Origin: Candidatus Omnitrophota bacterium
GTDB lineage: Bacteria; Omnitrophota; Gorgyraeia; Velamenicoccales; Velamenicoccaceae
Assembly (NCBI GenBank): GCA_020052645.1
Contig: JAGVOQ010000031.1
Location: 35,818-99,817 of the forward strand
Direction of reading: 5' to 3'
DNA length: 64,000 nt
Part shown: one piece after another, positions 1-64,000 of the stretch
Layout of the letters: the number at the start of each line of letters is the position of its first letter
Position numbering within the stretch: position 1 is the stretch's first letter
Notes under the pieces: model-generated
What the model was told of the DNA's origin: nothing
Database searches by the model: none
The model's input: only the letters and a program-made list of their open reading frames with translations
Position numbers and translations under genes: made by a program

Positions 1-695
1 ATAATCTGTGAGCCATGGGACGTGTGCGCAACTTCCGGATGAAACTGAACGCCAATGATCTTTTTATCCCGGCTTGCAAAAGCCGCATTAGGCGTATTAA
101 GCGTATGCGCAATCGATGTAAAACCTTTGGGCAGTTTCGAAACAAAATCCCCGTGACTCATCCAGCACGTGATATTCCCTGGCAAGGCGTTAAGAAAATC
201 AGAATGGTCATCAATGAAGAGTTCCATCCGGCCATATTCACGCTCTCTTGTCCGCTTAACTTTTCCACCAAAATACTGAGCCAGCAATTGCTGGCCGTAA
301 CAAATACCTAAAATAGGAAGTCCCAACTTAAAAATAGCCTTGTCGCACTTAGGACTTTTTTCATCGTAGACACTGGCAGGCCCACCAGAAAAAATAAGGC
401 CCTTGGGCGCTATTTTTTTAATCTCTTCAGCGGTTATAGTGTGTGAAACAATCGTGCTATAAACTTTATTCTCACGAACACGACGCGCGATCAACTGCGT
501 ATATTGTGAACCAAAATCAAGGATCAATATGGCATTCTTCAAATGAGGTGCCATAATCGGCGCTTGAAACTTCTTCCCGGACTTTTGTTTATGCGAAAAA
601 TGAAACTTTTTGTGGAACTTTTTAATGCGGGGCTTTATTAACTTTTTTACTGATTTGAATCTTTTCAAAGGTGCTCTTTTTTTTGTTTTTTTCAT
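1..695 (-). CDS. guaA: GMP synthase, N-terminal glutamine amidotransferase part (runs off the window start)
   Basis: Reverse translation from 695 gives MKKTKKRAPLKRFKSVKK...NAILILDFGSQYTQLIARRVRENKVYSTIV...GLIFSGGPASVYDEKSP...LGICYGQQLLAQYFGGKVKRT, typical of GuaA; ATG overlaps the guaB stop (tcat). Confidence 0.93.
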   Translation of the reverse strand, partial: MKKTKKRAPLKRFKSVKKLIKPRIKKFHKKFHFSHKQKSGKKFQAPIMAPHLKNAILILDFGSQYTQLIARRVRENKVYSTIVSHTITAEEIKKIAPKGLIFSGGPASVYDEKSPKCDKAIFKLGLPILGICYGQQLLAQYFGGKVKRTREREYGRMELFIDDHSDFLNALPGNITCWMSHGDFVSKLPKGFTSIAHTLNTPNAAFASRDKKIIGVQFHPEVAHTSHGSQI

Positions 696-1852
696 TTTCC
701 CATTCCTACGCGTTGCACTGCCTGGAATACTTTTCCTTCTGTCTGGATTGACGGAGCAATGATCATTTCCACATCATGCATTTCTTTTATATTTTGAGCC
801 CCCAATGAACCCATGGAAGTTTTCAAAGCCCCCACTAAATTCTGAGAACCATCATCAACCGTTGCCGGCCCTATTAAAATTTGTTCCAGCGTTCCCGAAG
901 TCCCGACTTTTATGCGAGTTCCGCGGGGTAAGTTTGCGTGAGACGTTGCCATTCCCCAATGATAACCCCGGCCCGGGGCTTCTTGCGCCCGTGCGAATGA
1001 AGAACCTACCATAACAGCGTCAGCGCCGGATGCGATAGCTTTACATATTTCACCGCCGATACGCATCCCGCCATCGGTAATAATTGGAATATATTTTCCT
1101 GTGCGTTTAAAAAAGTAATCCCTGGCTGCCGCAGCATCGATCGTCGATGTCACCTGAGGCACGCCAATACCCAACACGCCACGCGTGGTGCATGCGGCAC
1201 CCGGCCCTACGCCTATCAACACAGCGTTTGCTCCCAATTCCAAGAGATCGAGCGTCATCTTATAAGTAACCGCATTCCCAATACCAACCGGAATTTTCAA
1301 GTCTTTACATAATTGACCATAATCACAGACTTTATATTCTGTTGAAATATGCCGTGCTGATGAAACTTGTGATTGAACGATAAAACAATCTGCGCCCGAT
1401 TCCTGGGCGATTCTTCCAAACTTCTCCGCATTCTGAGGAATGCAACTTACAAGCGCGGGAACTTTTGCTGCTTTTATCTGTTGAATTCTTTTTCTGATAA
1501 GCGATTCTTTGATTTCGGGTTGGTATAGTTTCTGAAGGATTTCCGTGGCTTCTTCATTGCTTGCTTTTGAAATATCATTTAATATCTGACTTGGATCTTC
1601 GTAACGCGTTTGAACTCCATCTAAATTTAAAACCCCGATGGCCCCTAATTTGCCCATGGCAATCGCGAAATTAACATCAACAACCCCATCCATGGCCGCT
1701 GCAATAATTGGAATATCGAGCTTAAGGCCTGCAACTTCCCACCTTATATCAACTTCGTTTGGATTGATGGTTTGTCCTCCTGGGACTAAAGCCACTTCAT
1801 CAAATCCATAGCAACGCCTGGCACGCCTGTTGATTCCAATCCACTCTCCCAT
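692..1852 (-). CDS. guaB3: GuaB3-type IMP dehydrogenase family protein without CBS domains
   Basis: GVGPGAACTTRGVLGIGVPQVT active-site loop, about 386 aa, no CBS insert; GGAGG upstream of the ATG at 1852 (ORF track start 1918 is probably too long). Confidence 0.88.
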   Translation of the reverse strand: MGEWIGINRRARRCYGFDEVALVPGGQTINPNEVDIRWEVAGLKLDIPIIAAAMDGVVDVNFAIAMGKLGAIGVLNLDGVQTRYEDPSQILNDISKASNEEATEILQKLYQPEIKESLIRKRIQQIKAAKVPALVSCIPQNAEKFGRIAQESGADCFIVQSQVSSARHISTEYKVCDYGQLCKDLKIPVGIGNAVTYKMTLDLLELGANAVLIGVGPGAACTTRGVLGIGVPQVTSTIDAAAARDYFFKRTGKYIPIITDGGMRIGGEICKAIASGADAVMVGSSFARAQEAPGRGYHWGMATSHANLPRGTRIKVGTSGTLEQILIGPATVDDGSQNLVGALKTSMGSLGAQNIKEMHDVEMIIAPSIQTEGKVFQAVQRVGMGK

Positions 1853-1948
1853 AATCAACCTCCAAAAGTACGTAAGATAAGTTTTGTATAAGGTACCACA
1901 TCTTTGCCTGAACTTCAATGATTTTATATATAAAGAACCTGCTTAAAA

Positions 1949-1987
1949 CAAAAAGCTGGGTCTTTTTAAAAGACCCAGCTTTTTGTC
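1949..1987 (-). terminator. Stem-loop terminator after groEL
   Basis: CAAAAAGCTGGGTCTTTT/TAAAAGACCCAGCTTTTTG near-perfect palindrome flanked by A/T tracts. Confidence 0.85.
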
Positions 1988-2012
1988 AAAACCAGAGAAC
2001 CTTCGGGCATAA

Positions 2013-3656
<1,644 letters not shown>

Positions 3657-3784
3657 TTAAATTTGCCTGTTACAGGTTTTTTTACTTAACAGATTTAACT
3701 CCGCAGCTTACGCCGCAAATTTCCTGCCGGCTTGCCGTGGCGGAAATTTACAAGTTCTTAAGCCAGGAGTCATTCAAAACTTTG

Positions 3785-4084
3785 TTATTTTTCTTTTTTC
3801 ACTATAGCCACGATATCATCTTCACGAACGATCAAATACTCTTCACCATCTTTCGTCGTGACTTCTGTTCCTGAATATTTGGCGTAAAGAACGATATCAC
3901 CTTCCTTCACTTCAGGCTTTTGAACTGTGCCGTTTTCTAAAACTTTTCCTTTACCCACAGCCACAACTTTACCCTCTTGCGGTTTCTCTTTAACCGTATC
4001 AGGCAAAAGAATACCACCCTTTGTCTTTGTCTCTGGCTCCAGAGGTTTTATAATTATTCTGTCGCCTAATGGTTGAAAATTCAT
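3785..4084 (-). CDS. groES: Co-chaperonin GroES
   Basis: [44 protein letters not shown]. Confidence 0.98.
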
Positions 4085-4098
4085 GCCACTCCTCCTTT

Positions 4099-4236
4099 TT
4101 TAATGAGCGCATAGCTTATGGAACATTCTTTGTGACATAAGTTATTGGCGCGAATTAATCCTTGACATTTACCCTAAAAAATCATCAAAGTAAATGTCAA
4201 GGGTCAAATTCAGACAAACAACTTATGTGCGCTCCG
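4099..4236. repeat. Structured two-copy element, copy 1 (5' leader of groES)
   Basis: TTTAATGAGCGC...CTTATGG...CCTTGACATTTAC/GTAAATGTCAAGG...ACTTATGTGCGCTC; shared with 58252..58390. Confidence 0.8.
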
Positions 4237-4298
4237 CTTTTTAAGTTGTGTCTTCATTTGACTCCTTTTTTATATTTAGTTTTTAACAAGTTTTCAAA

Positions 4299-4325
4299 TT
4301 AGCACTCTTTTTAGAAGAGTGCTAA
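4299..4325 (-). promoter_or_regulatory. CIRCE operator (HrcA site)
   Basis: Exact TTAGCACTC-N9-GAGTGCTAA. Confidence 0.97.
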
Positions 4326-4353
4326 TTTTAAAATAAAACGAAAACATTGTCAA
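4325..4353 (-). promoter_or_regulatory. Sigma70-type promoter for groES-groEL
   Basis: Minus strand TTGACA-N17-TAAAAT directly abutting CIRCE. Confidence 0.85.
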
Positions 4354-4442
4354 GAGTTTTTTTTAATACTACTGAAAAAACAACAATCCTCGATCATGGA
4401 AATTATGCTTTCTTAATACGCTTGAATTGGCTTTTAAACGTC

Positions 4443-5216
4443 TTATTTCTTGAGTTTCTGGCTGGAAAAAATCAAGTAGAGACCTTTTAAAATAAGATGA
4501 TCTTCAATAACAGAAAAATGCGAAGAATATGGCTTAATAAGAGCCACGTCTCCCCCGGTTGCGACAACACGGAACCCCTTGCACTCCTTTTTCAAAAGCT
4601 TTTCAATAATCCCATCACAAAGACTCGCCGTCCCGTAAATGAGTCCAGCTCGAATGCTTGCCACAGTATCGCGCCCAATGATCTCGATGGGACGCGCCAA
4701 TTCCACATAAGGCAGAAGAGCTGTTTTTTTATGCAAACCATCCTGCACCATCTTAAGACCCGGAGTGATCAGGCCTCCCAGGTATTCGTATTTTTTTGAA
4801 AGAATATCAAAAGTTATCGCTGTCCCAAAATCAATAATAATAAGGCCAGGCCCGTATAATTTGGAAGCCGCGTACGCATTGACAAGCCTATCCTGACCTA
4901 CCTGAGACGGAATGCGATACCTATTCATAAGAGGTACTGTGACATGTTCGCCTACAACACAAGGATCCTGACCAAAAACTTTCTTCAAGACATAAACAGC
5001 ATTTTTATTTACAGAAGGTACAACACTGCAGACGTACACCGCCTCAACATCTTTTAAATGACCGATGGTTGCGCAAATTTTTTTACGAATTCCCGAAACA
5101 GCTCTATTCTTTGATTTTAAAAGAAGTGTTTCGACTTTGAAAAAATGAGAAACAACGCCATCGTTGAACAATCCGATAGTGACATTGGTGTTTCCTATAT
5201 CGACGCCGATAAACAT
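4443..5216 (-). CDS. coaX: Type III pantothenate kinase
   Basis: MFIGVDIGNTNVTIGLF; GPGLIIIDFGTAITFD; LGGLITPGL. Confidence 0.95.
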   Translation of the reverse strand: MFIGVDIGNTNVTIGLFNDGVVSHFFKVETLLLKSKNRAVSGIRKKICATIGHLKDVEAVYVCSVVPSVNKNAVYVLKKVFGQDPCVVGEHVTVPLMNRYRIPSQVGQDRLVNAYAASKLYGPGLIIIDFGTAITFDILSKKYEYLGGLITPGLKMVQDGLHKKTALLPYVELARPIEIIGRDTVASIRAGLIYGTASLCDGIIEKLLKKECKGFRVVATGGDVALIKPYSSHFSVIEDHLILKGLYLIFSSQKLKK

Positions 5217-5230
5217 TAACTTTGCCTATA

Positions 5231-5508
5231 TTGATTTTGTATACTAAGGGTATTCTTACCTTGCAAAATAAGTCCCTTCCTTTATTTGGAACCAGTAAGG
5301 ACTATCCTTTCTGGATTAGACCCTACCCTTATGTGGAATTGGGCTAGGTCTATCCCTTCTGGATTAGTCCCTTCCTTTATTTGGAACCTTTCTATACCCG
5401 GCCTTTATGGAAAGGCCGGTATGCCGCTTTCTGCGGCAGGACTACGCTTTCTGCGCTAGACCCTACCCTTATGTGGAATTGGGTTAGGTCTATCCCTTCT
5501 GGATTAAA
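5231..5508. repeat. Cluster of hairpin direct repeats between coaX and birA
   Basis: TAGACCCTACCCTTATGTGGAATTGGGYTAGGTCTATCCCTTCTGGATTA at about 5317-5366 and 5457-5506, plus related hairpins. Confidence 0.85.
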
Positions 5509-6296
5509 AGCACTAAATGACCCGAAGAAATCTTTTCCAAAAACCCGTTGTCTCTGCGGATAACAAGATTGCCATCCTCATCAAAATCGACGGCGTATCC
5601 TTCTACTTCTTTATCCTCCCACGAAACTCTAACGCGCCCCCCAAGGACGAGCTTTGAAAATTCCTTAATTTCATCAATCATCGTCGTAAAATCATCTTCA
5701 AGCATGCGATGGTAATATTCATCAATCCTTTTTAATATTATATGGGCTAAATCAGCGATGTCAAATTCTCTTGAGGAGATACATTTTAATGATGTCGCCT
5801 CTTTAGGTAATTCATGAGCCTCTGAAAGTACGTTTAAACCCACACCGATGACAACATAATTGATCTTCTTACCGGAGACGTTCAACTCAGTCAGTATTCC
5901 GCAGATTTTCTTATTTTTAACCAAAACATCATTAGGCCATTTGATGGAAACATCCTCTATATGAATATCCGAAAGAGAACGTCTAACAGCAAGCGCTGTC
6001 ATCAAAGTCACTCGAGAAGCTTTAGATAAAGACAACTTAGGTCTAAGAATAAAAGAAAAATAAAGTCCTTTGCCTTCTGGCGAAACCCAGGCATTGCCCA
6101 AACGCCCGCGGCCGTGTGTTTGACCTTTGGCAAAAACAACCAGCCCTTCTGGCTCATGATGTTGCGCGAAAAAGTGCGCCAGATCATTGGTTGATGTCAC
6201 TAAATCATAGGAACATATTTTTCTTCCAACGATTTTTGTGCCCAAGTCTTTCTTGGTTTCTCTCTTATGAATACGATGTATAAGTCCTTCGTCCAT
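5490..6296 (-). CDS. birA: Biotin--[acetyl-CoA-carboxylase] ligase
   Basis: KGQTHGRGRLGNAWVSPEGKGLYFSFILRP; SIKWPNDVLVKNKKICGILTE; likely start MDEGLIHRIHKRE at 6296. Confidence 0.93.
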   Translation of the reverse strand: MDEGLIHRIHKRETKKDLGTKIVGRKICSYDLVTSTNDLAHFFAQHHEPEGLVVFAKGQTHGRGRLGNAWVSPEGKGLYFSFILRPKLSLSKASRVTLMTALAVRRSLSDIHIEDVSIKWPNDVLVKNKKICGILTELNVSGKKINYVVIGVGLNVLSEAHELPKEATSLKCISSREFDIADLAHIILKRIDEYYHRMLEDDFTTMIDEIKEFSKLVLGGRVRVSWEDKEVEGYAVDFDEDGNLVIRRDNGFLEKISSGHLVLLIQKG

Positions 6297-6325
6297 AATC
6301 AACTCATTTAAAAAAATAAATGTTT

Positions 6326-6525
6326 CAGGGAACAAAAATCAGGCAACAGGTATCAGAAAAATCATTAAATGAATCTACTTAAATCCGTATATCGAAATCC
6401 GAAACAGGCTTTTTAAAAAAGCAATATTTCTGATTGAATCCCAAACTTTGAATTTATTAAATCCCCAGCCCCTAAGCTATTTTTTGTTTCCTTTTACTGT
6501 TACCCGATACCCGCTACCTGTTACC
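6326..6525. repeat. Heptad-array inverted element between birA and uvrB
   Basis: TGTTACC|CGATACC|CGCTACC|TGTTACC at 6498-6525; CAGGGAA|CAAAAAT|CAGGCAA|CAGGTAT at 6326-6353. Confidence 0.75.
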
Positions 6526-8492
6526 CGATTTGCTTTTTGCAATTTTGCAATTTCATCTCTGAGTGCGGCGGCTTCTTCAAATTTAAGATTCCGCGCGGCG
6601 AGCTCCATGTCGTGCTGCAAAAGCGAGACCAGAGAATCAAATTCATATTCTTGGATCTTTTGACCGGAAAGTTTCGCGAGGAATTTCTTAGACTCACTCT
6701 CCTCCTCTAGACTTTCACGTATCTCCTTCTGGATCGATCGCGAAGTAATATGATGCTTATTATTATATTCCAACTGGATGTTTCGTCGGCGGTTGCTCTC
6801 TTTAATGGCTGTACGCATGGCGTTTGAAACCGTATCCGCATACATAACGACTTGACCGTTAATATTTCGAGCAGCCCGACCAGCCAATTGGATCAAAGAA
6901 ACACCGGATCTTAAAAAACCTTCTTTATCCGCGTCTAAAATAGCGACGAGAGATACCTCCGGCAAATCCAAACCTTCTCTCAAAAGATTAACCCCCACGA
7001 TACAGTCAAATTCTTTTTTTCTCAACTTTCTTAAAATCTCGATCCTCTCGATCGTCTTGATCTCTGAATGAAGATAGCTGACCTTTAACCCCTTTTCCTC
7101 TAAATATTGACTCAAATCTTCCGCCATCTTTTTAGTTAACGTCGTTACTAAAACACGTTCATTCTTTTCGGCTCTTTCACGGATAAGCGCCTCAAGATCA
7201 TCAACTTGGCCCTGACTCTTTTTGATAATGATATCAGGATCCGGAATGCCTGTCGGTCGTATGATCTGTTCAGCCGTAATACCGCCGGATTTTTTTAATT
7301 CATAAGGGCTGGGTGTGGCTGAAACAAAAACTGCCTGTTTGACGAGACCCTGAAATTCATCGAATTTCAAAGGTCGGTTATCCAAACAAGATGGCAGACG
7401 GAATCCAAAATTCACCAAAGTCTCTTTTCTCGCCTTATCACCTTCGTACATCCCGCGCACCTGAGGAAGCGTAACATGGCTTTCATCAAAAAACACGACA
7501 TAATCATCTTGAAAATAATCCAATAAACAAAACGGCCGCGATCCGGGCGTACGAAATGACAAGTGCCTGGAATAATTCTCAATCCCATGGCAATAACCTA
7601 CTTCTTTAAGCATTTCCATATCATAACGCGTGCGTTGTTCCAAGCGTTGCGCCTCCAGTAATTTATTTTGTTTGCGCAACTCTTTCAATTGATCCTCTAA
7701 TTCCAACGATATGGATTTAAGCGCCTCCTCAATCGCGTCTTCTGAAACAATGTAATGCTTGGCCGGATATATTCCCACCTTATCCAGATCGCCAAATTTT
7801 TTACTGGTCAAAGGATTTATTTCGTAGATTTTTTTTATTTCGTCGCCATACAGCTCTACTCTGATCGCCCGCTCTGAATAAGCCGGAAATATATCAACCA
7901 CATCCCCCTTAACCCTGACCTTACCCCGCTTAAATTCAAAATCATTACGTTCATACTGGATCACAACAAGACGCCTTAAGATATCATGACGAGACACCGT
8001 CTGGCCAACTTCTAAAAAAACCATAAATTCTTTATACTCACGCGGCGAACCCAGGTTGTAAATGCAGGAAACTGATGCCACGATCAACGTATCGGAACGT
8101 GAGAATAACGATGTTGTTGCCGACAACCTCAAGCGATCCAAACGTTCATTGATCGAAGCGTCTTTTTCAATATAGGTGTCTGTCTGCGGGATATACGCCT
8201 CAGGCTGATAATAATCATAATAGCTTACAAAATACTCGACGGCATTCTCCGGAAAAAATTCTTTGAATTCAAAATAAAGCTGAGCAGCCAAAGTCTTATT
8301 GTGAGAAATAACAAGCGCCGGTTTATTAATACGCTCGATCACATTAGCCATGGTGAAGGTCTTACCTGAACCCGTAACCCCTAAGAGTGTCAAAAAATCT
8401 TTTTTTGATTCAAGTCCTCGACTTAATTTTTCAATAGCCGTAACCTGATCCAAGGAAGGTTTAAATTTACTTTTGAGGTTAAAATGAGGCAT
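6477..8492 (-). CDS. uvrB: Excinuclease ABC subunit B
   Basis: LLGVTGSGKTFTMANVI; VEYFVSYYDYYQPEAYIPQTDTYIEKD; C-terminal UVR motif. Confidence 0.98.
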   Translation of the reverse strand: MPHFNLKSKFKPSLDQVTAIEKLSRGLESKKDFLTLLGVTGSGKTFTMANVIERINKPALVISHNKTLAAQLYFEFKEFFPENAVEYFVSYYDYYQPEAYIPQTDTYIEKDASINERLDRLRLSATTSLFSRSDTLIVASVSCIYNLGSPREYKEFMVFLEVGQTVSRHDILRRLVVIQYERNDFEFKRGKVRVKGDVVDIFPAYSERAIRVELYGDEIKKIYEINPLTSKKFGDLDKVGIYPAKHYIVSEDAIEEALKSISLELEDQLKELRKQNKLLEAQRLEQRTRYDMEMLKEVGYCHGIENYSRHLSFRTPGSRPFCLLDYFQDDYVVFFDESHVTLPQVRGMYEGDKARKETLVNFGFRLPSCLDNRPLKFDEFQGLVKQAVFVSATPSPYELKKSGGITAEQIIRPTGIPDPDIIIKKSQGQVDDLEALIRERAEKNERVLVTTLTKKMAEDLSQYLEEKGLKVSYLHSEIKTIERIEILRKLRKKEFDCIVGVNLLREGLDLPEVSLVAILDADKEGFLRSGVSLIQLAGRAARNINGQVVMYADTVSNAMRTAIKESNRRRNIQLEYNNKHHITSRSIQKEIRESLEEESESKKFLAKLSGQKIQEYEFDSLVSLLQHDMELAARNLKFEEAAALRDEIAKLQKANRVTGSGYRVTVKGNKK

Positions 8493-8494
8493 GA

Positions 8495-8708
8495 TTAGTC
8501 TATAGTCAATAGCTTATAGTAAATAGTTACTTGGGGAGACCAAAAGACTTAAATCATAAAAAAATGAGTATTTAAAAAGGACAACTTTTGAATACTCAAA
8601 ATAAGATTTCTGCTGAATCGCGATATTTTAATCTACTAAATTATGTTTAAAAATAAGTTCTTTAAAGGACTTATTTTAATCTATCGTCTATAGTCTATCG
8701 ACTATAGA
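8495..8708. repeat. Heptad-array inverted element between uvrB and nadC
   Basis: TTAGTCT|ATAGTCA|ATAGCTT|ATAGTAA|ATAGTTA at 8495-8529; CTATCGT|CTATAGT|CTATCGA|CTATAGA at 8681-8708. Confidence 0.85.
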
Positions 8709-9561
8709 CTTGCATAATTTCCAACGATACGTCGAGGGCACGGGCGGAATGTGTTAAAGCGCCCAGGGAAATAAAATCAATCCCCTTGATGGCGAACTGC
8801 GAAAGATTTGCAGGAGTAATGCCACCGGACAACTCGATCAAAGGCCTCTTATTTTTAGTAGGAAACATCTGTCTGACCACGCGGATCGCCTTCCTGATAT
8901 TTTCAGGGGAAAAATTATCCAACATTATAATATCAGGAAAATAGAAAAGAAAAGATTTCAGCTCTTCCAATGATTCAACTTCAATCTCAAACGGCACCTT
9001 AAGCGCCCGTTCAGACAGAAGCGATAATTTCTTAGACTTCTTTAAAATAGAAAGATGGTTGTCTTTAACCAGATATTGCTTAGAAAGATCTAGCCGGTGA
9101 TTTTTGCCGCCTCCTGAAAGGACCGCGTATTTTTCAAAAACACGAAGCAGAGGCGTTGTTTTGCGTGTATCAAGGATCTGGATACCGCAAGATTTAACGC
9201 GCTGCACAGCCTTTTTAGTATCGGTTGAAATACCTGAAAGATACGAAATAAAATTCAAAGCCACTCGTTCACAGGAAAGGATTGAGCGCGCGCGCCCCGA
9301 AACAATAGCTATCACCTGCCCCTTCTTAACATCCTCTCCATCCTTCATTCGAGCATTAAAACATGTCTTAGGATCGAATATCTTGAAAGTTTCTCGCGCC
9401 AAAGGGATCCCGCAGACAACCCCGTCTTCTTTCACAAAAATCTTTGCCTGAATACGCACGCCTGTAGGGATGAACGTTAACGTCGTTATATCACCAAAGG
9501 CGGCGTCTTCTTTTAAAGCCTCCGAAACCACATAACGTATGTTTTCTTTACTTAAAAGCAC
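8695..9561 (-). CDS. nadC: Nicotinate-nucleotide pyrophosphorylase (carboxylating)
   Basis: ALNFISYLSGISTDTKKAV; ILDTRKTTPLLRVFEKYAVLSGGGKNHRLDLS. Confidence 0.96.
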   Translation of the reverse strand: MLLSKENIRYVVSEALKEDAAFGDITTLTFIPTGVRIQAKIFVKEDGVVCGIPLARETFKIFDPKTCFNARMKDGEDVKKGQVIAIVSGRARSILSCERVALNFISYLSGISTDTKKAVQRVKSCGIQILDTRKTTPLLRVFEKYAVLSGGGKNHRLDLSKQYLVKDNHLSILKKSKKLSLLSERALKVPFEIEVESLEELKSFLFYFPDIIMLDNFSPENIRKAIRVVRQMFPTKNKRPLIELSGGITPANLSQFAIKGIDFISLGALTHSARALDVSLEIMQVYSR

Positions 9562-12328
9562 TTAAGACTCCTTCCAGGCGCTTAATCATGGATTCTAATT
9601 CTTTGAGGCGCTCCTGTTCTTTCGAAACAACCTCACTTGGCGCGCTCTTCACAAAATTTTTATTCGACAATAAACCCTTCTTCTTTTCAGCCTGGCCTTT
9701 CAGTTCGTTAATCTCGCATCCCAGGCGTTCTTTTTCTTTTTTGATATCCACCAATCCTTCTAATAATAAATACACCTGAAGATCTTTATCTATCAAGGCG
9801 CTCAAAGAATTTTTAACAACCTCTTCGTGAGTCGTAATCTCTAAATTTTCGATCAAAGCCAAATGCTTAATCATACCGGATGCAGTCTCGAGCTTTTCCT
9901 TAAATGCCTGACGCGTCCATAAACGAACACTAATTTTTGCCGTTGGAGCCACTTTTAAGTCATGACGCATGAACCGCAATTGAAAAATGATTTCCTGAAC
10001 CCAGCTCATGAGCTTTAAAACTTCTTTATCCGTTTTAAGCTTTTCATACCGAGGCCAAGCCTCAAGGGCGATTGTCCGGTGCCTCTCTTTCATCGGTAGC
10101 TTGCTCGATATCTCATCTGTAATAAACGGCATAAACGGATGCAACAACAAAAGCGTCTTCTTTAAAACATAGAGAAGTACTTCTTGAGTATTTTTTTCAT
10201 CGATCGTCATTTTGGCAATTTCCAAATACCAATCACAAAAAGAATGCCAGAAAAAATTAAACAAAAGATTTACAGCTTCATTAAACTTAAAAGCGTCCAG
10301 GGCCTTTTCCACGCGGCGCGTTGTATCGTTAAGTTCAGAAATAATCCATCTATCCTGAATTTTTAAAGTGCCTTGATCGATGCTCTCTCCCGTAACCCCT
10401 TCCTTTAAATTCATAAGAATAAACCTGGAGGCGTTCCATATTTTATTGGAAAAATTTCTCCCCTGTTCAAAGCGTTCTTTCGATAAAAAAATATCAGAAC
10501 CGCTGGCCGCGATAGCGATAAGGCTAAATCTTAAGGCATCGGTTCCGTAATCGTTAATAACATTCAAAGGATCGATGCTGTTACCTAAAGACTTAGACAT
10601 CTTTCTACCTTCACCATCCCGAACAGTCCCGTGGAGATAAACGTCGCTAAAGGGAACTTTACCCATAAATGCACAACCGGCCATAATCATGCGCGCCACC
10701 CAAAAAAAGATAATTTCCGGCGCTGTAGCCAATGTCGCAGTGGGATAAAAATAATCTAATTCTTTCTGCCTCTCGTTCCACGTTTCACGTTGCACGTCTT
10801 TTTCTTCTGACGTGTTACTTGTAACTTGCGACGTGTGACGTGTAAATGGCCATCCAAATGTCGCGAAAGGCCACAACCATGAAGAAAACCATGTATCAAG
10901 CACGTCCTCATCCTGAAAAATTTCCCTAGAACCGCAGACAGGACACATCTCAGGCGCCACGCGGGAAACGATCACCCCTTCATCAACAGCCAACTTTTGA
11001 CAATCTTTGCAATACCATACAGGCAATCGATGGCCCCACCAGATCTGACGCGAAATACACCAATCTTTAATATTCTCCATCCAGTTGAGATAGACTTTCA
11101 TCCAACGCTTAGGATGAAATTTAATTTCACCTGTCTTAACTGCCTTAAGTGCTGGCATGCTCAAGGGCTTCATCTTAACAAACCACTGCTTGGATAAATA
11201 GGGCTCAACAACAGTATGGCACCTGTAACAATGCCCGACCGCGTGTTTATGAGGCTCAATTTTTTCCAGTAACTTGCGCTCTTTCAAATCTTCGACAATG
11301 GCTTCCCTGGCTTCAAAACGATCCATACCGGCATACGCGCCCGCCAAAGCATTTAAAATCCCATCAGGATTCATGATATTAATAAACTCTAGATTGTGGG
11401 TTTTGCCGACCAGATAATCATTAGGGTCATGCGCCGGCGTCACTTTGACGGCCCCGGTCCCGAATTTTTTGTCCACCATATCGTCAGCAATGATTTCTAT
11501 TTCACGCTCCATTAAAGGCAAAATGATCTTTGATCCGATCAAATGTTTATATCTTTTATCTTTGGGATTGACGGCAACGGCGGTATCACCCAGCATCGTT
11601 TCAGGACGCGTCGTCGCCACCACGATATAGTCAATAGTCGATAGTCTATAGTCGATAGTTTTTTTACTTTTGGCGTGAGACGTGGAACGTGAAACATGAG
11701 GCTGCTTTAACGGATATTTTATATAATAAAGATTTCCCTCGAGCTCATGATGCGGCGCTTCTTCGTCAGCCAGTGCTGTTTGACAACGCGGGCACCAGTT
11801 AATAATATAATCCCCCCGGTAGATCAATCCTTTCTCATACAGTCTAACAAAGACATCGATCACGGCGACGGAATAATCTTCATCCATCGTAAAACGCTCT
11901 CTAGACCAATCACAACTGGCGCCCATGCGCTTGAGTTGGTGAATGATGGTTGAGCCATGTTCTTCTTTCCAATGCCAAACTCGTTTTAAGAAATCCTTCC
12001 TACCTAAATCATGCCGGTTAAGGCTCTCTTTAGCCAATTGTCTCTCAACAACATTTTGAGTCGCAATACCGGCGTGATCTGTCCCAGGCATCCAGAGTGC
12101 TTCATACCCCTGCATACGCCGATAGCGTATAAGAATATCTTGAATAGTATTATTTAAGGCATGGCCCATGTGAAGAATTCCCGTCACATTAGGCGGAGGG
12201 ATGACGATGCAATAAGGTTTCTTCTTCGGGTCAACCGTTGCGTGAAAAACAGAAGGATCCGACCACAAGGCCGTCCATTTTTCTTCCACTTCCTTTGGAT
12301 TATATTGAGGCATTAACTCTTGATTCAT
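9548..12328 (-). CDS. valS: Valyl-tRNA synthetase
   Basis: PPPNVTGILHMGHALNNTIQDIL; MSKSLGNSIDP; VATTRPETMLGDTAVAVNP; probable start MNQELMPQYNPKEVEEKW at 12328. Confidence 0.97.
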   Translation of the reverse strand: MNQELMPQYNPKEVEEKWTALWSDPSVFHATVDPKKKPYCIVIPPPNVTGILHMGHALNNTIQDILIRYRRMQGYEALWMPGTDHAGIATQNVVERQLAKESLNRHDLGRKDFLKRVWHWKEEHGSTIIHQLKRMGASCDWSRERFTMDEDYSVAVIDVFVRLYEKGLIYRGDYIINWCPRCQTALADEEAPHHELEGNLYYIKYPLKQPHVSRSTSHAKSKKTIDYRLSTIDYIVVATTRPETMLGDTAVAVNPKDKRYKHLIGSKIILPLMEREIEIIADDMVDKKFGTGAVKVTPAHDPNDYLVGKTHNLEFINIMNPDGILNALAGAYAGMDRFEAREAIVEDLKERKLLEKIEPHKHAVGHCYRCHTVVEPYLSKQWFVKMKPLSMPALKAVKTGEIKFHPKRWMKVYLNWMENIKDWCISRQIWWGHRLPVWYCKDCQKLAVDEGVIVSRVAPEMCPVCGSREIFQDEDVLDTWFSSWLWPFATFGWPFTRHTSQVTSNTSEEKDVQRETWNERQKELDYFYPTATLATAPEIIFFWVARMIMAGCAFMGKVPFSDVYLHGTVRDGEGRKMSKSLGNSIDPLNVINDYGTDALRFSLIAIAASGSDIFLSKERFEQGRNFSNKIWNASRFILMNLKEGVTGESIDQGTLKIQDRWIISELNDTTRRVEKALDAFKFNEAVNLLFNFFWHSFCDWYLEIAKMTIDEKNTQEVLLYVLKKTLLLLHPFMPFITDEISSKLPMKERHRTIALEAWPRYEKLKTDKEVLKLMSWVQEIIFQLRFMRHDLKVAPTAKISVRLWTRQAFKEKLETASGMIKHLALIENLEITTHEEVVKNSLSALIDKDLQVYLLLEGLVDIKKEKERLGCEINELKGQAEKKKGLLSNKNFVKSAPSEVVSKEQERLKELESMIKRLEGVLSAFK

Positions 12329-12408
12329 AAAATTCAATGAAGATCGAGGTCTTTCTAGGAAGAGAACGCAAAACCTTTCTTTCAAGAACTTCAAACTTCT
12401 TTTAATTT

Positions 12409-12521
12409 ACCCCGTTAGAGAAAGCCGCCGACTTTAGTTGGCGGTTATGCAGCGATAAAGCTATCGGTGGTTTAAGACATCAATCAACGCAACCGTTAGA
12501 GAACGAAGTTCTCTAACGGGG
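12409..12521. repeat. Palindromic element CCCCGTTAGAGAA.../...TTCTCTAACGGGG overlapping the cimA 3' end
   Basis: CCGTTAGAGAA at 12411, 12493 and inverted at 12509-12520; related hairpin at 24966-24998. Confidence 0.8.
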
Positions 12522-14084
12522 CTTACTGTCTTTTAGTAATTTATATTCTATGCTGTCCACAAGGGCCTGCCAGGACGCTTCAATAAGGTTTTCTGAAACA
12601 CCGACTGTTGTCCAAGAGTCCTCTTCATCCTGTGATTGTATGAGAACCCGCACCTTGGCAGCGGTACCTTCTTTTGCGTCTAAAACACGCACCTTATAAT
12701 CAGAAAGATGCATCTTTGAAAGCTTCGGATAGAAACCTTTCAAGGCCTTACGAAGGGCGTTATCCAAAGCGTTTACAGGACCGTCACCCTCACTGGACGT
12801 GTGTTCTTGAACATCTTCAACACGCAGCTTAACGGTTGCTTCCGAATAGATCTTCCCTTTCTCCCTCTTCTCGATAATAACGCGGAAACCTTCCATCTCA
12901 AAAAATTTCTTATACTCTTTCAACGTCTTCTTAACCAGTAATTCAAAGCTGGCATCCGCACCTTCAAATTGATACCCTTCATGCTCCAAATCCTGAAGAA
13001 GTTTAACAATTTTCTTTGTCTCCGGAGAATCTTTCTTCAATTCCAATTTCAACTCTTCAGCCTTCATTAAAACAGGAGACTTCCCCGCAAGCTCGGAAAC
13101 AAGCATCCTGCGAGAATTTCCTATCAAGGCAGGATCCATGTGTTCGTAACTTAAAGAATTTTTCAACATGGCATTAATATGCACGCCTGCTTTGTGGGCA
13201 AAAGCGGACTTGCCTACAAACGGCTGATTATCCGCCTGCTTCATATTGCTGATTTCACTGACGAACCTCGATACTTCCGTTAATTCGCGCAAATTATCAT
13301 CACTGATACAATCTTTTTTTAATTTCAATTTTAAAATACTGATGATCGGGACAAGGTCCGCATTTCCGCAACGCTCACCGTATCCATTAATCGTCCCCTG
13401 CACCTGGACGCACCCTGCCTCAACCGCTGCCACTGAATTAGCAATCGCTAAACCGCAATCATTATGCGTGTGAATCCCTAGGGGGATTTTCACGGCCTCT
13501 TTCACCTTTCGAATAATTGAAATAATTTCTGACGTCAGTGTGCCACCATTGGTATCACAAAGACAGATAAGCCTCGCGCCACTCACCTCTGCGGCATGAA
13601 GTGTTTTTAAAGCATACTCGGGATTACTTTTATACGCGTCGAAGAAATGCTCTGCATCATAAATAACTTCGCACTTTTCAGCCTTTAAATATTTTACCGA
13701 ATCCCTGATCATCTCCAGGTTTTCTTCAAGAGTTACTTTTAAAACATCATGCACATGCAGATCCCAGGTTTTCCCAAAAATCGTCACGACCGGCGCGCCT
13801 GATTCCACCAGGCTTTTTAATCCATGATCCTCAGACGCGCGTACGCCAGCTTTGCGCGTTGAGCCAAAAGCCACGAGCTTCGAATTTTTAAGCGGGTTTT
13901 TTTTGAATTCAGAAAAAAAAGACTTATCTTTAGGGTTTGACCCCGGATAACCGCCTTCGACATAATGGATCCCCATCTCATCCAGTTTCCTGGCGATTCG
14001 GACTTTGTCAAAAACAGAATAAGAAATCCCTTCGGATTGCGAACCATCACGCAATGTTGTGTCATACAATTCGATTTTATACAT
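12513..14084 (-). CDS. cimA: Citramalate synthase (DRE-TIM family)
   Basis: LYDTTLRDGSQSEGISYSVFDKVRIARKLDEMGIHYVEGGYPGSNPKD; LmbR/CimA C-terminal domain. Confidence 0.9.
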   Translation of the reverse strand: MYKIELYDTTLRDGSQSEGISYSVFDKVRIARKLDEMGIHYVEGGYPGSNPKDKSFFSEFKKNPLKNSKLVAFGSTRKAGVRASEDHGLKSLVESGAPVVTIFGKTWDLHVHDVLKVTLEENLEMIRDSVKYLKAEKCEVIYDAEHFFDAYKSNPEYALKTLHAAEVSGARLICLCDTNGGTLTSEIISIIRKVKEAVKIPLGIHTHNDCGLAIANSVAAVEAGCVQVQGTINGYGERCGNADLVPIISILKLKLKKDCISDDNLRELTEVSRFVSEISNMKQADNQPFVGKSAFAHKAGVHINAMLKNSLSYEHMDPALIGNSRRMLVSELAGKSPVLMKAEELKLELKKDSPETKKIVKLLQDLEHEGYQFEGADASFELLVKKTLKEYKKFFEMEGFRVIIEKREKGKIYSEATVKLRVEDVQEHTSSEGDGPVNALDNALRKALKGFYPKLSKMHLSDYKVRVLDAKEGTAAKVRVLIQSQDEEDSWTTVGVSENLIEASWQALVDSIEYKLLKDSKPR

Positions 14085-14112
14085 TGTGCACCTTTCCCTC
14101 CACGCTATTCTT

Positions 14113-15324
14113 TCAACCTAAACCAAATTTTGCATGAATCGATCGAACAGCCTTTTCCGCATTCTTCTTTTTAATAATACAGGAAATACTGATCTCAGAA
14201 GTCGTTATCATATCAATATTGATTTTTTTCTCTGCCAAGGCCTCAAACATTTTCGCAGCAACACCTGTGTGCGTTTTCATGCCGACGCCAACAATAGAAA
14301 CGCGTGCGATATCCCTGTCTTCTATGATTCTGCCTGCTTTGATTTTTTTCGTAAAAACCTGCATCAAACCCTTTGCCTTCGATAAATCGGCCAAAGGAAC
14401 GGTAAACGACACATCCGTCGTTCCGGTACGGCTGACATTCTGAACAATCGTATCAACATTAACGCCATTTTTTGCGATTTCCTTAAATAGCTTCGCCGCG
14501 ATGCCCGGTTTATCAAGAACATCACAAATGGTGATCTTAGCTTCATTTCTATTTAACGTTACGCCACTGATAACAAAATCTTCCATTTTATCCGCCTCCT
14601 TTAAAATCATCGTTCCTTCTTCTTGATTAAAACTTGATCTCACATGGATAGGAATATCAAATTTCTTAGCCACTTCAATGGAACGCGCCTGCATCACCTG
14701 TGCTCCCAAAGAAGCCATTTCCAACATCTCATCATACGTGATTGATTTAAGTTTTTTTGCATTCGAAACAATCCGCGGATCCGTCGTATAAACCCCTTCA
14801 ACATCCGTATAAATCTCGCAAAGATCTGCATGCAGGGCCTTCGCAAGAGCCACAGCCGTTAAATCCGATCCACCACGGCCTAAAGTCGTAATATCCTGAT
14901 CCGCGTTTACGCCCTGGAAACCTGCCACGATTACAACCTTGCCTTCGTTAAGTGCTTGACGGATCCTGTCACCCGAAATATCTAAAATCTTGGCTTTTGT
15001 GTGTATTTTATCTGTTTGAATACCCACTTGCGCGCCGGTAAAAGAAATGGCCCTGACCCTAAGTTTCTCAATAGCCATCGCCAAAAGCGCACAGGAGATT
15101 TGCTCGCCTGTTGAAAGAAGCATATCCATTTCACGCGCCGGCGGCGCATTCGTGATTTGCTCTGATAAAGCAATCAGATCATCCGTCGTATCGCCAAGAG
15201 CAGATACAACCACAACCAGACTGAATCCTTTTTTTCTATAGGAAACAACTCTTTCGGCCACTCTTTTAATGCGCTCAACATCAGCAACAGAACTCCCTCC
15301 AAATTTTTGAACAAGAATCTTCAT
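14113..15324 (-). CDS. lysC: Aspartate kinase
   Basis: MKILVQKFGGSSVADVERIKRVAERVV; two ACT regions; start at 15324. Confidence 0.96.
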   Translation of the reverse strand: MKILVQKFGGSSVADVERIKRVAERVVSYRKKGFSLVVVVSALGDTTDDLIALSEQITNAPPAREMDMLLSTGEQISCALLAMAIEKLRVRAISFTGAQVGIQTDKIHTKAKILDISGDRIRQALNEGKVVIVAGFQGVNADQDITTLGRGGSDLTAVALAKALHADLCEIYTDVEGVYTTDPRIVSNAKKLKSITYDEMLEMASLGAQVMQARSIEVAKKFDIPIHVRSSFNQEEGTMILKEADKMEDFVISGVTLNRNEAKITICDVLDKPGIAAKLFKEIAKNGVNVDTIVQNVSRTGTTDVSFTVPLADLSKAKGLMQVFTKKIKAGRIIEDRDIARVSIVGVGMKTHTGVAAKMFEALAEKKINIDMITTSEISISCIIKKKNAEKAVRSIHAKFGLG

Positions 15325-15352
15325 TTTCCTACCCTCTTTTTTTAAAAACAAA

Positions 15353-16543
15353 TTATTTTAAAAATACATCCATCAGCTGATAGCCTTCAAAAAAAACGTT
15401 GCTCTTTTTAGCTTCAGCTTCGCTAAACTGACAAAAGCCATTTTGATTGATGCCATGCCCCATCATCGCTACACATACAGGATCAGAGATATGTTTACGC
15501 TGATTCACCGGCGTTGCGTGATCAGGTAAAACAACAACGCGAAAATCATCTCTTGTTTTAAAATGTTTAAGCACTGAGCCGACAATGATCTTATCAAATC
15601 GTTCGATAGCTGTAATCTTATTACGCAAATCACCGTTGTGCCCGGCTTCATCGGTCGCCTCTACATGCACAAAAACAAAATCGTTCTTCTCTAAAACTTT
15701 TAAGGCGGCTTGGGCCTTACCTTCATAATTCGTATCATAATAGCCCGTGGCCCCTTCTACATCAATAACATCCAAACCAATAATAATCCCAATACCTTTA
15801 ATCAGGTCTACCGCGGAAATCACCGCACCTGTCAGGCCGAATTTTTCTTTAAAAGTCGGCATCGTGGGCTTTTGACCCTGTCCCCAGAGCCAAATCATAT
15901 TTGCCGGATTTTCTTTTAAATCGATCCTCACTTTATTGATCTCATGAGGAGGTAGAATGCTGCGAGACCGTTCCATCAAATCAAGCAGCGGCTCAACACC
16001 TCTACCTTTAGGTAAATGTTTTCTAATCAACTGCGTCAAAATATCATGCGGCGGCATACAGACCACATTGATCAATTCCTGGACGCGATCAGTCTTTATT
16101 ACCAAAAGATGTCTATAGCTAACCCCTGGATAAAATTTGACCTGAGCTGAGCCAAGATTTTTATTTAGAGTAGCGATGAGCGTCGCGGCTTCATTGGATG
16201 AAATATGGCCTGCGCTATAATCAGCCATTTTATCATCTGACACCGTTATGAGATTACATCGAAAAGCAACTTCGTCTTTTTCTAAGTCAACACCTAGGTG
16301 AGCGGCTTCCAAAGGAGCGCGGCCTGAATAATATTTTAAAGGATCATAGCCAAGAATGGAAAGATTCGCAACATCTGATGCCGGAGATAAACGCGACGGT
16401 ATTGTCCTTGCCTGAGCTAAGAGGCCATTTTTGACGATTGAATCCATACAAGGAGTATCGGCAACTTCAAGGGGAGTTTTTCCTCCGAGCTGTTCCATGG
16501 GCTCATCCGCCATGCCATCAGGGACAAGCACAATATATTTCAT
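15353..16543 (-). CDS. ApgM-like metalloenzyme (cofactor-independent phosphoglycerate mutase family / proposed homoserine kinase)
   Basis: MKYIVLVPDGMADEPMEQLGGKTPLEVADTPCMDSI; SDVANLSILGYDPLKYYSGRAPLEAAHLGV; located in threonine cluster. Confidence 0.88.
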   Translation of the reverse strand: MKYIVLVPDGMADEPMEQLGGKTPLEVADTPCMDSIVKNGLLAQARTIPSRLSPASDVANLSILGYDPLKYYSGRAPLEAAHLGVDLEKDEVAFRCNLITVSDDKMADYSAGHISSNEAATLIATLNKNLGSAQVKFYPGVSYRHLLVIKTDRVQELINVVCMPPHDILTQLIRKHLPKGRGVEPLLDLMERSRSILPPHEINKVRIDLKENPANMIWLWGQGQKPTMPTFKEKFGLTGAVISAVDLIKGIGIIIGLDVIDVEGATGYYDTNYEGKAQAALKVLEKNDFVFVHVEATDEAGHNGDLRNKITAIERFDKIIVGSVLKHFKTRDDFRVVVLPDHATPVNQRKHISDPVCVAMMGHGINQNGFCQFSEAEAKKSNVFFEGYQLMDVFLK

Positions 16544-17184
16544 AGACCCACCCTTTTCTCTAAGCAGCGTATTAATTTTTTAGCCATCTCAGCCCTGGAA
16601 TACGACGCGGCTAAAATATTTTTTTTATCCATAACAAAACCAAGATACCCACGCGGCCCGAACATATTAGCGACAACCAGGTCCGCTCCATGAGCCTTCA
16701 TCGCGTTTGACGCCCTTTTCTTTAAAAGACAAGATGAAATACCCGACTCCAGCTTAAACATCACTAAAAAAGCTTTTGGATTTAAACGCCGGATCTTATC
16801 GATTATTTTTGGTGCCTGCTTCAAATTCAAAATCAGTTTCTTCTTTTTTGAGACCATCTTGCCCGGAGTCCGTTTTACGACATAATCACTGACTGCCGCA
16901 CAATGAAGAATGATATCGTATTTTGTTTTTTTAAGTTCACGGCTGACTAACCTAAAAAAATCATTAAAATATTTAAACGAAGAGATCCTGGCACGGCCTA
17001 AATAATCTATAGGCCCCACTGGGCCTAAAAATAAATCTACCCGAGCGCCGGCATCTTCGGCAGTTTTCGCCAACAGCAACCCCAGCGCGCCACTGGAAAC
17101 ATTGCTGATCACACGCACGTCATCTAAAGGAATCCACGTAGGACCAGCGGTGATCAAGATTTTTTTATTTTTTAAAGATCCCAT
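16540..17184 (-). CDS. coaB: Stand-alone phosphopantothenoylcysteine synthetase (CoaB domain of the Dfp family)
   Basis: KKILITAGPTWIPLDDVRVISNVSSGALGLLLAKTAEDAGARVDLFLGP; no CoaC decarboxylase domain. Confidence 0.8.
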   Translation of the reverse strand: MGSLKNKKILITAGPTWIPLDDVRVISNVSSGALGLLLAKTAEDAGARVDLFLGPVGPIDYLGRARISSFKYFNDFFRLVSRELKKTKYDIILHCAAVSDYVVKRTPGKMVSKKKKLILNLKQAPKIIDKIRRLNPKAFLVMFKLESGISSCLLKKRASNAMKAHGADLVVANMFGPRGYLGFVMDKKNILAASYSRAEMAKKLIRCLEKRVGL

Positions 17185-17189
17185 TTTTT

Positions 17190-17410
17190 AGGTTTCTTAA
17201 AGTTCCATTAAGTTCCGTAAGGTTTCATAAAGTTACTTTAAAAAATGTGGAACCCCACGGGTTTACGCCCGTGGCACCTTTCTTTTTAAAGATTCCTCCC
17301 GTTGGGCGGAATCCTGCCCGAACGCCATTCATCTACGGCTTTACAACCGTGGCGTTCTGGATGCAGGACACCTTCAAAGAGCATAAAGCAACATAAAGAA
17401 ACCTTCGCAA
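17190..17410. repeat. 10-bp-period inverted array element
   Basis: TTTCTTAAAG|TTCCATTAAG|TTCCGTAAGG|TTTCATAAAG|TTACTTTAAA versus AGCATAAAGC|AACATAAAGA|AACCTTCGC|AACATT; internal CCACGGGTTTACGCCCGTGG hairpin. Confidence 0.75.
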
Positions 17411-17416
17411 CATTAA

Positions 17417-18487
17417 TCAAAATCCTATCGCCTTTAAAATTGATTTTAACTCCGGCTTAAGCACTTTAGGACGTTTAATTGACTGAATAGCTCTATCAGG
17501 GTCTTTAAGACCATGCCCTGTTAAGATACAAACAATTTTTGTGCTCTCGCGGTTAACTTTTTCTTTTTTAAAAAATCCTCTTTGGGCTAACTTTAAAATA
17601 CCTGCCACAGAAGCCGCGGAAGCAGGCTCAACAAAAACCCCTTCGTAACGAGCTAAAATCTTATATGCATCTAAAATTTCTTTGTCTGTCACCGACTCAA
17701 TGAGCCCTCTTGATTCATCACGCGCCAAGACAGCCTGCTTCCAACTGGCAGGATTGCCGATTTTTATGGCTGTCGCTATTGTTTGTGGCGCTTTAATAAT
17801 CTTATCTTTTACGATCGGCGCAGAACCCGCCGCTTGAAATCCAAGCATTCGAGGCAACTCTCCTGAAATTAAACCCGTCTGCTTATATTCCTTGTACCCT
17901 TTCCAATAAGCGGTAATATTACCTGCATTACCAACAGGGATGGCATGATATTGCGGCGCGCCTTCCAAATCATCACAAATCTCAAAAGCACCGGTCTTCT
18001 GGCCTTCGATGCGATAAGGATTTAATGAATTCACCAACGTAATCGGATACTTCGATGTAATATCGCGCACTAAATTCAATGCATCGTCAAAATTTCCTTT
18101 GATGGCCAAAACCGTCGCCCCATGAATCAAAGCCTGAGCGAGCTTACCCATAGCGATAGCGCCATAAGGAAGCAAGACAACACACTTCAACCCCGCGCGA
18201 GCTGAATATGCAGCAGCCGAAGCAGAAGTATTTCCCGTCGAAGCGCACATAACGACTTTTGAGCCCTCTTCTTTGGCCTTAGAAATCGCCATGGTCATGC
18301 CGCGGTCTTTAAATGAGCCCGTCGGATTCATCCCGTCATATTTTAAATAAACGCGACAGCCGACATTTTCACTTATAAAAGGAGAAAAGATCAAGGGTGT
18401 GTGCCCTTCATTAAGGCTCACAACCGGCGTCATCTCCGTTACCGGTAAAAATTTTCTATAATGATGGATCAGCCCTTTCCAACTCAT
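17417..18487 (-). CDS. thrC: Threonine synthase
   Basis: [53 protein letters not shown]. Confidence 0.96.
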
Positions 18488-18488
18488 G

Positions 18489-19781
18489 TTAAATATCCTC
18501 CATGCGAATCTTCACGGTACGTCCTTTAACAATCGCCAAGCGATCGATATCCGCAAGAGCCTCCCACAAATCTTTTTCTCTCGAATGATGAGTGATCATC
18601 ACTACAGGCACGAACTTAGCCCTGCGCCGTTCTTTCTGGCCTACTTGGGCAATACCTATCCGATGCTTGCCTAAAATCCCTGAAATTTTAGCCAGAATAC
18701 CAGGCTTATCTATGGCCAAAAATCTTAAGTAATACCGACTGACAATATCCTGCATGCGCCGGACTTTTTTAACACGCGGTATTGAAACCAATTTACAAGA
18801 ATTATCGTCTTGAACCTCTCGGCCTAAATCAACCAAGTCACTGACAACCGCTGATGCGGTCGGAAGCTGACCGGCACCGCGACCATAAAAAAGCATGTCC
18901 CCTACAAGATCTCCACGGAACATAACCGCATTAAAAACACCGTTGACAGCGGCCAACATATGATTCTTCGGCAAAAGGGTCGGATGAACACGGGCTTCCA
19001 CATCATCGCCGATCTTTTTCGCAATAGCCAATGGCTTGATCACCAGTCCCATTTCATCAGCATATTTGACATCCAACTCAGAAATATCAGAAATACCTTC
19101 ACAAAATACTTGTTCCAAAGGAATCAACCGGGCAAATAATAAATAGCACAAAATCACTAATTTATGAGCGGCATCAATACCTTCAATATCTAAACGTGAG
19201 TTTCTTTCAGCATATCCTTTTTTCTTAGCACGAGCGAGAGCCTCTGAAAATGTAAGCGACTCCTCTCTCATCTTGGTTAAGAGATAATTAGAAGTTCCAT
19301 TGATGATGCCAAAGATAGAATCTACTCGATTCGAGACCAATCCTTCACGAAGTGCTTTGATAATAGGGATCCCTCCACAAACAGAAGCCTCAAATTTTAA
19401 CTGCTTATGATATTTTCTGGCAACCTGGAGAATCTCGCTTATGTCAGTTGCCAGGAGCGCTTTATTAGCGGTTACGACATGTTTATTATTTTTTAACGCA
19501 CCTAAAATCAATTCTTTAGCTGGATGATGGCCGCCGATAAGTTCCACAACAACATCGATTTTTTCATGACGAAGCACATCGAGAGGATTCGCAGTAAAGA
19601 TTGACGCCGGAAGCTTAAGTTTCTTTGCCTGCGCGCGCCTGACATCACAAGCCAAAACCAGATGAACATCCACGCCTGACCGCTGCAATATAAACTGACG
19701 GCGTTCACGCAAAACTTTCACAACTCCTGCCCCAATTGTTCCCAATCCGATAATTCCTACATTAATTCTTTTCACTGGCAA
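18489..19781 (-). CDS. hom: Homoserine dehydrogenase
   Basis: [55 protein letters not shown]-terminal ACT. Confidence 0.97.
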
Positions 19782-19973
19782 AACCTCCTAACATGCGGTC
19801 TTATTTATAAAAACGTGTTGATCATAGCATAAGACTATAACGTCCTAGGCCAACAAAAAAAGACCTAAAAACACGGCTCCGTCTTCGCTCGCATGGCCCG
19901 CGCCAAATAATCACTGGCCTTTGTTAAAATGCAATGATATGTCTGAAATTAATCCCGCGGCGCCGTTTAAAAG

Positions 19974-20048
19974 TCGGGGAGAGCGGACTTGAACCGCTGA
20001 CCCCCTGAACCCCATTCAGGTGCTCTAGCCAAACTGAGCCACTCCCCG
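19974..20048 (-). tRNA. tRNA-Pro(GGG)
   Basis: CGGGGAGTGGCTCAGTTTGGCTAGAGCACCTGAATGGGGTTCAGGGGGTCAGCGGTTCAAGTCCGCTCTCCCCGA cloverleaf; anticodon loop ATGGGGT. Confidence 0.95.
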
Positions 20049-20214
20049 TATAAAAAATTTACGGGCGCCGCGGGAAACCCCATTTTCCTCGACTAAATTT
20101 TCAAAAGAACAATTCTCTCGGAACTGTTCTTCGCTTTGCGCAAAACTACGCAGATGCTTGAGAGCCAAACTGAGCCATTCTCCGGTATCATCTCTAGAAT
20201 AAATTTTAAAAAAT

Positions 20215-20335
20215 GTTACAAAAGTTTCTTAAGGTTCCTTTATGTTCCTTGAGGTTACATTGTATAAAACAACTTTAAGCAACCTTATGCAACTTAAAGA
20301 AACTTTAAGAAACATAAAAATCAAATCTTATACGA
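20215..20335. repeat. 10-bp-period inverted array element
   Basis: GTTTCTTAAG|GTTCCTTTAT|GTTCCTTGAG|GTTACATTGT ... AACTTTAAGC|AACCTTATGC|AACTTAAAGA|AACTTTAAGA|AACATAAAAA. Confidence 0.8.
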
Positions 20336-20341
20336 AACCAC

Positions 20342-21340
20342 TTATTCAGCTTTTTTAGAACGTGTCATTAAAGATCTCACAGCGGCCTGAGGTGCTTTAT
20401 TTTTAAACAAAACACCGTACACGGCATTAATAATCGGCAAATCAACCTTATATTTTTTTCCTAAAAGATACGCTGCTTTTGCCGTCGGTACCCCTTCAGC
20501 AACCATCTTCATATGACCCATAATTTTTTTTAAACTTGATCCTTTACCAATTTTTTCACCGACAAAATGATTTCGGCTTAAAGGATTAAAACACGTCGTT
20601 ACCAAATCACCGAGACCGCTGATCCCGAAAAAAGTATCTTTTTTGGCGCCCATAGCCATGCCCAATCGCGCCATTTCCACCAACCCACGCGACAAAATAG
20701 CAGCCTTGGTATTCGTGCCAAATCCAAACCCATCAGAAATACCGCACGTAATGGCGATGATATTTTTAAGGCTCCCTCCCAACTCAACCCCGACCACGTC
20801 ATCGTTGGTGTAAATACGAAATGCAGGCGTCATAAAAAGATTTTGTAACCGCGAACCGAATTCAGGATCTTTTGTCGCAACGACCGCTGTCGTCGGAATT
20901 CCATGCACGACTTCTTGCGCAATCGTCGGCCCTGACAAAACCCCGACTTGCGCCCCAGGCCAAACATCATGAACAACTTCCGACATACGCTTCAGCGTCT
21001 TGTTCTCTATCCCCTTGACAACACTGACAACCGAAATACGCGATGAAACATAGAATTCTGCGCCTCGCTCAAGAATACTTCTTAGATACTGAGAAGGGAC
21101 CGCCAAGACAACCAGATCGCAAGACAAAGCACTTTCAAGATCTGACGTGATCCGAATCTCATGAGGCAGCTTGACGCCTTTTAAAAAATTCGGGTTGATT
21201 CTCTTTTTTTCCAATATTTCGGCATAATCAGCAAAGGCGCTCCATAGAGTGACATCCAATCCTTTTTTACTCAAAAGGATAGCCAACGTCGTCCCCCACC
21301 CGCCATCACCCAAAATTGTTATTTTTTTATTAAGGCCCAC
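20342..21340 (-). CDS. gpsA: NAD(P)-dependent glycerol-3-phosphate dehydrogenase
   Basis: ITILGDGGWGTTLAILLSKKGLDVTLW; VSVVKGIENKTL; LSGPTIAQEV. Confidence 0.96.
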   Translation of the reverse strand: MGLNKKITILGDGGWGTTLAILLSKKGLDVTLWSAFADYAEILEKKRINPNFLKGVKLPHEIRITSDLESALSCDLVVLAVPSQYLRSILERGAEFYVSSRISVVSVVKGIENKTLKRMSEVVHDVWPGAQVGVLSGPTIAQEVVHGIPTTAVVATKDPEFGSRLQNLFMTPAFRIYTNDDVVGVELGGSLKNIIAITCGISDGFGFGTNTKAAILSRGLVEMARLGMAMGAKKDTFFGISGLGDLVTTCFNPLSRNHFVGEKIGKGSSLKKIMGHMKMVAEGVPTAKAAYLLGKKYKVDLPIINAVYGVLFKNKAPQAAVRSLMTRSKKAE

Positions 21341-21484
21341 TAAAAAACCTCAACTAGTCAAATACAAAAAACCCCTTCAGAAATAGTAAATTCCTGCGGG
21401 ATTCAACAGATATCTTACCTATTGGTGCGCATTATTTTACAATAAGGAAGGATTTATGTCAACTCGTTCCCTGAAAGGCTCTTT

Positions 21485-23527
21485 TTAATCGAATCTCGTA
21501 ACCAATTCTTTGATGGCGCTTAAGTGCAACAAAGCTTCCTCTTCCCCGCGCTTGATCAAATCAGGCGCATGGTCAAAAGAAGCCCAATAGATAGCTGTCA
21601 TATCCGGATGTAATGCCACATCAGACTGGCTTAAAGAATTTAATTGCGCCAAAGCATATTCCATGGATTGAAGGCTGGAAACGATCACGTCAAAAATGTT
21701 AGGTTTAAGAAATTCTTTCTTTTTAAGACGAAAATATTTAAAGATCTTATCAAACGGGGCGTTCTGCCCAGTGCCAAACACAAGCCCTTTGTTAATAAGT
21801 TCCCGCGTGCGCTCAATCTCTTCAGAACTCGGCAAAACATTAACGGAAATGATCTTCTTAGCCCCTGATTCAACCAAAACATCTGTAGGCAAGGGATCAA
21901 GGATCCCGCCGTCTATATAATAATTGTTAGCGATCTTATAAGGCTGAAAGACTCCCGGGATAGAAATGCTCGCCATTACCGCATCGCTCAATTTCCCGCT
22001 GTCAAAAACAACCTGACGCATAGCCATGCAATCACAAGCGACAACCTTAAATGCCTTTTTTACATTATGGAATGTTTTATCTTTAAGATATCTGTTTAAA
22101 AAAGATCGGATGTGTTTTCCGCGAATTAATCCATGCAAAGGAAAAGCTAGATCATCTAATCCAAATAGATAAGGCTTATCTTTATTCGATAAAACGATCT
22201 CTTCAACTTCCTTGGCGCTGTATCCTGAACACCAAAGAGCGCCGATAAAAGCACCGATACTGGAACCGCAGACAAGGTCAATGGGAATATTTTCTTTTTC
22301 CAAAACTTTTAAAACGCCTATATGCGCCAACCCCATTGCCGCGCCACTTCCCAAAGCCAGTCCCACCAAGGCTTCGCCTATTTGCCTTGTGATGCGACGG
22401 ATGGTCTTGGAATAAGGATCGGCATAATTTTCATCAATCAGATAGTTGGACTTATCAAGGGATGGCAGCGTAGCAAAAATAGGCTGGTGAAAAATCGAAG
22501 CCTCTTCGCTGCGGGATAATCGAGGGCCTTTACCATGAACCACGCCTTCTTCTAAAACAATCAACTTGACCTTTTTTTTCACACTGTCATCGACCCAAAG
22601 CCCGGATTCAAGCATACCCTGCGTCATCTCATTGAGCAACGTCGAATTCGGAGACACAAGCCAATGCACCAAATCTGTCTGAGCCAAAAGCTTATAGGCC
22701 TCTTGGCCTAGATCTGAAAGCAAGGGAAGAAAACAATAATGATAGTCATTAACAAGCATGGTCAAAAGCGAAATGAGAAAAGGCACGAGGGCAACATCAA
22801 TGGATTTAGTTCGAACAGACAAAACGTCAATGCCACTCGAATGATGGGTGATCTTTTGAGATACTTCTTCAGCGTGAACAAATACCTGCCTTTCAATAAA
22901 GGAGTTCGTATCCGATATGTCTAAAACTTGTGCGCTTGAGACATCTCGCCTTAGGATATCCACCAAAACGGCTTTCTTGCCCGTCTCTCGCTTAAGCCCT
23001 AAAGCCAGATTCACGGCATAAGTCGCTACCGAAATCCCCAGCCTTTCATCACCATAAACACCGATGATCGTACTCTCAAAAATAGTTTTAGAATGGGAGT
23101 CTTTTCTTTTAAGCCGGCGGGAAAGCATCTGACTTAAATCAATGGCAAGACGCGGTATACTTTTTAAAATCGTATTGAAATTTTCTCTTGGAATCTTAGC
23201 GACCACCGTATCATTGATAGCTCGCGCGCTGACTGAATGAGATTCTTCGGTCAACAATGAAATAAAGCCAAAATATTTTCCCCGATGGATGATCTCTAAA
23301 ATCTCTTCTTTCTGGTCCCCTGGGGTGAAAATCTGGACACGTCCCGTTATAATAAAATAGAAGGCATCCGGGGGATCGCCTTGAGAATAAATGGTTTCAC
23401 CTTGCCTGTATTCGGCGATTTCAAGAGTGTCAAAAACAAGACGTCTCTCAAAAAAATTTAAACCGGAAAAAAAAGGAATTTGTCTAAAAATAAGGGTTTT
23501 ATCAAAAATATAATTTGGTCTGTTCAT
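21485..23527 (-). CDS. Cyclic-nucleotide-binding domain + P-loop-like middle region + patatin-like phospholipase
   Basis: N-term FRQIPFFSGLNFFERRL...EYRQGETIYSQGDPPDAFYFIITGRVQIF; middle IIGVYGDERLGISVATYAVNLALGLKRETGKKAVLVDILRRD; C-term GLALGSGAAMGLAHIGVLKVLE...GSSIGAFIGA and DGGILDPLP. Confidence 0.88.
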   Translation of the reverse strand: MNRPNYIFDKTLIFRQIPFFSGLNFFERRLVFDTLEIAEYRQGETIYSQGDPPDAFYFIITGRVQIFTPGDQKEEILEIIHRGKYFGFISLLTEESHSVSARAINDTVVAKIPRENFNTILKSIPRLAIDLSQMLSRRLKRKDSHSKTIFESTIIGVYGDERLGISVATYAVNLALGLKRETGKKAVLVDILRRDVSSAQVLDISDTNSFIERQVFVHAEEVSQKITHHSSGIDVLSVRTKSIDVALVPFLISLLTMLVNDYHYCFLPLLSDLGQEAYKLLAQTDLVHWLVSPNSTLLNEMTQGMLESGLWVDDSVKKKVKLIVLEEGVVHGKGPRLSRSEEASIFHQPIFATLPSLDKSNYLIDENYADPYSKTIRRITRQIGEALVGLALGSGAAMGLAHIGVLKVLEKENIPIDLVCGSSIGAFIGALWCSGYSAKEVEEIVLSNKDKPYLFGLDDLAFPLHGLIRGKHIRSFLNRYLKDKTFHNVKKAFKVVACDCMAMRQVVFDSGKLSDAVMASISIPGVFQPYKIANNYYIDGGILDPLPTDVLVESGAKKIISVNVLPSSEEIERTRELINKGLVFGTGQNAPFDKIFKYFRLKKKEFLKPNIFDVIVSSLQSMEYALAQLNSLSQSDVALHPDMTAIYWASFDHAPDLIKRGEEEALLHLSAIKELVTRFD

Positions 23528-23605
23528 ATTTTTTTAAAGCCTTTTGAGGAGGGGAATTTCTTTTGATAGACTTGATGAATAAAAAAGAGAAACCTTTAAA
23601 AAATA

Positions 23606-24355
23606 CTACTTAATCTCTTTATCCGTTTTTTTCGTGCGTATTTTTGCGACTTCCCAGGAATAATCATAGAGATGCAGCCCCTTAGAGACTGCAATGATCT
23701 CACCATCATCAACGCCGATCATCTGAGCCATGTACTGCTTGACGAGCTCTAATCCCCCCAAATTCGAAGGAAAGCCGCCCCACAAATCCCAAGAGCGAAA
23801 ATAAAGAATGAAATGTAATTTTCCGTTACGTATCCTGGTATCAATCAAACGCAGACACGGTGGATCTTGCAGCTTAATATCCGAAGGCATGCCTATTTCC
23901 ATAACAGCCTGATTAGTGCCGAAACCCTCTTCTTTATAAATCCTGATCACTTCTTCGATCTGATTCACTTCCAATGGAATCTCGCGAACCAGTGAACTCC
24001 CGTTTTTAGCCTCTTTTACCGTCACTTTCGGATCAACGAGACGTTCCCCATACGTATAATCCTCGGTTGCTGTCTTGGTTCCGGTTAAAAGATAAGACAA
24101 GTACCCTTGGATATAATCCATATCCGTAGGTGCGGGAATATTTAATCCTTCGGGAATAATAGGAATGATCTGATGGGAAGGTTTGCGAACTCGGATAGTA
24201 ACAAAATCAAACTCCAGCCTCTTGGCGCCTTTATAACTGCCGCGGGTGATAGTATAGACTCTGCCCTTATCAAGTATCGCCGACAGCGTCTGAAACCACG
24301 CATCATCTAAATCAAAGGCATCTATAAAAACCGGTGTCAAGAATTCATCCATCAT
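23606..24355 (-). CDS. Divergent thymidylate synthase (ThyA) family protein
   Basis: QDPPCLRLIDTRIRNGKLHFILYFRSWDLWGGFPSNLGGLELVKQYMAQMIGVDDGEIIAVSKGLHLYDYSWEVAK parallels the ThyA PPC..F...GKL...LYQRS.D...G.P.N...HLY block. Confidence 0.75.
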   Translation of the reverse strand: MMDEFLTPVFIDAFDLDDAWFQTLSAILDKGRVYTITRGSYKGAKRLEFDFVTIRVRKPSHQIIPIIPEGLNIPAPTDMDYIQGYLSYLLTGTKTATEDYTYGERLVDPKVTVKEAKNGSSLVREIPLEVNQIEEVIRIYKEEGFGTNQAVMEIGMPSDIKLQDPPCLRLIDTRIRNGKLHFILYFRSWDLWGGFPSNLGGLELVKQYMAQMIGVDDGEIIAVSKGLHLYDYSWEVAKIRTKKTDKEIK

Positions 24356-24365
24356 AAATCAAGAA

Positions 24366-24737
24366 TTATCCAATAATCCGTGCAATTTCGTTAATCAGCT
24401 CTTTAGGTTCGTAAGGCTTTGCCACAAAAAAATTCTTTCCAGACTCATGTCCTTCAAAATGTTCTTCTCTCTTAGTAAACAAACACGTAAGAAATAAAAC
24501 GGGAATGTTCTTCGTTTTGGGGTCATCGTGCAGAATGGCGGCGATTTGAGACCCATCCATTTCAGGCATAAGAATATCTAAGATAACCAACGCAGGCGCT
24601 TCACGTTGAGCGATATGAATCGCATCGTGGCCGTTTGTCGCTGTCAAGACATCGTACCCGGAAACTTCTAGTCTTTTTTTTAAAAGTTCAAGGACGTCTG
24701 ATTCATCGTCCACCGCTAAAATTTTTTTCTTCGCCAT
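24366..24737 (-). CDS. Receiver-only response regulator
   Basis: MAKKKILAVDDESDVLELLKKRLEVSGYDVLTATNG..LVILDILMPEMDG; AGGAGG before the ATG at 24737. Confidence 0.93.
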   Translation of the reverse strand: MAKKKILAVDDESDVLELLKKRLEVSGYDVLTATNGHDAIHIAQREAPALVILDILMPEMDGSQIAAILHDDPKTKNIPVLFLTCLFTKREEHFEGHESGKNFFVAKPYEPKELINEIARIIG

Positions 24738-24792
24738 ACGGTTCCTCCTGGATTCTAAAAAATATTTTAAAAAAACCTTGGAGAACAGCGTT

Positions 24793-24906
24793 CTAGTGAA
24801 GTTCCTTAGGACTTTAAGTCCTAAGGCTTCCTCCTTTAGCAGAAAATGCACAACACCATTCATTCTTTAGGGCTAAAAGCCTTAAAGAATTTCTGCTAAA
24901 GGATTA
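24793..24906. repeat. Two-copy ~113-bp palindromic element, copy 1
   Basis: GTGAAGTTCCTTAGGACTTTAAGTCCTAAGGCTTCCTCCTTTAGCAGAAAATGCA...GGCTAAAAGCCTTAAAGAATTTCTGCTAAAGGATTAA; matches 52793..52907. Confidence 0.9.
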
Positions 24907-24965
24907 AATCCTCATGGCTATTAACATACTCGAATTATCAAACATTGGCAAGCGACTTCTTCTAA

Positions 24966-24998
24966 ACCCCGTTAGAGAACTACGTTCTCTAACGGGGT
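24966..24998. terminator. Perfect hairpin, possible terminator / repeat-family member
   Basis: ACCCCGTTAGAGAACTACGTTCTCTAACGGGGT. Confidence 0.6.
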
Positions 24999-25029
24999 AA
25001 AAATAAATAAGTTATCTTTTTAAAAAAAC

Positions 25030-25428
25030 TTATTTACCGTTTCCGTTCTTCTTCGAACCACCTGAAACCCTTTTTTCAACTTCTCTCAAAAGCTCACTAA
25101 CATCGTAAGGTTTTGCAATAAAATAATTTTGTCCGAAAAGATGCCCGCAGGCCTCTTCTTCGTGTTTGGTAAAAAGGCATGTCAGAAAAAGAATAGGGAT
25201 ATCCCTGGTTTTCAAATCAGCACGAAGAATAGAAGCTGTTTCAGAACCGTCCATTCCAGGCATCGCAACATCTAAAATCACCAGATCAGGACTTTCTTCC
25301 TTAGCTTTTAAAATAGCCTCGTCTCCGGAGGAAGCTTTCACAATGTTATAACCCACCTTTGTTAAGCGTTCTCCCAACAAAAGCAACACATCGGGTTCAT
25401 CATCCACAATCAGTATTTTCTTAGGCAT
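25030..25428 (-). CDS. Receiver-only response regulator
   Basis: KKILIVDDEPDVLLLLGERLTKVGYNIVKASSG...LVILDVAMPGMDG. Confidence 0.95.
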   Translation of the reverse strand: MPKKILIVDDEPDVLLLLGERLTKVGYNIVKASSGDEAILKAKEESPDLVILDVAMPGMDGSETASILRADLKTRDIPILFLTCLFTKHEEEACGHLFGQNYFIAKPYDVSELLREVEKRVSGGSKKNGNGK

Positions 25429-25433
25429 AGTTT

Positions 25434-25844
25434 TTAACCGTTTTCCCTCGGCTCATCTTTTTTTTGAGAAACTTCCAAAGCCATTCGAATAATCAAATGA
25501 AGGCGCTCAGGATCGTAAGGCTTTGTCAGAAAAAACTCAGCCCCTGCAGCCTTGCCCATTTCTATATCTTCCTTTTGAGCCAATACGCTTAAAAAAACAA
25601 CGGGAATATTTTTAGTTTGATAATCGCTCTTCAGCTTCTTACACACTTCTATACCGTTAAAATAAGGCATCATAATGTCCAAAATAATGACATCCGGAGA
25701 CTTTGTCTTGGCCAATTCTATTCCCGAATAGCCATCTTCAGCCACCATGACATCATAGCCAAAAGAAACGAGCCTGAATTTTAGTAAATTACGCAGCCCA
25801 ACCTCGTCATCAATAATTAAAATATTTTTTTTCCGCTCGCTCAT
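25434..25844 (-). CDS. Receiver-only response regulator
   Basis: KNILIIDDEVGLRNLLKFRLVSFGYDVMVAEDG...VIILDIMMPYFNG. Confidence 0.95.
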   Translation of the reverse strand: MSERKKNILIIDDEVGLRNLLKFRLVSFGYDVMVAEDGYSGIELAKTKSPDVIILDIMMPYFNGIEVCKKLKSDYQTKNIPVVFLSVLAQKEDIEMGKAAGAEFFLTKPYDPERLHLIIRMALEVSQKKDEPRENG

Positions 25845-25849
25845 GTCGG

Positions 25850-28800
25850 TTATTCCTTAATGGGAATCGTAAACTTAAAAACAGATCCGTGGCCCAACTT
25901 AGATTCTGCCCAAATAACGCCCCCCATCGCTTCAACTAAATTACGACTGATATAAAGACCTAATCCCGTCCCCCCAGCCCTGCGGACAAGGCCGCTGTCA
26001 AGCTGAACAAACTTTCCAAAAAGCCGCGATATCTCACTCTCAGAAATTCCAGGCCCTTCGTCCCGTACAGAAAACTCTACAAAACCACCGTTCCTATAAC
26101 AGGATAATGTAATTTTACTTTTTTCTCGTGTAAATTTCAAAGCATTGTTTAACAAATTCAACAATATCTGATTCAGTCTATCCTTATCCGCCATTACCAG
26201 AGGAAGTTTTTTTTCTAAATCTGTTAAAAAAATCATTCCATGTTTTTCAATTTCAATCTTCAAAAGTCCATAAACCTGATCAACCACTTCTGAAACATCG
26301 CAAGCCACAAGATTAATCCTTAAAAGATTAGACTGAATTTTTGAAATATCCAAGATGTCACCAATCAATCGGTTCAATCTATTAATATTTGAAAGAGCAA
26401 TATTTAAACACTCACTTTGAGATTTTTTAATACTCCCCTGTGTGCCGTCAGCCACAATCTCGACACCTTCCTTAATGGCTGACAACGGCGTACGCAATTC
26501 ATGCGAAACCATGGACACAAATTCCGCTTTTATCTTCTCTATTTTCTTACGTTCTGTAACATCACGCAAATTGCTCTGGATAACTTTTCTATTTTCAACA
26601 AAATACAAAGAAGAACGAATTTCAAAAACAGCTTCTCTGCCGGTACACGTCTTAATGCTCACATCATCAAAAAAAACCGACGTTGTATGCTTCAATTGCT
26701 CATCGATCTTTTCAAAGATATTGCTTGTTTCAAACAAAGAAATGACCCGACAATCCAGCCCTAAAATTTCTTCCCGCCCACACTCCAGAAGAAGCAACAA
26801 AGACGGATTCACATCAATCACAATCTTGGTTTCTGCGTCTCTAATTATTATACCATCCATAGCGGATTCAAACAACTTTCTAAACATTTGTTCTGAAACC
26901 TCTAAAGCGCGCGTCCTTTCTTTGATCAAAGTCTCAAGATCTTGGGAATACTTCCTGAGTTCTTCTTCCATTTTCTTACGGTTTGTTACATTCCTGGCAA
27001 CATTAATAACACCAATGATCTGGCCCTTCTCATCTCTTAAAGGAGCAAGGGTTACATCTACAAAGACCTTATGGCCGTCTTTATCTTGATGCATATGAGT
27101 GGAAAGGATAACCTGGCCCTCCCTTACCACCTGATCAAAACCACACTGATCGCAGGACGGACAAAAATAAGATCGTACCTGATCACAAGTTTTGCCAACA
27201 ACGTCTTCTTTCTTCAAACCAGCTTCGACAAGGAAAATCCTATTAGAATCAACAATTTTTTTATTATTACAATCAATAACGATCAAAGCATCGCTGATGG
27301 AATCAATAATATTTTTAGAAAGAGCGCGCTCATATTCCAAAAGCTCTACAGTTCTCTTTCTATCTGTAATATCTAACGCCAACTCCAGGACCTGTTCAAC
27401 TTCTCCTTTTTCGTTTTTGATAGGCGAAGAACTGATCAAAAGATCCATGATCTTGCCATCCGGAAAAACAGTTCTTTCTTCAGCAGTCTGGATCAGGCCT
27501 GTTTCAAAAGTTTTTTTTGTCGGGCAACCATGGCATACATGATCTAAGAACCGGTAGACTTGAAAACACTTCTGTCCCTGATAAGACTCAATCTCTCCAA
27601 ACCATCTCTCTGAAGTCTCATTGGCCCAAACAATTTCATAATCTTTATTGATTAAAAAAAGGCCTGCGCCGATAGAAGCCGCGATGGTCCGTAAGCGGTC
27701 TCTCTCATCATAAAGATTCTGCTCCATTTTTTTTAATTCCGTAATATCCTGAAAAATACCGTCAACATAAGAACTCCCATTTTTATCTTTCTTAAGTTCC
27801 GCCGATACAAGAGCCCAGAACGGCTTACCTTTCAAGGTCTTGCCCTGGATTTCTTCGTTTTGAACAATTCCATGGCTTTTCAATCGATTTATAAAATTTT
27901 CTCTATCGATCTTATTTTTATAAAAATCTGAGATTTGTATATTGTATAATTCTTCTTTATGCGCAGCATCTGTCAACTTCGCGAAAACAGAATTCACATA
28001 AATAAAATGGCCTGGATATTCAGGCTCTGTTCTGAAGATCCCTATATTAAGATTTTCAACAAGGTCCTCGTATTTTTTTTGCGATTCTTGAGAAATAGTC
28101 TCAAGCGCCTTACGCTTGCTGAGATTGATAGCAACTGCCAGGTATCCGACAAATCCGCCTTTTTCATTCTTCAAGGGCGTAAACGCCAATTCAACAGGCA
28201 CAAGGTTTAAATCTTTATGCCTCCATGTCACTTCGCGTTCCTTGGCCAATTCTTCTAGAATGTCATTTCTCTGATAATCGGGCCAATCTATACTTGCGCC
28301 AAATTTTTTTGCCAAGGCTTCCTTGAAAGCGAAAACGTCAGCCTGTAAATAAGCTAAATCAAAAATTGGTTTCCCAATAGCTTCCAGAGCAGAATATCCC
28401 AGCATTTTTTCAGCACCTGTATTAAAAACCGTGATGACACCTTTTAGGTCAAGGGCTATCATAGCCACCTGAGTGGCGCCATCTAAAACTGTTTTTATCT
28501 TCGCATGGGCTTCCTGCAGCTTCTCTTCAAATCTCTTATGCTCGGAAATATCCTGGACAAGACCGATTCCAAAAAGAATGTGGCCCAAAGGATCCTTAAC
28601 AGGAAAAAGTGTCATAGAGGCGTCGAAATTTCCGAACTTCGTCGCATGGACCATCTCCCATTGAAATGTCTTATTTAAAAAAACTTTTTGAATTTCGGCA
28701 TCTAACGATTCAATGCCCAAGACAACCGTAAACTTCTTGCTCAACAGAGGATTTTTTTCATCGACGACCTCAGGCTTTAAATAACCATAGAGATTCTCAG

Positions 28801-30349
28801 AACCTAAATTCCAAAATATAAGACGCAGATCCCTGTCAAAACCAAAAATTGCATTCGGTGAATTGTTCAAGATGCCGCGAAAGGTCTCCTCAGACCTGGC
28901 CAACTCAGCCTCTGCTTCTTTCAAATTTGCCAAAGCCTTATTAAGATTGTTCTTTTGAATTTCCAACTCAATACTTTTTAATAAGAAAAACATAAGGAAA
29001 GCATGTCCAAGAACAAGAAGAACAAAAAACATCATTAGTATTAAAATGACATAGAGTCGAAATTCCGCAATCTGAGCCTCAACCTTTTTAGCATCTAGTT
29101 CAACGCCCAGCAAAGACACTACCGCGCCTTCTCTGTCCACTAAAGGAACAAAAACTGAATATGTCATCTCGAAATAACGTGATAGGCCGCCCAAAGGCAT
29201 ATCTACCGTAGGTTGTTTAGAATAAAAAGCATCTAAAATCGCTTTTTCAGGTACTTTTGAAGCAATAGGTGGTTGATAGACGTAGGGATAAATTTGCATT
29301 CGGCTACCCACCACAAACGATAATTGCCCTTGATTAAAAGCTACCAGGTATAAAGACCGCACATAAGGTGCCACATCAGCTAACTCCATCATGCGATGAT
29401 GAACCTCAAGAAATTTAGGATACAAAGGGGTGTCCGCATAGCGAGCCGTCATAAGGCTTGAATCGATAGGGCCTAATGCATCCGCTAACAATTTGGCATC
29501 CGAAACAATCAATTGGATAAGTTGCTGACGCTCATGTTTATCTACTGTTACAACAAGCCGGTATCCAAGCAATAAAAATAATAAATACAGGATCAAAAAA
29601 GTCGTCACGATGTAACGGACATACTTAATTCCACGTACATTATGAAAAGCATTGTGCAAAGTAATGCGAGTCATAGCATAGAGAAAAATTAAAGCAATAA
29701 CATTCAATAAGAAGCTTCGCATCACTAGAAGAGAAATGCCTAATAGGCCAAACGAAAAATCTTTTTTGAATTGAGGGGCAGATAAAAATCCTGATTGAAA
29801 GATAACATTCGAGATATCAAAAGCATAAAAAAAGAAACAGATAGCGACAAGACGATAGAAGATTTTGTTTTCTTGCGCCGTCTTCTGACTACTAAAGCGC
29901 CACAAAGCAAAACCAACTAATAAAAACCCGAGAGAACCTATCAGATATCTAAGCGAATCATATCGGTAAGTCCCAAAAGATTGGCCAAAGAAAAAGTTAA
30001 CCAAGACAAAAACAAATGACACCAAGACATAAAAAGCTAATCGAGCCTTGATATTTTTTAGAATTCCTAGAGATTGTATTGAAAATTCAGAGAGACATGT
30101 GAATGAAAACACAAGAAGAAGACTGCGCACCCAAAACATAAAAAAAGGATCCCCGAAAGAAAGACTCAACATATCCAACCAAGTCCTTAATCCCTGGAAG
30201 AAACCAAAAATACTTAAAAAATGCCATGGAAGATTTTTTTTAGACCGTTCCCTAAGATAAAGAATCAAACATGCGGTGCCTAAAAAAAAGAAAGAAACGC
30301 CGTGGAATAAATAGATAAAATCAAGATTCTGCAGCAATATTTTTTGCAT
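25850..30349 (-). CDS. Multi-PAS sensor histidine kinase with N-terminal multi-TM region and extracytoplasmic sensor segment
   Basis: VSMVSHELRTPLSAIKEGVEIV; NQILLNLLNNALKFT; GTGLGLYISRNLVEAMGG; about six PAS-like repeats each starting (E)..(R/K)..L...I. Confidence 0.95.
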   Translation of the reverse strand: MQKILLQNLDFIYLFHGVSFFFLGTACLILYLRERSKKNLPWHFLSIFGFFQGLRTWLDMLSLSFGDPFFMFWVRSLLLVFSFTCLSEFSIQSLGILKNIKARLAFYVLVSFVFVLVNFFFGQSFGTYRYDSLRYLIGSLGFLLVGFALWRFSSQKTAQENKIFYRLVAICFFFYAFDISNVIFQSGFLSAPQFKKDFSFGLLGISLLVMRSFLLNVIALIFLYAMTRITLHNAFHNVRGIKYVRYIVTTFLILYLLFLLLGYRLVVTVDKHERQQLIQLIVSDAKLLADALGPIDSSLMTARYADTPLYPKFLEVHHRMMELADVAPYVRSLYLVAFNQGQLSFVVGSRMQIYPYVYQPPIASKVPEKAILDAFYSKQPTVDMPLGGLSRYFEMTYSVFVPLVDREGAVVSLLGVELDAKKVEAQIAEFRLYVILILMMFFVLLVLGHAFLMFFLLKSIELEIQKNNLNKALANLKEAEAELARSEETFRGILNNSPNAIFGFDRDLRLIFWNLGSENLYGYLKPEVVDEKNPLLSKKFTVVLGIESLDAEIQKVFLNKTFQWEMVHATKFGNFDASMTLFPVKDPLGHILFGIGLVQDISEHKRFEEKLQEAHAKIKTVLDGATQVAMIALDLKGVITVFNTGAEKMLGYSALEAIGKPIFDLAYLQADVFAFKEALAKKFGASIDWPDYQRNDILEELAKEREVTWRHKDLNLVPVELAFTPLKNEKGGFVGYLAVAINLSKRKALETISQESQKKYEDLVENLNIGIFRTEPEYPGHFIYVNSVFAKLTDAAHKEELYNIQISDFYKNKIDRENFINRLKSHGIVQNEEIQGKTLKGKPFWALVSAELKKDKNGSSYVDGIFQDITELKKMEQNLYDERDRLRTIAASIGAGLFLINKDYEIVWANETSERWFGEIESYQGQKCFQVYRFLDHVCHGCPTKKTFETGLIQTAEERTVFPDGKIMDLLISSSPIKNEKGEVEQVLELALDITDRKRTVELLEYERALSKNIIDSISDALIVIDCNNKKIVDSNRIFLVEAGLKKEDVVGKTCDQVRSYFCPSCDQCGFDQVVREGQVILSTHMHQDKDGHKVFVDVTLAPLRDEKGQIIGVINVARNVTNRKKMEEELRKYSQDLETLIKERTRALEVSEQMFRKLFESAMDGIIIRDAETKIVIDVNPSLLLLLECGREEILGLDCRVISLFETSNIFEKIDEQLKHTTSVFFDDVSIKTCTGREAVFEIRSSLYFVENRKVIQSNLRDVTERKKIEKIKAEFVSMVSHELRTPLSAIKEGVEIVADGTQGSIKKSQSECLNIALSNINRLNRLIGDILDISKIQSNLLRINLVACDVSEVVDQVYGLLKIEIEKHGMIFLTDLEKKLPLVMADKDRLNQILLNLLNNALKFTREKSKITLSCYRNGGFVEFSVRDEGPGISESEISRLFGKFVQLDSGLVRRAGGTGLGLYISRNLVEAMGGVIWAESKLGHGSVFKFTIPIKE

Positions 30350-30687
30350 AAGACTTGGACTCTCTATTTGCTTAAAATATTAACAACAACGCAGATGATT
30401 TAATATGAGGACGTAAAACTAATGAAGAATTCCAAAATGATTCTAAAGATCCGGGGGATTCCCAGAGCTCAAATATAAATGCGAGAGATTGAAATTTGAG
30501 CACATAAATATGCACCGAAGGCCGCATCCAGTGAAATCCCGCCGTTCTTTAGGCTCAGACGAACCCGCAAAAACTTCATAAAGGTGCGGGGCCGTACTCG
30601 CTGCTCGGCTTATCCCTTACAGGGAGGCTTCACACTCCCCTCCGGGGAGGCTTCGCACTCGCCTCGCTACGCTCGTTACGACACCCA

Positions 30688-30716
30688 CTTAAATTTTCAT
30701 TATCTGAAAATTTAAG
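30688..30716 (-). terminator. AT-rich stem-loop at the 3' end of tRNA-Gly
   Basis: CTTAAATTTTCA-TTATC-TGAAAATTTAAG. Confidence 0.6.
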
Positions 30717-30785
30717 CGGGAGATGGGAATCGAACCCACATAACCAGCTTGGAAGGCTAGTGTTCTACCACTGAACTACTCCCGC
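30715..30785 (-). tRNA. tRNA-Gly(TCC)
   Basis: GCGGGAGTAGTTCAGTGGTAGAACACTAGCCTTCCAAGCTGGTTATGTGGGTTCGATTCCCATCTCCCGC. Confidence 0.96.
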
Positions 30786-30970
30786 AAACTTACGCCACTG
30801 AATCCTTCGACGCGGCTGACTTCATCAGCCTTGCTCAGGATGGTTCGACCTATGGTGAGCAAGTGAGCAAAGCGAACGCGTCGAACCACTACTCCCGCAA
30901 AACCTGGTACAACCAGACGTAGCTAAACGTGCAGCCCCGCTTTTGCGGGGCGAAACACTTTAGCGAAGTC

Positions 30971-31056
30971 TGGTGGACGGGAAAGGATTCGAACCTTTGA
31001 AGCATGTGTGCAGCAGATTTACAGTCTGCCCCCTTTAGCCACTTGGGTACCCGTCC
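30971..31056 (-). tRNA. tRNA-Tyr(GTA), CCA encoded
   Basis: GGACGGGTACCCAAGTGGCTAAAGGGGGCAGACTGTAAATCTGCTGCACACATGCTTCAAAGGTTCGAATCCTTTCCCGTCCACCA with long variable arm. Confidence 0.96.
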
Positions 31057-31074
31057 TTAAAATATGACACTTAA

Positions 31075-31147
31075 AGCTGGCGACCCGAATCGAACGGGTG
31101 ACCCTCTCATTACAAGTGAGATGCTCTACCAACTGAGCTACGCCAGC
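31075..31147 (-). tRNA. tRNA-Thr(TGT)
   Basis: GCTGGCGTAGCTCAGTTGGTAGAGCATCTCACTTGTAATGAGAGGGTCACCCGTTCGATTCGGGTCGCCAGCT. Confidence 0.96.
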
Positions 31148-31155
31148 AAAAAACT

Positions 31156-31569
31156 TTATTTTAAAAAATCAAACCTTGACTCATAGTCTACAGCCAAAAC
31201 AACAAACTTCTTTTGATTATTTTTAGCTGGTTTTAACCTCAACTTAAAAGAACTTCTATTTTTTATTCTATCAAGAGGAATAAAATAAACCTTTCGAACT
31301 TCAGGGCAATAAGCAGCTACAACATCAATGTCGTTTAATGAATAATGGATAACACTGTGGTTATTTGCGCTTCTTAAAGGTACGTCTATGACACCATTAC
31401 GCAACGACACATATTTTACCTGAACTCTCTTAAAAATCCCGCCTTTTTCAACAACTAAATCATATCTATTGTCTTCACCCCAAGGAAAGAGCACATTAAA
31501 GCCTTTTTCCTTTAACAAAAATGTAACAAAAGCTTCGGCAATATCACCTTTTTGCTTTGTCAAGGCCAT
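31156..31569 (-). CDS. PD-(D/E)XK nuclease-like protein
   Basis: KGDIAEAFVTFLLKEKGFNVLFPWGEDNRYDLVVEKGGIFKRVQVKY: GDIAE...RYDLVVE...VQVK pattern. Confidence 0.7.
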   Translation of the reverse strand: MALTKQKGDIAEAFVTFLLKEKGFNVLFPWGEDNRYDLVVEKGGIFKRVQVKYVSLRNGVIDVPLRSANNHSVIHYSLNDIDVVAAYCPEVRKVYFIPLDRIKNRSSFKLRLKPAKNNQKKFVVLAVDYESRFDFLK

Positions 31570-32437
31570 TTTTTCCCTCTTCCATCTTCTTTAAAGCCCT
31601 TGGCAAATACTCAATGATATCTGAGGCGATCATACCCACTTGTGTTTTATCTCGTGCCACTAAATCACCGGCTAAACCATGAAGATAAACGCCCCAACGC
31701 GCCGCTTCAAAGGCGGGCATGCCCTGCCCTAAAAAAGCAGCAACAATTCCTGACAAGACGTCCCCGCTCCCAGCTGTTGCCATTCCCGGATTTCCTGTTT
31801 TATTAATATAAAGTTTTCGCCCTGGAAAAGCCACAATGGTCTTAAACCCCTTTAATATTAAGGCCTTATTGTATCTAAGAGCAAAATCTTTTGCAACTTT
31901 TTTTCTTGAAGCCTGAATAGCAGCGCTCGTCACTCCTTCCATCCGTGCCATCTCTTTAGGATGAGGAGTCAAAACAATATCTTTTTTATTTTTTTTCAAA
32001 ATCCCCAAGTGGCCGACAAGCGCATTCAAAGCGTCAGCATCCACCACCATCGGGAGTTCGTCTAAGCCGATGATTTTTCGGATTAATGCCTGAGTCGAAA
32101 CATGTTGAGTGAGTCCCGGCCCGATAAGAAGACAGTGAACTTTTTTTAAAAAATTCTTAATCTCTTTAAAAGAAGAAAGACTTAAAGTTTTATCCGTTGT
32201 TTGCGCCAGAGACAAAACCATAACCTCAGGCGCTAGCCTTTTTGTTACAACGTCGTATATTCCTCGCGGAATCCCTAAAGTCACCAACCCTGCTCCCGCG
32301 CGGATCGCAGCGTTTGCGCACAAACACGCCGCTCCTGAATAACGCATAGAGCCGGCCAAAATAAAAACATGGCCAAAATCGGTCTTATGAGCGTCAGGCT
32401 TTCTGTGGAATAATCGCGCTGGCCACTGCATATTCAT
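31544..32437 (-). CDS. nnrD: ADP-dependent NAD(P)H-hydrate dehydratase
   Basis: DFGHVFILAGSMRYSGAACLCANAAIRAGAGLVTLGIP; MATAGSGDVLSGIVAAFLGQG. Confidence 0.92.
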   Translation of the reverse strand: MNMQWPARLFHRKPDAHKTDFGHVFILAGSMRYSGAACLCANAAIRAGAGLVTLGIPRGIYDVVTKRLAPEVMVLSLAQTTDKTLSLSSFKEIKNFLKKVHCLLIGPGLTQHVSTQALIRKIIGLDELPMVVDADALNALVGHLGILKKNKKDIVLTPHPKEMARMEGVTSAAIQASRKKVAKDFALRYNKALILKGFKTIVAFPGRKLYINKTGNPGMATAGSGDVLSGIVAAFLGQGMPAFEAARWGVYLHGLAGDLVARDKTQVGMIASDIIEYLPRALKKMEEGKNGLDKAKR

Positions 32438-32744
32438 GCGTATGGGAAATTGACACTGTTATCAAGCGCCGCTTATTTTTTATCAGACAATACGGACGCC
32501 CGTATTTATCATTACAAATTTCGATATCTTTAAAATTAAGCTTAGGGTTCGTCCCATACGCCTTAAACACCGCTTCCTTAGCGGCAAAGCGTGCCGCCAA
32601 GTGCTGCATGGGAAATCGCTTACTATTAGAATAAGCCAATTCTTTTTTCGTAAAGATCCTATTTAAAAAAACATCTCCCCAGCGTTTGATCGCCGCTTCA
32701 AGACGCTTTATTTCAACTATGTCAATCCCACTACCTTTAATCAT
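32394..32744 (-). CDS. acpS: Holo-[acyl-carrier-protein] synthase
   Basis: GSGIDIVEIKRLEAAIKRWGDVFLNRIFTKKELAYS; LAARFAAKEAVFKAYGT. Confidence 0.95.
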   Translation of the reverse strand: MIKGSGIDIVEIKRLEAAIKRWGDVFLNRIFTKKELAYSNSKRFPMQHLAARFAAKEAVFKAYGTNPKLNFKDIEICNDKYGRPYCLIKNKRRLITVSISHTHEYAVASAIIPQKA

Positions 32745-32746
32745 AT

Positions 32747-33460
32747 TTAAGAAATAAGTTTTTTCATCTCAAGCACAGAAGCTTTGAGCCCGTAAAAAAT
32801 CGAATGACAAATAATAGCGTATCCGATATTTAATTCATATAAACCCTCTAGACTCGCGATCGGTTTCACATTCTCATAGTCTAAACCATGTCCCGCGTTA
32901 ACCAGCATGTTAAATTTTTTTGCGTATTGGACAGCCTCATTGATTTTTTTAAAATTCCCTCTTCGCGCCGTCGCTGTCTGGCTATTGGCGTAACGCCCTG
33001 TATGAAGCTCAATAATCCGCGCGCCGCAATCAGCTGCAGCGCGAATTTGTTTTTTGTCAGGCTCGATAAAAAGACTCGTCTCAATTTTATTTTCTTCTAA
33101 ACGCCTGATGACGCGCGCAACTGCAACGCTCCATCGCACGACATCTAAACCGCCTTCCGTTGTCAATTCTTTACGCTTTTCAGGCACAAGGGTCGCTTGA
33201 TCAGGCTTAACAGAACAAGCGATATTGACAATCGAAGGCGCGATAGACATTTCAAGATTCAATCTAATGCTAACTTTTTTTCTTAAAATCACAACGTCTT
33301 TGTCCTGGATATGACGCCTGTCTTCACGCAAATGAACAACGAGAGAATCCGCACCCGCTGCCTCACAGACCTTAGCCGCGCAAAGAATATCCGGAAATGT
33401 TGATTTCCTTAATTGCCGAAGTGTCGCGATATGATCTATATTTACACCAAGCTTAGGCAT
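32747..33460 (-). CDS. pdxJ: Pyridoxine 5'-phosphate synthase
   Basis: LGVNIDHIATLRQLRKSTFPDILCAA; HLREDRRHIQDKDV; ELHTGRYA. Confidence 0.97.
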   Translation of the reverse strand: MPKLGVNIDHIATLRQLRKSTFPDILCAAKVCEAAGADSLVVHLREDRRHIQDKDVVILRKKVSIRLNLEMSIAPSIVNIACSVKPDQATLVPEKRKELTTEGGLDVVRWSVAVARVIRRLEENKIETSLFIEPDKKQIRAAADCGARIIELHTGRYANSQTATARRGNFKKINEAVQYAKKFNMLVNAGHGLDYENVKPIASLEGLYELNIGYAIICHSIFYGLKASVLEMKKLIS

Positions 33461-33505
33461 TTTTTTAAATTGTTCATTGTTAATTATTAATTGCGCCGAA
33501 GGCGC

Positions 33506-33628
33506 TCACTTAAACTCTCCGTTCACGTAAAAATAAACGACGATCGCCAAAATCAACGCGATCAATTTATACAATGGATAATGAGTAAACCATTTTTTAA
33601 GATCTGAAAAAATATTCAGAAAATTCAT
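33506..33628 (-). CDS. 40-aa single-TM protein resembling only the N-terminal helix of YbbR/CdaR
   Basis: Read by hand (below track length): MNFLNIFSDLKKWFTHYPLYKLIALILAIVVYFYVNGEFK*; ATG directly follows the cdaA TAA; end coordinate may be off by about 1 nt. Confidence 0.65.
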   Translation of the reverse strand: MNFLNIFSDLKKWFTHYPLYKLIALILAIVVYFYVNGEFK

Positions 33629-34441
33629 TTATCCCCTCTTCTCAAAATGTTCTTTTTTTATTTCCAATTTTATTTCCAATAAAGTTTTAAGTTTATGCAG
33701 AACTTCTTCGCTAGAAAGCCCCTGGGTCAATCGGCCGCCCACGGCCAACGAAAGTAATCCGGTTTCTTCGGAAGCGATCAAGACGATCGCATCTGTTTCC
33801 TCGCTCAAACCCAATGCCGCCCGATGACGCGTCCCCAGAGAATGGCTTAAATATGGGTTTTGCGCCAAAGGAAAAAGACAGCTCGCGGCTGCTATTGTGT
33901 TGCCCTGGACTACCACGCCTCCGTCGTGAAGAGGCGAAAGCGGCGTAAAAATCGTTTGCAAAAACTCAGGCGAAAGCTTGCCACCCAGTATCACTCCGCT
34001 ATCGATGTAGCTTTTTAATCGATCTTCGCGCTCAATAGCTACAAGCGCGCCGATCTTTTTTTCAGAAAGCCAGCTCACCGCAGTAACAAGCTGTCTGATC
34101 AACTCATCTATCTCTTCCTCCTGCAATCCCGGGGCAAAAAGATGCGGCTGGCCCAACCGGGCTAAACCAAACCTAAGCTCAGGCTGAAAAATAACAATAA
34201 TAGCGATTACGGATATGGCAAAAAGCTTTGTCAACAACCAATCTAAAGTATTCAGGCCCAATTTTTGCGCCAGGAAAAACGCAACCACTAAGATAAAAAT
34301 ACCCTTCCAAACCTGGCCGGCCCGGGTCCCTTCAAAAAAGATCATGATCCTAAAAAAAACAAACCAAAGGATCGAAATTTCTATTATTGGTTTTAAAACC
34401 GACCAATATACTATGAAAAAATTTACTATTCTCTCGCCCAT
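33629..34441 (-). CDS. cdaA: Diadenylate cyclase CdaA
   Basis: IEISILWFVFFRIMIFFEGTRAGQVWKGI; LSPLHDGGVVVQGNTIAAASCLFPL; LGTRHRAALGLSEETDAIVLIASEETG. Confidence 0.96.
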   Translation of the reverse strand: MGERIVNFFIVYWSVLKPIIEISILWFVFFRIMIFFEGTRAGQVWKGIFILVVAFFLAQKLGLNTLDWLLTKLFAISVIAIIVIFQPELRFGLARLGQPHLFAPGLQEEEIDELIRQLVTAVSWLSEKKIGALVAIEREDRLKSYIDSGVILGGKLSPEFLQTIFTPLSPLHDGGVVVQGNTIAAASCLFPLAQNPYLSHSLGTRHRAALGLSEETDAIVLIASEETGLLSLAVGGRLTQGLSSEEVLHKLKTLLEIKLEIKKEHFEKRG

Positions 34442-34471
34442 TTTTTCCCCATAAAAAAATTATTTCTTTTT

Positions 34472-35668
34472 TTAGCGCGCAAGTATATCCACAAATTCTA
34501 AAACCTGTTTCATTTCGCGGACATCATGAACGCGGACAATGTCGGCTCCATGAGCTACGGCCATGGCACAAGCCCCAGCTGTTCCCCATTGCCTTTTGTC
34601 AACATCACATCCGAGAATCTTACCAATAAAAGACTTCCTTGACAACCCCACCAAGACAGGACGTCCCAAACTTTTGAAAACAGAAAGATTCCTTAAAATC
34701 TCACAATTATGCTCGACGGTTTTTCCAAAACCGATGCCCGGATCAACAACAATTTTCTCTAAAGCGATACCTGCTTCTTGGGCCCTGGCAACCGCAACTT
34801 CCAAAAAACCCATGATCTCACGCAAAAGATCTCTGTAGACGGGTTTTTGCTGCATCGTCTGCGGCGTCCCCTGCATATGCATAAGAACAACCGAGGCCTT
34901 AAAACGAGCGATCAGTTGAGCCATCTTTTTATCAAAACGCAAAGCGGAAATATCATTAACGATTGTCGCCCCGGCGTCCAAGGCGGCGCGAGCAACTGCG
35001 CTCTTAGTCGTATCAATAGAAACAGGAACGCGAACTTTTTTGACCAAGCGGGTTAAAATCGGCATAACCCGCTTAAGTTCTTCTTGTGTGGAAACTTTTT
35101 CAGCACCCGGCTTTGTTGATTCGCCGCCGATATCCAAAATATCTGCACCACTTGCAACAAAATCTTCTGCAAGTGCGAGCGTCTCTTCAATATCCCGCTT
35201 TAAAAGCCCATCTTGGCTGAATGAATCCGGCGTCATGTTAATAATTCCCATGAGCAAGGTCCGCCGGCCCATCCGAAATTTTTTATTCCCCGCTAAAAAA
35301 AAAGAACCCTTGCCTTCAAAATTTTTTAAAAGAACCTGGATGTCTCTCGCCACCTGACGTAATCCAAACGGCTGCTTTTTTAGTTTTTCAGATAAACCCA
35401 CCAGTTGAGAAACATTGCCCATAATAAGACAATCCGTTGTCTTCTCTTTGCCCGTGAGCGCGCCGCGGCAAAGCGCCACGTCTCCTCCTAACGACAACAT
35501 CTCTTGTTTTAAAATATTCGCCGAATAAGAAGCGACGCCATGAAGCTTGATCAAGCGCACAAAGCTTTTCTTAAGCATAATGCTCATGCCACCTTGATCC
35601 ACACCTATTTTTTTAAATTCTCTGACAAGGTCTTCTGAATTCTGCGGGGAGAAAACATAGGAATTCAT
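34472..35668 (-). CDS. folP: Dihydropteroate synthase with N-terminal extension
   Basis: LLMGIINMTPDSFSQDGLL; GADILDIGGESTKPGA; DPGIGFGKTVEHN. Confidence 0.95.
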   Translation of the reverse strand: MNSYVFSPQNSEDLVREFKKIGVDQGGMSIMLKKSFVRLIKLHGVASYSANILKQEMLSLGGDVALCRGALTGKEKTTDCLIMGNVSQLVGLSEKLKKQPFGLRQVARDIQVLLKNFEGKGSFFLAGNKKFRMGRRTLLMGIINMTPDSFSQDGLLKRDIEETLALAEDFVASGADILDIGGESTKPGAEKVSTQEELKRVMPILTRLVKKVRVPVSIDTTKSAVARAALDAGATIVNDISALRFDKKMAQLIARFKASVVLMHMQGTPQTMQQKPVYRDLLREIMGFLEVAVARAQEAGIALEKIVVDPGIGFGKTVEHNCEILRNLSVFKSLGRPVLVGLSRKSFIGKILGCDVDKRQWGTAGACAMAVAHGADIVRVHDVREMKQVLEFVDILAR

Positions 35669-35686
35669 AAAAAGGATTTGATCTTT

Positions 35687-37543
35687 TTAAGCAAAGCCCA
35701 ATATTTTCTTGACCTCTTCGCCGTCTAATACTTCTTTTTCTCTAAGCGTCGTGGCCAAAAGAATTAACTTATCTTTATTCTGCTCAAGCAAACCACGCGC
35801 CTGAGCATAACAGGTATCAATGATAGACTTAACTTCAGAATCGATCAGCTTAGCCGTATCTTCACTATAATTTCTTTCTTCCGACAAATTTTTTCCTAAA
35901 AAAACAAGTCCTTCTCGCCTACCAAGCGTTAAATAACCTACTTTTTCCGACATGCCAAATTCACACACCATGCGACGGGCCATCTGCGTTGCTACTTCAA
36001 TATCACTCTCAGAACCAGTCGTAATATCGCTAAACTGAAGGCCTTCAGCTGCACGTCCACCCAGAAGCACGGTGATCCTGGCCAGAAGCTCTGATTTCAA
36101 CATAATGTAACGATCCTGCAAAGGCAACTGCATGGTATAGCCTAAGGCCGCAACACCCCTGGGAATAATCGAAACCTTATGCAAAGGATCAACCCCGGGC
36201 ATCAACAAAGAAAGCAAAGAATGCCCTGCTTCATGAAAAGACACAATCTCTTTTTCTTTTACGCTTATCACGCGGCTCTTACGCTCAGGACCCGCTACCA
36301 CACGTTCGATAGCTGCTTCCATTTCTTTTTTACTGACGGCATCCTTATTATAGCGCGCCGCCAACAAAGCCGCTTCGTTACACAAATTAGCCAAATCGGC
36401 ACCTGAAAATCCCGGCGTCTGACGGGCCAACTCTTCTAGATTTACATCTTCGCTAAGTTTAATTTTTTTCGAATGAACTTTTAATATAGCTTCACGGCCT
36501 TTAATATCAGGCCTATCTATAACCACATGTCTATCAAAGCGGCCAGGACGCAACAACGCTGGATCTAACGTATCCGGACGATTGGTTGCCGCGATCAAAA
36601 TAATCCCTTCTTGAGGATCAAAACCATCCATCTCAACCAGAAGCTGATTCAATGTTTGTTCGCGCTCATCGTGCCCTCCCCCGATCCCCGAAAAACGCAG
36701 GCGTCCAACCGCATCAATTTCATCAATAAAAATAATAGCGCCACGGCCGAATTGTTTAGCGGCCTTGCGTCCCTGTTCAAAAAGATCTCTGACGCGCGAA
36801 GCACCGACCCCAACAAACATTTCAACAAAATCAGATCCGCTGATATTGAAAAACGGGACATTAGCTTCCCCGGCAACAGCCTTTGCGATCAAGGTCTTTC
36901 CGCAACCCGGAGGCCCCACCAAAAGGAGACCTTTCGGAATCTTGCCGCCTAAACGCTGGAACTTTTTTGGGTCTTTCAAAAATTCGATGACCTCTTGTAA
37001 TTCTTCTTTGGCTTCATCGACTCCCGCCACATCCACGAATGTAATATGTTCTTTTGAATCTGAACCCAGACGCGCCTTCACCTTACCGAAAGACCATATC
37101 CTGTTCCCCACTTCGGAACCGCGATAGCTAAAATACCATAGAAAACCAATAAATAAAATAACAGGCCCAAGAGAAAACAAAATATTTGTCCATAAAGTTT
37201 TCCCGGGCTTAACCGAAAAATCAGGGGCATTGGTTCGTAACAACGCCAAAAGATCTTTATCATCCGGTGGGATATTTACTAGAAAACGCGTTCCGCTTGA
37301 AAATTCGCCTTGCAGGGTATCTTCAATCATAGAGACAGTGCGGAGCTTCTCGGGATTATCTTTTAAGACTTTATAGAACTCATTATAGGTCAGCTCTTTA
37401 CGCGCCGCGGCCCCATTCTGAAAAACACCCATCAGGGAAAAAGTTGAAAAAATAAAAAGAAGCCAAAATAAAAGAGAAAAATTGGCTTTTCTTAAGTTAT
37501 TAGGCGTATTGGACTTTTGCTTGTTATTATGATTTTTTTTCAT
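35687..37543 (-). CDS. ftsH: ATP-dependent zinc metalloprotease FtsH
   Basis: [56 protein letters not shown]. Confidence 0.98.
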
Positions 37544-37590
37544 AGTGTAATTATTATAGCCAAACCCTTCTTAAAATCAAGCCTTCATTT

Positions 37591-38604
37591 TTAATAAATC
37601 AGGAGCTTATTTCTTTTTTTTAAGACTGTAACACCATACGGCAAATGCACGCGGGAACCGTAAGGCCTATGCAGAATCAAATCCTCGATCTCTCTTGAAT
37701 GCCTGAACGTCCACGGTTGCGCACCCTGATGCGCCGATTCTTTAAGAACTTTTTCTAAGACACGTCTTAAAACAAGACGTTTAAGAGCGATATCAATCTT
37801 TGATAGAGCCTGAAGGGAAATTTTAAAAACCCCTGCGCCACTGTCTAAATACATCGACAAGAAATCATCCGCCTGAGACTGAAGATAGGAATAATCAGCA
37901 CCCACAAGAAGGACAAGGCTTGAAAGCGTCTCCTTGATATTCGGATTATATTCCTTTAAAAGGTACGGGAGCAGTTTTTTTCGTATTTTATTGCGGAAAA
38001 ATTTCTCATCGAGGTTGGACTCATCAATACGAAAACGCATCTTAATTTTTTTAAGAAAAAATAAAACATCTTTGCGCTCTGTTTCAATCAACGGCCGCAC
38101 AATATCAAAATTAGCCACGGATCTCTTTGGCAAAATCGCAGACAACCCATAAAGCCCACTGCCTCGTATCACGCGCATAAGCGCTGTCTCAGCCTGATCA
38201 TCTTTTGTATGCCCAAGAACAATCTTTTTCGCCCTGATCTTTTTGGCAACACCAAATAAAAAATCGTATCGACGCCTGCGTAGATCATCCTCCAAAGAAC
38301 CAATCCTCTTTTCTTTTTTCCAATCAATGACCCCACTGTAAAAAGGAAGATTTAAACTTTGAGCAAGGCCGCGAACAAACTCCAGATCCAATTTTGAATT
38401 TTTTCTTAAACCATGATCCAAATGAGCCACAGCGATATCTAAGCAATACCTGACATTTAACACACACAACGCCCGAAGAAGAGCGACAGAATCCGGCCCT
38501 CCGGAAACAGCCACAAGAACCCTCTCTCCTGTTTCAAACATCTGATAAGAAAAAATTGTTTTTTGAATTTTTTGAGTTAAAAGATTGTTCTTCGAGTCTT
38601 TCAT
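37591..38604 (-). CDS. tilS: tRNA(Ile)-lysidine synthase
   Basis: VLVAVSGGPDSVALLRAL; AHLDHGLRKNSKLD; GHTKDDQAETALMRVIRGSG. Confidence 0.94.
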   Translation of the reverse strand: MKDSKNNLLTQKIQKTIFSYQMFETGERVLVAVSGGPDSVALLRALCVLNVRYCLDIAVAHLDHGLRKNSKLDLEFVRGLAQSLNLPFYSGVIDWKKEKRIGSLEDDLRRRRYDFLFGVAKKIRAKKIVLGHTKDDQAETALMRVIRGSGLYGLSAILPKRSVANFDIVRPLIETERKDVLFFLKKIKMRFRIDESNLDEKFFRNKIRKKLLPYLLKEYNPNIKETLSSLVLLVGADYSYLQSQADDFLSMYLDSGAGVFKISLQALSKIDIALKRLVLRRVLEKVLKESAHQGAQPWTFRHSREIEDLILHRPYGSRVHLPYGVTVLKKRNKLLIY

Positions 38605-38840
38605 TGAAATATCCAGTTATCTTTATTTTTTTAAAAATTTTATACCCCGCGGCCTATAAACCTGAGCCTTTAAAAGGCAGGCCTGCCTGCCGGCCCTTGG
38701 CTTCGACGCGAGGCGAGCAGGCGCGGATAGTTGTGGCCGCCCTGCTCATGGCAGGACTTCCTAGAATCACACTTAGGTTGGTCGCTTAAGCATTCCGCCT
38801 TAAAAGAACCCTTAGGCTAAAGCCCTAAGGTGGGCTCCAT

Positions 38841-39341
38841 TTAAACGCTCTTTGCAGGCTTACGCGGAAGAGTCCCGTATTTGAATTGACGCTCGATATC
38901 CGGATGAGAGAAGAAATAAATCACGCCTAGATAATAAGAAAATGAAATAATGATACCAATAACAAAAAATTTCAGAGGGATATTAGACAACATTTCATCG
39001 GCTAATGTAATATTCAAGAAAATATTAGCCAGCATATTCATCACATGTACAGCCATGACGATTCTCAAAAATTGCCGCGCCCATTCTTTAAGCCGCAAAA
39101 CACCGATCCCCGTAATCACCCATGAGCTAAAAATAAAAAGGTTTAAAAATGAAGAAAGCCAAAAAAGCGGCATGGACAATGTCTGTTGCGGCATCCCTTC
39201 CGTCATATCCAGGGTCCCACCTTTTAAAAACAAGAGGCTTAAGGACAAGATTAAAAGAAACGTACAAAAACTTCCAAAGGCGATCAAAGAGATCGCAAAA
39301 ATAACAACACCTTTTGTCCGAACGATAAATTTATATACCAT
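38841..39341 (-). CDS. Hypothetical multi-pass membrane protein
   Basis: 166 aa, about 4 hydrophobic segments, ORF track. Confidence 0.65.
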   Translation of the reverse strand: MVYKFIVRTKGVVIFAISLIAFGSFCTFLLILSLSLLFLKGGTLDMTEGMPQQTLSMPLFWLSSFLNLFIFSSWVITGIGVLRLKEWARQFLRIVMAVHVMNMLANIFLNITLADEMLSNIPLKFFVIGIIISFSYYLGVIYFFSHPDIERQFKYGTLPRKPAKSV

Positions 39342-39395
39342 AGCGTTTGCTTATAATAGTTTCTTTATTTATATGACAAAATACCTCATGCACCC

Positions 39396-40673
39396 CTATC
39401 GGGAGAACGACTCACAACGTTCTTTTGACCCCCGCTTCCCTCTCGCAAGGATAAAAACACTGCCACCCCATAAAAACAAAGTGCTCCAAAATAATAGAGA
39501 ATGAACGCTTAAAAAACGAACACCCACAAGTGAAATCGAGACAAACACGAAAGAGAGCAGGACTAATAAAAATTTCTTCTGGCCCAAAATAAGATCCGTA
39601 TCAGCCGACAGGCTTAAAATAACATAAGAAAAAACAAACATCCAGGCCCATGTATAGGTCAGAGTGTATTGAGGTATAAGCATGGCCAAAAGGAAAAAAA
39701 CCAAATATCCCAAACCACGGTAGGCCTTTCTCCTATTTTTCCAAACAGCCCAACAAGAAACCAAAACTAAAAATGCAGAAACAATTTTTATGATCCAATG
39801 GATCCAAACCGGAGAAATCAAATAATGAAAACTCCCTGTCTTGCCATAAACAAAGATGCGCCCCAGCGCGCTTGGCAAAGACTGGCTTGAAACGCGCAAA
39901 TCAGTATAAGATTCATATGAAGTTGCAAAAGCAAAAGGTTTTATACAACGTAAAAACCATTGCTTAAGAAGAAAAATATTAAACTCGAATCCAAACACGA
40001 GAGAAGGTATCAGAAAGAAAACGAACAGAAACATAGCCACAAAACTCAAAAGAAAACCTTTCTTATTCTTAATAAGAAAGTAAAGTAAAAAATAAACGAG
40101 AGGAATGTAAACGGTCATCGCCCAGTTAAAAAAGAATGCTGACAACAGCATCCTGTTTTTCTCAAAGAAAAACAGGGCGGCCAACATCAAGGCCATGGCC
40201 ACCAGCTTGGACTGGCAATTAGAAATTTCATATCCGATCATCGGAACTGCCAAAAGAAAGCTGATCATCATATGTTTTCTATCCGCCTCATTCGATAGTG
40301 AGGGAAAAAATTTCCACAAAAACCATGCGATCATAAAAAGAGCGAGAACTTCTGTTAAATACCAGGCCATTACCGAAGGCTCAATATCTTCATATTCAAG
40401 GTCAGAAAACTCTAGTGGAGAAACGTTCTTGCTTTTTAAAACATAAGGAGCCTGAAGAACCAGAAAACCAGGGGCATAACGATAAAGAGGCCTATCAGTA
40501 TCACCGGGATATCTCTCATACGGAGACTGGTATTTTTTTGTCTGCTCTAGCCCGAAAAGAAAGATTTTTAAATCTTTTCCTCCTCTATCTTTCACGGCGA
40601 AACTCATCCCGATCAAAAAAATCAGGACAAATAACGCAAAAATTTTTTCCGAACGTTTGAATTTTTTAAACAA
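39396..40673 (-). CDS. Polytopic membrane protein, GT87/mannosyltransferase-like
   Basis: Multi-TM; YPGDTDRPLYRYAPGFLVLQAPYVL and AVPMIGYEISNCQSKLVAMALMLAALFFFEKNR typical of DUF2029/GT87. Confidence 0.65.
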   Translation of the reverse strand: MFKKFKRSEKIFALFVLIFLIGMSFAVKDRGGKDLKIFLFGLEQTKKYQSPYERYPGDTDRPLYRYAPGFLVLQAPYVLKSKNVSPLEFSDLEYEDIEPSVMAWYLTEVLALFMIAWFLWKFFPSLSNEADRKHMMISFLLAVPMIGYEISNCQSKLVAMALMLAALFFFEKNRMLLSAFFFNWAMTVYIPLVYFLLYFLIKNKKGFLLSFVAMFLFVFFLIPSLVFGFEFNIFLLKQWFLRCIKPFAFATSYESYTDLRVSSQSLPSALGRIFVYGKTGSFHYLISPVWIHWIIKIVSAFLVLVSCWAVWKNRRKAYRGLGYLVFFLLAMLIPQYTLTYTWAWMFVFSYVILSLSADTDLILGQKKFLLVLLSFVFVSISLVGVRFLSVHSLLFWSTLFLWGGSVFILARGKRGSKERCESFSR

Positions 40674-40690
40674 AAGGCCTCCCTTTTAAT

Positions 40691-41473
40691 TTATTCTTGC
40701 AACCGTTTTTTAAAGAAAATACCAGGAAACATAAAGGGCGTGCGCTTTTGATATTGGACATACGCATCCGAAAAGGCACACATCTTTCTTTCCTCTAAAA
40801 TAGCCCTGAAGACAAATAAAAAAATAGCAAAAAGAGCCAATCCAATCGCCAGGAAAGTTTGATACACGAAACAAAAACCAAATAACTGGATGATGTAGCC
40901 GGCATAAATCGGATGGCGCACAACAGAATAAGGCCCCGCGGTCACAACATCGCGTACTTCAATAAAAACAGAAAATGAATTTTTTAAAGCAAACAGTGCC
41001 CAAAAACTAAAAGAGACGCCCAAAAGCACGAGAACAGAGCCTAACGAAGCCATAAGAGCAACCCAAGCCGCAGAGATCGGCAAAAAAATAACATCCTTAG
41101 AAACATTATTGACCGCATTAAAAGCCACTAATGAAAAAGCGCTCACTAAAGGAATTAATATCTCAAAAAAACTATCCGAAGATCTGTAAAGATTCTTTCT
41201 TAATATCAGCCCGAGCATAAACGTAAGATTAAAAAAAATCAACAAGAAATCAGTGACATAAAAAGAAAGAAATCGTATTCCTGTAATGTCAGCCGAACCT
41301 GTCAGGAACTTATTAAAAATAAAAAAAGCAGACGGTGCATTTTGAACAACAATCCAGCTCTTAACACAGGAATAAAAAAAAGCCAACGGAACAAAAAGAT
41401 ACATTTCCAAAAATAAGGCCAATTTCCCGAAAAAAAATCTCCAAGCACTTTCAGCTTTCCCAAACAATTTCAT
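40691..41473 (-). CDS. Isoprenylcysteine carboxylmethyltransferase/PEMT-like membrane methyltransferase
   Basis: GPYSVVRHPIYAGYIIQLFGF ... EERKMCAFSDAYVQYQKRTPFMFPG. Confidence 0.82.
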   Translation of the reverse strand: MKLFGKAESAWRFFFGKLALFLEMYLFVPLAFFYSCVKSWIVVQNAPSAFFIFNKFLTGSADITGIRFLSFYVTDFLLIFFNLTFMLGLILRKNLYRSSDSFFEILIPLVSAFSLVAFNAVNNVSKDVIFLPISAAWVALMASLGSVLVLLGVSFSFWALFALKNSFSVFIEVRDVVTAGPYSVVRHPIYAGYIIQLFGFCFVYQTFLAIGLALFAIFLFVFRAILEERKMCAFSDAYVQYQKRTPFMFPGIFFKKRLQE

Positions 41474-41500
41474 ATTTTAAACAACCTTTTTAGAACTTAG

Positions 41501-41818
41501 TTATTTTATTAAAACTAAAAGCATTTTGAAACGTTTAAGGGCCCTCAAGGAATGTGCTTGGTGCGCAGGCATAATGATCATTCCGCCAGAGACGACACGA
41601 TGCCTCGCAGCAGCAATTGTCACCTCGGCCTCACCGTCTAAAATATAAACAAAAGCATCGAATGGAGCTGTGTGCTCGCTTAATCCCTGACCCTTATCGA
41701 ACGAAAAAAGCGTAATTGTTCCAGTGCCCTTTTTTATGATCTCCTTACTGACAACGGAATTTTTCTGATAACTCACCAAATCAGCAAAACACTTCTTTTC
41801 CATAGCGATAGAGTCCAA
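41501..41818 (-). CDS. Cupin domain protein
   Basis: GQGLSEHTAPFDAFVYILDGEAEVTI...GGMIIMPAHQAHSLRAL. Confidence 0.88.
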   Translation of the reverse strand: MDSIAMEKKCFADLVSYQKNSVVSKEIIKKGTGTITLFSFDKGQGLSEHTAPFDAFVYILDGEAEVTIAAARHRVVSGGMIIMPAHQAHSLRALKRFKMLLVLIK

Positions 41819-42139
41819 TCCAACTTAACATGACCTTAAAACAGAAGGCAACCCTTTAAACTTCAAAGATTGCCTTTCAGATATAATTAAAAAAATTGAG
41901 CATTATTTCTTCTTCTTTTTATCCATAAATTTCTCTGAACGGGAGCATTTAGACAAATGATCCCTGACCTGATCGGAATTCTTATCACCCAAAAGATCAT
42001 CAAGACTACAACTCAAGACTTCTTCGTCCGAAATATCTTTCGTAACATCTTTCTTTTTCTTGTCCATATCTCTCTCCTGTTTAAATCCAAACAAAATTTT
42101 ACTGACTTTTTGTCTATCGACTATAGGCTATAGGCTGAT

Positions 42140-42456
42140 ATGGTGACGGGGAGTGACCGCCATTAATGCTCCGGCGGTCATCCGCCGATATTTCAATGGC
42201 GGATGGATTTTTGAGCTCCTTAATGTGCCCTCAAACGAAATCCCGCTGTTCTTTTGCGGGAGAACCACACGCGTCTCGATAACAATGAACACTTTCAAAA
42301 TGGTGACGGGGAGTGCCTGCCTGCCGGCAGGCAGGGATTTGAACTTACCCCGAATCTCTTCAACATACCTTAGCAAGTACGCACTCGCCAAGCGAAATCC
42401 CGCTGTTCTTTTGCGGGAGAACCACACGCGCCCAGATAACAATGAAGCGATCAATT
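42140..42456. repeat. Two tandem ~157-160-bp units, each starting with the tRNA-Met 3' end
   Basis: ATGGTGACGGGGAGTG at 42140, 42300 and (real tRNA) 42457; CGAAATCCCGCTGTTCTTTTGCGGGAGAACCACACGCG at 42236 and 42393. Confidence 0.88.
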
Positions 42457-42457
42457 A

Positions 42458-42534
42458 TGGTGACGGGGAGTGGATTTGAACCACCGACCGAGCGGGTATG
42501 AGCCGCTTGCTCTACCAGGCTGAGCTACCCCGCC
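42458..42534 (-). tRNA. tRNA-Met(CAT), CCA encoded
   Basis: GGCGGGGTAGCTCAGCCTGGTAGAGCAAGCGGCTCATACCCGCTCGGTCGGTGGTTCAAATCCACTCCCCGTCACCA. Confidence 0.93.
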
Positions 42535-42741
42535 GTCTATTTCCTTAAATGCGATTCAAGTCAAACGTACAAAAAACAAAAAATCACAAGTATTCCAAAT
42601 TCTATATCCGAAAAACAAAAGAAACACAAACATTAAAATCACAATTAAGTGTCTGTTTTTTTATTTAGAATTTAATTTGTGATTCAAGTTTTATCATTTG
42701 GATTTCAAAAAACGTATGACGTGCAACCTGTGACGTGTGAC
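42535..42741. repeat. Periodic/inverted element between tRNA-Met and acsE
   Basis: Minus strand GTCACAC|GTCACAG|GTTGCAC|GTCATAC directly after the acsE stop; AATCACAA(T)TTAA/TTTAATTTGTGATT inner inverted arms. Confidence 0.6.
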
Positions 42742-43538
42742 TATTTTATCTTGCTCTTCTTATATGCTTCTAAATACGAACCACAATAAATCGTTTTATT
42801 TAAGACCAGATCTGCGGTAATCAAAGAATTCATCAATTCCCCATCTAAGGGATCCAAAATAGCAGCATCTAATCCATAGGACTGAGCCATGACCAAAAAT
42901 GTCCTGTTGATGAGACTACGCTCTTTGGAACCTTGAGAAATATTGCTTAAGCCCACTACTGTTTTTACCGAAGGCGTTGTCATCGATTTAAAGTCTTTGA
43001 CAGACTCTAGTATATCAAAAAGTTGATTCTGAGCAACATTTACCGGTAATAAAATCGGGTCAAGATATAAATCCTGAACCGGAAATTCATATGCATAAGC
43101 AGCTTCAATGATTTGAGCTGCCAGCTCCAGCCTTCTATCTTTATTGCCAGGCACCCCTTTCTTGTCCATAGTCAAAACGATCAAAGAAGCCTGATATTTT
43201 TTTGCTAAAGGAATATAGAGATCAAGTTTTTCTTTATCCGCTGAAGAAGAATTAATAATACACTTAACTCGGGCACCTTTCAAGCCTTCCTCAATCGCCT
43301 GAATTTTTGTACTATCCAAGCATAAAGGCACATCCACTTCCTTCTGGATATTTTCAACCAGCCAACGCAAATCCCCGACAATATCACGCGACATCGGTCC
43401 ACAATTAACATCCAATGCCTGAGCACCGACTTCAACTTGCGCGCCTGCTAAAGCCCGTATGTATGTCGCGTCTTTTTCTAGAAGCGCCTCTGCGACTTTT
43501 TTATACATCCCGTTAATCAATTCACCGATAATAAACAC
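42741..43538 (-). CDS. acsE: Methyltetrahydrofolate:corrinoid/iron-sulfur protein methyltransferase
   Basis: MFIIGELINGMYKKVAEALLEKDATYIRALAGAQVEVGAQALDVNCGP; VGLSNISQG. Confidence 0.92.
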   Translation of the reverse strand: MFIIGELINGMYKKVAEALLEKDATYIRALAGAQVEVGAQALDVNCGPMSRDIVGDLRWLVENIQKEVDVPLCLDSTKIQAIEEGLKGARVKCIINSSSADKEKLDLYIPLAKKYQASLIVLTMDKKGVPGNKDRRLELAAQIIEAAYAYEFPVQDLYLDPILLPVNVAQNQLFDILESVKDFKSMTTPSVKTVVGLSNISQGSKERSLINRTFLVMAQSYGLDAAILDPLDGELMNSLITADLVLNKTIYCGSYLEAYKKSKIK

Positions 43539-43614
43539 GAAGCTCCTTAATATTACATTTAAGCGAAGTCCATCGAAGTTAAAGATGAAAGTTCTTTAAC
43601 GAAGATGGATACAT

Positions 43615-44583
43615 TTATCTTTTCATCAAATCTTCAATTGCCTTTTTAACAATCCTGATCGCCTGGGGATGACGCATAGTCAAAATATCCGCGCCAGCCT
43701 GAAGCATGGCCAAAGCTGTTACCACTTCCCACATGATACCGCGCGTATCAGCGTTCCCGCTTCCTGGCCACTCACTTTCAGAGACTTTTGCTTCTTTAGC
43801 ACGCCAGGCTTCTTGCCCCACAAAACAAATAAAAGGCATAGCTAACATTTTATCACCAGCCAAAGCTGCGTTGCGCGCCCGCTCCATAATGGAATACGCG
43901 TATTCCAAACCATAGCCTAAGGCCCCGATCGTCGGGTTGATAACGATCCTGTCTAAGGGCAATCCAATGTCTGAAATAAGAATATTGAGTTGTTTGGCAA
44001 TGTTCACATCAATCGGCGATTCCGCAATGATATTGTGACCATCCGCTATACAAGCCGCGGTCAATGTTTTATAATTCTCCTGGACAACGTCTCCGAAAAG
44101 AAGCCTTTCTCCCTTAGTCGCTTCTGACACGGCAGACAATACATCATTATCTTTATCCGCCTGACCTGAACCTAATACGATCAGCGGCGTCTCGACTTTT
44201 TTAAGAAGCCCCTCAACCAATTCTACAGCCTCTTTAGATGTTTTATTGCCAAAATCAGGATGCGTCCCTTGAAGCTTCAAACAAATCAAATCTGCCCCAG
44301 CCTCACCCATCATTTCAACAGCCCAATCAACAGGCTTATCAGTCAAACCTTTAAGCGCGTTTTTTAGGACAAAAGGGCAATCGTCTTCAACAATATCCGA
44401 TACTTCCGCCGCGATAAGAGGCGCGTGCGGAATCTCGCCTTCTTCAAATAAAAAAGGCATTGCGGATTGGCCGCCGACTTTTAGTATCTTTTTGCGCGAG
44501 CCGCCTGACGCAGCACAAGCACCCATCGTTAATTCATAAATTTTTAAACACGCCCTGTCCAGCACTTTTAATTCTTCAGCCAT
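43615..44583 (-). CDS. acsD: CO dehydrogenase/acetyl-CoA synthase delta subunit (corrinoid/FeS protein small subunit)
   Basis: GADLICLKLQGTHPDFGNKTSKEAVELVEGLLKKVETPLIVLGSGQADKDNDVL; INPTIGALGYGLEYAYSIMERARNAAL. Confidence 0.92.
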   Translation of the reverse strand: MAEELKVLDRACLKIYELTMGACAASGGSRKKILKVGGQSAMPFLFEEGEIPHAPLIAAEVSDIVEDDCPFVLKNALKGLTDKPVDWAVEMMGEAGADLICLKLQGTHPDFGNKTSKEAVELVEGLLKKVETPLIVLGSGQADKDNDVLSAVSEATKGERLLFGDVVQENYKTLTAACIADGHNIIAESPIDVNIAKQLNILISDIGLPLDRIVINPTIGALGYGLEYAYSIMERARNAALAGDKMLAMPFICFVGQEAWRAKEAKVSESEWPGSGNADTRGIMWEVVTALAMLQAGADILTMRHPQAIRIVKKAIEDLMKR

Positions 44584-45332
44584 ATCTCATCTCCTAACGC
44601 CTTAACATCTGCCCATATACCAGATCCTTTTTTTAAACTTTTCAATGACTCACCCTTAGAACTTAATAAAGCGACAGCTTTGTCAAAAGATACGCAAAAA
44701 ACCTTATCAACTTTAAAAGACGATTTTAACGAAGCTACGCATCTTTTAGTCTTTCTATTCAGAATCAAAAACTTTTTCTTAGCAACGATGCCCAATTCCT
44801 GGATCAGATCAAGGATCCTTTGAGCTGACTTCATTCCTACAACCGTTTCATCGGAAACAACAATCAATTTATCGCAAATTCGGGTCGTCTTACGGGAAAA
44901 ATGCTCCAAGCCTGCCTCGTTATCTATAACGATATGATCATAACTTTTAATGAGCTTGGCCATACAATTGCGCAGGACATTATTGATATAGCAATAACAC
45001 CCAGGCCCTTCAGGCCGCCCCATCACCAATAGATCAAAACCACCTTCTTCTGAAATCTCACTTTGGATCTGAAATTCGATATAACTTTCTTTACCCATGC
45101 CCACAGGAACAACCTCAGGGTTTAAGGCCACTTTGTCCACAACATCGGCGATAGTCACCACATTTTTTACGCCTAAGGATTCTGCCAGATTACTGTTGGG
45201 GTCCGCATCCACGGCCAAAACAGACCCAAAACCTCTTTGAGCCAGCATCAAAACGATCAAAGATGACATCGTTGTTTTCCCAGTCCCGCCTTTTCCAGCC
45301 ACTACGATCACGTCACTCATAATAAAATCCAA
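44568..45332 (-). CDS. cooC: CooC-type CODH maturation ATPase
   Basis: VIVVAGKGGTGKTTMSSLIVLMLAQRGFGSVLAVDADPNSNLAESLGV; GPGCYCYINNVLRNCM. Confidence 0.9.
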   Translation of the reverse strand: MDFIMSDVIVVAGKGGTGKTTMSSLIVLMLAQRGFGSVLAVDADPNSNLAESLGVKNVVTIADVVDKVALNPEVVPVGMGKESYIEFQIQSEISEEGGFDLLVMGRPEGPGCYCYINNVLRNCMAKLIKSYDHIVIDNEAGLEHFSRKTTRICDKLIVVSDETVVGMKSAQRILDLIQELGIVAKKKFLILNRKTKRCVASLKSSFKVDKVFCVSFDKAVALLSSKGESLKSLKKGSGIWADVKALGDEIWLKN

Positions 45333-45412
45333 TAAAAAATTTCCGCCGCAGGCGGATCAGCCTTCGGCTGAAACAATGAAAAATTAAAAAATTTAAATCT
45401 CTAGTTTTAGCT

Positions 45413-47350
45413 TCAATTGCCATATTTAACGTTAGGAAACCTGGCCATATCCGTATGCGGGAAAAACAACGCGGCCATATACTCATCCATATATTGAGGA
45501 TCAGCAGACAATTCAAAGGTTGTAATATTTTTTGCAACCTCATCACAAATTTTAGAAGCCTGGGTAGACAATAAACTCTGCCTGGCACCGGCTAAAGAAC
45601 TATTTCCGACAAAAATATATTTTTCCCTTACGACATCAGGCAATAATCCTATTTGGACGGAGCTATCAATATTCAAGGAAGTTCCAAAACCACCTGCCAC
45701 AAAAATCTTTTTGATTTGATTAAAATCAATTTCCATGTGCCTGACCAAAATAGCGATGCCGGAATAAATAGCTGCTTTCGCCCGTTTAAGATTATCTAGA
45801 TCCGCGTCTGTTACAACAATATCTTCTTCAACGCTTGAGTCTTCTTTAAAAATAACGACAAATTCATAGCCGCTATCTCCAGATCTTACGCGCTTATTTT
45901 TTATCGTCCTATTAATCTTTCCATTTTTATCTAATACTCCACAACGAAGTAATTCAGACAACAAAGCAATATATCCTGATCCACAAATGCCTCGGGGCTT
46001 ATCTTGGCCTATTGTTCGAATCTCCACCTCGAGTGTATTCTTTTGTAATTTAACTGTTTCAATAGCTCCGCGCGTAGCACGTAAACCACACGTAAGGCCG
46101 CTCCCCTCAAAAGCTGGTCCTGCTGATGCTGCACAGCTCACCATCCAGTCAACATTGCCAAGAGCAATTTCGCCATTAGTGCCGATATCGATCAATAAGT
46201 TGATATCTTTGGATTCATGCATATCGCAAGCCACAACACCCGCTGTAATATCGCCCCCCACATAGCTAGAGACACCTGGTATGCAAAAAAGGAGACCTCT
46301 GGGATTAACTTTTACGCCGACTTCCGAGGCCTTAAACACAGGTACCAGATTCGCGACAGCCACATAAGGTTCTTGACGGATGAATGTCGGATCAATACGC
46401 AGCAACAAATGGATCATCGTCGTATTACCAGCAACAGATAAACACATCACATCATTCAAATCAATATCATACTCTTCAACAAAAGACTCGATCATCTCAT
46501 TAACAACATCAACAACCGCATGGTGCAGCTTCTCCAGCCCATCCTCTTCCTGAGCATAAATAATCCTAGAAATAACATCCGCCCCAAAAGTCGCCTGTCT
46601 GTTATAGGTCGCTTTCGTTCCCAAGGTCACGCGTTTGTTAAGATCAACCAATTGAGCGCTGATCGTCGTTGTGCCTATATCAAAAGCGAAACCAAAATTC
46701 TTATCCGCCCGATCCCCGGGCTCAATAGAAATAATCTCAGGCGCAATCCCTTTATGCGCGACAGCAACTGTCACCTTCCAATCGCTGGAACGTAACAAAG
46801 CACCAAGTTTGCGTATATTGGCCAAGCCCGTCAAATGCGGCACTAAACCAATTTTTTCCTCGAGCGCACGCGCAACTCTTTCACAATCGCTTGTCTTATC
46901 GTCAAAGCTGGGCTTTAAAATCTCTAAATAAAATTTAGACACAAGCGGCGCGTAAGAAAAAATATCATCTCCCAATCGGGGTTTAGCTTCAAAGATATCT
47001 TCCGCTTCAGCGAAAACGCCACGCAGCCTTAATTTCAATTCATCCGAAGAAAGAGCGCTCAAATCGAGACGTGATTCATGCGGAATTTCCACTTCCATAT
47101 CCGATTCAACCAATGTCTGACATGCCAAATGAATGCCGCGCCTTCTTTCTTCAAGAGATATTTTTCCTGAAGGTTCGCAATGGAGGTCGCCTTTCTTAAT
47201 AATGACCTTGCACTTACCACAAACGCCGTCCCCGCCACACGCCGCATTCAAATGAATATGACAGGAAATCGCCGATGCCAAAAGAGTTGTTCCCTTTTCA
47301 ACAACGACTGTCTTATTATCCGGAATAAAAAGAACTTTGCATTTATCCAT
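45413..47350 (-). CDS. acsV: RACo-type ASKHA activator of corrinoid/FeS protein with N-terminal 2Fe-2S domain
   Basis: AACGGDGVCGKCKVIIKKGDL; FAFDIGTTTISAQLVDL; GDITAGVVACDMHESKDINLLIDIGTNGEIALGN. Confidence 0.92.
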   Translation of the reverse strand: MDKCKVLFIPDNKTVVVEKGTTLLASAISCHIHLNAACGGDGVCGKCKVIIKKGDLHCEPSGKISLEERRRGIHLACQTLVESDMEVEIPHESRLDLSALSSDELKLRLRGVFAEAEDIFEAKPRLGDDIFSYAPLVSKFYLEILKPSFDDKTSDCERVARALEEKIGLVPHLTGLANIRKLGALLRSSDWKVTVAVAHKGIAPEIISIEPGDRADKNFGFAFDIGTTTISAQLVDLNKRVTLGTKATYNRQATFGADVISRIIYAQEEDGLEKLHHAVVDVVNEMIESFVEEYDIDLNDVMCLSVAGNTTMIHLLLRIDPTFIRQEPYVAVANLVPVFKASEVGVKVNPRGLLFCIPGVSSYVGGDITAGVVACDMHESKDINLLIDIGTNGEIALGNVDWMVSCAASAGPAFEGSGLTCGLRATRGAIETVKLQKNTLEVEIRTIGQDKPRGICGSGYIALLSELLRCGVLDKNGKINRTIKNKRVRSGDSGYEFVVIFKEDSSVEEDIVVTDADLDNLKRAKAAIYSGIAILVRHMEIDFNQIKKIFVAGGFGTSLNIDSSVQIGLLPDVVREKYIFVGNSSLAGARQSLLSTQASKICDEVAKNITTFELSADPQYMDEYMAALFFPHTDMARFPNVKYGN

Positions 47351-47371
47351 GACAGTTTAAACAAAAAAAAT

Positions 47372-48700
47372 TTAAAGATTCTTAAGATAAGACGGCAAAC
47401 CCGCCGCTTCCCGGGGTCCGACCAGAATTTTCCAACCGGATTTTTCTTCCAAATCCCCGCTCATCATAGACACATAGCCGGGGATGATAAGATTTTTGTG
47501 ACGCACTTTTTCTTCAAGCTTAAATTTAATCAAAGTATCAGCGACTTTTTCCGCATTGAATTTTTCAGCGGCCCATGCTGTCAAAACAGACATCCCTTCT
47601 GTATCAACGCAAATAAGATGACTCGGGATTCGACTTGTTTCAATCTCGCCTAAAACCGTGTAATAAGTAAGCGAAAAATTCGTCGTGATCAAAACAGGGG
47701 ATCGGTCATCCGCGGCACCTATCGTATAAACAGCCGGTTCCACCTGTAAAGGTTTCTGAGGATCGGTAAAAATATTCTGCCGTAACGTCAAAAGAGGCAA
47801 AACATATTCAGGCTTCCGTGTTTTTAAAAGAACAATGCTCGCGTATTTAGCGATAAACATCGAAGCTTCTACCACCGATGCCGCCTCATCCGTCAAGTCT
47901 GCGATCACCATGGTCGGAAATCCAACACTGCGTTCGTTCTTTTTAATAGAGAGCCGACGTAATTGTGTTAACTGCCATAAATAATCGCTCATTTTTTCAG
48001 AATGAACATCTAAAACAATATCCGGGACTCTTGAAACGATTTTTTTTGTAAGGCTCGAAAGTTCAGAGACGCTGGACCCCCTGAATGCCAAAGGCACGCG
48101 AAAGTTTCCGGCAATCGTTGCAAAAGAATCCAACAGGCTATTTTCAGAACAATACACCAAAGGTTTTTGCGAGGCACAGATTTCAAGCGCCGTTTTTAGC
48201 GTTTCAGTTGTCTTAGGCATCAAGACAAGCCCCAATGTGGTTTTTTTCAAAAGAATTTTTAAAGCGTTAATAAACTTAGAATCTTTGCTCTTTGTTTCTT
48301 TTAAAGCCACCAGATTAACTTCAATCTTTTGCCCGACCCGCTCAAATGTGCACTTATTGATTTCCTCTATAGCTTTATTTAATTCAGATTCACTTAAAAC
48401 ATCCTCTAAGATAAATCCGATGGCCGTCGGGTGATGAAATTTTTCTTCATGACGGAACAGAACAGTCTCGTTTCCGATAGACGATTTAGCCTCCCCTGAG
48501 CCGATTTCAACTAAACGAATCGCAGGCTGTGACGCCTGTTCCAAAACCGCACGAACTTCCGGGGTAACAAAAGGACACTTATCCAAAGGAATCGCTTTCT
48601 TGGCCAGCTGCATCGCAAAAGCCAGACATGTCTGAAACCCGCATTTTTTACAATTTGTTTTTGGAAGAAGCTTATAGATATCTAATCCTGAGAGCGCCAT
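47372..48700 (-). CDS. acsC: CO dehydrogenase/acetyl-CoA synthase gamma subunit (corrinoid/FeS protein large subunit)
   Basis: MALSGLDIYKLLPKTNCKKCGFQTCLAFAMQLAKKAIPLDKCPFVTPE; start placed at 48700. Confidence 0.93.
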   Translation of the reverse strand: MALSGLDIYKLLPKTNCKKCGFQTCLAFAMQLAKKAIPLDKCPFVTPEVRAVLEQASQPAIRLVEIGSGEAKSSIGNETVLFRHEEKFHHPTAIGFILEDVLSESELNKAIEEINKCTFERVGQKIEVNLVALKETKSKDSKFINALKILLKKTTLGLVLMPKTTETLKTALEICASQKPLVYCSENSLLDSFATIAGNFRVPLAFRGSSVSELSSLTKKIVSRVPDIVLDVHSEKMSDYLWQLTQLRRLSIKKNERSVGFPTMVIADLTDEAASVVEASMFIAKYASIVLLKTRKPEYVLPLLTLRQNIFTDPQKPLQVEPAVYTIGAADDRSPVLITTNFSLTYYTVLGEIETSRIPSHLICVDTEGMSVLTAWAAEKFNAEKVADTLIKFKLEEKVRHKNLIIPGYVSMMSGDLEEKSGWKILVGPREAAGLPSYLKNL

Positions 48701-49836
48701 TTTATCTCCGCTTTTTGTTGAACTTCTTTGATAATTTTCATAAGAGGCGTTTTGGTCAAAACCGCAATTTTTCGGCAATCATCGTACTCCGGAGACATGC
48801 GCCATCCCCCTGAAATCTTACGAACGCATTTGACACGGACTCGCATACCTTTAAAATTTAATATTTTAGAATTTCGCTCTAACTTCAAGCGCTCTACCTT
48901 AGAAAAGCGCACACCCAAGGTCGTCGTTTCTTTAAAGATAATTTCGGATATCTTACCTAAATTCTCCTCGCTTGACAATACGTTAAGCAAAAAACCCGGT
49001 CTTGTTTTTTTCATAGTAATATTTTGAACAAAAACATCCAAGGCCCCCGCTTGAAAAAGCCTGTCGAACACATATTCAAAAACCTGAGGGTTCATATCAT
49101 CGATATTGGCTTCCAAACAATAGATAACATCCGTCTTAAGATTACTCAAAGAAGATTTAAGCTCCACCGCACGAACAATATTTGAACCGTCCGGCACCTC
49201 AAAGGCTCCAGCCCCGCACCCCACGCGGCCTACACGAAAAGTTTCTTTAAACTCCGGCTGAATCTGCCGTCCACAGGCACCCAAAAAAGCCAATCCTGTC
49301 GGAGTAAGATTTTCATGGTTGGCAGACGTAAAATAAACTTTTGAATTTTTGAGAAGCTCCATCGTGGCCGGCGCCACTTTCGAGCCCAAAGGGACATCCC
49401 CATAAAAAATTTGAGCCACGTCCAGCTTATCAAGTAAAATGCTCAATGATACGATATCCACAAGAGAATCAATTTCACCTAATTGATGAAATCGGATATC
49501 TTGATGTTTGTGACCATGAACTTTGGTCTCAGCGTTTTTAAGCACGCCGTAAATTTTTAATATATTCTGCTGAACCGCTTGCGACAATCGAGACGATCGA
49601 ACAAGACGAACAATTTCATTAAAAGAATAGTTCCTCTCTTTCTCCACGCGCACATTCCATTTAAGAGCCCGCGCGTGGCCCCGCTGCACATAATTTTTTG
49701 ATAAGACGTAACCTTTTAAATTTATTTTAAACAGTTCTTTTTTTAGCACCTCTAGAGATACCCCCAGATCCAACATAGCCGCGACCGCCATATCACCGCT
49801 GATCCCGCCGATCAAATCAAAATAAATATAGTTCAT
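48682..49836 (-). CDS. larC: Nickel-pincer cofactor nickel chelatase LarC
   Basis: YIYFDLIGGISGDMAVAAMLDLGVSLEVLKKEL; HQLGEIDSLVDIV; EANIDDMNPQVFEYVFDRLFQAGALDVF. Confidence 0.93.
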   Translation of the reverse strand: MNYIYFDLIGGISGDMAVAAMLDLGVSLEVLKKELFKINLKGYVLSKNYVQRGHARALKWNVRVEKERNYSFNEIVRLVRSSRLSQAVQQNILKIYGVLKNAETKVHGHKHQDIRFHQLGEIDSLVDIVSLSILLDKLDVAQIFYGDVPLGSKVAPATMELLKNSKVYFTSANHENLTPTGLAFLGACGRQIQPEFKETFRVGRVGCGAGAFEVPDGSNIVRAVELKSSLSNLKTDVIYCLEANIDDMNPQVFEYVFDRLFQAGALDVFVQNITMKKTRPGFLLNVLSSEENLGKISEIIFKETTTLGVRFSKVERLKLERNSKILNFKGMRVRVKCVRKISGGWRMSPEYDDCRKIAVLTKTPLMKIIKEVQQKAEIKWRSQD

Positions 49837-50558
49837 GATGCCTTTTTTGAAACGATAAGACCCGCGAAATAACCAGCACCGAATCCATTATCGATATTAA
49901 CTACTGCGATGCCCGGTGAACAACTGTTGAGCATAGTCAAAAGCGCAGCCAGGCCTTCAAAACTGGAACCATAACCGCAACTGGTCGGTACAGCCACAAC
50001 AGGACATTTTACTAATCCGCTCACAAGACTCGCCAAAGCGCCTTCCATGCCAGCAACGACAATAATAACAGAGGCATTCTTTAAAATTTCTTTTTTATCC
50101 AATATCCTGTGAACTCCCGCAACGCCAACATCGTAAATTTTTTTCACACGGCAGCCCATAAGTTCTAGTGTAACAGAGGCCTCCTCCGCGACCGGAATGT
50201 CACTGGTGCCTGCGCTAACAATCAGGACTTCATCGACTGATACATCCTTCTGTTTAGAATTTTTTTTAAGCGCCGGATAACAATACGCCGCACGGGCCTT
50301 TTTGTTAAAAATCAATCCTGGAATCTTTTTTTTAAGCGCGGGGTAAACCTCTGGAGCAAGACGCGTCAACAAAAGAGGCGTGTCTTTTTCTTTGAGCAGG
50401 GTTTTGGCAATGCAAAGGATTTCATCTTTTGTCTTGTGCAGACAGAAAATAACTTCCGGAAAACCTCTGCGTTTTTTTCGATCAATATCCACGCAGGCAA
50501 AACCTAAATCGACATATTTTTGGGCATTCATAATCTGACGATAAAATACAGGAGGCAA
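49833..50558 (-). CDS. larB: Nickel-pincer cofactor biosynthesis protein LarB
   Basis: YVDLGFACVDIDRKKRRGFPEVIFCLHKT; VSAGTSDIPVAEEASVTLELMGCRVKKIYDVGVAGVHRIL; VPTSCGYGSSFEGLAALLTMLNSCSPGIAVVNIDNGFGAGY. Confidence 0.95.
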   Translation of the reverse strand: MPPVFYRQIMNAQKYVDLGFACVDIDRKKRRGFPEVIFCLHKTKDEILCIAKTLLKEKDTPLLLTRLAPEVYPALKKKIPGLIFNKKARAAYCYPALKKNSKQKDVSVDEVLIVSAGTSDIPVAEEASVTLELMGCRVKKIYDVGVAGVHRILDKKEILKNASVIIVVAGMEGALASLVSGLVKCPVVAVPTSCGYGSSFEGLAALLTMLNSCSPGIAVVNIDNGFGAGYFAGLIVSKKAS

Positions 50559-50830
50559 AAGATAACAACAAGAGAGAGAATATAAAAATCATTGCGGTAC
50601 ACGAAATCCCGGCTAGCTTCCAAGACTGTCCCTTCGATAGAAACAAGGGATTGATCAGGCTTGATCCTATCCCGAATCTGATCGAGCTGGTCTTTACGAA
50701 ACCTTAAGTACACCCCTCCGACTTTATAGGCCGGGATAACGCCTTTTTCAGACAGCTCGATAACTTCTTTTTCGGTAATACTTAATATCTGAGCGACTTC
50801 TCGAATCGTCAACAATTTTGCCATTACCAT
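50528..50830 (-). CDS. Excisionase-type HTH protein with C-terminal TM helix
   Basis: LLTIREVAQILSITEKEVIELSEKGVIPAYKVGGVYLRFRKDQLDQI ... FYILSLVVIFCLLYFIVRL. Confidence 0.82.
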   Translation of the reverse strand: MVMAKLLTIREVAQILSITEKEVIELSEKGVIPAYKVGGVYLRFRKDQLDQIRDRIKPDQSLVSIEGTVLEASRDFVYRNDFYILSLVVIFCLLYFIVRL

Positions 50831-50834
50831 AATA

Positions 50835-51344
50835 TCAGCTTATCTTTCCAGCCGAAATCCACTCATCGACTTTTTTTCGTTCAAATTTCCAGGCAACCCC
50901 TTCTTTAAATGCAGGAATGCGCCCTGAAGAAGCCCAATCCAAAACAGTATTAAGGTCTACCTCTAAATATCGAGCCAAACCATCCGGATCAAAAATATCT
51001 CCCAACATCGAGCACTTGCCCTGGAAAAGCGCGCCTTCTGCAATGGCCAAAAGAGGCGCCTTCAGATTCCCATCAACGACAGCCGTATTTTTTAATACAA
51101 CCCTTTTGGACGCCGTAATTTCCCCTTTCACGCGGCCAAAAACAATAATATCATCTCCAGTAATCGTCGCATCAACAATCGCGTTCTCGCCAATTTCAAG
51201 CGTCCCCTTCACTTCCAGGGTCCCCTCGAACTTTCCATTAATGCAAAGATGAACAGGCTCCTTAAAAGAGAGACTGCCCTGCATGGACGAATCAACTGTG
51301 ATCATCTTCTCTTCAGTATCTTTCTTCCTGTCTCTGAGAGCCAT
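50835..51344 (-). CDS. Bactofilin domain fused to a C-terminal excisionase-like HTH
   Basis: INGKFEGTLEVKGTLEIGENAIVDATITGDDIIVFGRVKGEITASKRVVLKNTAVVDGNLKAP + GLARYLEVDLNTVLDWASSGRIPAFKEGVAWKFERKKVDEWISAGKI. Confidence 0.87.
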   Translation of the reverse strand: MALRDRKKDTEEKMITVDSSMQGSLSFKEPVHLCINGKFEGTLEVKGTLEIGENAIVDATITGDDIIVFGRVKGEITASKRVVLKNTAVVDGNLKAPLLAIAEGALFQGKCSMLGDIFDPDGLARYLEVDLNTVLDWASSGRIPAFKEGVAWKFERKKVDEWISAGKIS

Positions 51345-51783
51345 GGACCCCCCCTTTTTTTAATAACGCATGTTCAAATTTTCTTAAAAATAGAAGAACG
51401 CCTAAAACTAAAGCAGCGACAAATATGGAAACCTTTATTAAACCGCATCCCACGCTTAAACCCAAGGCTGAAACAACCCAAAGACTCGACGCTGTTGTCA
51501 GCCCACGAACTCCTTCTGAGGAACGAATAATGGCCCCAGCCCCCAAAAACCCGATCCCAGTAACCACCCCTGCGGCTATCCTCGTAGGATCGACATTAGC
51601 TTGAGTCTTATATATATCAAAAACATACATAGATGTCAACATGATGAGGGTCGAACCAACACATACCAAAATGTGTGTGCGTAACCCTGCTTCATGCCGG
51701 CACAACTCCCGCTCCAAACCTATCAAACTGCTTAGAACAAAAGCAATAAATATCCTCAATATCATTTCACCATCAGTAACCAT
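51313..51783 (-). CDS. MgtC/SapB family membrane protein
   Basis: RIFIAFVLSSLIGLERELCRHEAGLRTHILVCVGSTLIMLTS; RIAAGVVTGIGFLGAGAIIRSSEGVRGLTTASSLWVVSALG. Confidence 0.95.
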   Translation of the reverse strand: MVTDGEMILRIFIAFVLSSLIGLERELCRHEAGLRTHILVCVGSTLIMLTSMYVFDIYKTQANVDPTRIAAGVVTGIGFLGAGAIIRSSEGVRGLTTASSLWVVSALGLSVGCGLIKVSIFVAALVLGVLLFLRKFEHALLKKGGVHGSQRQEERY

Positions 51784-51791
51784 AATACCTC

Positions 51792-52787
51792 CTATCCCAT
51801 CAAGGGATCTAAAGAATGAGCATGTTTAATCATCTTGGCTTTAAATAAACGCCCCCCAAGACTCGCAACCATTGCCGCATTATCCAAGCAATACGACTTA
51901 CCAGCGATTAAGAGCTTGATTTTTAAATCAGCGGCGCGTGTTTCAAGCTTTGAGCGCAAATAATTATTGAAAGCCACTCCTCCGCCGACAACCAAGATCT
52001 TCGCATGCGCCTCCTGAGCAGCCCTAAGAGATTTACAAACCAAATCTTCAACAACAACTTCTTGAAACGAGGCGCAAAGATCTTTTGTCGTACTTTGCGA
52101 CAAAGAACCGTACATCTTTACCAAATCACGCACCTTATACAAAACAGCTGTCTTGATACCGCTAAAACTAAAATCAAGACCATCGCCGCACTCACAGCGA
52201 AAAACGTATGCGTCTTTTCGGCCGCTTTTAGCTAATTTTTCAATCACTGGCCCACCAGGATAAGAGAGCCCCATGATTTTTGCAACTTTATCAAACGCCT
52301 CACCTGCCGCGTCATCACGCGTCGCTGACAGTAATTCTTCTTTTTTCATGGCCGTAACCTTATAAAGATTGGTATGTCCCCCTGAAACAACAAGGCCAAC
52401 AAAAGGATATGAAATATCGTGATCAATAAAAGGGGCGTACAAATGCGCCTTAAGATGATTGATCGCGACAACAGGCACCTTCCAACCCAGAGAAAGAGCT
52501 TTAGCAAAAGAAATACCCACCAATAAAGATCCTATCAAGCCCGGTCCTTGGGTTACAGCGATAAGATCCAGATCTTTCGGGCAAACCCGAGCTTGACGCA
52601 TCGCCGCATCAACCACTGATACGATTGATTCCAAATGAGCCCGCGAAGCAATTTCAGGGATAATGCCGCCATAAACAGCATGAAGTTTCAAACTTGAAGC
52701 CACCACATTAGAAAGAACAAATCGTGCATCCTTAACTACAGAAGCGCACGTTTCATCACAAGAAGTCTCAATGCCTAAGACATTCAT
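51792..52787 (-). CDS. tsaD: tRNA N6-adenosine threonylcarbamoyltransferase
   Basis: MNVLGIETSCDETCASVV; VAINHLKAHLYAPF; GPGLIGSLLVG. Confidence 0.98.
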   Translation of the reverse strand: MNVLGIETSCDETCASVVKDARFVLSNVVASSLKLHAVYGGIIPEIASRAHLESIVSVVDAAMRQARVCPKDLDLIAVTQGPGLIGSLLVGISFAKALSLGWKVPVVAINHLKAHLYAPFIDHDISYPFVGLVVSGGHTNLYKVTAMKKEELLSATRDDAAGEAFDKVAKIMGLSYPGGPVIEKLAKSGRKDAYVFRCECGDGLDFSFSGIKTAVLYKVRDLVKMYGSLSQSTTKDLCASFQEVVVEDLVCKSLRAAQEAHAKILVVGGGVAFNNYLRSKLETRAADLKIKLLIAGKSYCLDNAAMVASLGGRLFKAKMIKHAHSLDPLMG

Positions 52788-52792
52788 ATTCT

Positions 52793-52907
52793 TTAGTGAA
52801 GTTCCTAAGGACTTTAAGTCCTTAAGCTTCCTCCTTTAGCAGAAAATGCAGGACACCATTCATCTTGACAGGCTAAAAGCCTTAAAGGATTTATGCTAAA
52901 GGATTAA
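52793..52907. repeat. Two-copy ~113-bp palindromic element, copy 2
   Basis: GTGAAGTTCCTAAGGACTTTAAGTCCTTAAGCTTCCTCCTTTAGCAGAAAATGCAGGACACCATTCAT...GGCTAAAAGCCTTAAAGGATTTATGCTAAAGGATTAA. Confidence 0.9.
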
Positions 52908-53791
52908 TTTCTCTGATCCAAGTCAGCCACCTCGGAAAGATTAACGAACTGATAACCCTCGCCCTGCAATTGCAGAATCATTTGTTTCAAAACGGCGATG
53001 GTGGTAGGCCTATCATGCCCGATACCGATCGCCAAACCGTCTTGTTTTGCTTTTCTTGCTACTTCCAAAATCTGCTGACGTATATAAGATGGATCATTCT
53101 CGTTATCAATAAACACATCCCGTTTAAAAAAAACCATTTTTAAATTCTTGGCCACCGGGCGGCCCACACTTTTAGACGTCACAAGGCTATCTAAGAAAAA
53201 ACAATTTTTTTGTTTCAGATAAGTCAAAACCACCCGCATCAAAGCAGCGTCTTCTGTGGCACGAGAACCCATATGATTACTTACACCTAAAGCATGAGGC
53301 ACATTCTCAAAAGCTTCGTCCAAAAGAGACAAAATTTTCCTCTTATCCATTCCGCTCAAGAGAGTATTTTCTTCTAATCCATAATTTTCCTTATTCTTAG
53401 GCTCCATAGGCATATGAATGATCACATCTTTGCTGGCAGTATAAGCTAATTTAGCCACTTGTGTAGAATACGCCTTAAAAGGCAAAATCGATAAGGTCAC
53501 ATGAAAATTATTTCTAGTAATAAAATCACTATTTTTAAGATTATATCCCCAATCGTCAAGCACAATGGCGATCTTTCCGACAATCTCGCGCGGTTTTTGT
53601 TTTTCCTTTTCCTTCTGTGCCTCTTTCAATTTTTGCGCTGTAACTACTTCTTTTTCCCAAACCTTCAATTCTTTGGTAATTTTCTGATAACGCTGCGCCC
53701 TGCGTTGCGCCAGAAGATGAAAAAGCAGAACAGACTGAACCAACACCAGGATAGATAAAATAACAATAGCAAGATTTTTAAGATGATTCAT
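52904..53791 (-). CDS. Divergent polysaccharide deacetylase family protein (YibQ-like)
   Basis: KIAIVLDDWGYNLKNSDFITRNNFHVTLSILPF; HMPMEPKNKENYGLEENTLL; ALGVSNHMGSRATED. Confidence 0.88.
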   Translation of the reverse strand: MNHLKNLAIVILSILVLVQSVLLFHLLAQRRAQRYQKITKELKVWEKEVVTAQKLKEAQKEKEKQKPREIVGKIAIVLDDWGYNLKNSDFITRNNFHVTLSILPFKAYSTQVAKLAYTASKDVIIHMPMEPKNKENYGLEENTLLSGMDKRKILSLLDEAFENVPHALGVSNHMGSRATEDAALMRVVLTYLKQKNCFFLDSLVTSKSVGRPVAKNLKMVFFKRDVFIDNENDPSYIRQQILEVARKAKQDGLAIGIGHDRPTTIAVLKQMILQLQGEGYQFVNLSEVADLDQRN

Positions 53792-55128
53792 TTTTCTTTT
53801 ATATTTTTATACACAGCCGTTGACTTTAGCAGATCAATGGCACGCGCGAGCTGAACATCTTCGCTGGATTTTTTTTCAACAGGCGCAGGCTTAGGAACTT
53901 CGGGCAATTTTTTCCCTTCGACTTGTTCAAAAATTTTTTCAACATACTCCTCTTGTTCTAAAGACTTCTTTGCAACATTCGCGTTTGGTTCTACGACGAC
54001 ATCAGGTGTCACGCCTTCATTATGGATCACATGGCCGCCAGGTGTGTAATATCGGCTTGTCGTCAGCTTAATAGCAGAACCGTCTCTCAAAGGCAAAACA
54101 GTCTGCACAGACCCTTTGCCGAACGTCTTGGTACCTATGATAACAGCGCGCTTATGATCCTTTAAAGCCCCGGCTAAAATCTCACTCCCGGAAGCACTGC
54201 CGTCATTAACTAAAACGACCATGGACAACTTTGTATCGTTGTTCCCGAAATTCGAACGATATTCTTCGCTTTCTTTTTCATCACGAGATTTGATCGAAAC
54301 AACAAGCGCCCCTTTGGGCAGGAAGCGCTCTGTCACGTCAATAGCGCGGGTCAAGAGGCCTCCGGGATTATTCCTTAAATCCAGGATCAAACTCTGTATG
54401 CCTTTATTTTTCAAATCAACTAAAACCCTGTCTAAGTCACGAGGCGTATCTTCTCTAAATTCAACCAATTTTAAATATCCTATTGTCCCATCAATAACTT
54501 TTACATCTTTGATATCTTTTACATCGATCTGCGCCCTTTTGAGTTTAAATGAATACAATCTATTGTCTTGCTCGCGCCACACGACAACAGAAACTTCAGT
54601 GCCTGGTTTTCCGCGTAATTTTTTTACGGCTTGATTTAACGTAAAATATTTAATCACCGTCGAATCAATCTTCACAATTCGATCATTCGGCTTAAAACCC
54701 GCTTCCCAGGCAGGCGTCCCCTCCATAGGAGTGATAACGGTTACCAGGCCGTCTTTGATCGTGATCTCGATCCCTATACCGCCAAACTTCCCCTCGGTAT
54801 CGATCTTTAAATCCTCAAATTCCTCTGGAGTCAAAAACTGACTATGCGGATCAAGGTTAGAGACCATCCCCTGAATTGCACCATAGATCAAATCTTCAGG
54901 CTGGACAGCTTCCACATATTGACTCTGAACAAAAGTCAGCGCGTCGGCAAAAAGATCCAATTCCTGATAAGTCTCATCTCTTTTTGTCTGATCAATAGCT
55001 GAAATGGCGAAAGAAGTTAACAAAAAAAGACAGACGAATATAGCGAAAAAAATGGAGCCCACCCGAGCTAAAGCCCAAGGTTCCTTTAGGACGCGGGGTA
55101 TAAAAAACTTCTTTAAATTTTTCGTCAT
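53788..55128 (-). CDS. ctpA: S41 carboxy-terminal processing peptidase with PDZ domain
   Basis: GKFGGIGIEITIKDGLVTVITPMEGTPAWEAGFKPNDRIVKID; LDLRNNPGGLL; NDGSASGSEILAGALKDHKRAVIIGTKTFGKGSVQ. Confidence 0.95.
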   Translation of the reverse strand: MTKNLKKFFIPRVLKEPWALARVGSIFFAIFVCLFLLTSFAISAIDQTKRDETYQELDLFADALTFVQSQYVEAVQPEDLIYGAIQGMVSNLDPHSQFLTPEEFEDLKIDTEGKFGGIGIEITIKDGLVTVITPMEGTPAWEAGFKPNDRIVKIDSTVIKYFTLNQAVKKLRGKPGTEVSVVVWREQDNRLYSFKLKRAQIDVKDIKDVKVIDGTIGYLKLVEFREDTPRDLDRVLVDLKNKGIQSLILDLRNNPGGLLTRAIDVTERFLPKGALVVSIKSRDEKESEEYRSNFGNNDTKLSMVVLVNDGSASGSEILAGALKDHKRAVIIGTKTFGKGSVQTVLPLRDGSAIKLTTSRYYTPGGHVIHNEGVTPDVVVEPNANVAKKSLEQEEYVEKIFEQVEGKKLPEVPKPAPVEKKSSEDVQLARAIDLLKSTAVYKNIKEK

Positions 55129-56555
55129 TGCTTTAACCTTGCCGCGATGAGATCGCGCAACATCTTGGGGTTCGCCTTTCCTTGTGAAAGCCTCATCACC
55201 TGTCCCACCAAATACATAAGAGCATTTTCCTTACCCGCCAGGTAATCATCAACTGATTTTTTATTTGCGGCAACAACTTCTTCAATCATTTTTTTAAGCT
55301 CATCCGTATCCGAGACCTGAGATAAATTCTTTTCTGAAATGATCACATCAGGATCTTTGGAAGTTTCCAGCATTTGGAACAAAACATCTTTTGCCACGAG
55401 ATTGCTGACAGTCCCATTCTCAACCAAGGATATTAAACGCACCAGACGCTCAGACGTCAATCCCAAAGCGCAAATTGAAACATTTCGATTATTCAATTCA
55501 GCAGAAATCGGGCCTATCAGCCAATTGGCGATTTTTTTATGTAGAGGCAAGACCTTCAAACACGCTTCAAAAAAATCAGCTAAATCTTTATCCGAGATAA
55601 GAACCGAGGCCTCTTTCTCTAAGAAACCAAAAGAGTCCATAAAACGCTTGAGCCGCGCTTGTGGCAACTCTGGAAGACTCGCGCGAATTTCTTCGATTTC
55701 CTTTTGAGCAAAAGAAAAAGGCGGCAGATCCGGTTCCGGAAAATAGCGATAGTCGTGGGCCTCCTCTTTTGAGCGCATAGAAAACGTCTGCTCTTTTTTT
55801 TCATCCCAAAGCCTTGTTTCCTGGACTATTTTCTCCCCACCCTCTAGGCATTCAGTCTGTCGTCGAATTTCAAAACTCAAGCCCGCTTTCACGGCCTTAA
55901 AAGAATTCATATTTTTTAATTCAGTCTTAACACCGAGTTTTTTCTCGCCCTTAGGCTTTAAAGAAATATTTGCGTCACAGCGTAACGACCCCTTTTCCAT
56001 ATCACAATCCGAAACATCCAGATATCTCAAGATCATTTTCAGGTCGGTTAAATAGGCATACGCTTCTTCAGGGGAAAACAATTCAGGCTCGCTGACAATT
56101 TCTAAAAGAGGCGTCCCGGCACGGTTGTAATCCACGTAGCTAAAAGGCTCAGACTCTGAATGGATAAGCTTACCCGCATCTTCTTCCATATGGACCCTCG
56201 TGATTCCGACGCGTTTCTTTATCCCGTTATTTTCAATATCTAAAAACCCGCGTTCGCTCAAAGGCTTATCAAACTGTGATATCTGAAAATTTTTAGGCAG
56301 ATCCGGATAAAAATAATTCTTGCGATCAAACTTAATATAATCTCTGATGGAACAGTTAAACGCAAGAGCCACCTTGACAGCGCTTTTTAACACTAAAGCA
56401 TTTAAAACAGGCAATGCGCCCGGCAACCCGAGGCAGACAGGGCAGATATTAGTATTTTCCCTGACGCCAAAAACATTGGCGCAGCCGCAAAAAGCCTTCG
56501 TGGCTGTATTGAGCTGAACGTGAACTTCCAATCCTATAACTGGTTCGTATTCCAT
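55125..56555 (-). CDS. gatB: Asp/Glu-tRNA amidotransferase subunit B
   Basis: YEPVIGLEVHVQLNTATKAFCGC; CPVCLGLPGALPVLN; FDRKNYFYPDLPKNFQISQ. Confidence 0.98.
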   Translation of the reverse strand: MEYEPVIGLEVHVQLNTATKAFCGCANVFGVRENTNICPVCLGLPGALPVLNALVLKSAVKVALAFNCSIRDYIKFDRKNYFYPDLPKNFQISQFDKPLSERGFLDIENNGIKKRVGITRVHMEEDAGKLIHSESEPFSYVDYNRAGTPLLEIVSEPELFSPEEAYAYLTDLKMILRYLDVSDCDMEKGSLRCDANISLKPKGEKKLGVKTELKNMNSFKAVKAGLSFEIRRQTECLEGGEKIVQETRLWDEKKEQTFSMRSKEEAHDYRYFPEPDLPPFSFAQKEIEEIRASLPELPQARLKRFMDSFGFLEKEASVLISDKDLADFFEACLKVLPLHKKIANWLIGPISAELNNRNVSICALGLTSERLVRLISLVENGTVSNLVAKDVLFQMLETSKDPDVIISEKNLSQVSDTDELKKMIEEVVAANKKSVDDYLAGKENALMYLVGQVMRLSQGKANPKMLRDLIAARLKQ

Positions 56556-56589
56556 AGTTTTATATTTAAAATTGATCTTGTCTTAACAT

Positions 56590-56790
56590 CACAAGTTCAA
56601 AAATCACATGTTTAATAACTTATATACAAGAAACCCTAAACACTAAACTCTAAATCCTAAACAAACCCAAAATCTAAAAGTTTAAATTTAAAAAAATATT
56701 TTTGTTTTGAGTTTTGTATTTATTTAGAGTTTAGTATTTTGGGTTTAGAGTTTAACCTTATGACCTTATGACGTTGTGACCTTTGTACTT
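56590..56790. repeat. Heptad-array inverted element between gatB and gatA
   Basis: CCCTAAA|CACTAAA|CTCTAAA|TCCTAAA|CAAACCC|AAAATCT at 56634-56675; TTTAGAG|TTTAGTA|TTTTGGG|TTTAGAG|TTTAACC at 56723-56757. Confidence 0.87.
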
Positions 56791-56792
56791 CT

Positions 56793-58241
56793 TTACAACT
56801 TCGGCTTCTCTTTATGCCAAGGCGTATTCTGTTCATACTGAAAAGCTAACCGATAAATATCCTCTTCTCCAAACGGCTTGCCAATAATTTGCATCCCGAG
56901 TGGCAAGCCCTTCTTGGTAAAACCACACGGCAAAGATATCGCCGGTAAACCCGCCAAGTTAACGGAGATTGTGTAGATATCAGACAAATACATGCTTAAA
57001 GGATCATCCATCTTCTCGCCGATCTTAAAAGCCGGCGTGGGTGACGTTGGAGTTAAGATAACATCAAAATCACTAAAAACCTTATCGAAATCCTGCTTAA
57101 CTAGGGTCCTCACTTTTAAAGCCCTTGAATAATACGCGTCATAATAGCCGCTAGACAATACATAGGTTCCCAGGATAATCCTCCGCTTAGCTTCAGCACC
57201 AAACCCCTGGCCGCGGCTCTCTTTATACATAGAGATCAACCCTTTCGAATCATTATCATTACCAGATTGAGCTCTAAAACCGTACTGAACGCCGTCAAAA
57301 CGCGCCAGATTCGATGATGCTTCAGCAGTCGCAATAATATAATAAACCGCAACAGCATACTCTGTGTGAGGCAAGCTGACTTCTTTAAAAATAGCTCCCA
57401 GAGACTCTAGTCTTGCCTTGGCTTCTTCCAAAGAAGCACGCACTTCAAGGTCCATGCCTTCAACAAAATATTCTTTCGGGAGTGCGACACGCATTCCCTT
57501 AACATCTTTTCCTAAAATTTTTAAATAATCCGGTACAGGCATCGGCACAGACGTCGAATCACGCTCATCATAACCTGCGATTACTTTTAATAAAAGTGCG
57601 TTATCTCTGATATCTTTTGTGAAGGGTCCTATTTGATCCAAACTTGAAGCAAAAGCAATAAGTCCATAACGCGAAACGCGTCCATAGGTCGGCTTCAAGC
57701 CCACAACGCCACATAAAGATGCTGGCTGACGGATAGAGCCGCCCGTGTCCGATCCCAGGCTCATGATCACTTCATCAGCTGCCACAGCCGCTGCAGACCC
57801 ACCACTTGAACCTCCGGGCACACAATCAAGATCCCAAGGATTGCGCGTCGGGTAAAAACAGGACGTCTCGCACGAAGACCCAAAAGCAAATTCATCCATA
57901 TTTGTTTTTCCAAAAATGATAGCACCGCTGTTTTTAAGTTTTTCAACCACGGTCGCGTCATAGGGCGCCCTGAATCCTTTTAAGATGCGCGAAGAACATT
58001 CCGTCAAATCACCCTTGCTACAAATATTATCTTTAATGGCAACGGGGATTTGAGCCAAAGGCCCATCTGCATCTTGTCTGATTTTGACTTGATCAAAAAA
58101 AGGAGTCCGCGCAAACGCCCGAACCTTAGATTCCGTCTCTTCATAACGAATTTTCACATCATTCAAAATATCTGTCGGAGTATTTCTTCCAGAATCAAGA
58201 AGATTTTTTAATTCGTGGGCTGTTAAAAAATTTAATTTCAT
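56793..58241 (-). CDS. gatA: Asp/Glu-tRNA amidotransferase subunit A
   Basis: [57 protein letters not shown]. Confidence 0.98.
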
Positions 58242-58251
58242 TCGATTACCT

Positions 58252-58390
58252 TTAATGAGCGCTTAACTTATGGAATATTTACATGACATAAGTTAAAAAC
58301 GCGAATAGATCCTTGACATTTACCTTCAATGAAATAATAGGTAGATGTCAAGGATTATCTCGGGCAATAGACTTATGTTCGCTTTTGCTC
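58252..58390. repeat. Structured two-copy element, copy 2 (between gatC and gatA)
   Basis: TTTAATGAGCGCTTAACTTATGGAA...GACATAAGTTA...ATCCTTGACATTTACC...GGTAGATGTCAAGG...ACTTATGTTCGCT. Confidence 0.8.
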
Positions 58391-58397
58391 CATAAGC

Positions 58398-58688
58398 CTA
58401 GCCCTCGATGACTTTCGGTACTTTAAAAAATTGGCCTTGTTTTGCAGGGGCGCTATCCATAACAAGCTTCGGATCCAAAGACGATTTAACGATATCAGGC
58501 CTCGTGACATTTTTAATATCTAAAACATGCGCAGCTGGCATGATCGCGCTTACATCAAGCTTTTTAAGCTGATCGATATACTCAAAAATGCCTTCCAATT
58601 GTTTTTGGAAATGTTCGATTTCGCTCTCGCTCAAGCCGATACGAGCCAAATTTGCGATATAACGAACATCCTCTTTGGATATGGCCAT
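58398..58688 (-). CDS. gatC: Asp/Glu-tRNA amidotransferase subunit C
   Basis: MAISKEDVRYIANLARIGLSESEIEHFQKQLEGIFEYIDQLKKLD. Confidence 0.96.
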   Translation of the reverse strand: MAISKEDVRYIANLARIGLSESEIEHFQKQLEGIFEYIDQLKKLDVSAIMPAAHVLDIKNVTRPDIVKSSLDPKLVMDSAPAKQGQFFKVPKVIEG

Positions 58689-58785
58689 ACTTTTGATCCT
58701 TTTTTGTCGTAACTTAATGTCTTATATAGTTTTTCACTATATCATTGCTCGTATGAAAAGTCAAAGATTGTTCAAGAGGTTTTAT

Positions 58786-59595
58786 TTAATAAGCACGCAA
58801 TAAAGAATTGCTTAACTGCGCGAAATCGCTAAGCTTAAGTTCTTCGGCACGGCGCTCACAAAAAAACTGAAAAGGCAATTCTTTCAAATCGTCCTTAGAC
58901 ACCAGCGTTGACAAAGAAGTGTAGAGCTTCTTCCTTCTTTGACCGAAAGCTGCCCGGACCACCTTAAAAAAAAGCTTTTCAGATTTTACGGTAAAACCTC
59001 TCTCTTGAGGCGTTTTTGGCTTAAGCCTCAAGAAACAAGAATCAACCTTTGGCGCGGGCCAAAACGATCCTTTTTTGATTTTAAAAAGGACTTCAGGCGT
59101 ACAAAAATAATTCGCAAAGCAGGTCAAAGAACTATAATCCTTGGATCCGACGCCTGCGGTCAACCTTACACCTACTTCTCTCTGTACTGTAATAAAAATA
59201 TCATCAACATAACTTATGCTATTAAAAAGATGCTCCAGTATAGGCGTTGTGATGTAATAAGGGAGATTGCCTATAATTTTAAAGCTTGAGATCGCGTGAA
59301 GACGAGCATATTTTTTGATATCGAATTTTAAAATATCTTTGCAGATAATTTTAGCGGAAGGATTTTCTTTTGTTTCTTCTTTTAAAATTGCACAGAAGCG
59401 CCTATCCACTTCCACCGCGACAAGTCGACGGACTTTTGGCAACAACTCAAAAGTCAGGGCCCCCATTCCGGGGCCGATTTCTAAAATGCTCATTTTTTTA
59501 GATAACGGTATTGCCGCAACAATTTTTTTTATTATATTTTTGTCGTTAAGGAAATTCTGGCCGAATCGCTTGAGAGGCGTTAAGAATAAATTCAT
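58786..59595 (-). CDS. rsmA: 16S rRNA dimethyladenosine transferase RsmA/KsgA
   Basis: KRFGQNFLNDKNIIKKIVAAI; ILEIGPGMGALTFELL; IIGNLPYYITTPI; likely start MNLFLTPLKRF at 59595. Confidence 0.96.
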   Translation of the reverse strand: MNLFLTPLKRFGQNFLNDKNIIKKIVAAIPLSKKMSILEIGPGMGALTFELLPKVRRLVAVEVDRRFCAILKEETKENPSAKIICKDILKFDIKKYARLHAISSFKIIGNLPYYITTPILEHLFNSISYVDDIFITVQREVGVRLTAGVGSKDYSSLTCFANYFCTPEVLFKIKKGSFWPAPKVDSCFLRLKPKTPQERGFTVKSEKLFFKVVRAAFGQRRKKLYTSLSTLVSKDDLKELPFQFFCERRAEELKLSDFAQLSNSLLRAY

Positions 59596-60545
59596 TTCGG
59601 AGAGCATTTTGTCCACAAACAAGCCAGGCGAAGCGCTTCTTCCATTGAATGATGATCGGCGATATTTTTTCCTGCGATATCAAAAGCTGTGCCGTGCAAA
59701 GGCGACGTTCTAATAAAAGGCAGGCCGATCGTCACGTTAACACCTTTTTGAAAAGAAGCCATTTTAAAAGGAATCAGTCCCTGGTCATGATACATCGCCA
59801 TAACTAAATCAAACTCACCCTGACGGGCTCTGCGAAAAATCGTATCAGCCGCAAACGGCCCAAAAAAATATTCTCCACGAACTTTATTAAGCTTCTTGAT
59901 CGCAGGAATAATAGAAGCCTTCTCTTCGCTTCCAAAAAGACCCGATTCACTGGCATGAGGATTCAAGCCACAGACAGCGATTGAAGGATTTTTTATTTTT
60001 ACGATATCTTTTAAGAATTTTAATACGAAATCACCACAGCGTTCAATCTTTGTCTCTGTGATCGATCTTATGGCATCTTTCAACGACATGTGCCGAGTCG
60101 CTAAAACAACTTTAAGCGCATCCGAAACAAAAACCATCTCAACATGCGAAACGCCAAAAGCATGCGCCAAAAACTCAGTATGCCCAGGCCACAAGAAACC
60201 TGCGCGGGCTACATGCTCTTTAGATAAAGGCGCAGTCACCAAACCATAGCACTCCCCTTTTTTAATAAGATTCACCGCGACCTTTAAATATTCCAGAGTC
60301 GCCTGAGCTGTTTCTTTAGAAGGAGCTCCGGGACTAAAATATTCAGGCGTTACATTCTTTAGATCAAGCAGACGGACATTCTTTTGATTCTTAAAACCGT
60401 AGCGCGACAAAACAAAAAGATCCCCGCAAACGTAAAACGTCGCATCCTTGACATGCTTCAAAGCGCCCAAAGCCTTGACCAAGACTTCAGGGCCAATGCC
60501 GGTGGGTTCCCCCATGCTGATGGCAATACGGATATTTTTTTTCAT
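59592..60545 (-). CDS. pdxA: 4-hydroxythreonine-4-phosphate dehydrogenase
   Basis: IAISMGEPTGIGPEVLVKAL; GHTEFLAHAFG; AMYHDQGLIPFKM; GTAFDIAGKNIAD. Confidence 0.97.
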   Translation of the reverse strand: MKKNIRIAISMGEPTGIGPEVLVKALGALKHVKDATFYVCGDLFVLSRYGFKNQKNVRLLDLKNVTPEYFSPGAPSKETAQATLEYLKVAVNLIKKGECYGLVTAPLSKEHVARAGFLWPGHTEFLAHAFGVSHVEMVFVSDALKVVLATRHMSLKDAIRSITETKIERCGDFVLKFLKDIVKIKNPSIAVCGLNPHASESGLFGSEEKASIIPAIKKLNKVRGEYFFGPFAADTIFRRARQGEFDLVMAMYHDQGLIPFKMASFQKGVNVTIGLPFIRTSPLHGTAFDIAGKNIADHHSMEEALRLACLWTKCSPK

Positions 60546-61462
60546 TTGGAATCTCGTATAGAAATATACGCTTTATCTTTAAGGCTCTCAACCCATTCCT
60601 TGAGCCGCACGATGGTCTTTGCCTGTTCAAGTTCTGCGGAAATGACATCTTTAACATTTTCCAGAGGCTCTCGCAAAGACGGAAGGCGATCTTTAGCAAG
60701 GAAAATATAAAAACCATCGTTGACTTCAATGGGCTTTGAATACTCGCCGCTCTTTAGCTTAAAAATAACATCCTCTAATTCTTTTTTCAACTGGCCACGG
60801 CTGACTTTTTCAAGGCCGGCTTTTTCAGAATAAGCTTTAGCAACCTCTTTAAAATCACGCCCTGCGGATAACTCTGTTTCAACTTTTTTTAAAGTCTCTT
60901 TCTTCGTCACAAAAATTGAATCAACCTCCAAGGTTTCAGGGGTCATGTATTTATCCTGATGCTCATTGAAATAATCCGTGATTTCCTTAGGGCTTATATT
61001 CACCTTATCCTTAACTTCTCGCTGTATAAGGGTGTAGATCATAAACTGATTCCTAAACTTCTTCTTCAATTCCGATAAACTCAAGCCCTCACTTTTGAGC
61101 GCTTCCATAAAAACAGCTTCACCGCCAGCTCTTTCTTTCAAATCTTTAACACGGTCATCAATAACGCTTTCATCGATCTTTAATTTTTGATCCTTAGCCT
61201 CCTGCAAAATCAGACGATCTTCGATCATTCGATCTAAACAAAATTTCCTAAGCTCCTCTTGAGTTTTATCGGCAGTCTCCGGGGCCTGCTCCATCGCCGC
61301 CAATTTCACAAAAGTAAGCAGCTCGCCTTCTGTAATGATGTCCTTATTGACGACAGCGACAATCTTATCCAACTGCTCGGCGCCGACACTACTTGCTAAA
61401 AATAAACTTAAAATAATCACAAGAACAAACTTAAATTTCATGTTTTGTATCATCATTACCAC
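60542..61462 (-). CDS. SurA/PrsA-like peptidyl-prolyl isomerase/chaperone
   Basis: Signal peptide; KIVAVVNKDIITEGELLTFVKLA; DRLILQEAKDQKLKI; parvulin-like LKSGEYSKPIEVNDGFYIFLAKDR. Confidence 0.88.
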   Translation of the reverse strand: MVMMIQNMKFKFVLVIILSLFLASSVGAEQLDKIVAVVNKDIITEGELLTFVKLAAMEQAPETADKTQEELRKFCLDRMIEDRLILQEAKDQKLKIDESVIDDRVKDLKERAGGEAVFMEALKSEGLSLSELKKKFRNQFMIYTLIQREVKDKVNISPKEITDYFNEHQDKYMTPETLEVDSIFVTKKETLKKVETELSAGRDFKEVAKAYSEKAGLEKVSRGQLKKELEDVIFKLKSGEYSKPIEVNDGFYIFLAKDRLPSLREPLENVKDVISAELEQAKTIVRLKEWVESLKDKAYISIRDSK

Positions 61463-61467
61463 CTGCC

Positions 61468-63414
61468 TTAATGGGTTAAACTCTTATTCAAAGTTGAAAC
61501 AGCATCGCGTAACAAGCGGCAATACAAATCAAAACCAACAGCTGAAATATGTCCATGCTGCTCGACGCCCAATAAATTACCCGCTCCCCTTATTTCAAGA
61601 TCCTCCATAGCAATCTTAAATCCGGATCCTAACGCACTGTACTCGCGAATAGCCTCTAATCGTTTTCTTGCTTCCATAGACAAAAGCTTTCCCGAACGCA
61701 CAACAAAATACGCGTACGCCTTACGCGTAAACCGACCCACGCGCCCGCGCATTTGATGCAAATCCGCTAACCCGAAACAATCCGCATTATTAATAACAAT
61801 GGTATTTGCATTCGGCACATCGATCCCCGACTCAATGATCGTCGTAGACACTAAACAATCGATTTTATTATTTAAAAAATCGACCATAATTTTTTCTAAT
61901 ACGCTTGAGGCCATTTGACCATGAGCAAATTCGATGCGCGCGCCTTTTGGCGCAAGGCCTTTGACCACATCCCGCACCTCTTCAATATCTTCAACCCGAT
62001 TATGCACAAAATAAACCTGGCCCTTCCTACGCAGCTCGCGCTCAATCGCCTGTTTCAACAAAACCTTGTCATATTCGACAACGTGCGTCTCGATCGCCAT
62101 CCGGTTTTCCGGCGGCGTATTAACTACGGAAATATCCTTGACCCCCATCAGCGACATATACAGAGTACGCGGAATAGGCGTTGCCGTTAAGGTCAATACA
62201 TCAACCATCGACCGCATCTCTTTAAGCTTTTCCTTTGATTTCACGCCAAACCGCTGCTCCTCATCTATAACAACAAGCCCTAAATCCTTAAAACGTATGT
62301 CTGAAGAAAGAAGTCTATGGGTACCAATAACAATATCGACATGTCCTGTCGCAACTCCGTTGATGATAACTTTTTGCTCGCGAGATGACCTAAAACGACT
62401 GAGCATTTCTACACGCACAGGAAAAGCTTTTAACCGTTTTAAAAAATTTTGGTAATGCTGTTCTGCCAAGATCGTCGTTGGAACAAGGATCGCAACCTGC
62501 TTATCATCCATGACGCATTTAAAAGCCGCGCGCATAGCGATTTCAGTTTTGCCATACCCCACATCCCCGCACAGAAGCCGATCCATAGGATACGTTGCCT
62601 GCATATCTTTCTTGGTTTCAATGAGCGCTTTTAACTGATCCTCTGTTTCCTTGAAAGGAAAAGTCTTTTCGAAATCCGCCTGCCAATCTGTATCTTTTGA
62701 GTAAGAGAAACCCCCCAATGTTTTTCTTAAGGCTTGAAGTTTTAAAAGATCCAACGCTACCCTAACGGTCGCCTTCTGCGCCTTAAGTTTTGAACGCCTC
62801 CACTCTCCTGAACCCAATCGATGGATGAGCGGCTTATGACCAAAAGAGGTATATTTCTGCACCAGATGCATCTGGTCTACGGGAACGAAGAGCCTGTCTT
62901 CTCCGGCATAGCGAATGACCATGTGATCTCGTATGCCCCCGTCGCGCGTCACTTTCTCAAATCCTAAAAAAATCCCGATGCCATGCTGCTGATGAACAAC
63001 ATAATCACCTTTTTTTATGTCAACGAACGTATTAAGCGGAAAAACCTCTTTAATTTCTAAAGCTGCCTGACGACGCAATATTTTTTTAGGCAGCAAAATA
63101 ACGATTTTGTGATTCCAGAAAGGCTTACCGGTTGCAAGACTATAACTTTCAATCGAATGAATGAGGTCATTATCCCACTCGATCCGAACCGGATATTCAA
63201 ACGTTGCCGGAAATACATCGACAATGCCGCCGCGCCTCGAAAAATCCCCCTCTTCCGCAACCTTACTTTGATGCTTATACCCGAATTTCAATAAATGAGC
63301 GGCAAACGACTCCATCGGGATCGTCTGTCCCTCGAAAAATTTAAACGTACTAAAACTTATGTCCGAGGGTTCTTCTTCGCACTTTGTTAGATCATCATCT
63401 GATAAAAGTGTCAT
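61468..63414 (-). CDS. mfd: Short Mfd (transcription-repair coupling factor) lacking N-terminal UvrB-like half and C-terminal D7
   Basis: GDYVVHQQHGIGIFLGFEKVTRDG; LLCGDVGYGKTEIAMRAAFKCVMDDKQVAILVPTTILAEQHY; ITRDEEQRFG-type VVIDEEQRFGVKSKEKLKEMR; 648 aa only. Confidence 0.9.
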   Translation of the reverse strand: MTLLSDDDLTKCEEEPSDISFSTFKFFEGQTIPMESFAAHLLKFGYKHQSKVAEEGDFSRRGGIVDVFPATFEYPVRIEWDNDLIHSIESYSLATGKPFWNHKIVILLPKKILRRQAALEIKEVFPLNTFVDIKKGDYVVHQQHGIGIFLGFEKVTRDGGIRDHMVIRYAGEDRLFVPVDQMHLVQKYTSFGHKPLIHRLGSGEWRRSKLKAQKATVRVALDLLKLQALRKTLGGFSYSKDTDWQADFEKTFPFKETEDQLKALIETKKDMQATYPMDRLLCGDVGYGKTEIAMRAAFKCVMDDKQVAILVPTTILAEQHYQNFLKRLKAFPVRVEMLSRFRSSREQKVIINGVATGHVDIVIGTHRLLSSDIRFKDLGLVVIDEEQRFGVKSKEKLKEMRSMVDVLTLTATPIPRTLYMSLMGVKDISVVNTPPENRMAIETHVVEYDKVLLKQAIERELRRKGQVYFVHNRVEDIEEVRDVVKGLAPKGARIEFAHGQMASSVLEKIMVDFLNNKIDCLVSTTIIESGIDVPNANTIVINNADCFGLADLHQMRGRVGRFTRKAYAYFVVRSGKLLSMEARKRLEAIREYSALGSGFKIAMEDLEIRGAGNLLGVEQHGHISAVGFDLYCRLLRDAVSTLNKSLTH

Positions 63415-63460
63415 GATGATTATCGTTCTATTTTTTCAAAACAACATTTCAAAAAAAACA

Positions 63461-64000
63461 TTATTTCTTTTTCAACCAGGTGTGACACATAAGAACAATC
63501 GGACTGGCGATAAAAATAGTCGAATAGCACCCAATCACGAACCCGAACAATAAAGCCAGCGCGAAAGAATTTAAGATCTCGCCACCCAAAACATACATGG
63601 ACACAACCACCATCAATGTCGCAAAAGAGGTAAGAATGGTCCGAGCCAAAGTCTGATTCAATGCCAGATTAATAACATCTTTTAAGCTCAATTTAAACTT
63701 TGAACGCATCAATTCCCTGACACGGTCATAAATAACAATAGTATCATTGATGGAATAACCCGCGATGGTTAAAAGAGCTGTTACAATCAAAAGGTCTAGC
63801 TGGCGGCCGAAGAAAACAATAAAGCCGGCGGCCAAAATAACATCGTGGAGCAAAGCAAAAACGCCTCCAAAAGCAAAATCAAAATGCTTAAATCGGATAA
63901 ACACATAAAAGAGAATACCCAGTAGCGAAAAAATGATCGCCTTTAAAGCCTTCTCCTTAAGATCGCGACCGACCGTAGGGCCGATTTTTTCAATTCTTAA
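63461..64000 (-). CDS. secF: Protein translocase subunit SecF (5' end outside the window)
   Basis: Frame stays open to the window edge (…IEKIGPTVGRDLKEKALKAIIFSLLGILFYVFIRFKHFDFAFGGVFALLHDVILAAGFIVFFGRQ; TIAGYSINDTIVIYDRVRELMR). Confidence 0.95.
   Translation of the reverse strand, partial: LRIEKIGPTVGRDLKEKALKAIIFSLLGILFYVFIRFKHFDFAFGGVFALLHDVILAAGFIVFFGRQLDLLIVTALLTIAGYSINDTIVIYDRVRELMRSKFKLSLKDVINLALNQTLARTILTSFATLMVVVSMYVLGGEILNSFALALLFGFVIGCYSTIFIASPIVLMCHTWLKKK

Follow-up and report, generated by a model that had tools for sequence, protein, structure and literature searches.

The closest described relatives of the locus studied here are the intervening sequences (IVSs) of 23S rRNA in Leptospira, Coxiella and others, selfish inserts with inverted ends whose open reading frame (ORF) belongs to the same protein family (S23p/IVP). 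These IVSs are located in rRNA, and their ends have been described as forming an RNA stem that RNase III cleaves. For the Coxiella IVS, two to four heptamers (GACAGAT) before the ORF are reported, in strain-variable number, and for a Xanthomonas protein a homopentamer of four-helix bundles; the paper does not appear to extend the heptamers to a wider architecture (PMC4990558). The IVP family, its pentamer, its occurrence in rRNA IVSs and cas loci, and the heptamers before the Coxiella ORF are already published. No description of the general array–IVP architecture was found in searches of an open library.

Several other systems resemble the elements in part. Avd of diversity-generating retroelements (DGRs) has the same fold and five chains (4dwl, 8ub7). 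MITEs and REP/REPIN palindromes likewise combine small, dispersed inverted copies that lack an ORF with a single full copy in the same genome, but in the present case the ends are arrays of four to five short units instead of one conserved inverted repeat, and the partner protein corresponds to no known transposase. Membership of the IS200/IS605 or REP elements, which are not known to make a target duplication and have Y1-processed ends, was rejected in view of 5-bp duplications and of a genome (G007) without Y1. Iteron and centromere arrays (ParR, 10–11 bp; omega heptads) are short direct and inverted repeats read by a ribbon-helix-helix oligomer, whereas IVP is a four-helix bundle and its arrays are mobile element ends, not a single partition site. 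Cyanobacterial heptanucleotide repeats, including those in the P6b stem of the Nostoc trnL intron (TDNGATT, NNTGAGT), are degenerate inverted heptads whose origin was left unexplained (PMC4476775). Nostoc IVP elements also carry heptad arms, and ORF-less copies of these arms occur, a likeness by description.

Unlike the 23S rRNA IVSs, the elements analysed here are intergenic and dispersed, carry arrays on both sides with a period of 7–10 that depends on the protein clade, and show target duplications and ORF-less copies. In the window (the whole stretch of 64,000 nucleotides of Candidatus Omnitrophota DNA that was analysed), the array next to gpsA is situated between tRNA-Pro and gpsA, not inside a 23S rRNA gene (Table 1). 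A periodic inverted array of degenerate decamers had been predicted at this site; it is real and slightly larger than claimed, the left arm comprising the four predicted units plus one. The core of the right arm is GNAAC, except that the first unit reads ACAAC. When the 5 + 5 units were stacked and compared with dinucleotide shuffles, the predicted period was significant (p = 10, z = 11.3), every other period giving 4 or less. When the whole window was scanned for inverted periodic arrays, two shuffled windows scored 8.5 bits at best and the gpsA array was the top p = 10 site (13.56 bits), followed by a site at 17193–17421 (11.19 bits). Four inverted heptad arrays were also clearly above the shuffled windows, which bears out the description of the decamers as a second periodic class beside heptads.

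Table 1. Arrays, loops and neighbouring genes in the window
Feature	Position	Strand	Remarks
gpsA array, left decamer arm, five GTTNC-N5 units	20215..20263		unit starts 20215, 20224, 20234, 20244, 20254; spacing 9, 10, 10, 10
gpsA array, loop between arms, without ORF	20264..20268		hence an ORF-less copy
gpsA array, right decamer arm, five NAAC-N5 units, inverted relative to left arm	20269..20318		unit starts 20269, 20279, 20289, 20299, 20309; exact 10-bp steps
gpsA, 3' end towards the array	20342..21340	-	
tRNA-Pro(ggg), flanking the array opposite gpsA	19973..20048	-	
Second decamer copy, left arm, five GTTNC units	17192..17241		exact 10-bp steps
Second decamer copy, loop	17242..17377		136 bp of GC-rich palindromes, without IVP gene
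Second decamer copy, right arm, GCAAC, GAAAC, GCAAC	17378..17417		one 9-bp step
Inverted heptad array, without IVP gene	6329..6524		motif resembles arrays of own-genome IVP C35:5287 (similarity 0.95)
Inverted heptad array, CTATAG type, without IVP gene	8499..8708		no matching IVP in genome
Inverted heptad array, without IVP gene	10770..10844		motif resembles IVPs C52:12410 and C52:29516 (0.89-0.90)
Inverted heptad array, TTTAGAG type, without IVP gene	56634..56750		no matching IVP in genome

BLASTN with the gpsA array as query found decamer arrays at no fewer than 17 dispersed places in the 1.7-Mb genome, well beyond the two loci of the original prediction; as the survey of the genome consisted of searches and stretches, the copy count is a lower bound. 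The copies consist of GTTNC-N5 units on the left and GNAAC-N5 units on the right, with a mode of five units per arm, mostly exact 10-bp steps and all four bases in use at the N positions. They are 84–94% identical to the copy in locus L012, and one of them (L016) lies in an operon gap between genes that we take, by eye, to be rplL and rpoB. Six aligned copies are alike exactly from TTTTAAGGTTTC to GTAACCT and have unrelated flanks; since homology stops at the array ends, the array itself is the dispersed unit. In five relatives tRNA-Pro directly adjoins gpsA and the array is absent, so that the gpsA site is empty there; this absence from relatives was all that the target-duplication test yielded at gpsA. 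An Rfam search of the window returned tRNAs only. Between the intact tRNA-Pro and the array, at window positions 20155–20190, lies a partial tRNA-Pro gene end (GAGAGCCAAACTGAGCCATTCTCCGG), which an integration event at the tRNA may have left behind, and a similar fragment occurs near gpsA in locus L255.

Elsewhere in the genome, decamer arms with the same GTTNC/GNAAC arrays as the gpsA copy (C52:22905–23405) flank a 149-aa ORF, the decamer IVP (C52:22966), which matches PF05635 (23S_rRNA_IVP) with 58.8 bits against a curated cut-off of 33.8. There are six PF05635 genes in the genome and inverted arrays flank all six; in one case the units are decamers, and in the other five they are heptads whose cores differ. 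Five of the six, with differing array motifs, are gathered in a hot spot of about 18 kb (G000:C52:12410–29836). With no IVP gene between their arms, the two decamer copies in the window were classed as ORF-less derivatives and not as full elements, and decamer arrays also occur in three genomes (G025, G059 and G061) where no decamer-clade IVP was found. Because the heptad motifs at 6329 and 10770 match own-genome IVPs, the two periodic classes in the window look like one phenomenon, namely ORF-less copies of different IVP elements. The motif of a single arm near 11666 also matches the IVPs C52:12410 and C52:29516 (about 0.9).

Modelled with AF2 (pLDDT 87.7), the decamer IVP is a four-helix bundle that matches 2gsc (TMt 0.93, rmsd 1.2), and also 2rld, Avd (4dwl) and Avd in the Avd–RT DGR particle (8ub7, 8ub8), although sequence identity to Avd is only about 6%. 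Each of 2gsc, 2rld and 4dwl was deposited with five chains. No recognised nuclease or recombinase motif was found in the IVP. By analogy with the solved relatives, a five-fold ring facing about five units per arm suggests one subunit per unit, an arrangement that would fit well only for the decamer family, given an overall mode of four units per arm.

Inverted arrays are associated with IVP genes far beyond this genome. Among 170 IVP loci from bacteria, archaea, plasmids and viral contigs, chosen by protein similarity only, 153 were flanked by inverted arrays at z ≥ 7: 33 of 35 in the own genome and relatives, all 11 on plasmids (cyanobacteria, Riemerella, Azospirillum), 65 of 78 in named genomes that span many phyla, archaea (Methanophagales) among them, where no array was detectable at z ≥ 7 for the other 13, and 44 of 46 on viral contigs, some of which are near-copies of one another, so that the counts are of loci and not of independent events. 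Control positions reached this threshold in 3 of 229 cases at 750 bp and 2 of 65 at 700 bp. PF05635, annotated as 'four helix bundle protein' or 'S23 ribosomal protein', is widespread and has no known function; with this association it would acquire a cognate nucleic-acid site at some 90% of the tested loci, as well as a role that can be put to the test. The period at IVP loci is predominantly 7, with 8, 9 and 10 as minor classes and one call of 13, and the core motif differs at nearly every locus. Over all loci, the number of units per arm has its mode at four, followed by five and a sharp fall-off; 'exactly five units' was accordingly dropped as a general rule, being true of the decamer family.

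IVP elements were also found between cas genes in three loci (L064, L071 and L072; cas6/cas4, cas10/cmr3). Since all three are array-flanked, they look like insertions and not like cas components, and such insertion may be the reason why IVP has been counted among the cas-associated genes; 18 (as 23S_rRNA_IVP) have been described in cas loci, often near cas4 or cas6 (PMC3936711). One kind of element would link the heptamers before the Coxiella ORF, the heptad arrays of Nostoc plasmids and the IVP genes of cas operons. A tblastn search of phage records with one query gave no IVP match. In viral contigs, 104 stretches (L262–L365) contain at least three tandem TAACTGA units, some pairs lying 432–439 bp apart on the same strand; with an IVP gene within 250 bp at 0 of these 104 loci, the TAACTGA heptamers of Beggiatoaceae are unsupported as IVP arrays.

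Both the period and the motif of the arrays are inherited with the protein. Homologues within the clade of the decamer IVP (about 42–69% identity) have period-10 arrays, mostly with a GTT-like core, the exceptions being L201, which has indels and scores best at 9, and L210 and L221, whose cores have drifted; homologues outside the clade have period 7 or 8. On a tree of 161 IVPs, in which many deeper forks lack resolution, the eleven period-10 rows form one side of a branch with support 100/99, and period 10 requires 1 change compared with 10.8 in shuffles. Among 130 heptad loci, motif similarity rises with protein identity in the range below 80% (Mantel r = 0.285, null s.d. 0.026, maximum 0.092), a correlation confined to motifs read in the inward direction from both ends. 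Such co-inheritance is the trace to be expected if the protein recognised the array directly, and it provides a natural data set on how one fold reads many repeats. The gpsA array is probably a protein-binding array, as had been predicted, but a nucleoid-protein site set by the helical turn is unsupported. One-face binding through a step of about one helical turn had been proposed; relatives have mostly period 7, also 8 and 9, and the period follows the IVP clade, so that helical phasing cannot be a general rule and was rejected as the explanation.

Filled and empty versions of the same site were compared on cyanobacterial plasmids. In Trichormus and Scytonema (L067/L240), an insert of 428 or 414 bp consisting of arm, IVP gene and arm has GTAAT (5 bp) on both sides, and in N. 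linckia and Aulosira (L237/L238) the same site is uninterrupted, with flanks 97–99% identical. On a Nostoc plasmid (L244), an insert of about 417 bp lies between two copies of TTCTA, and a related plasmid (L068) is empty there. At these two plasmid sites, arrays plus IVP are a discrete mobile insertion with a 5-bp target duplication. Other comparisons were less clean: L068 and L245 differ by 506 bp with an overlap of only 3 bp, the L062 site is diverged or differently occupied, and two of five filled/empty comparisons, L072/L260 and L065/L261, reflect a different insert or divergence and were set aside as unusable. The plasmid copies lie between protein genes, at the clean sites between the stop and start codons of the neighbours, and the inserts encode nothing besides IVP, a transposase being absent. 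One arm of the Scytonema copy is shorter by two heptads, which accounts for 14 bp relative to Trichormus, so the number of units can change. Nostoc also has ORF-less copies with the same arms, in which the loop is short (L366) or contains IS200/IS605-like palindromes (L367, L368). At one junction in related Nostoc plasmids (L062, L241, L242), an IVP element, an ORF-less array or neither is present.

We therefore consider it likely that the array beside gpsA is a MITE-like copy, lacking an ORF, of a very small, IVP-encoded mobile element with array ends. The full element would consist of two inverted arrays of about four to five short units each as ends, with a core of only some bases and an element-specific period (here 10, in other elements mostly 7), and between them one gene for a PF05635/IVP four-helix bundle of about 120–150 aa. 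IVP would assemble as a pentamer, as its solved relatives do, and each pentamer may read one arm, one subunit per unit. The two arms would present the same double-stranded site in opposite orientation and might be brought together in a synapse, whereupon the DNA between and including both arms would be mobilised. Acting in trans on gene-less arms, IVP could have dispersed the copy at gpsA together with at least 15 further ORF-less copies. IVP may itself be the recombinase or may recruit one, and an element that lacks a recognisable transposase is of interest for its mode of movement. More tentatively, and with rather less confidence than disbelief, we propose that this is a class of very small autonomous elements across bacteria and archaea, in which a pentameric ring of four-helix bundles, the sole protein, is the mobility protein and identifies the element ends by counting periodic units, protein and array co-diverging until nearly each element has its own address code.

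Other explanations of the inverted arms were weighed against this mobile element. Folding of the gpsA array can give an imperfect hairpin (z about −4 for each of the two strands), as had been predicted, and ORF-less copies lie in operon gaps such as that of L016. The arms might then be kept for pairing in a transcript, as an RNase III site, terminator or mRNA stabiliser, in the manner of rRNA IVSs, since RNase III excises the 23S rRNA IVS (PMC4990558). Selection for pairing would, however, give covariation: in the decamer family, 16 of 71 pairs of mirrored N positions are complementary, where 26% would be expected by chance, and variable columns at 137 heptad and octad loci have a complementarity of 0.342 in the true register and 0.33–0.40 in the others. 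As the arms do not covary, the hairpin is not the conserved feature, and an RNA stem, which is how the ends of 23S rRNA IVSs are described, was rejected as the feature that is kept here. An RNA element is accordingly improbable, and the inverted layout is better read as one and the same double-stranded site in two orientations. Chance palindromes or ordinary tandem-repeat expansion would accord with the varying unit number of the Scytonema and Trichormus arms, but are hardly conceivable given the z of 11.3 at gpsA, the 153 of 170 IVP loci, the inversion on both sides and the negative controls. It is very improbable, too, that the arrays are operators through which IVP autoregulates its gene, ORF-less arrays marking other IVP-controlled genes of a regulon. 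Arrays near the IVP start codon and the intergenic position of many ORF-less arrays would suit such control, yet array and gene are missing as one piece, with a 5-bp duplication, from plasmid loci that are 97–99% identical, the IVP gene is followed by a second array downstream, and copies sit in unrelated contexts with homology ending at the array.

Two further possibilities retain mobility and assign the chemistry to another enzyme. The arrays could be passive targets or cargo of a transposase acting in trans, for example a REP-associated Y1. Among 59 relatives, Y1_Tnp is present in 37 of the 40 genomes with IVP compared with 11 of the 19 without (p = 0.003), and IS200/IS605-like palindromes occupy some loops (17242–17377, L013, L367, L368). 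Y1 elements are not known to make a target duplication on insertion, and the 5-bp duplications at the two clean sites are a misfit with this chemistry; moreover, motif and period follow IVP, and the genome G007 has 14 IVP matches and no Y1. We regard this explanation as a minor possibility. The match of the fold to Avd and to the Avd–RT particle, and the link of PF05635 to DGRs (PMC10053308), would also allow IVP to work, like Avd, with a reverse transcriptase (RT) supplied in trans. Against this, the own genome, about 90% complete, has no PF00078 RT despite its six IVPs, and RT is present in 9 of 40 genomes with IVP and 4 of 19 without (Fisher p = 1.0). RT presence being unassociated with IVP presence, RT dependence was rejected, and retromobility as a whole appears quite unlikely.

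Nesting was observed at several loci. Two loci of genome G025 (L227 and L231) have decamer arrays embedded in heptad arrays (TAGGGAT ... TTAGCG), and the right sides of the two loci are nearly identical; these elements are nested and were perhaps copied together. The palindromes in the loop of the second decamer copy of the window (17242–17377), which, judged by eye, resemble IS200/IS605 ends, have counterparts in the loops of another decamer copy (L013, 2605–2755) and of Nostoc heptad copies (L367 and L368, at about 640–750), and the IS200/IS605-like and array elements are probably two element types that have been nested repeatedly.
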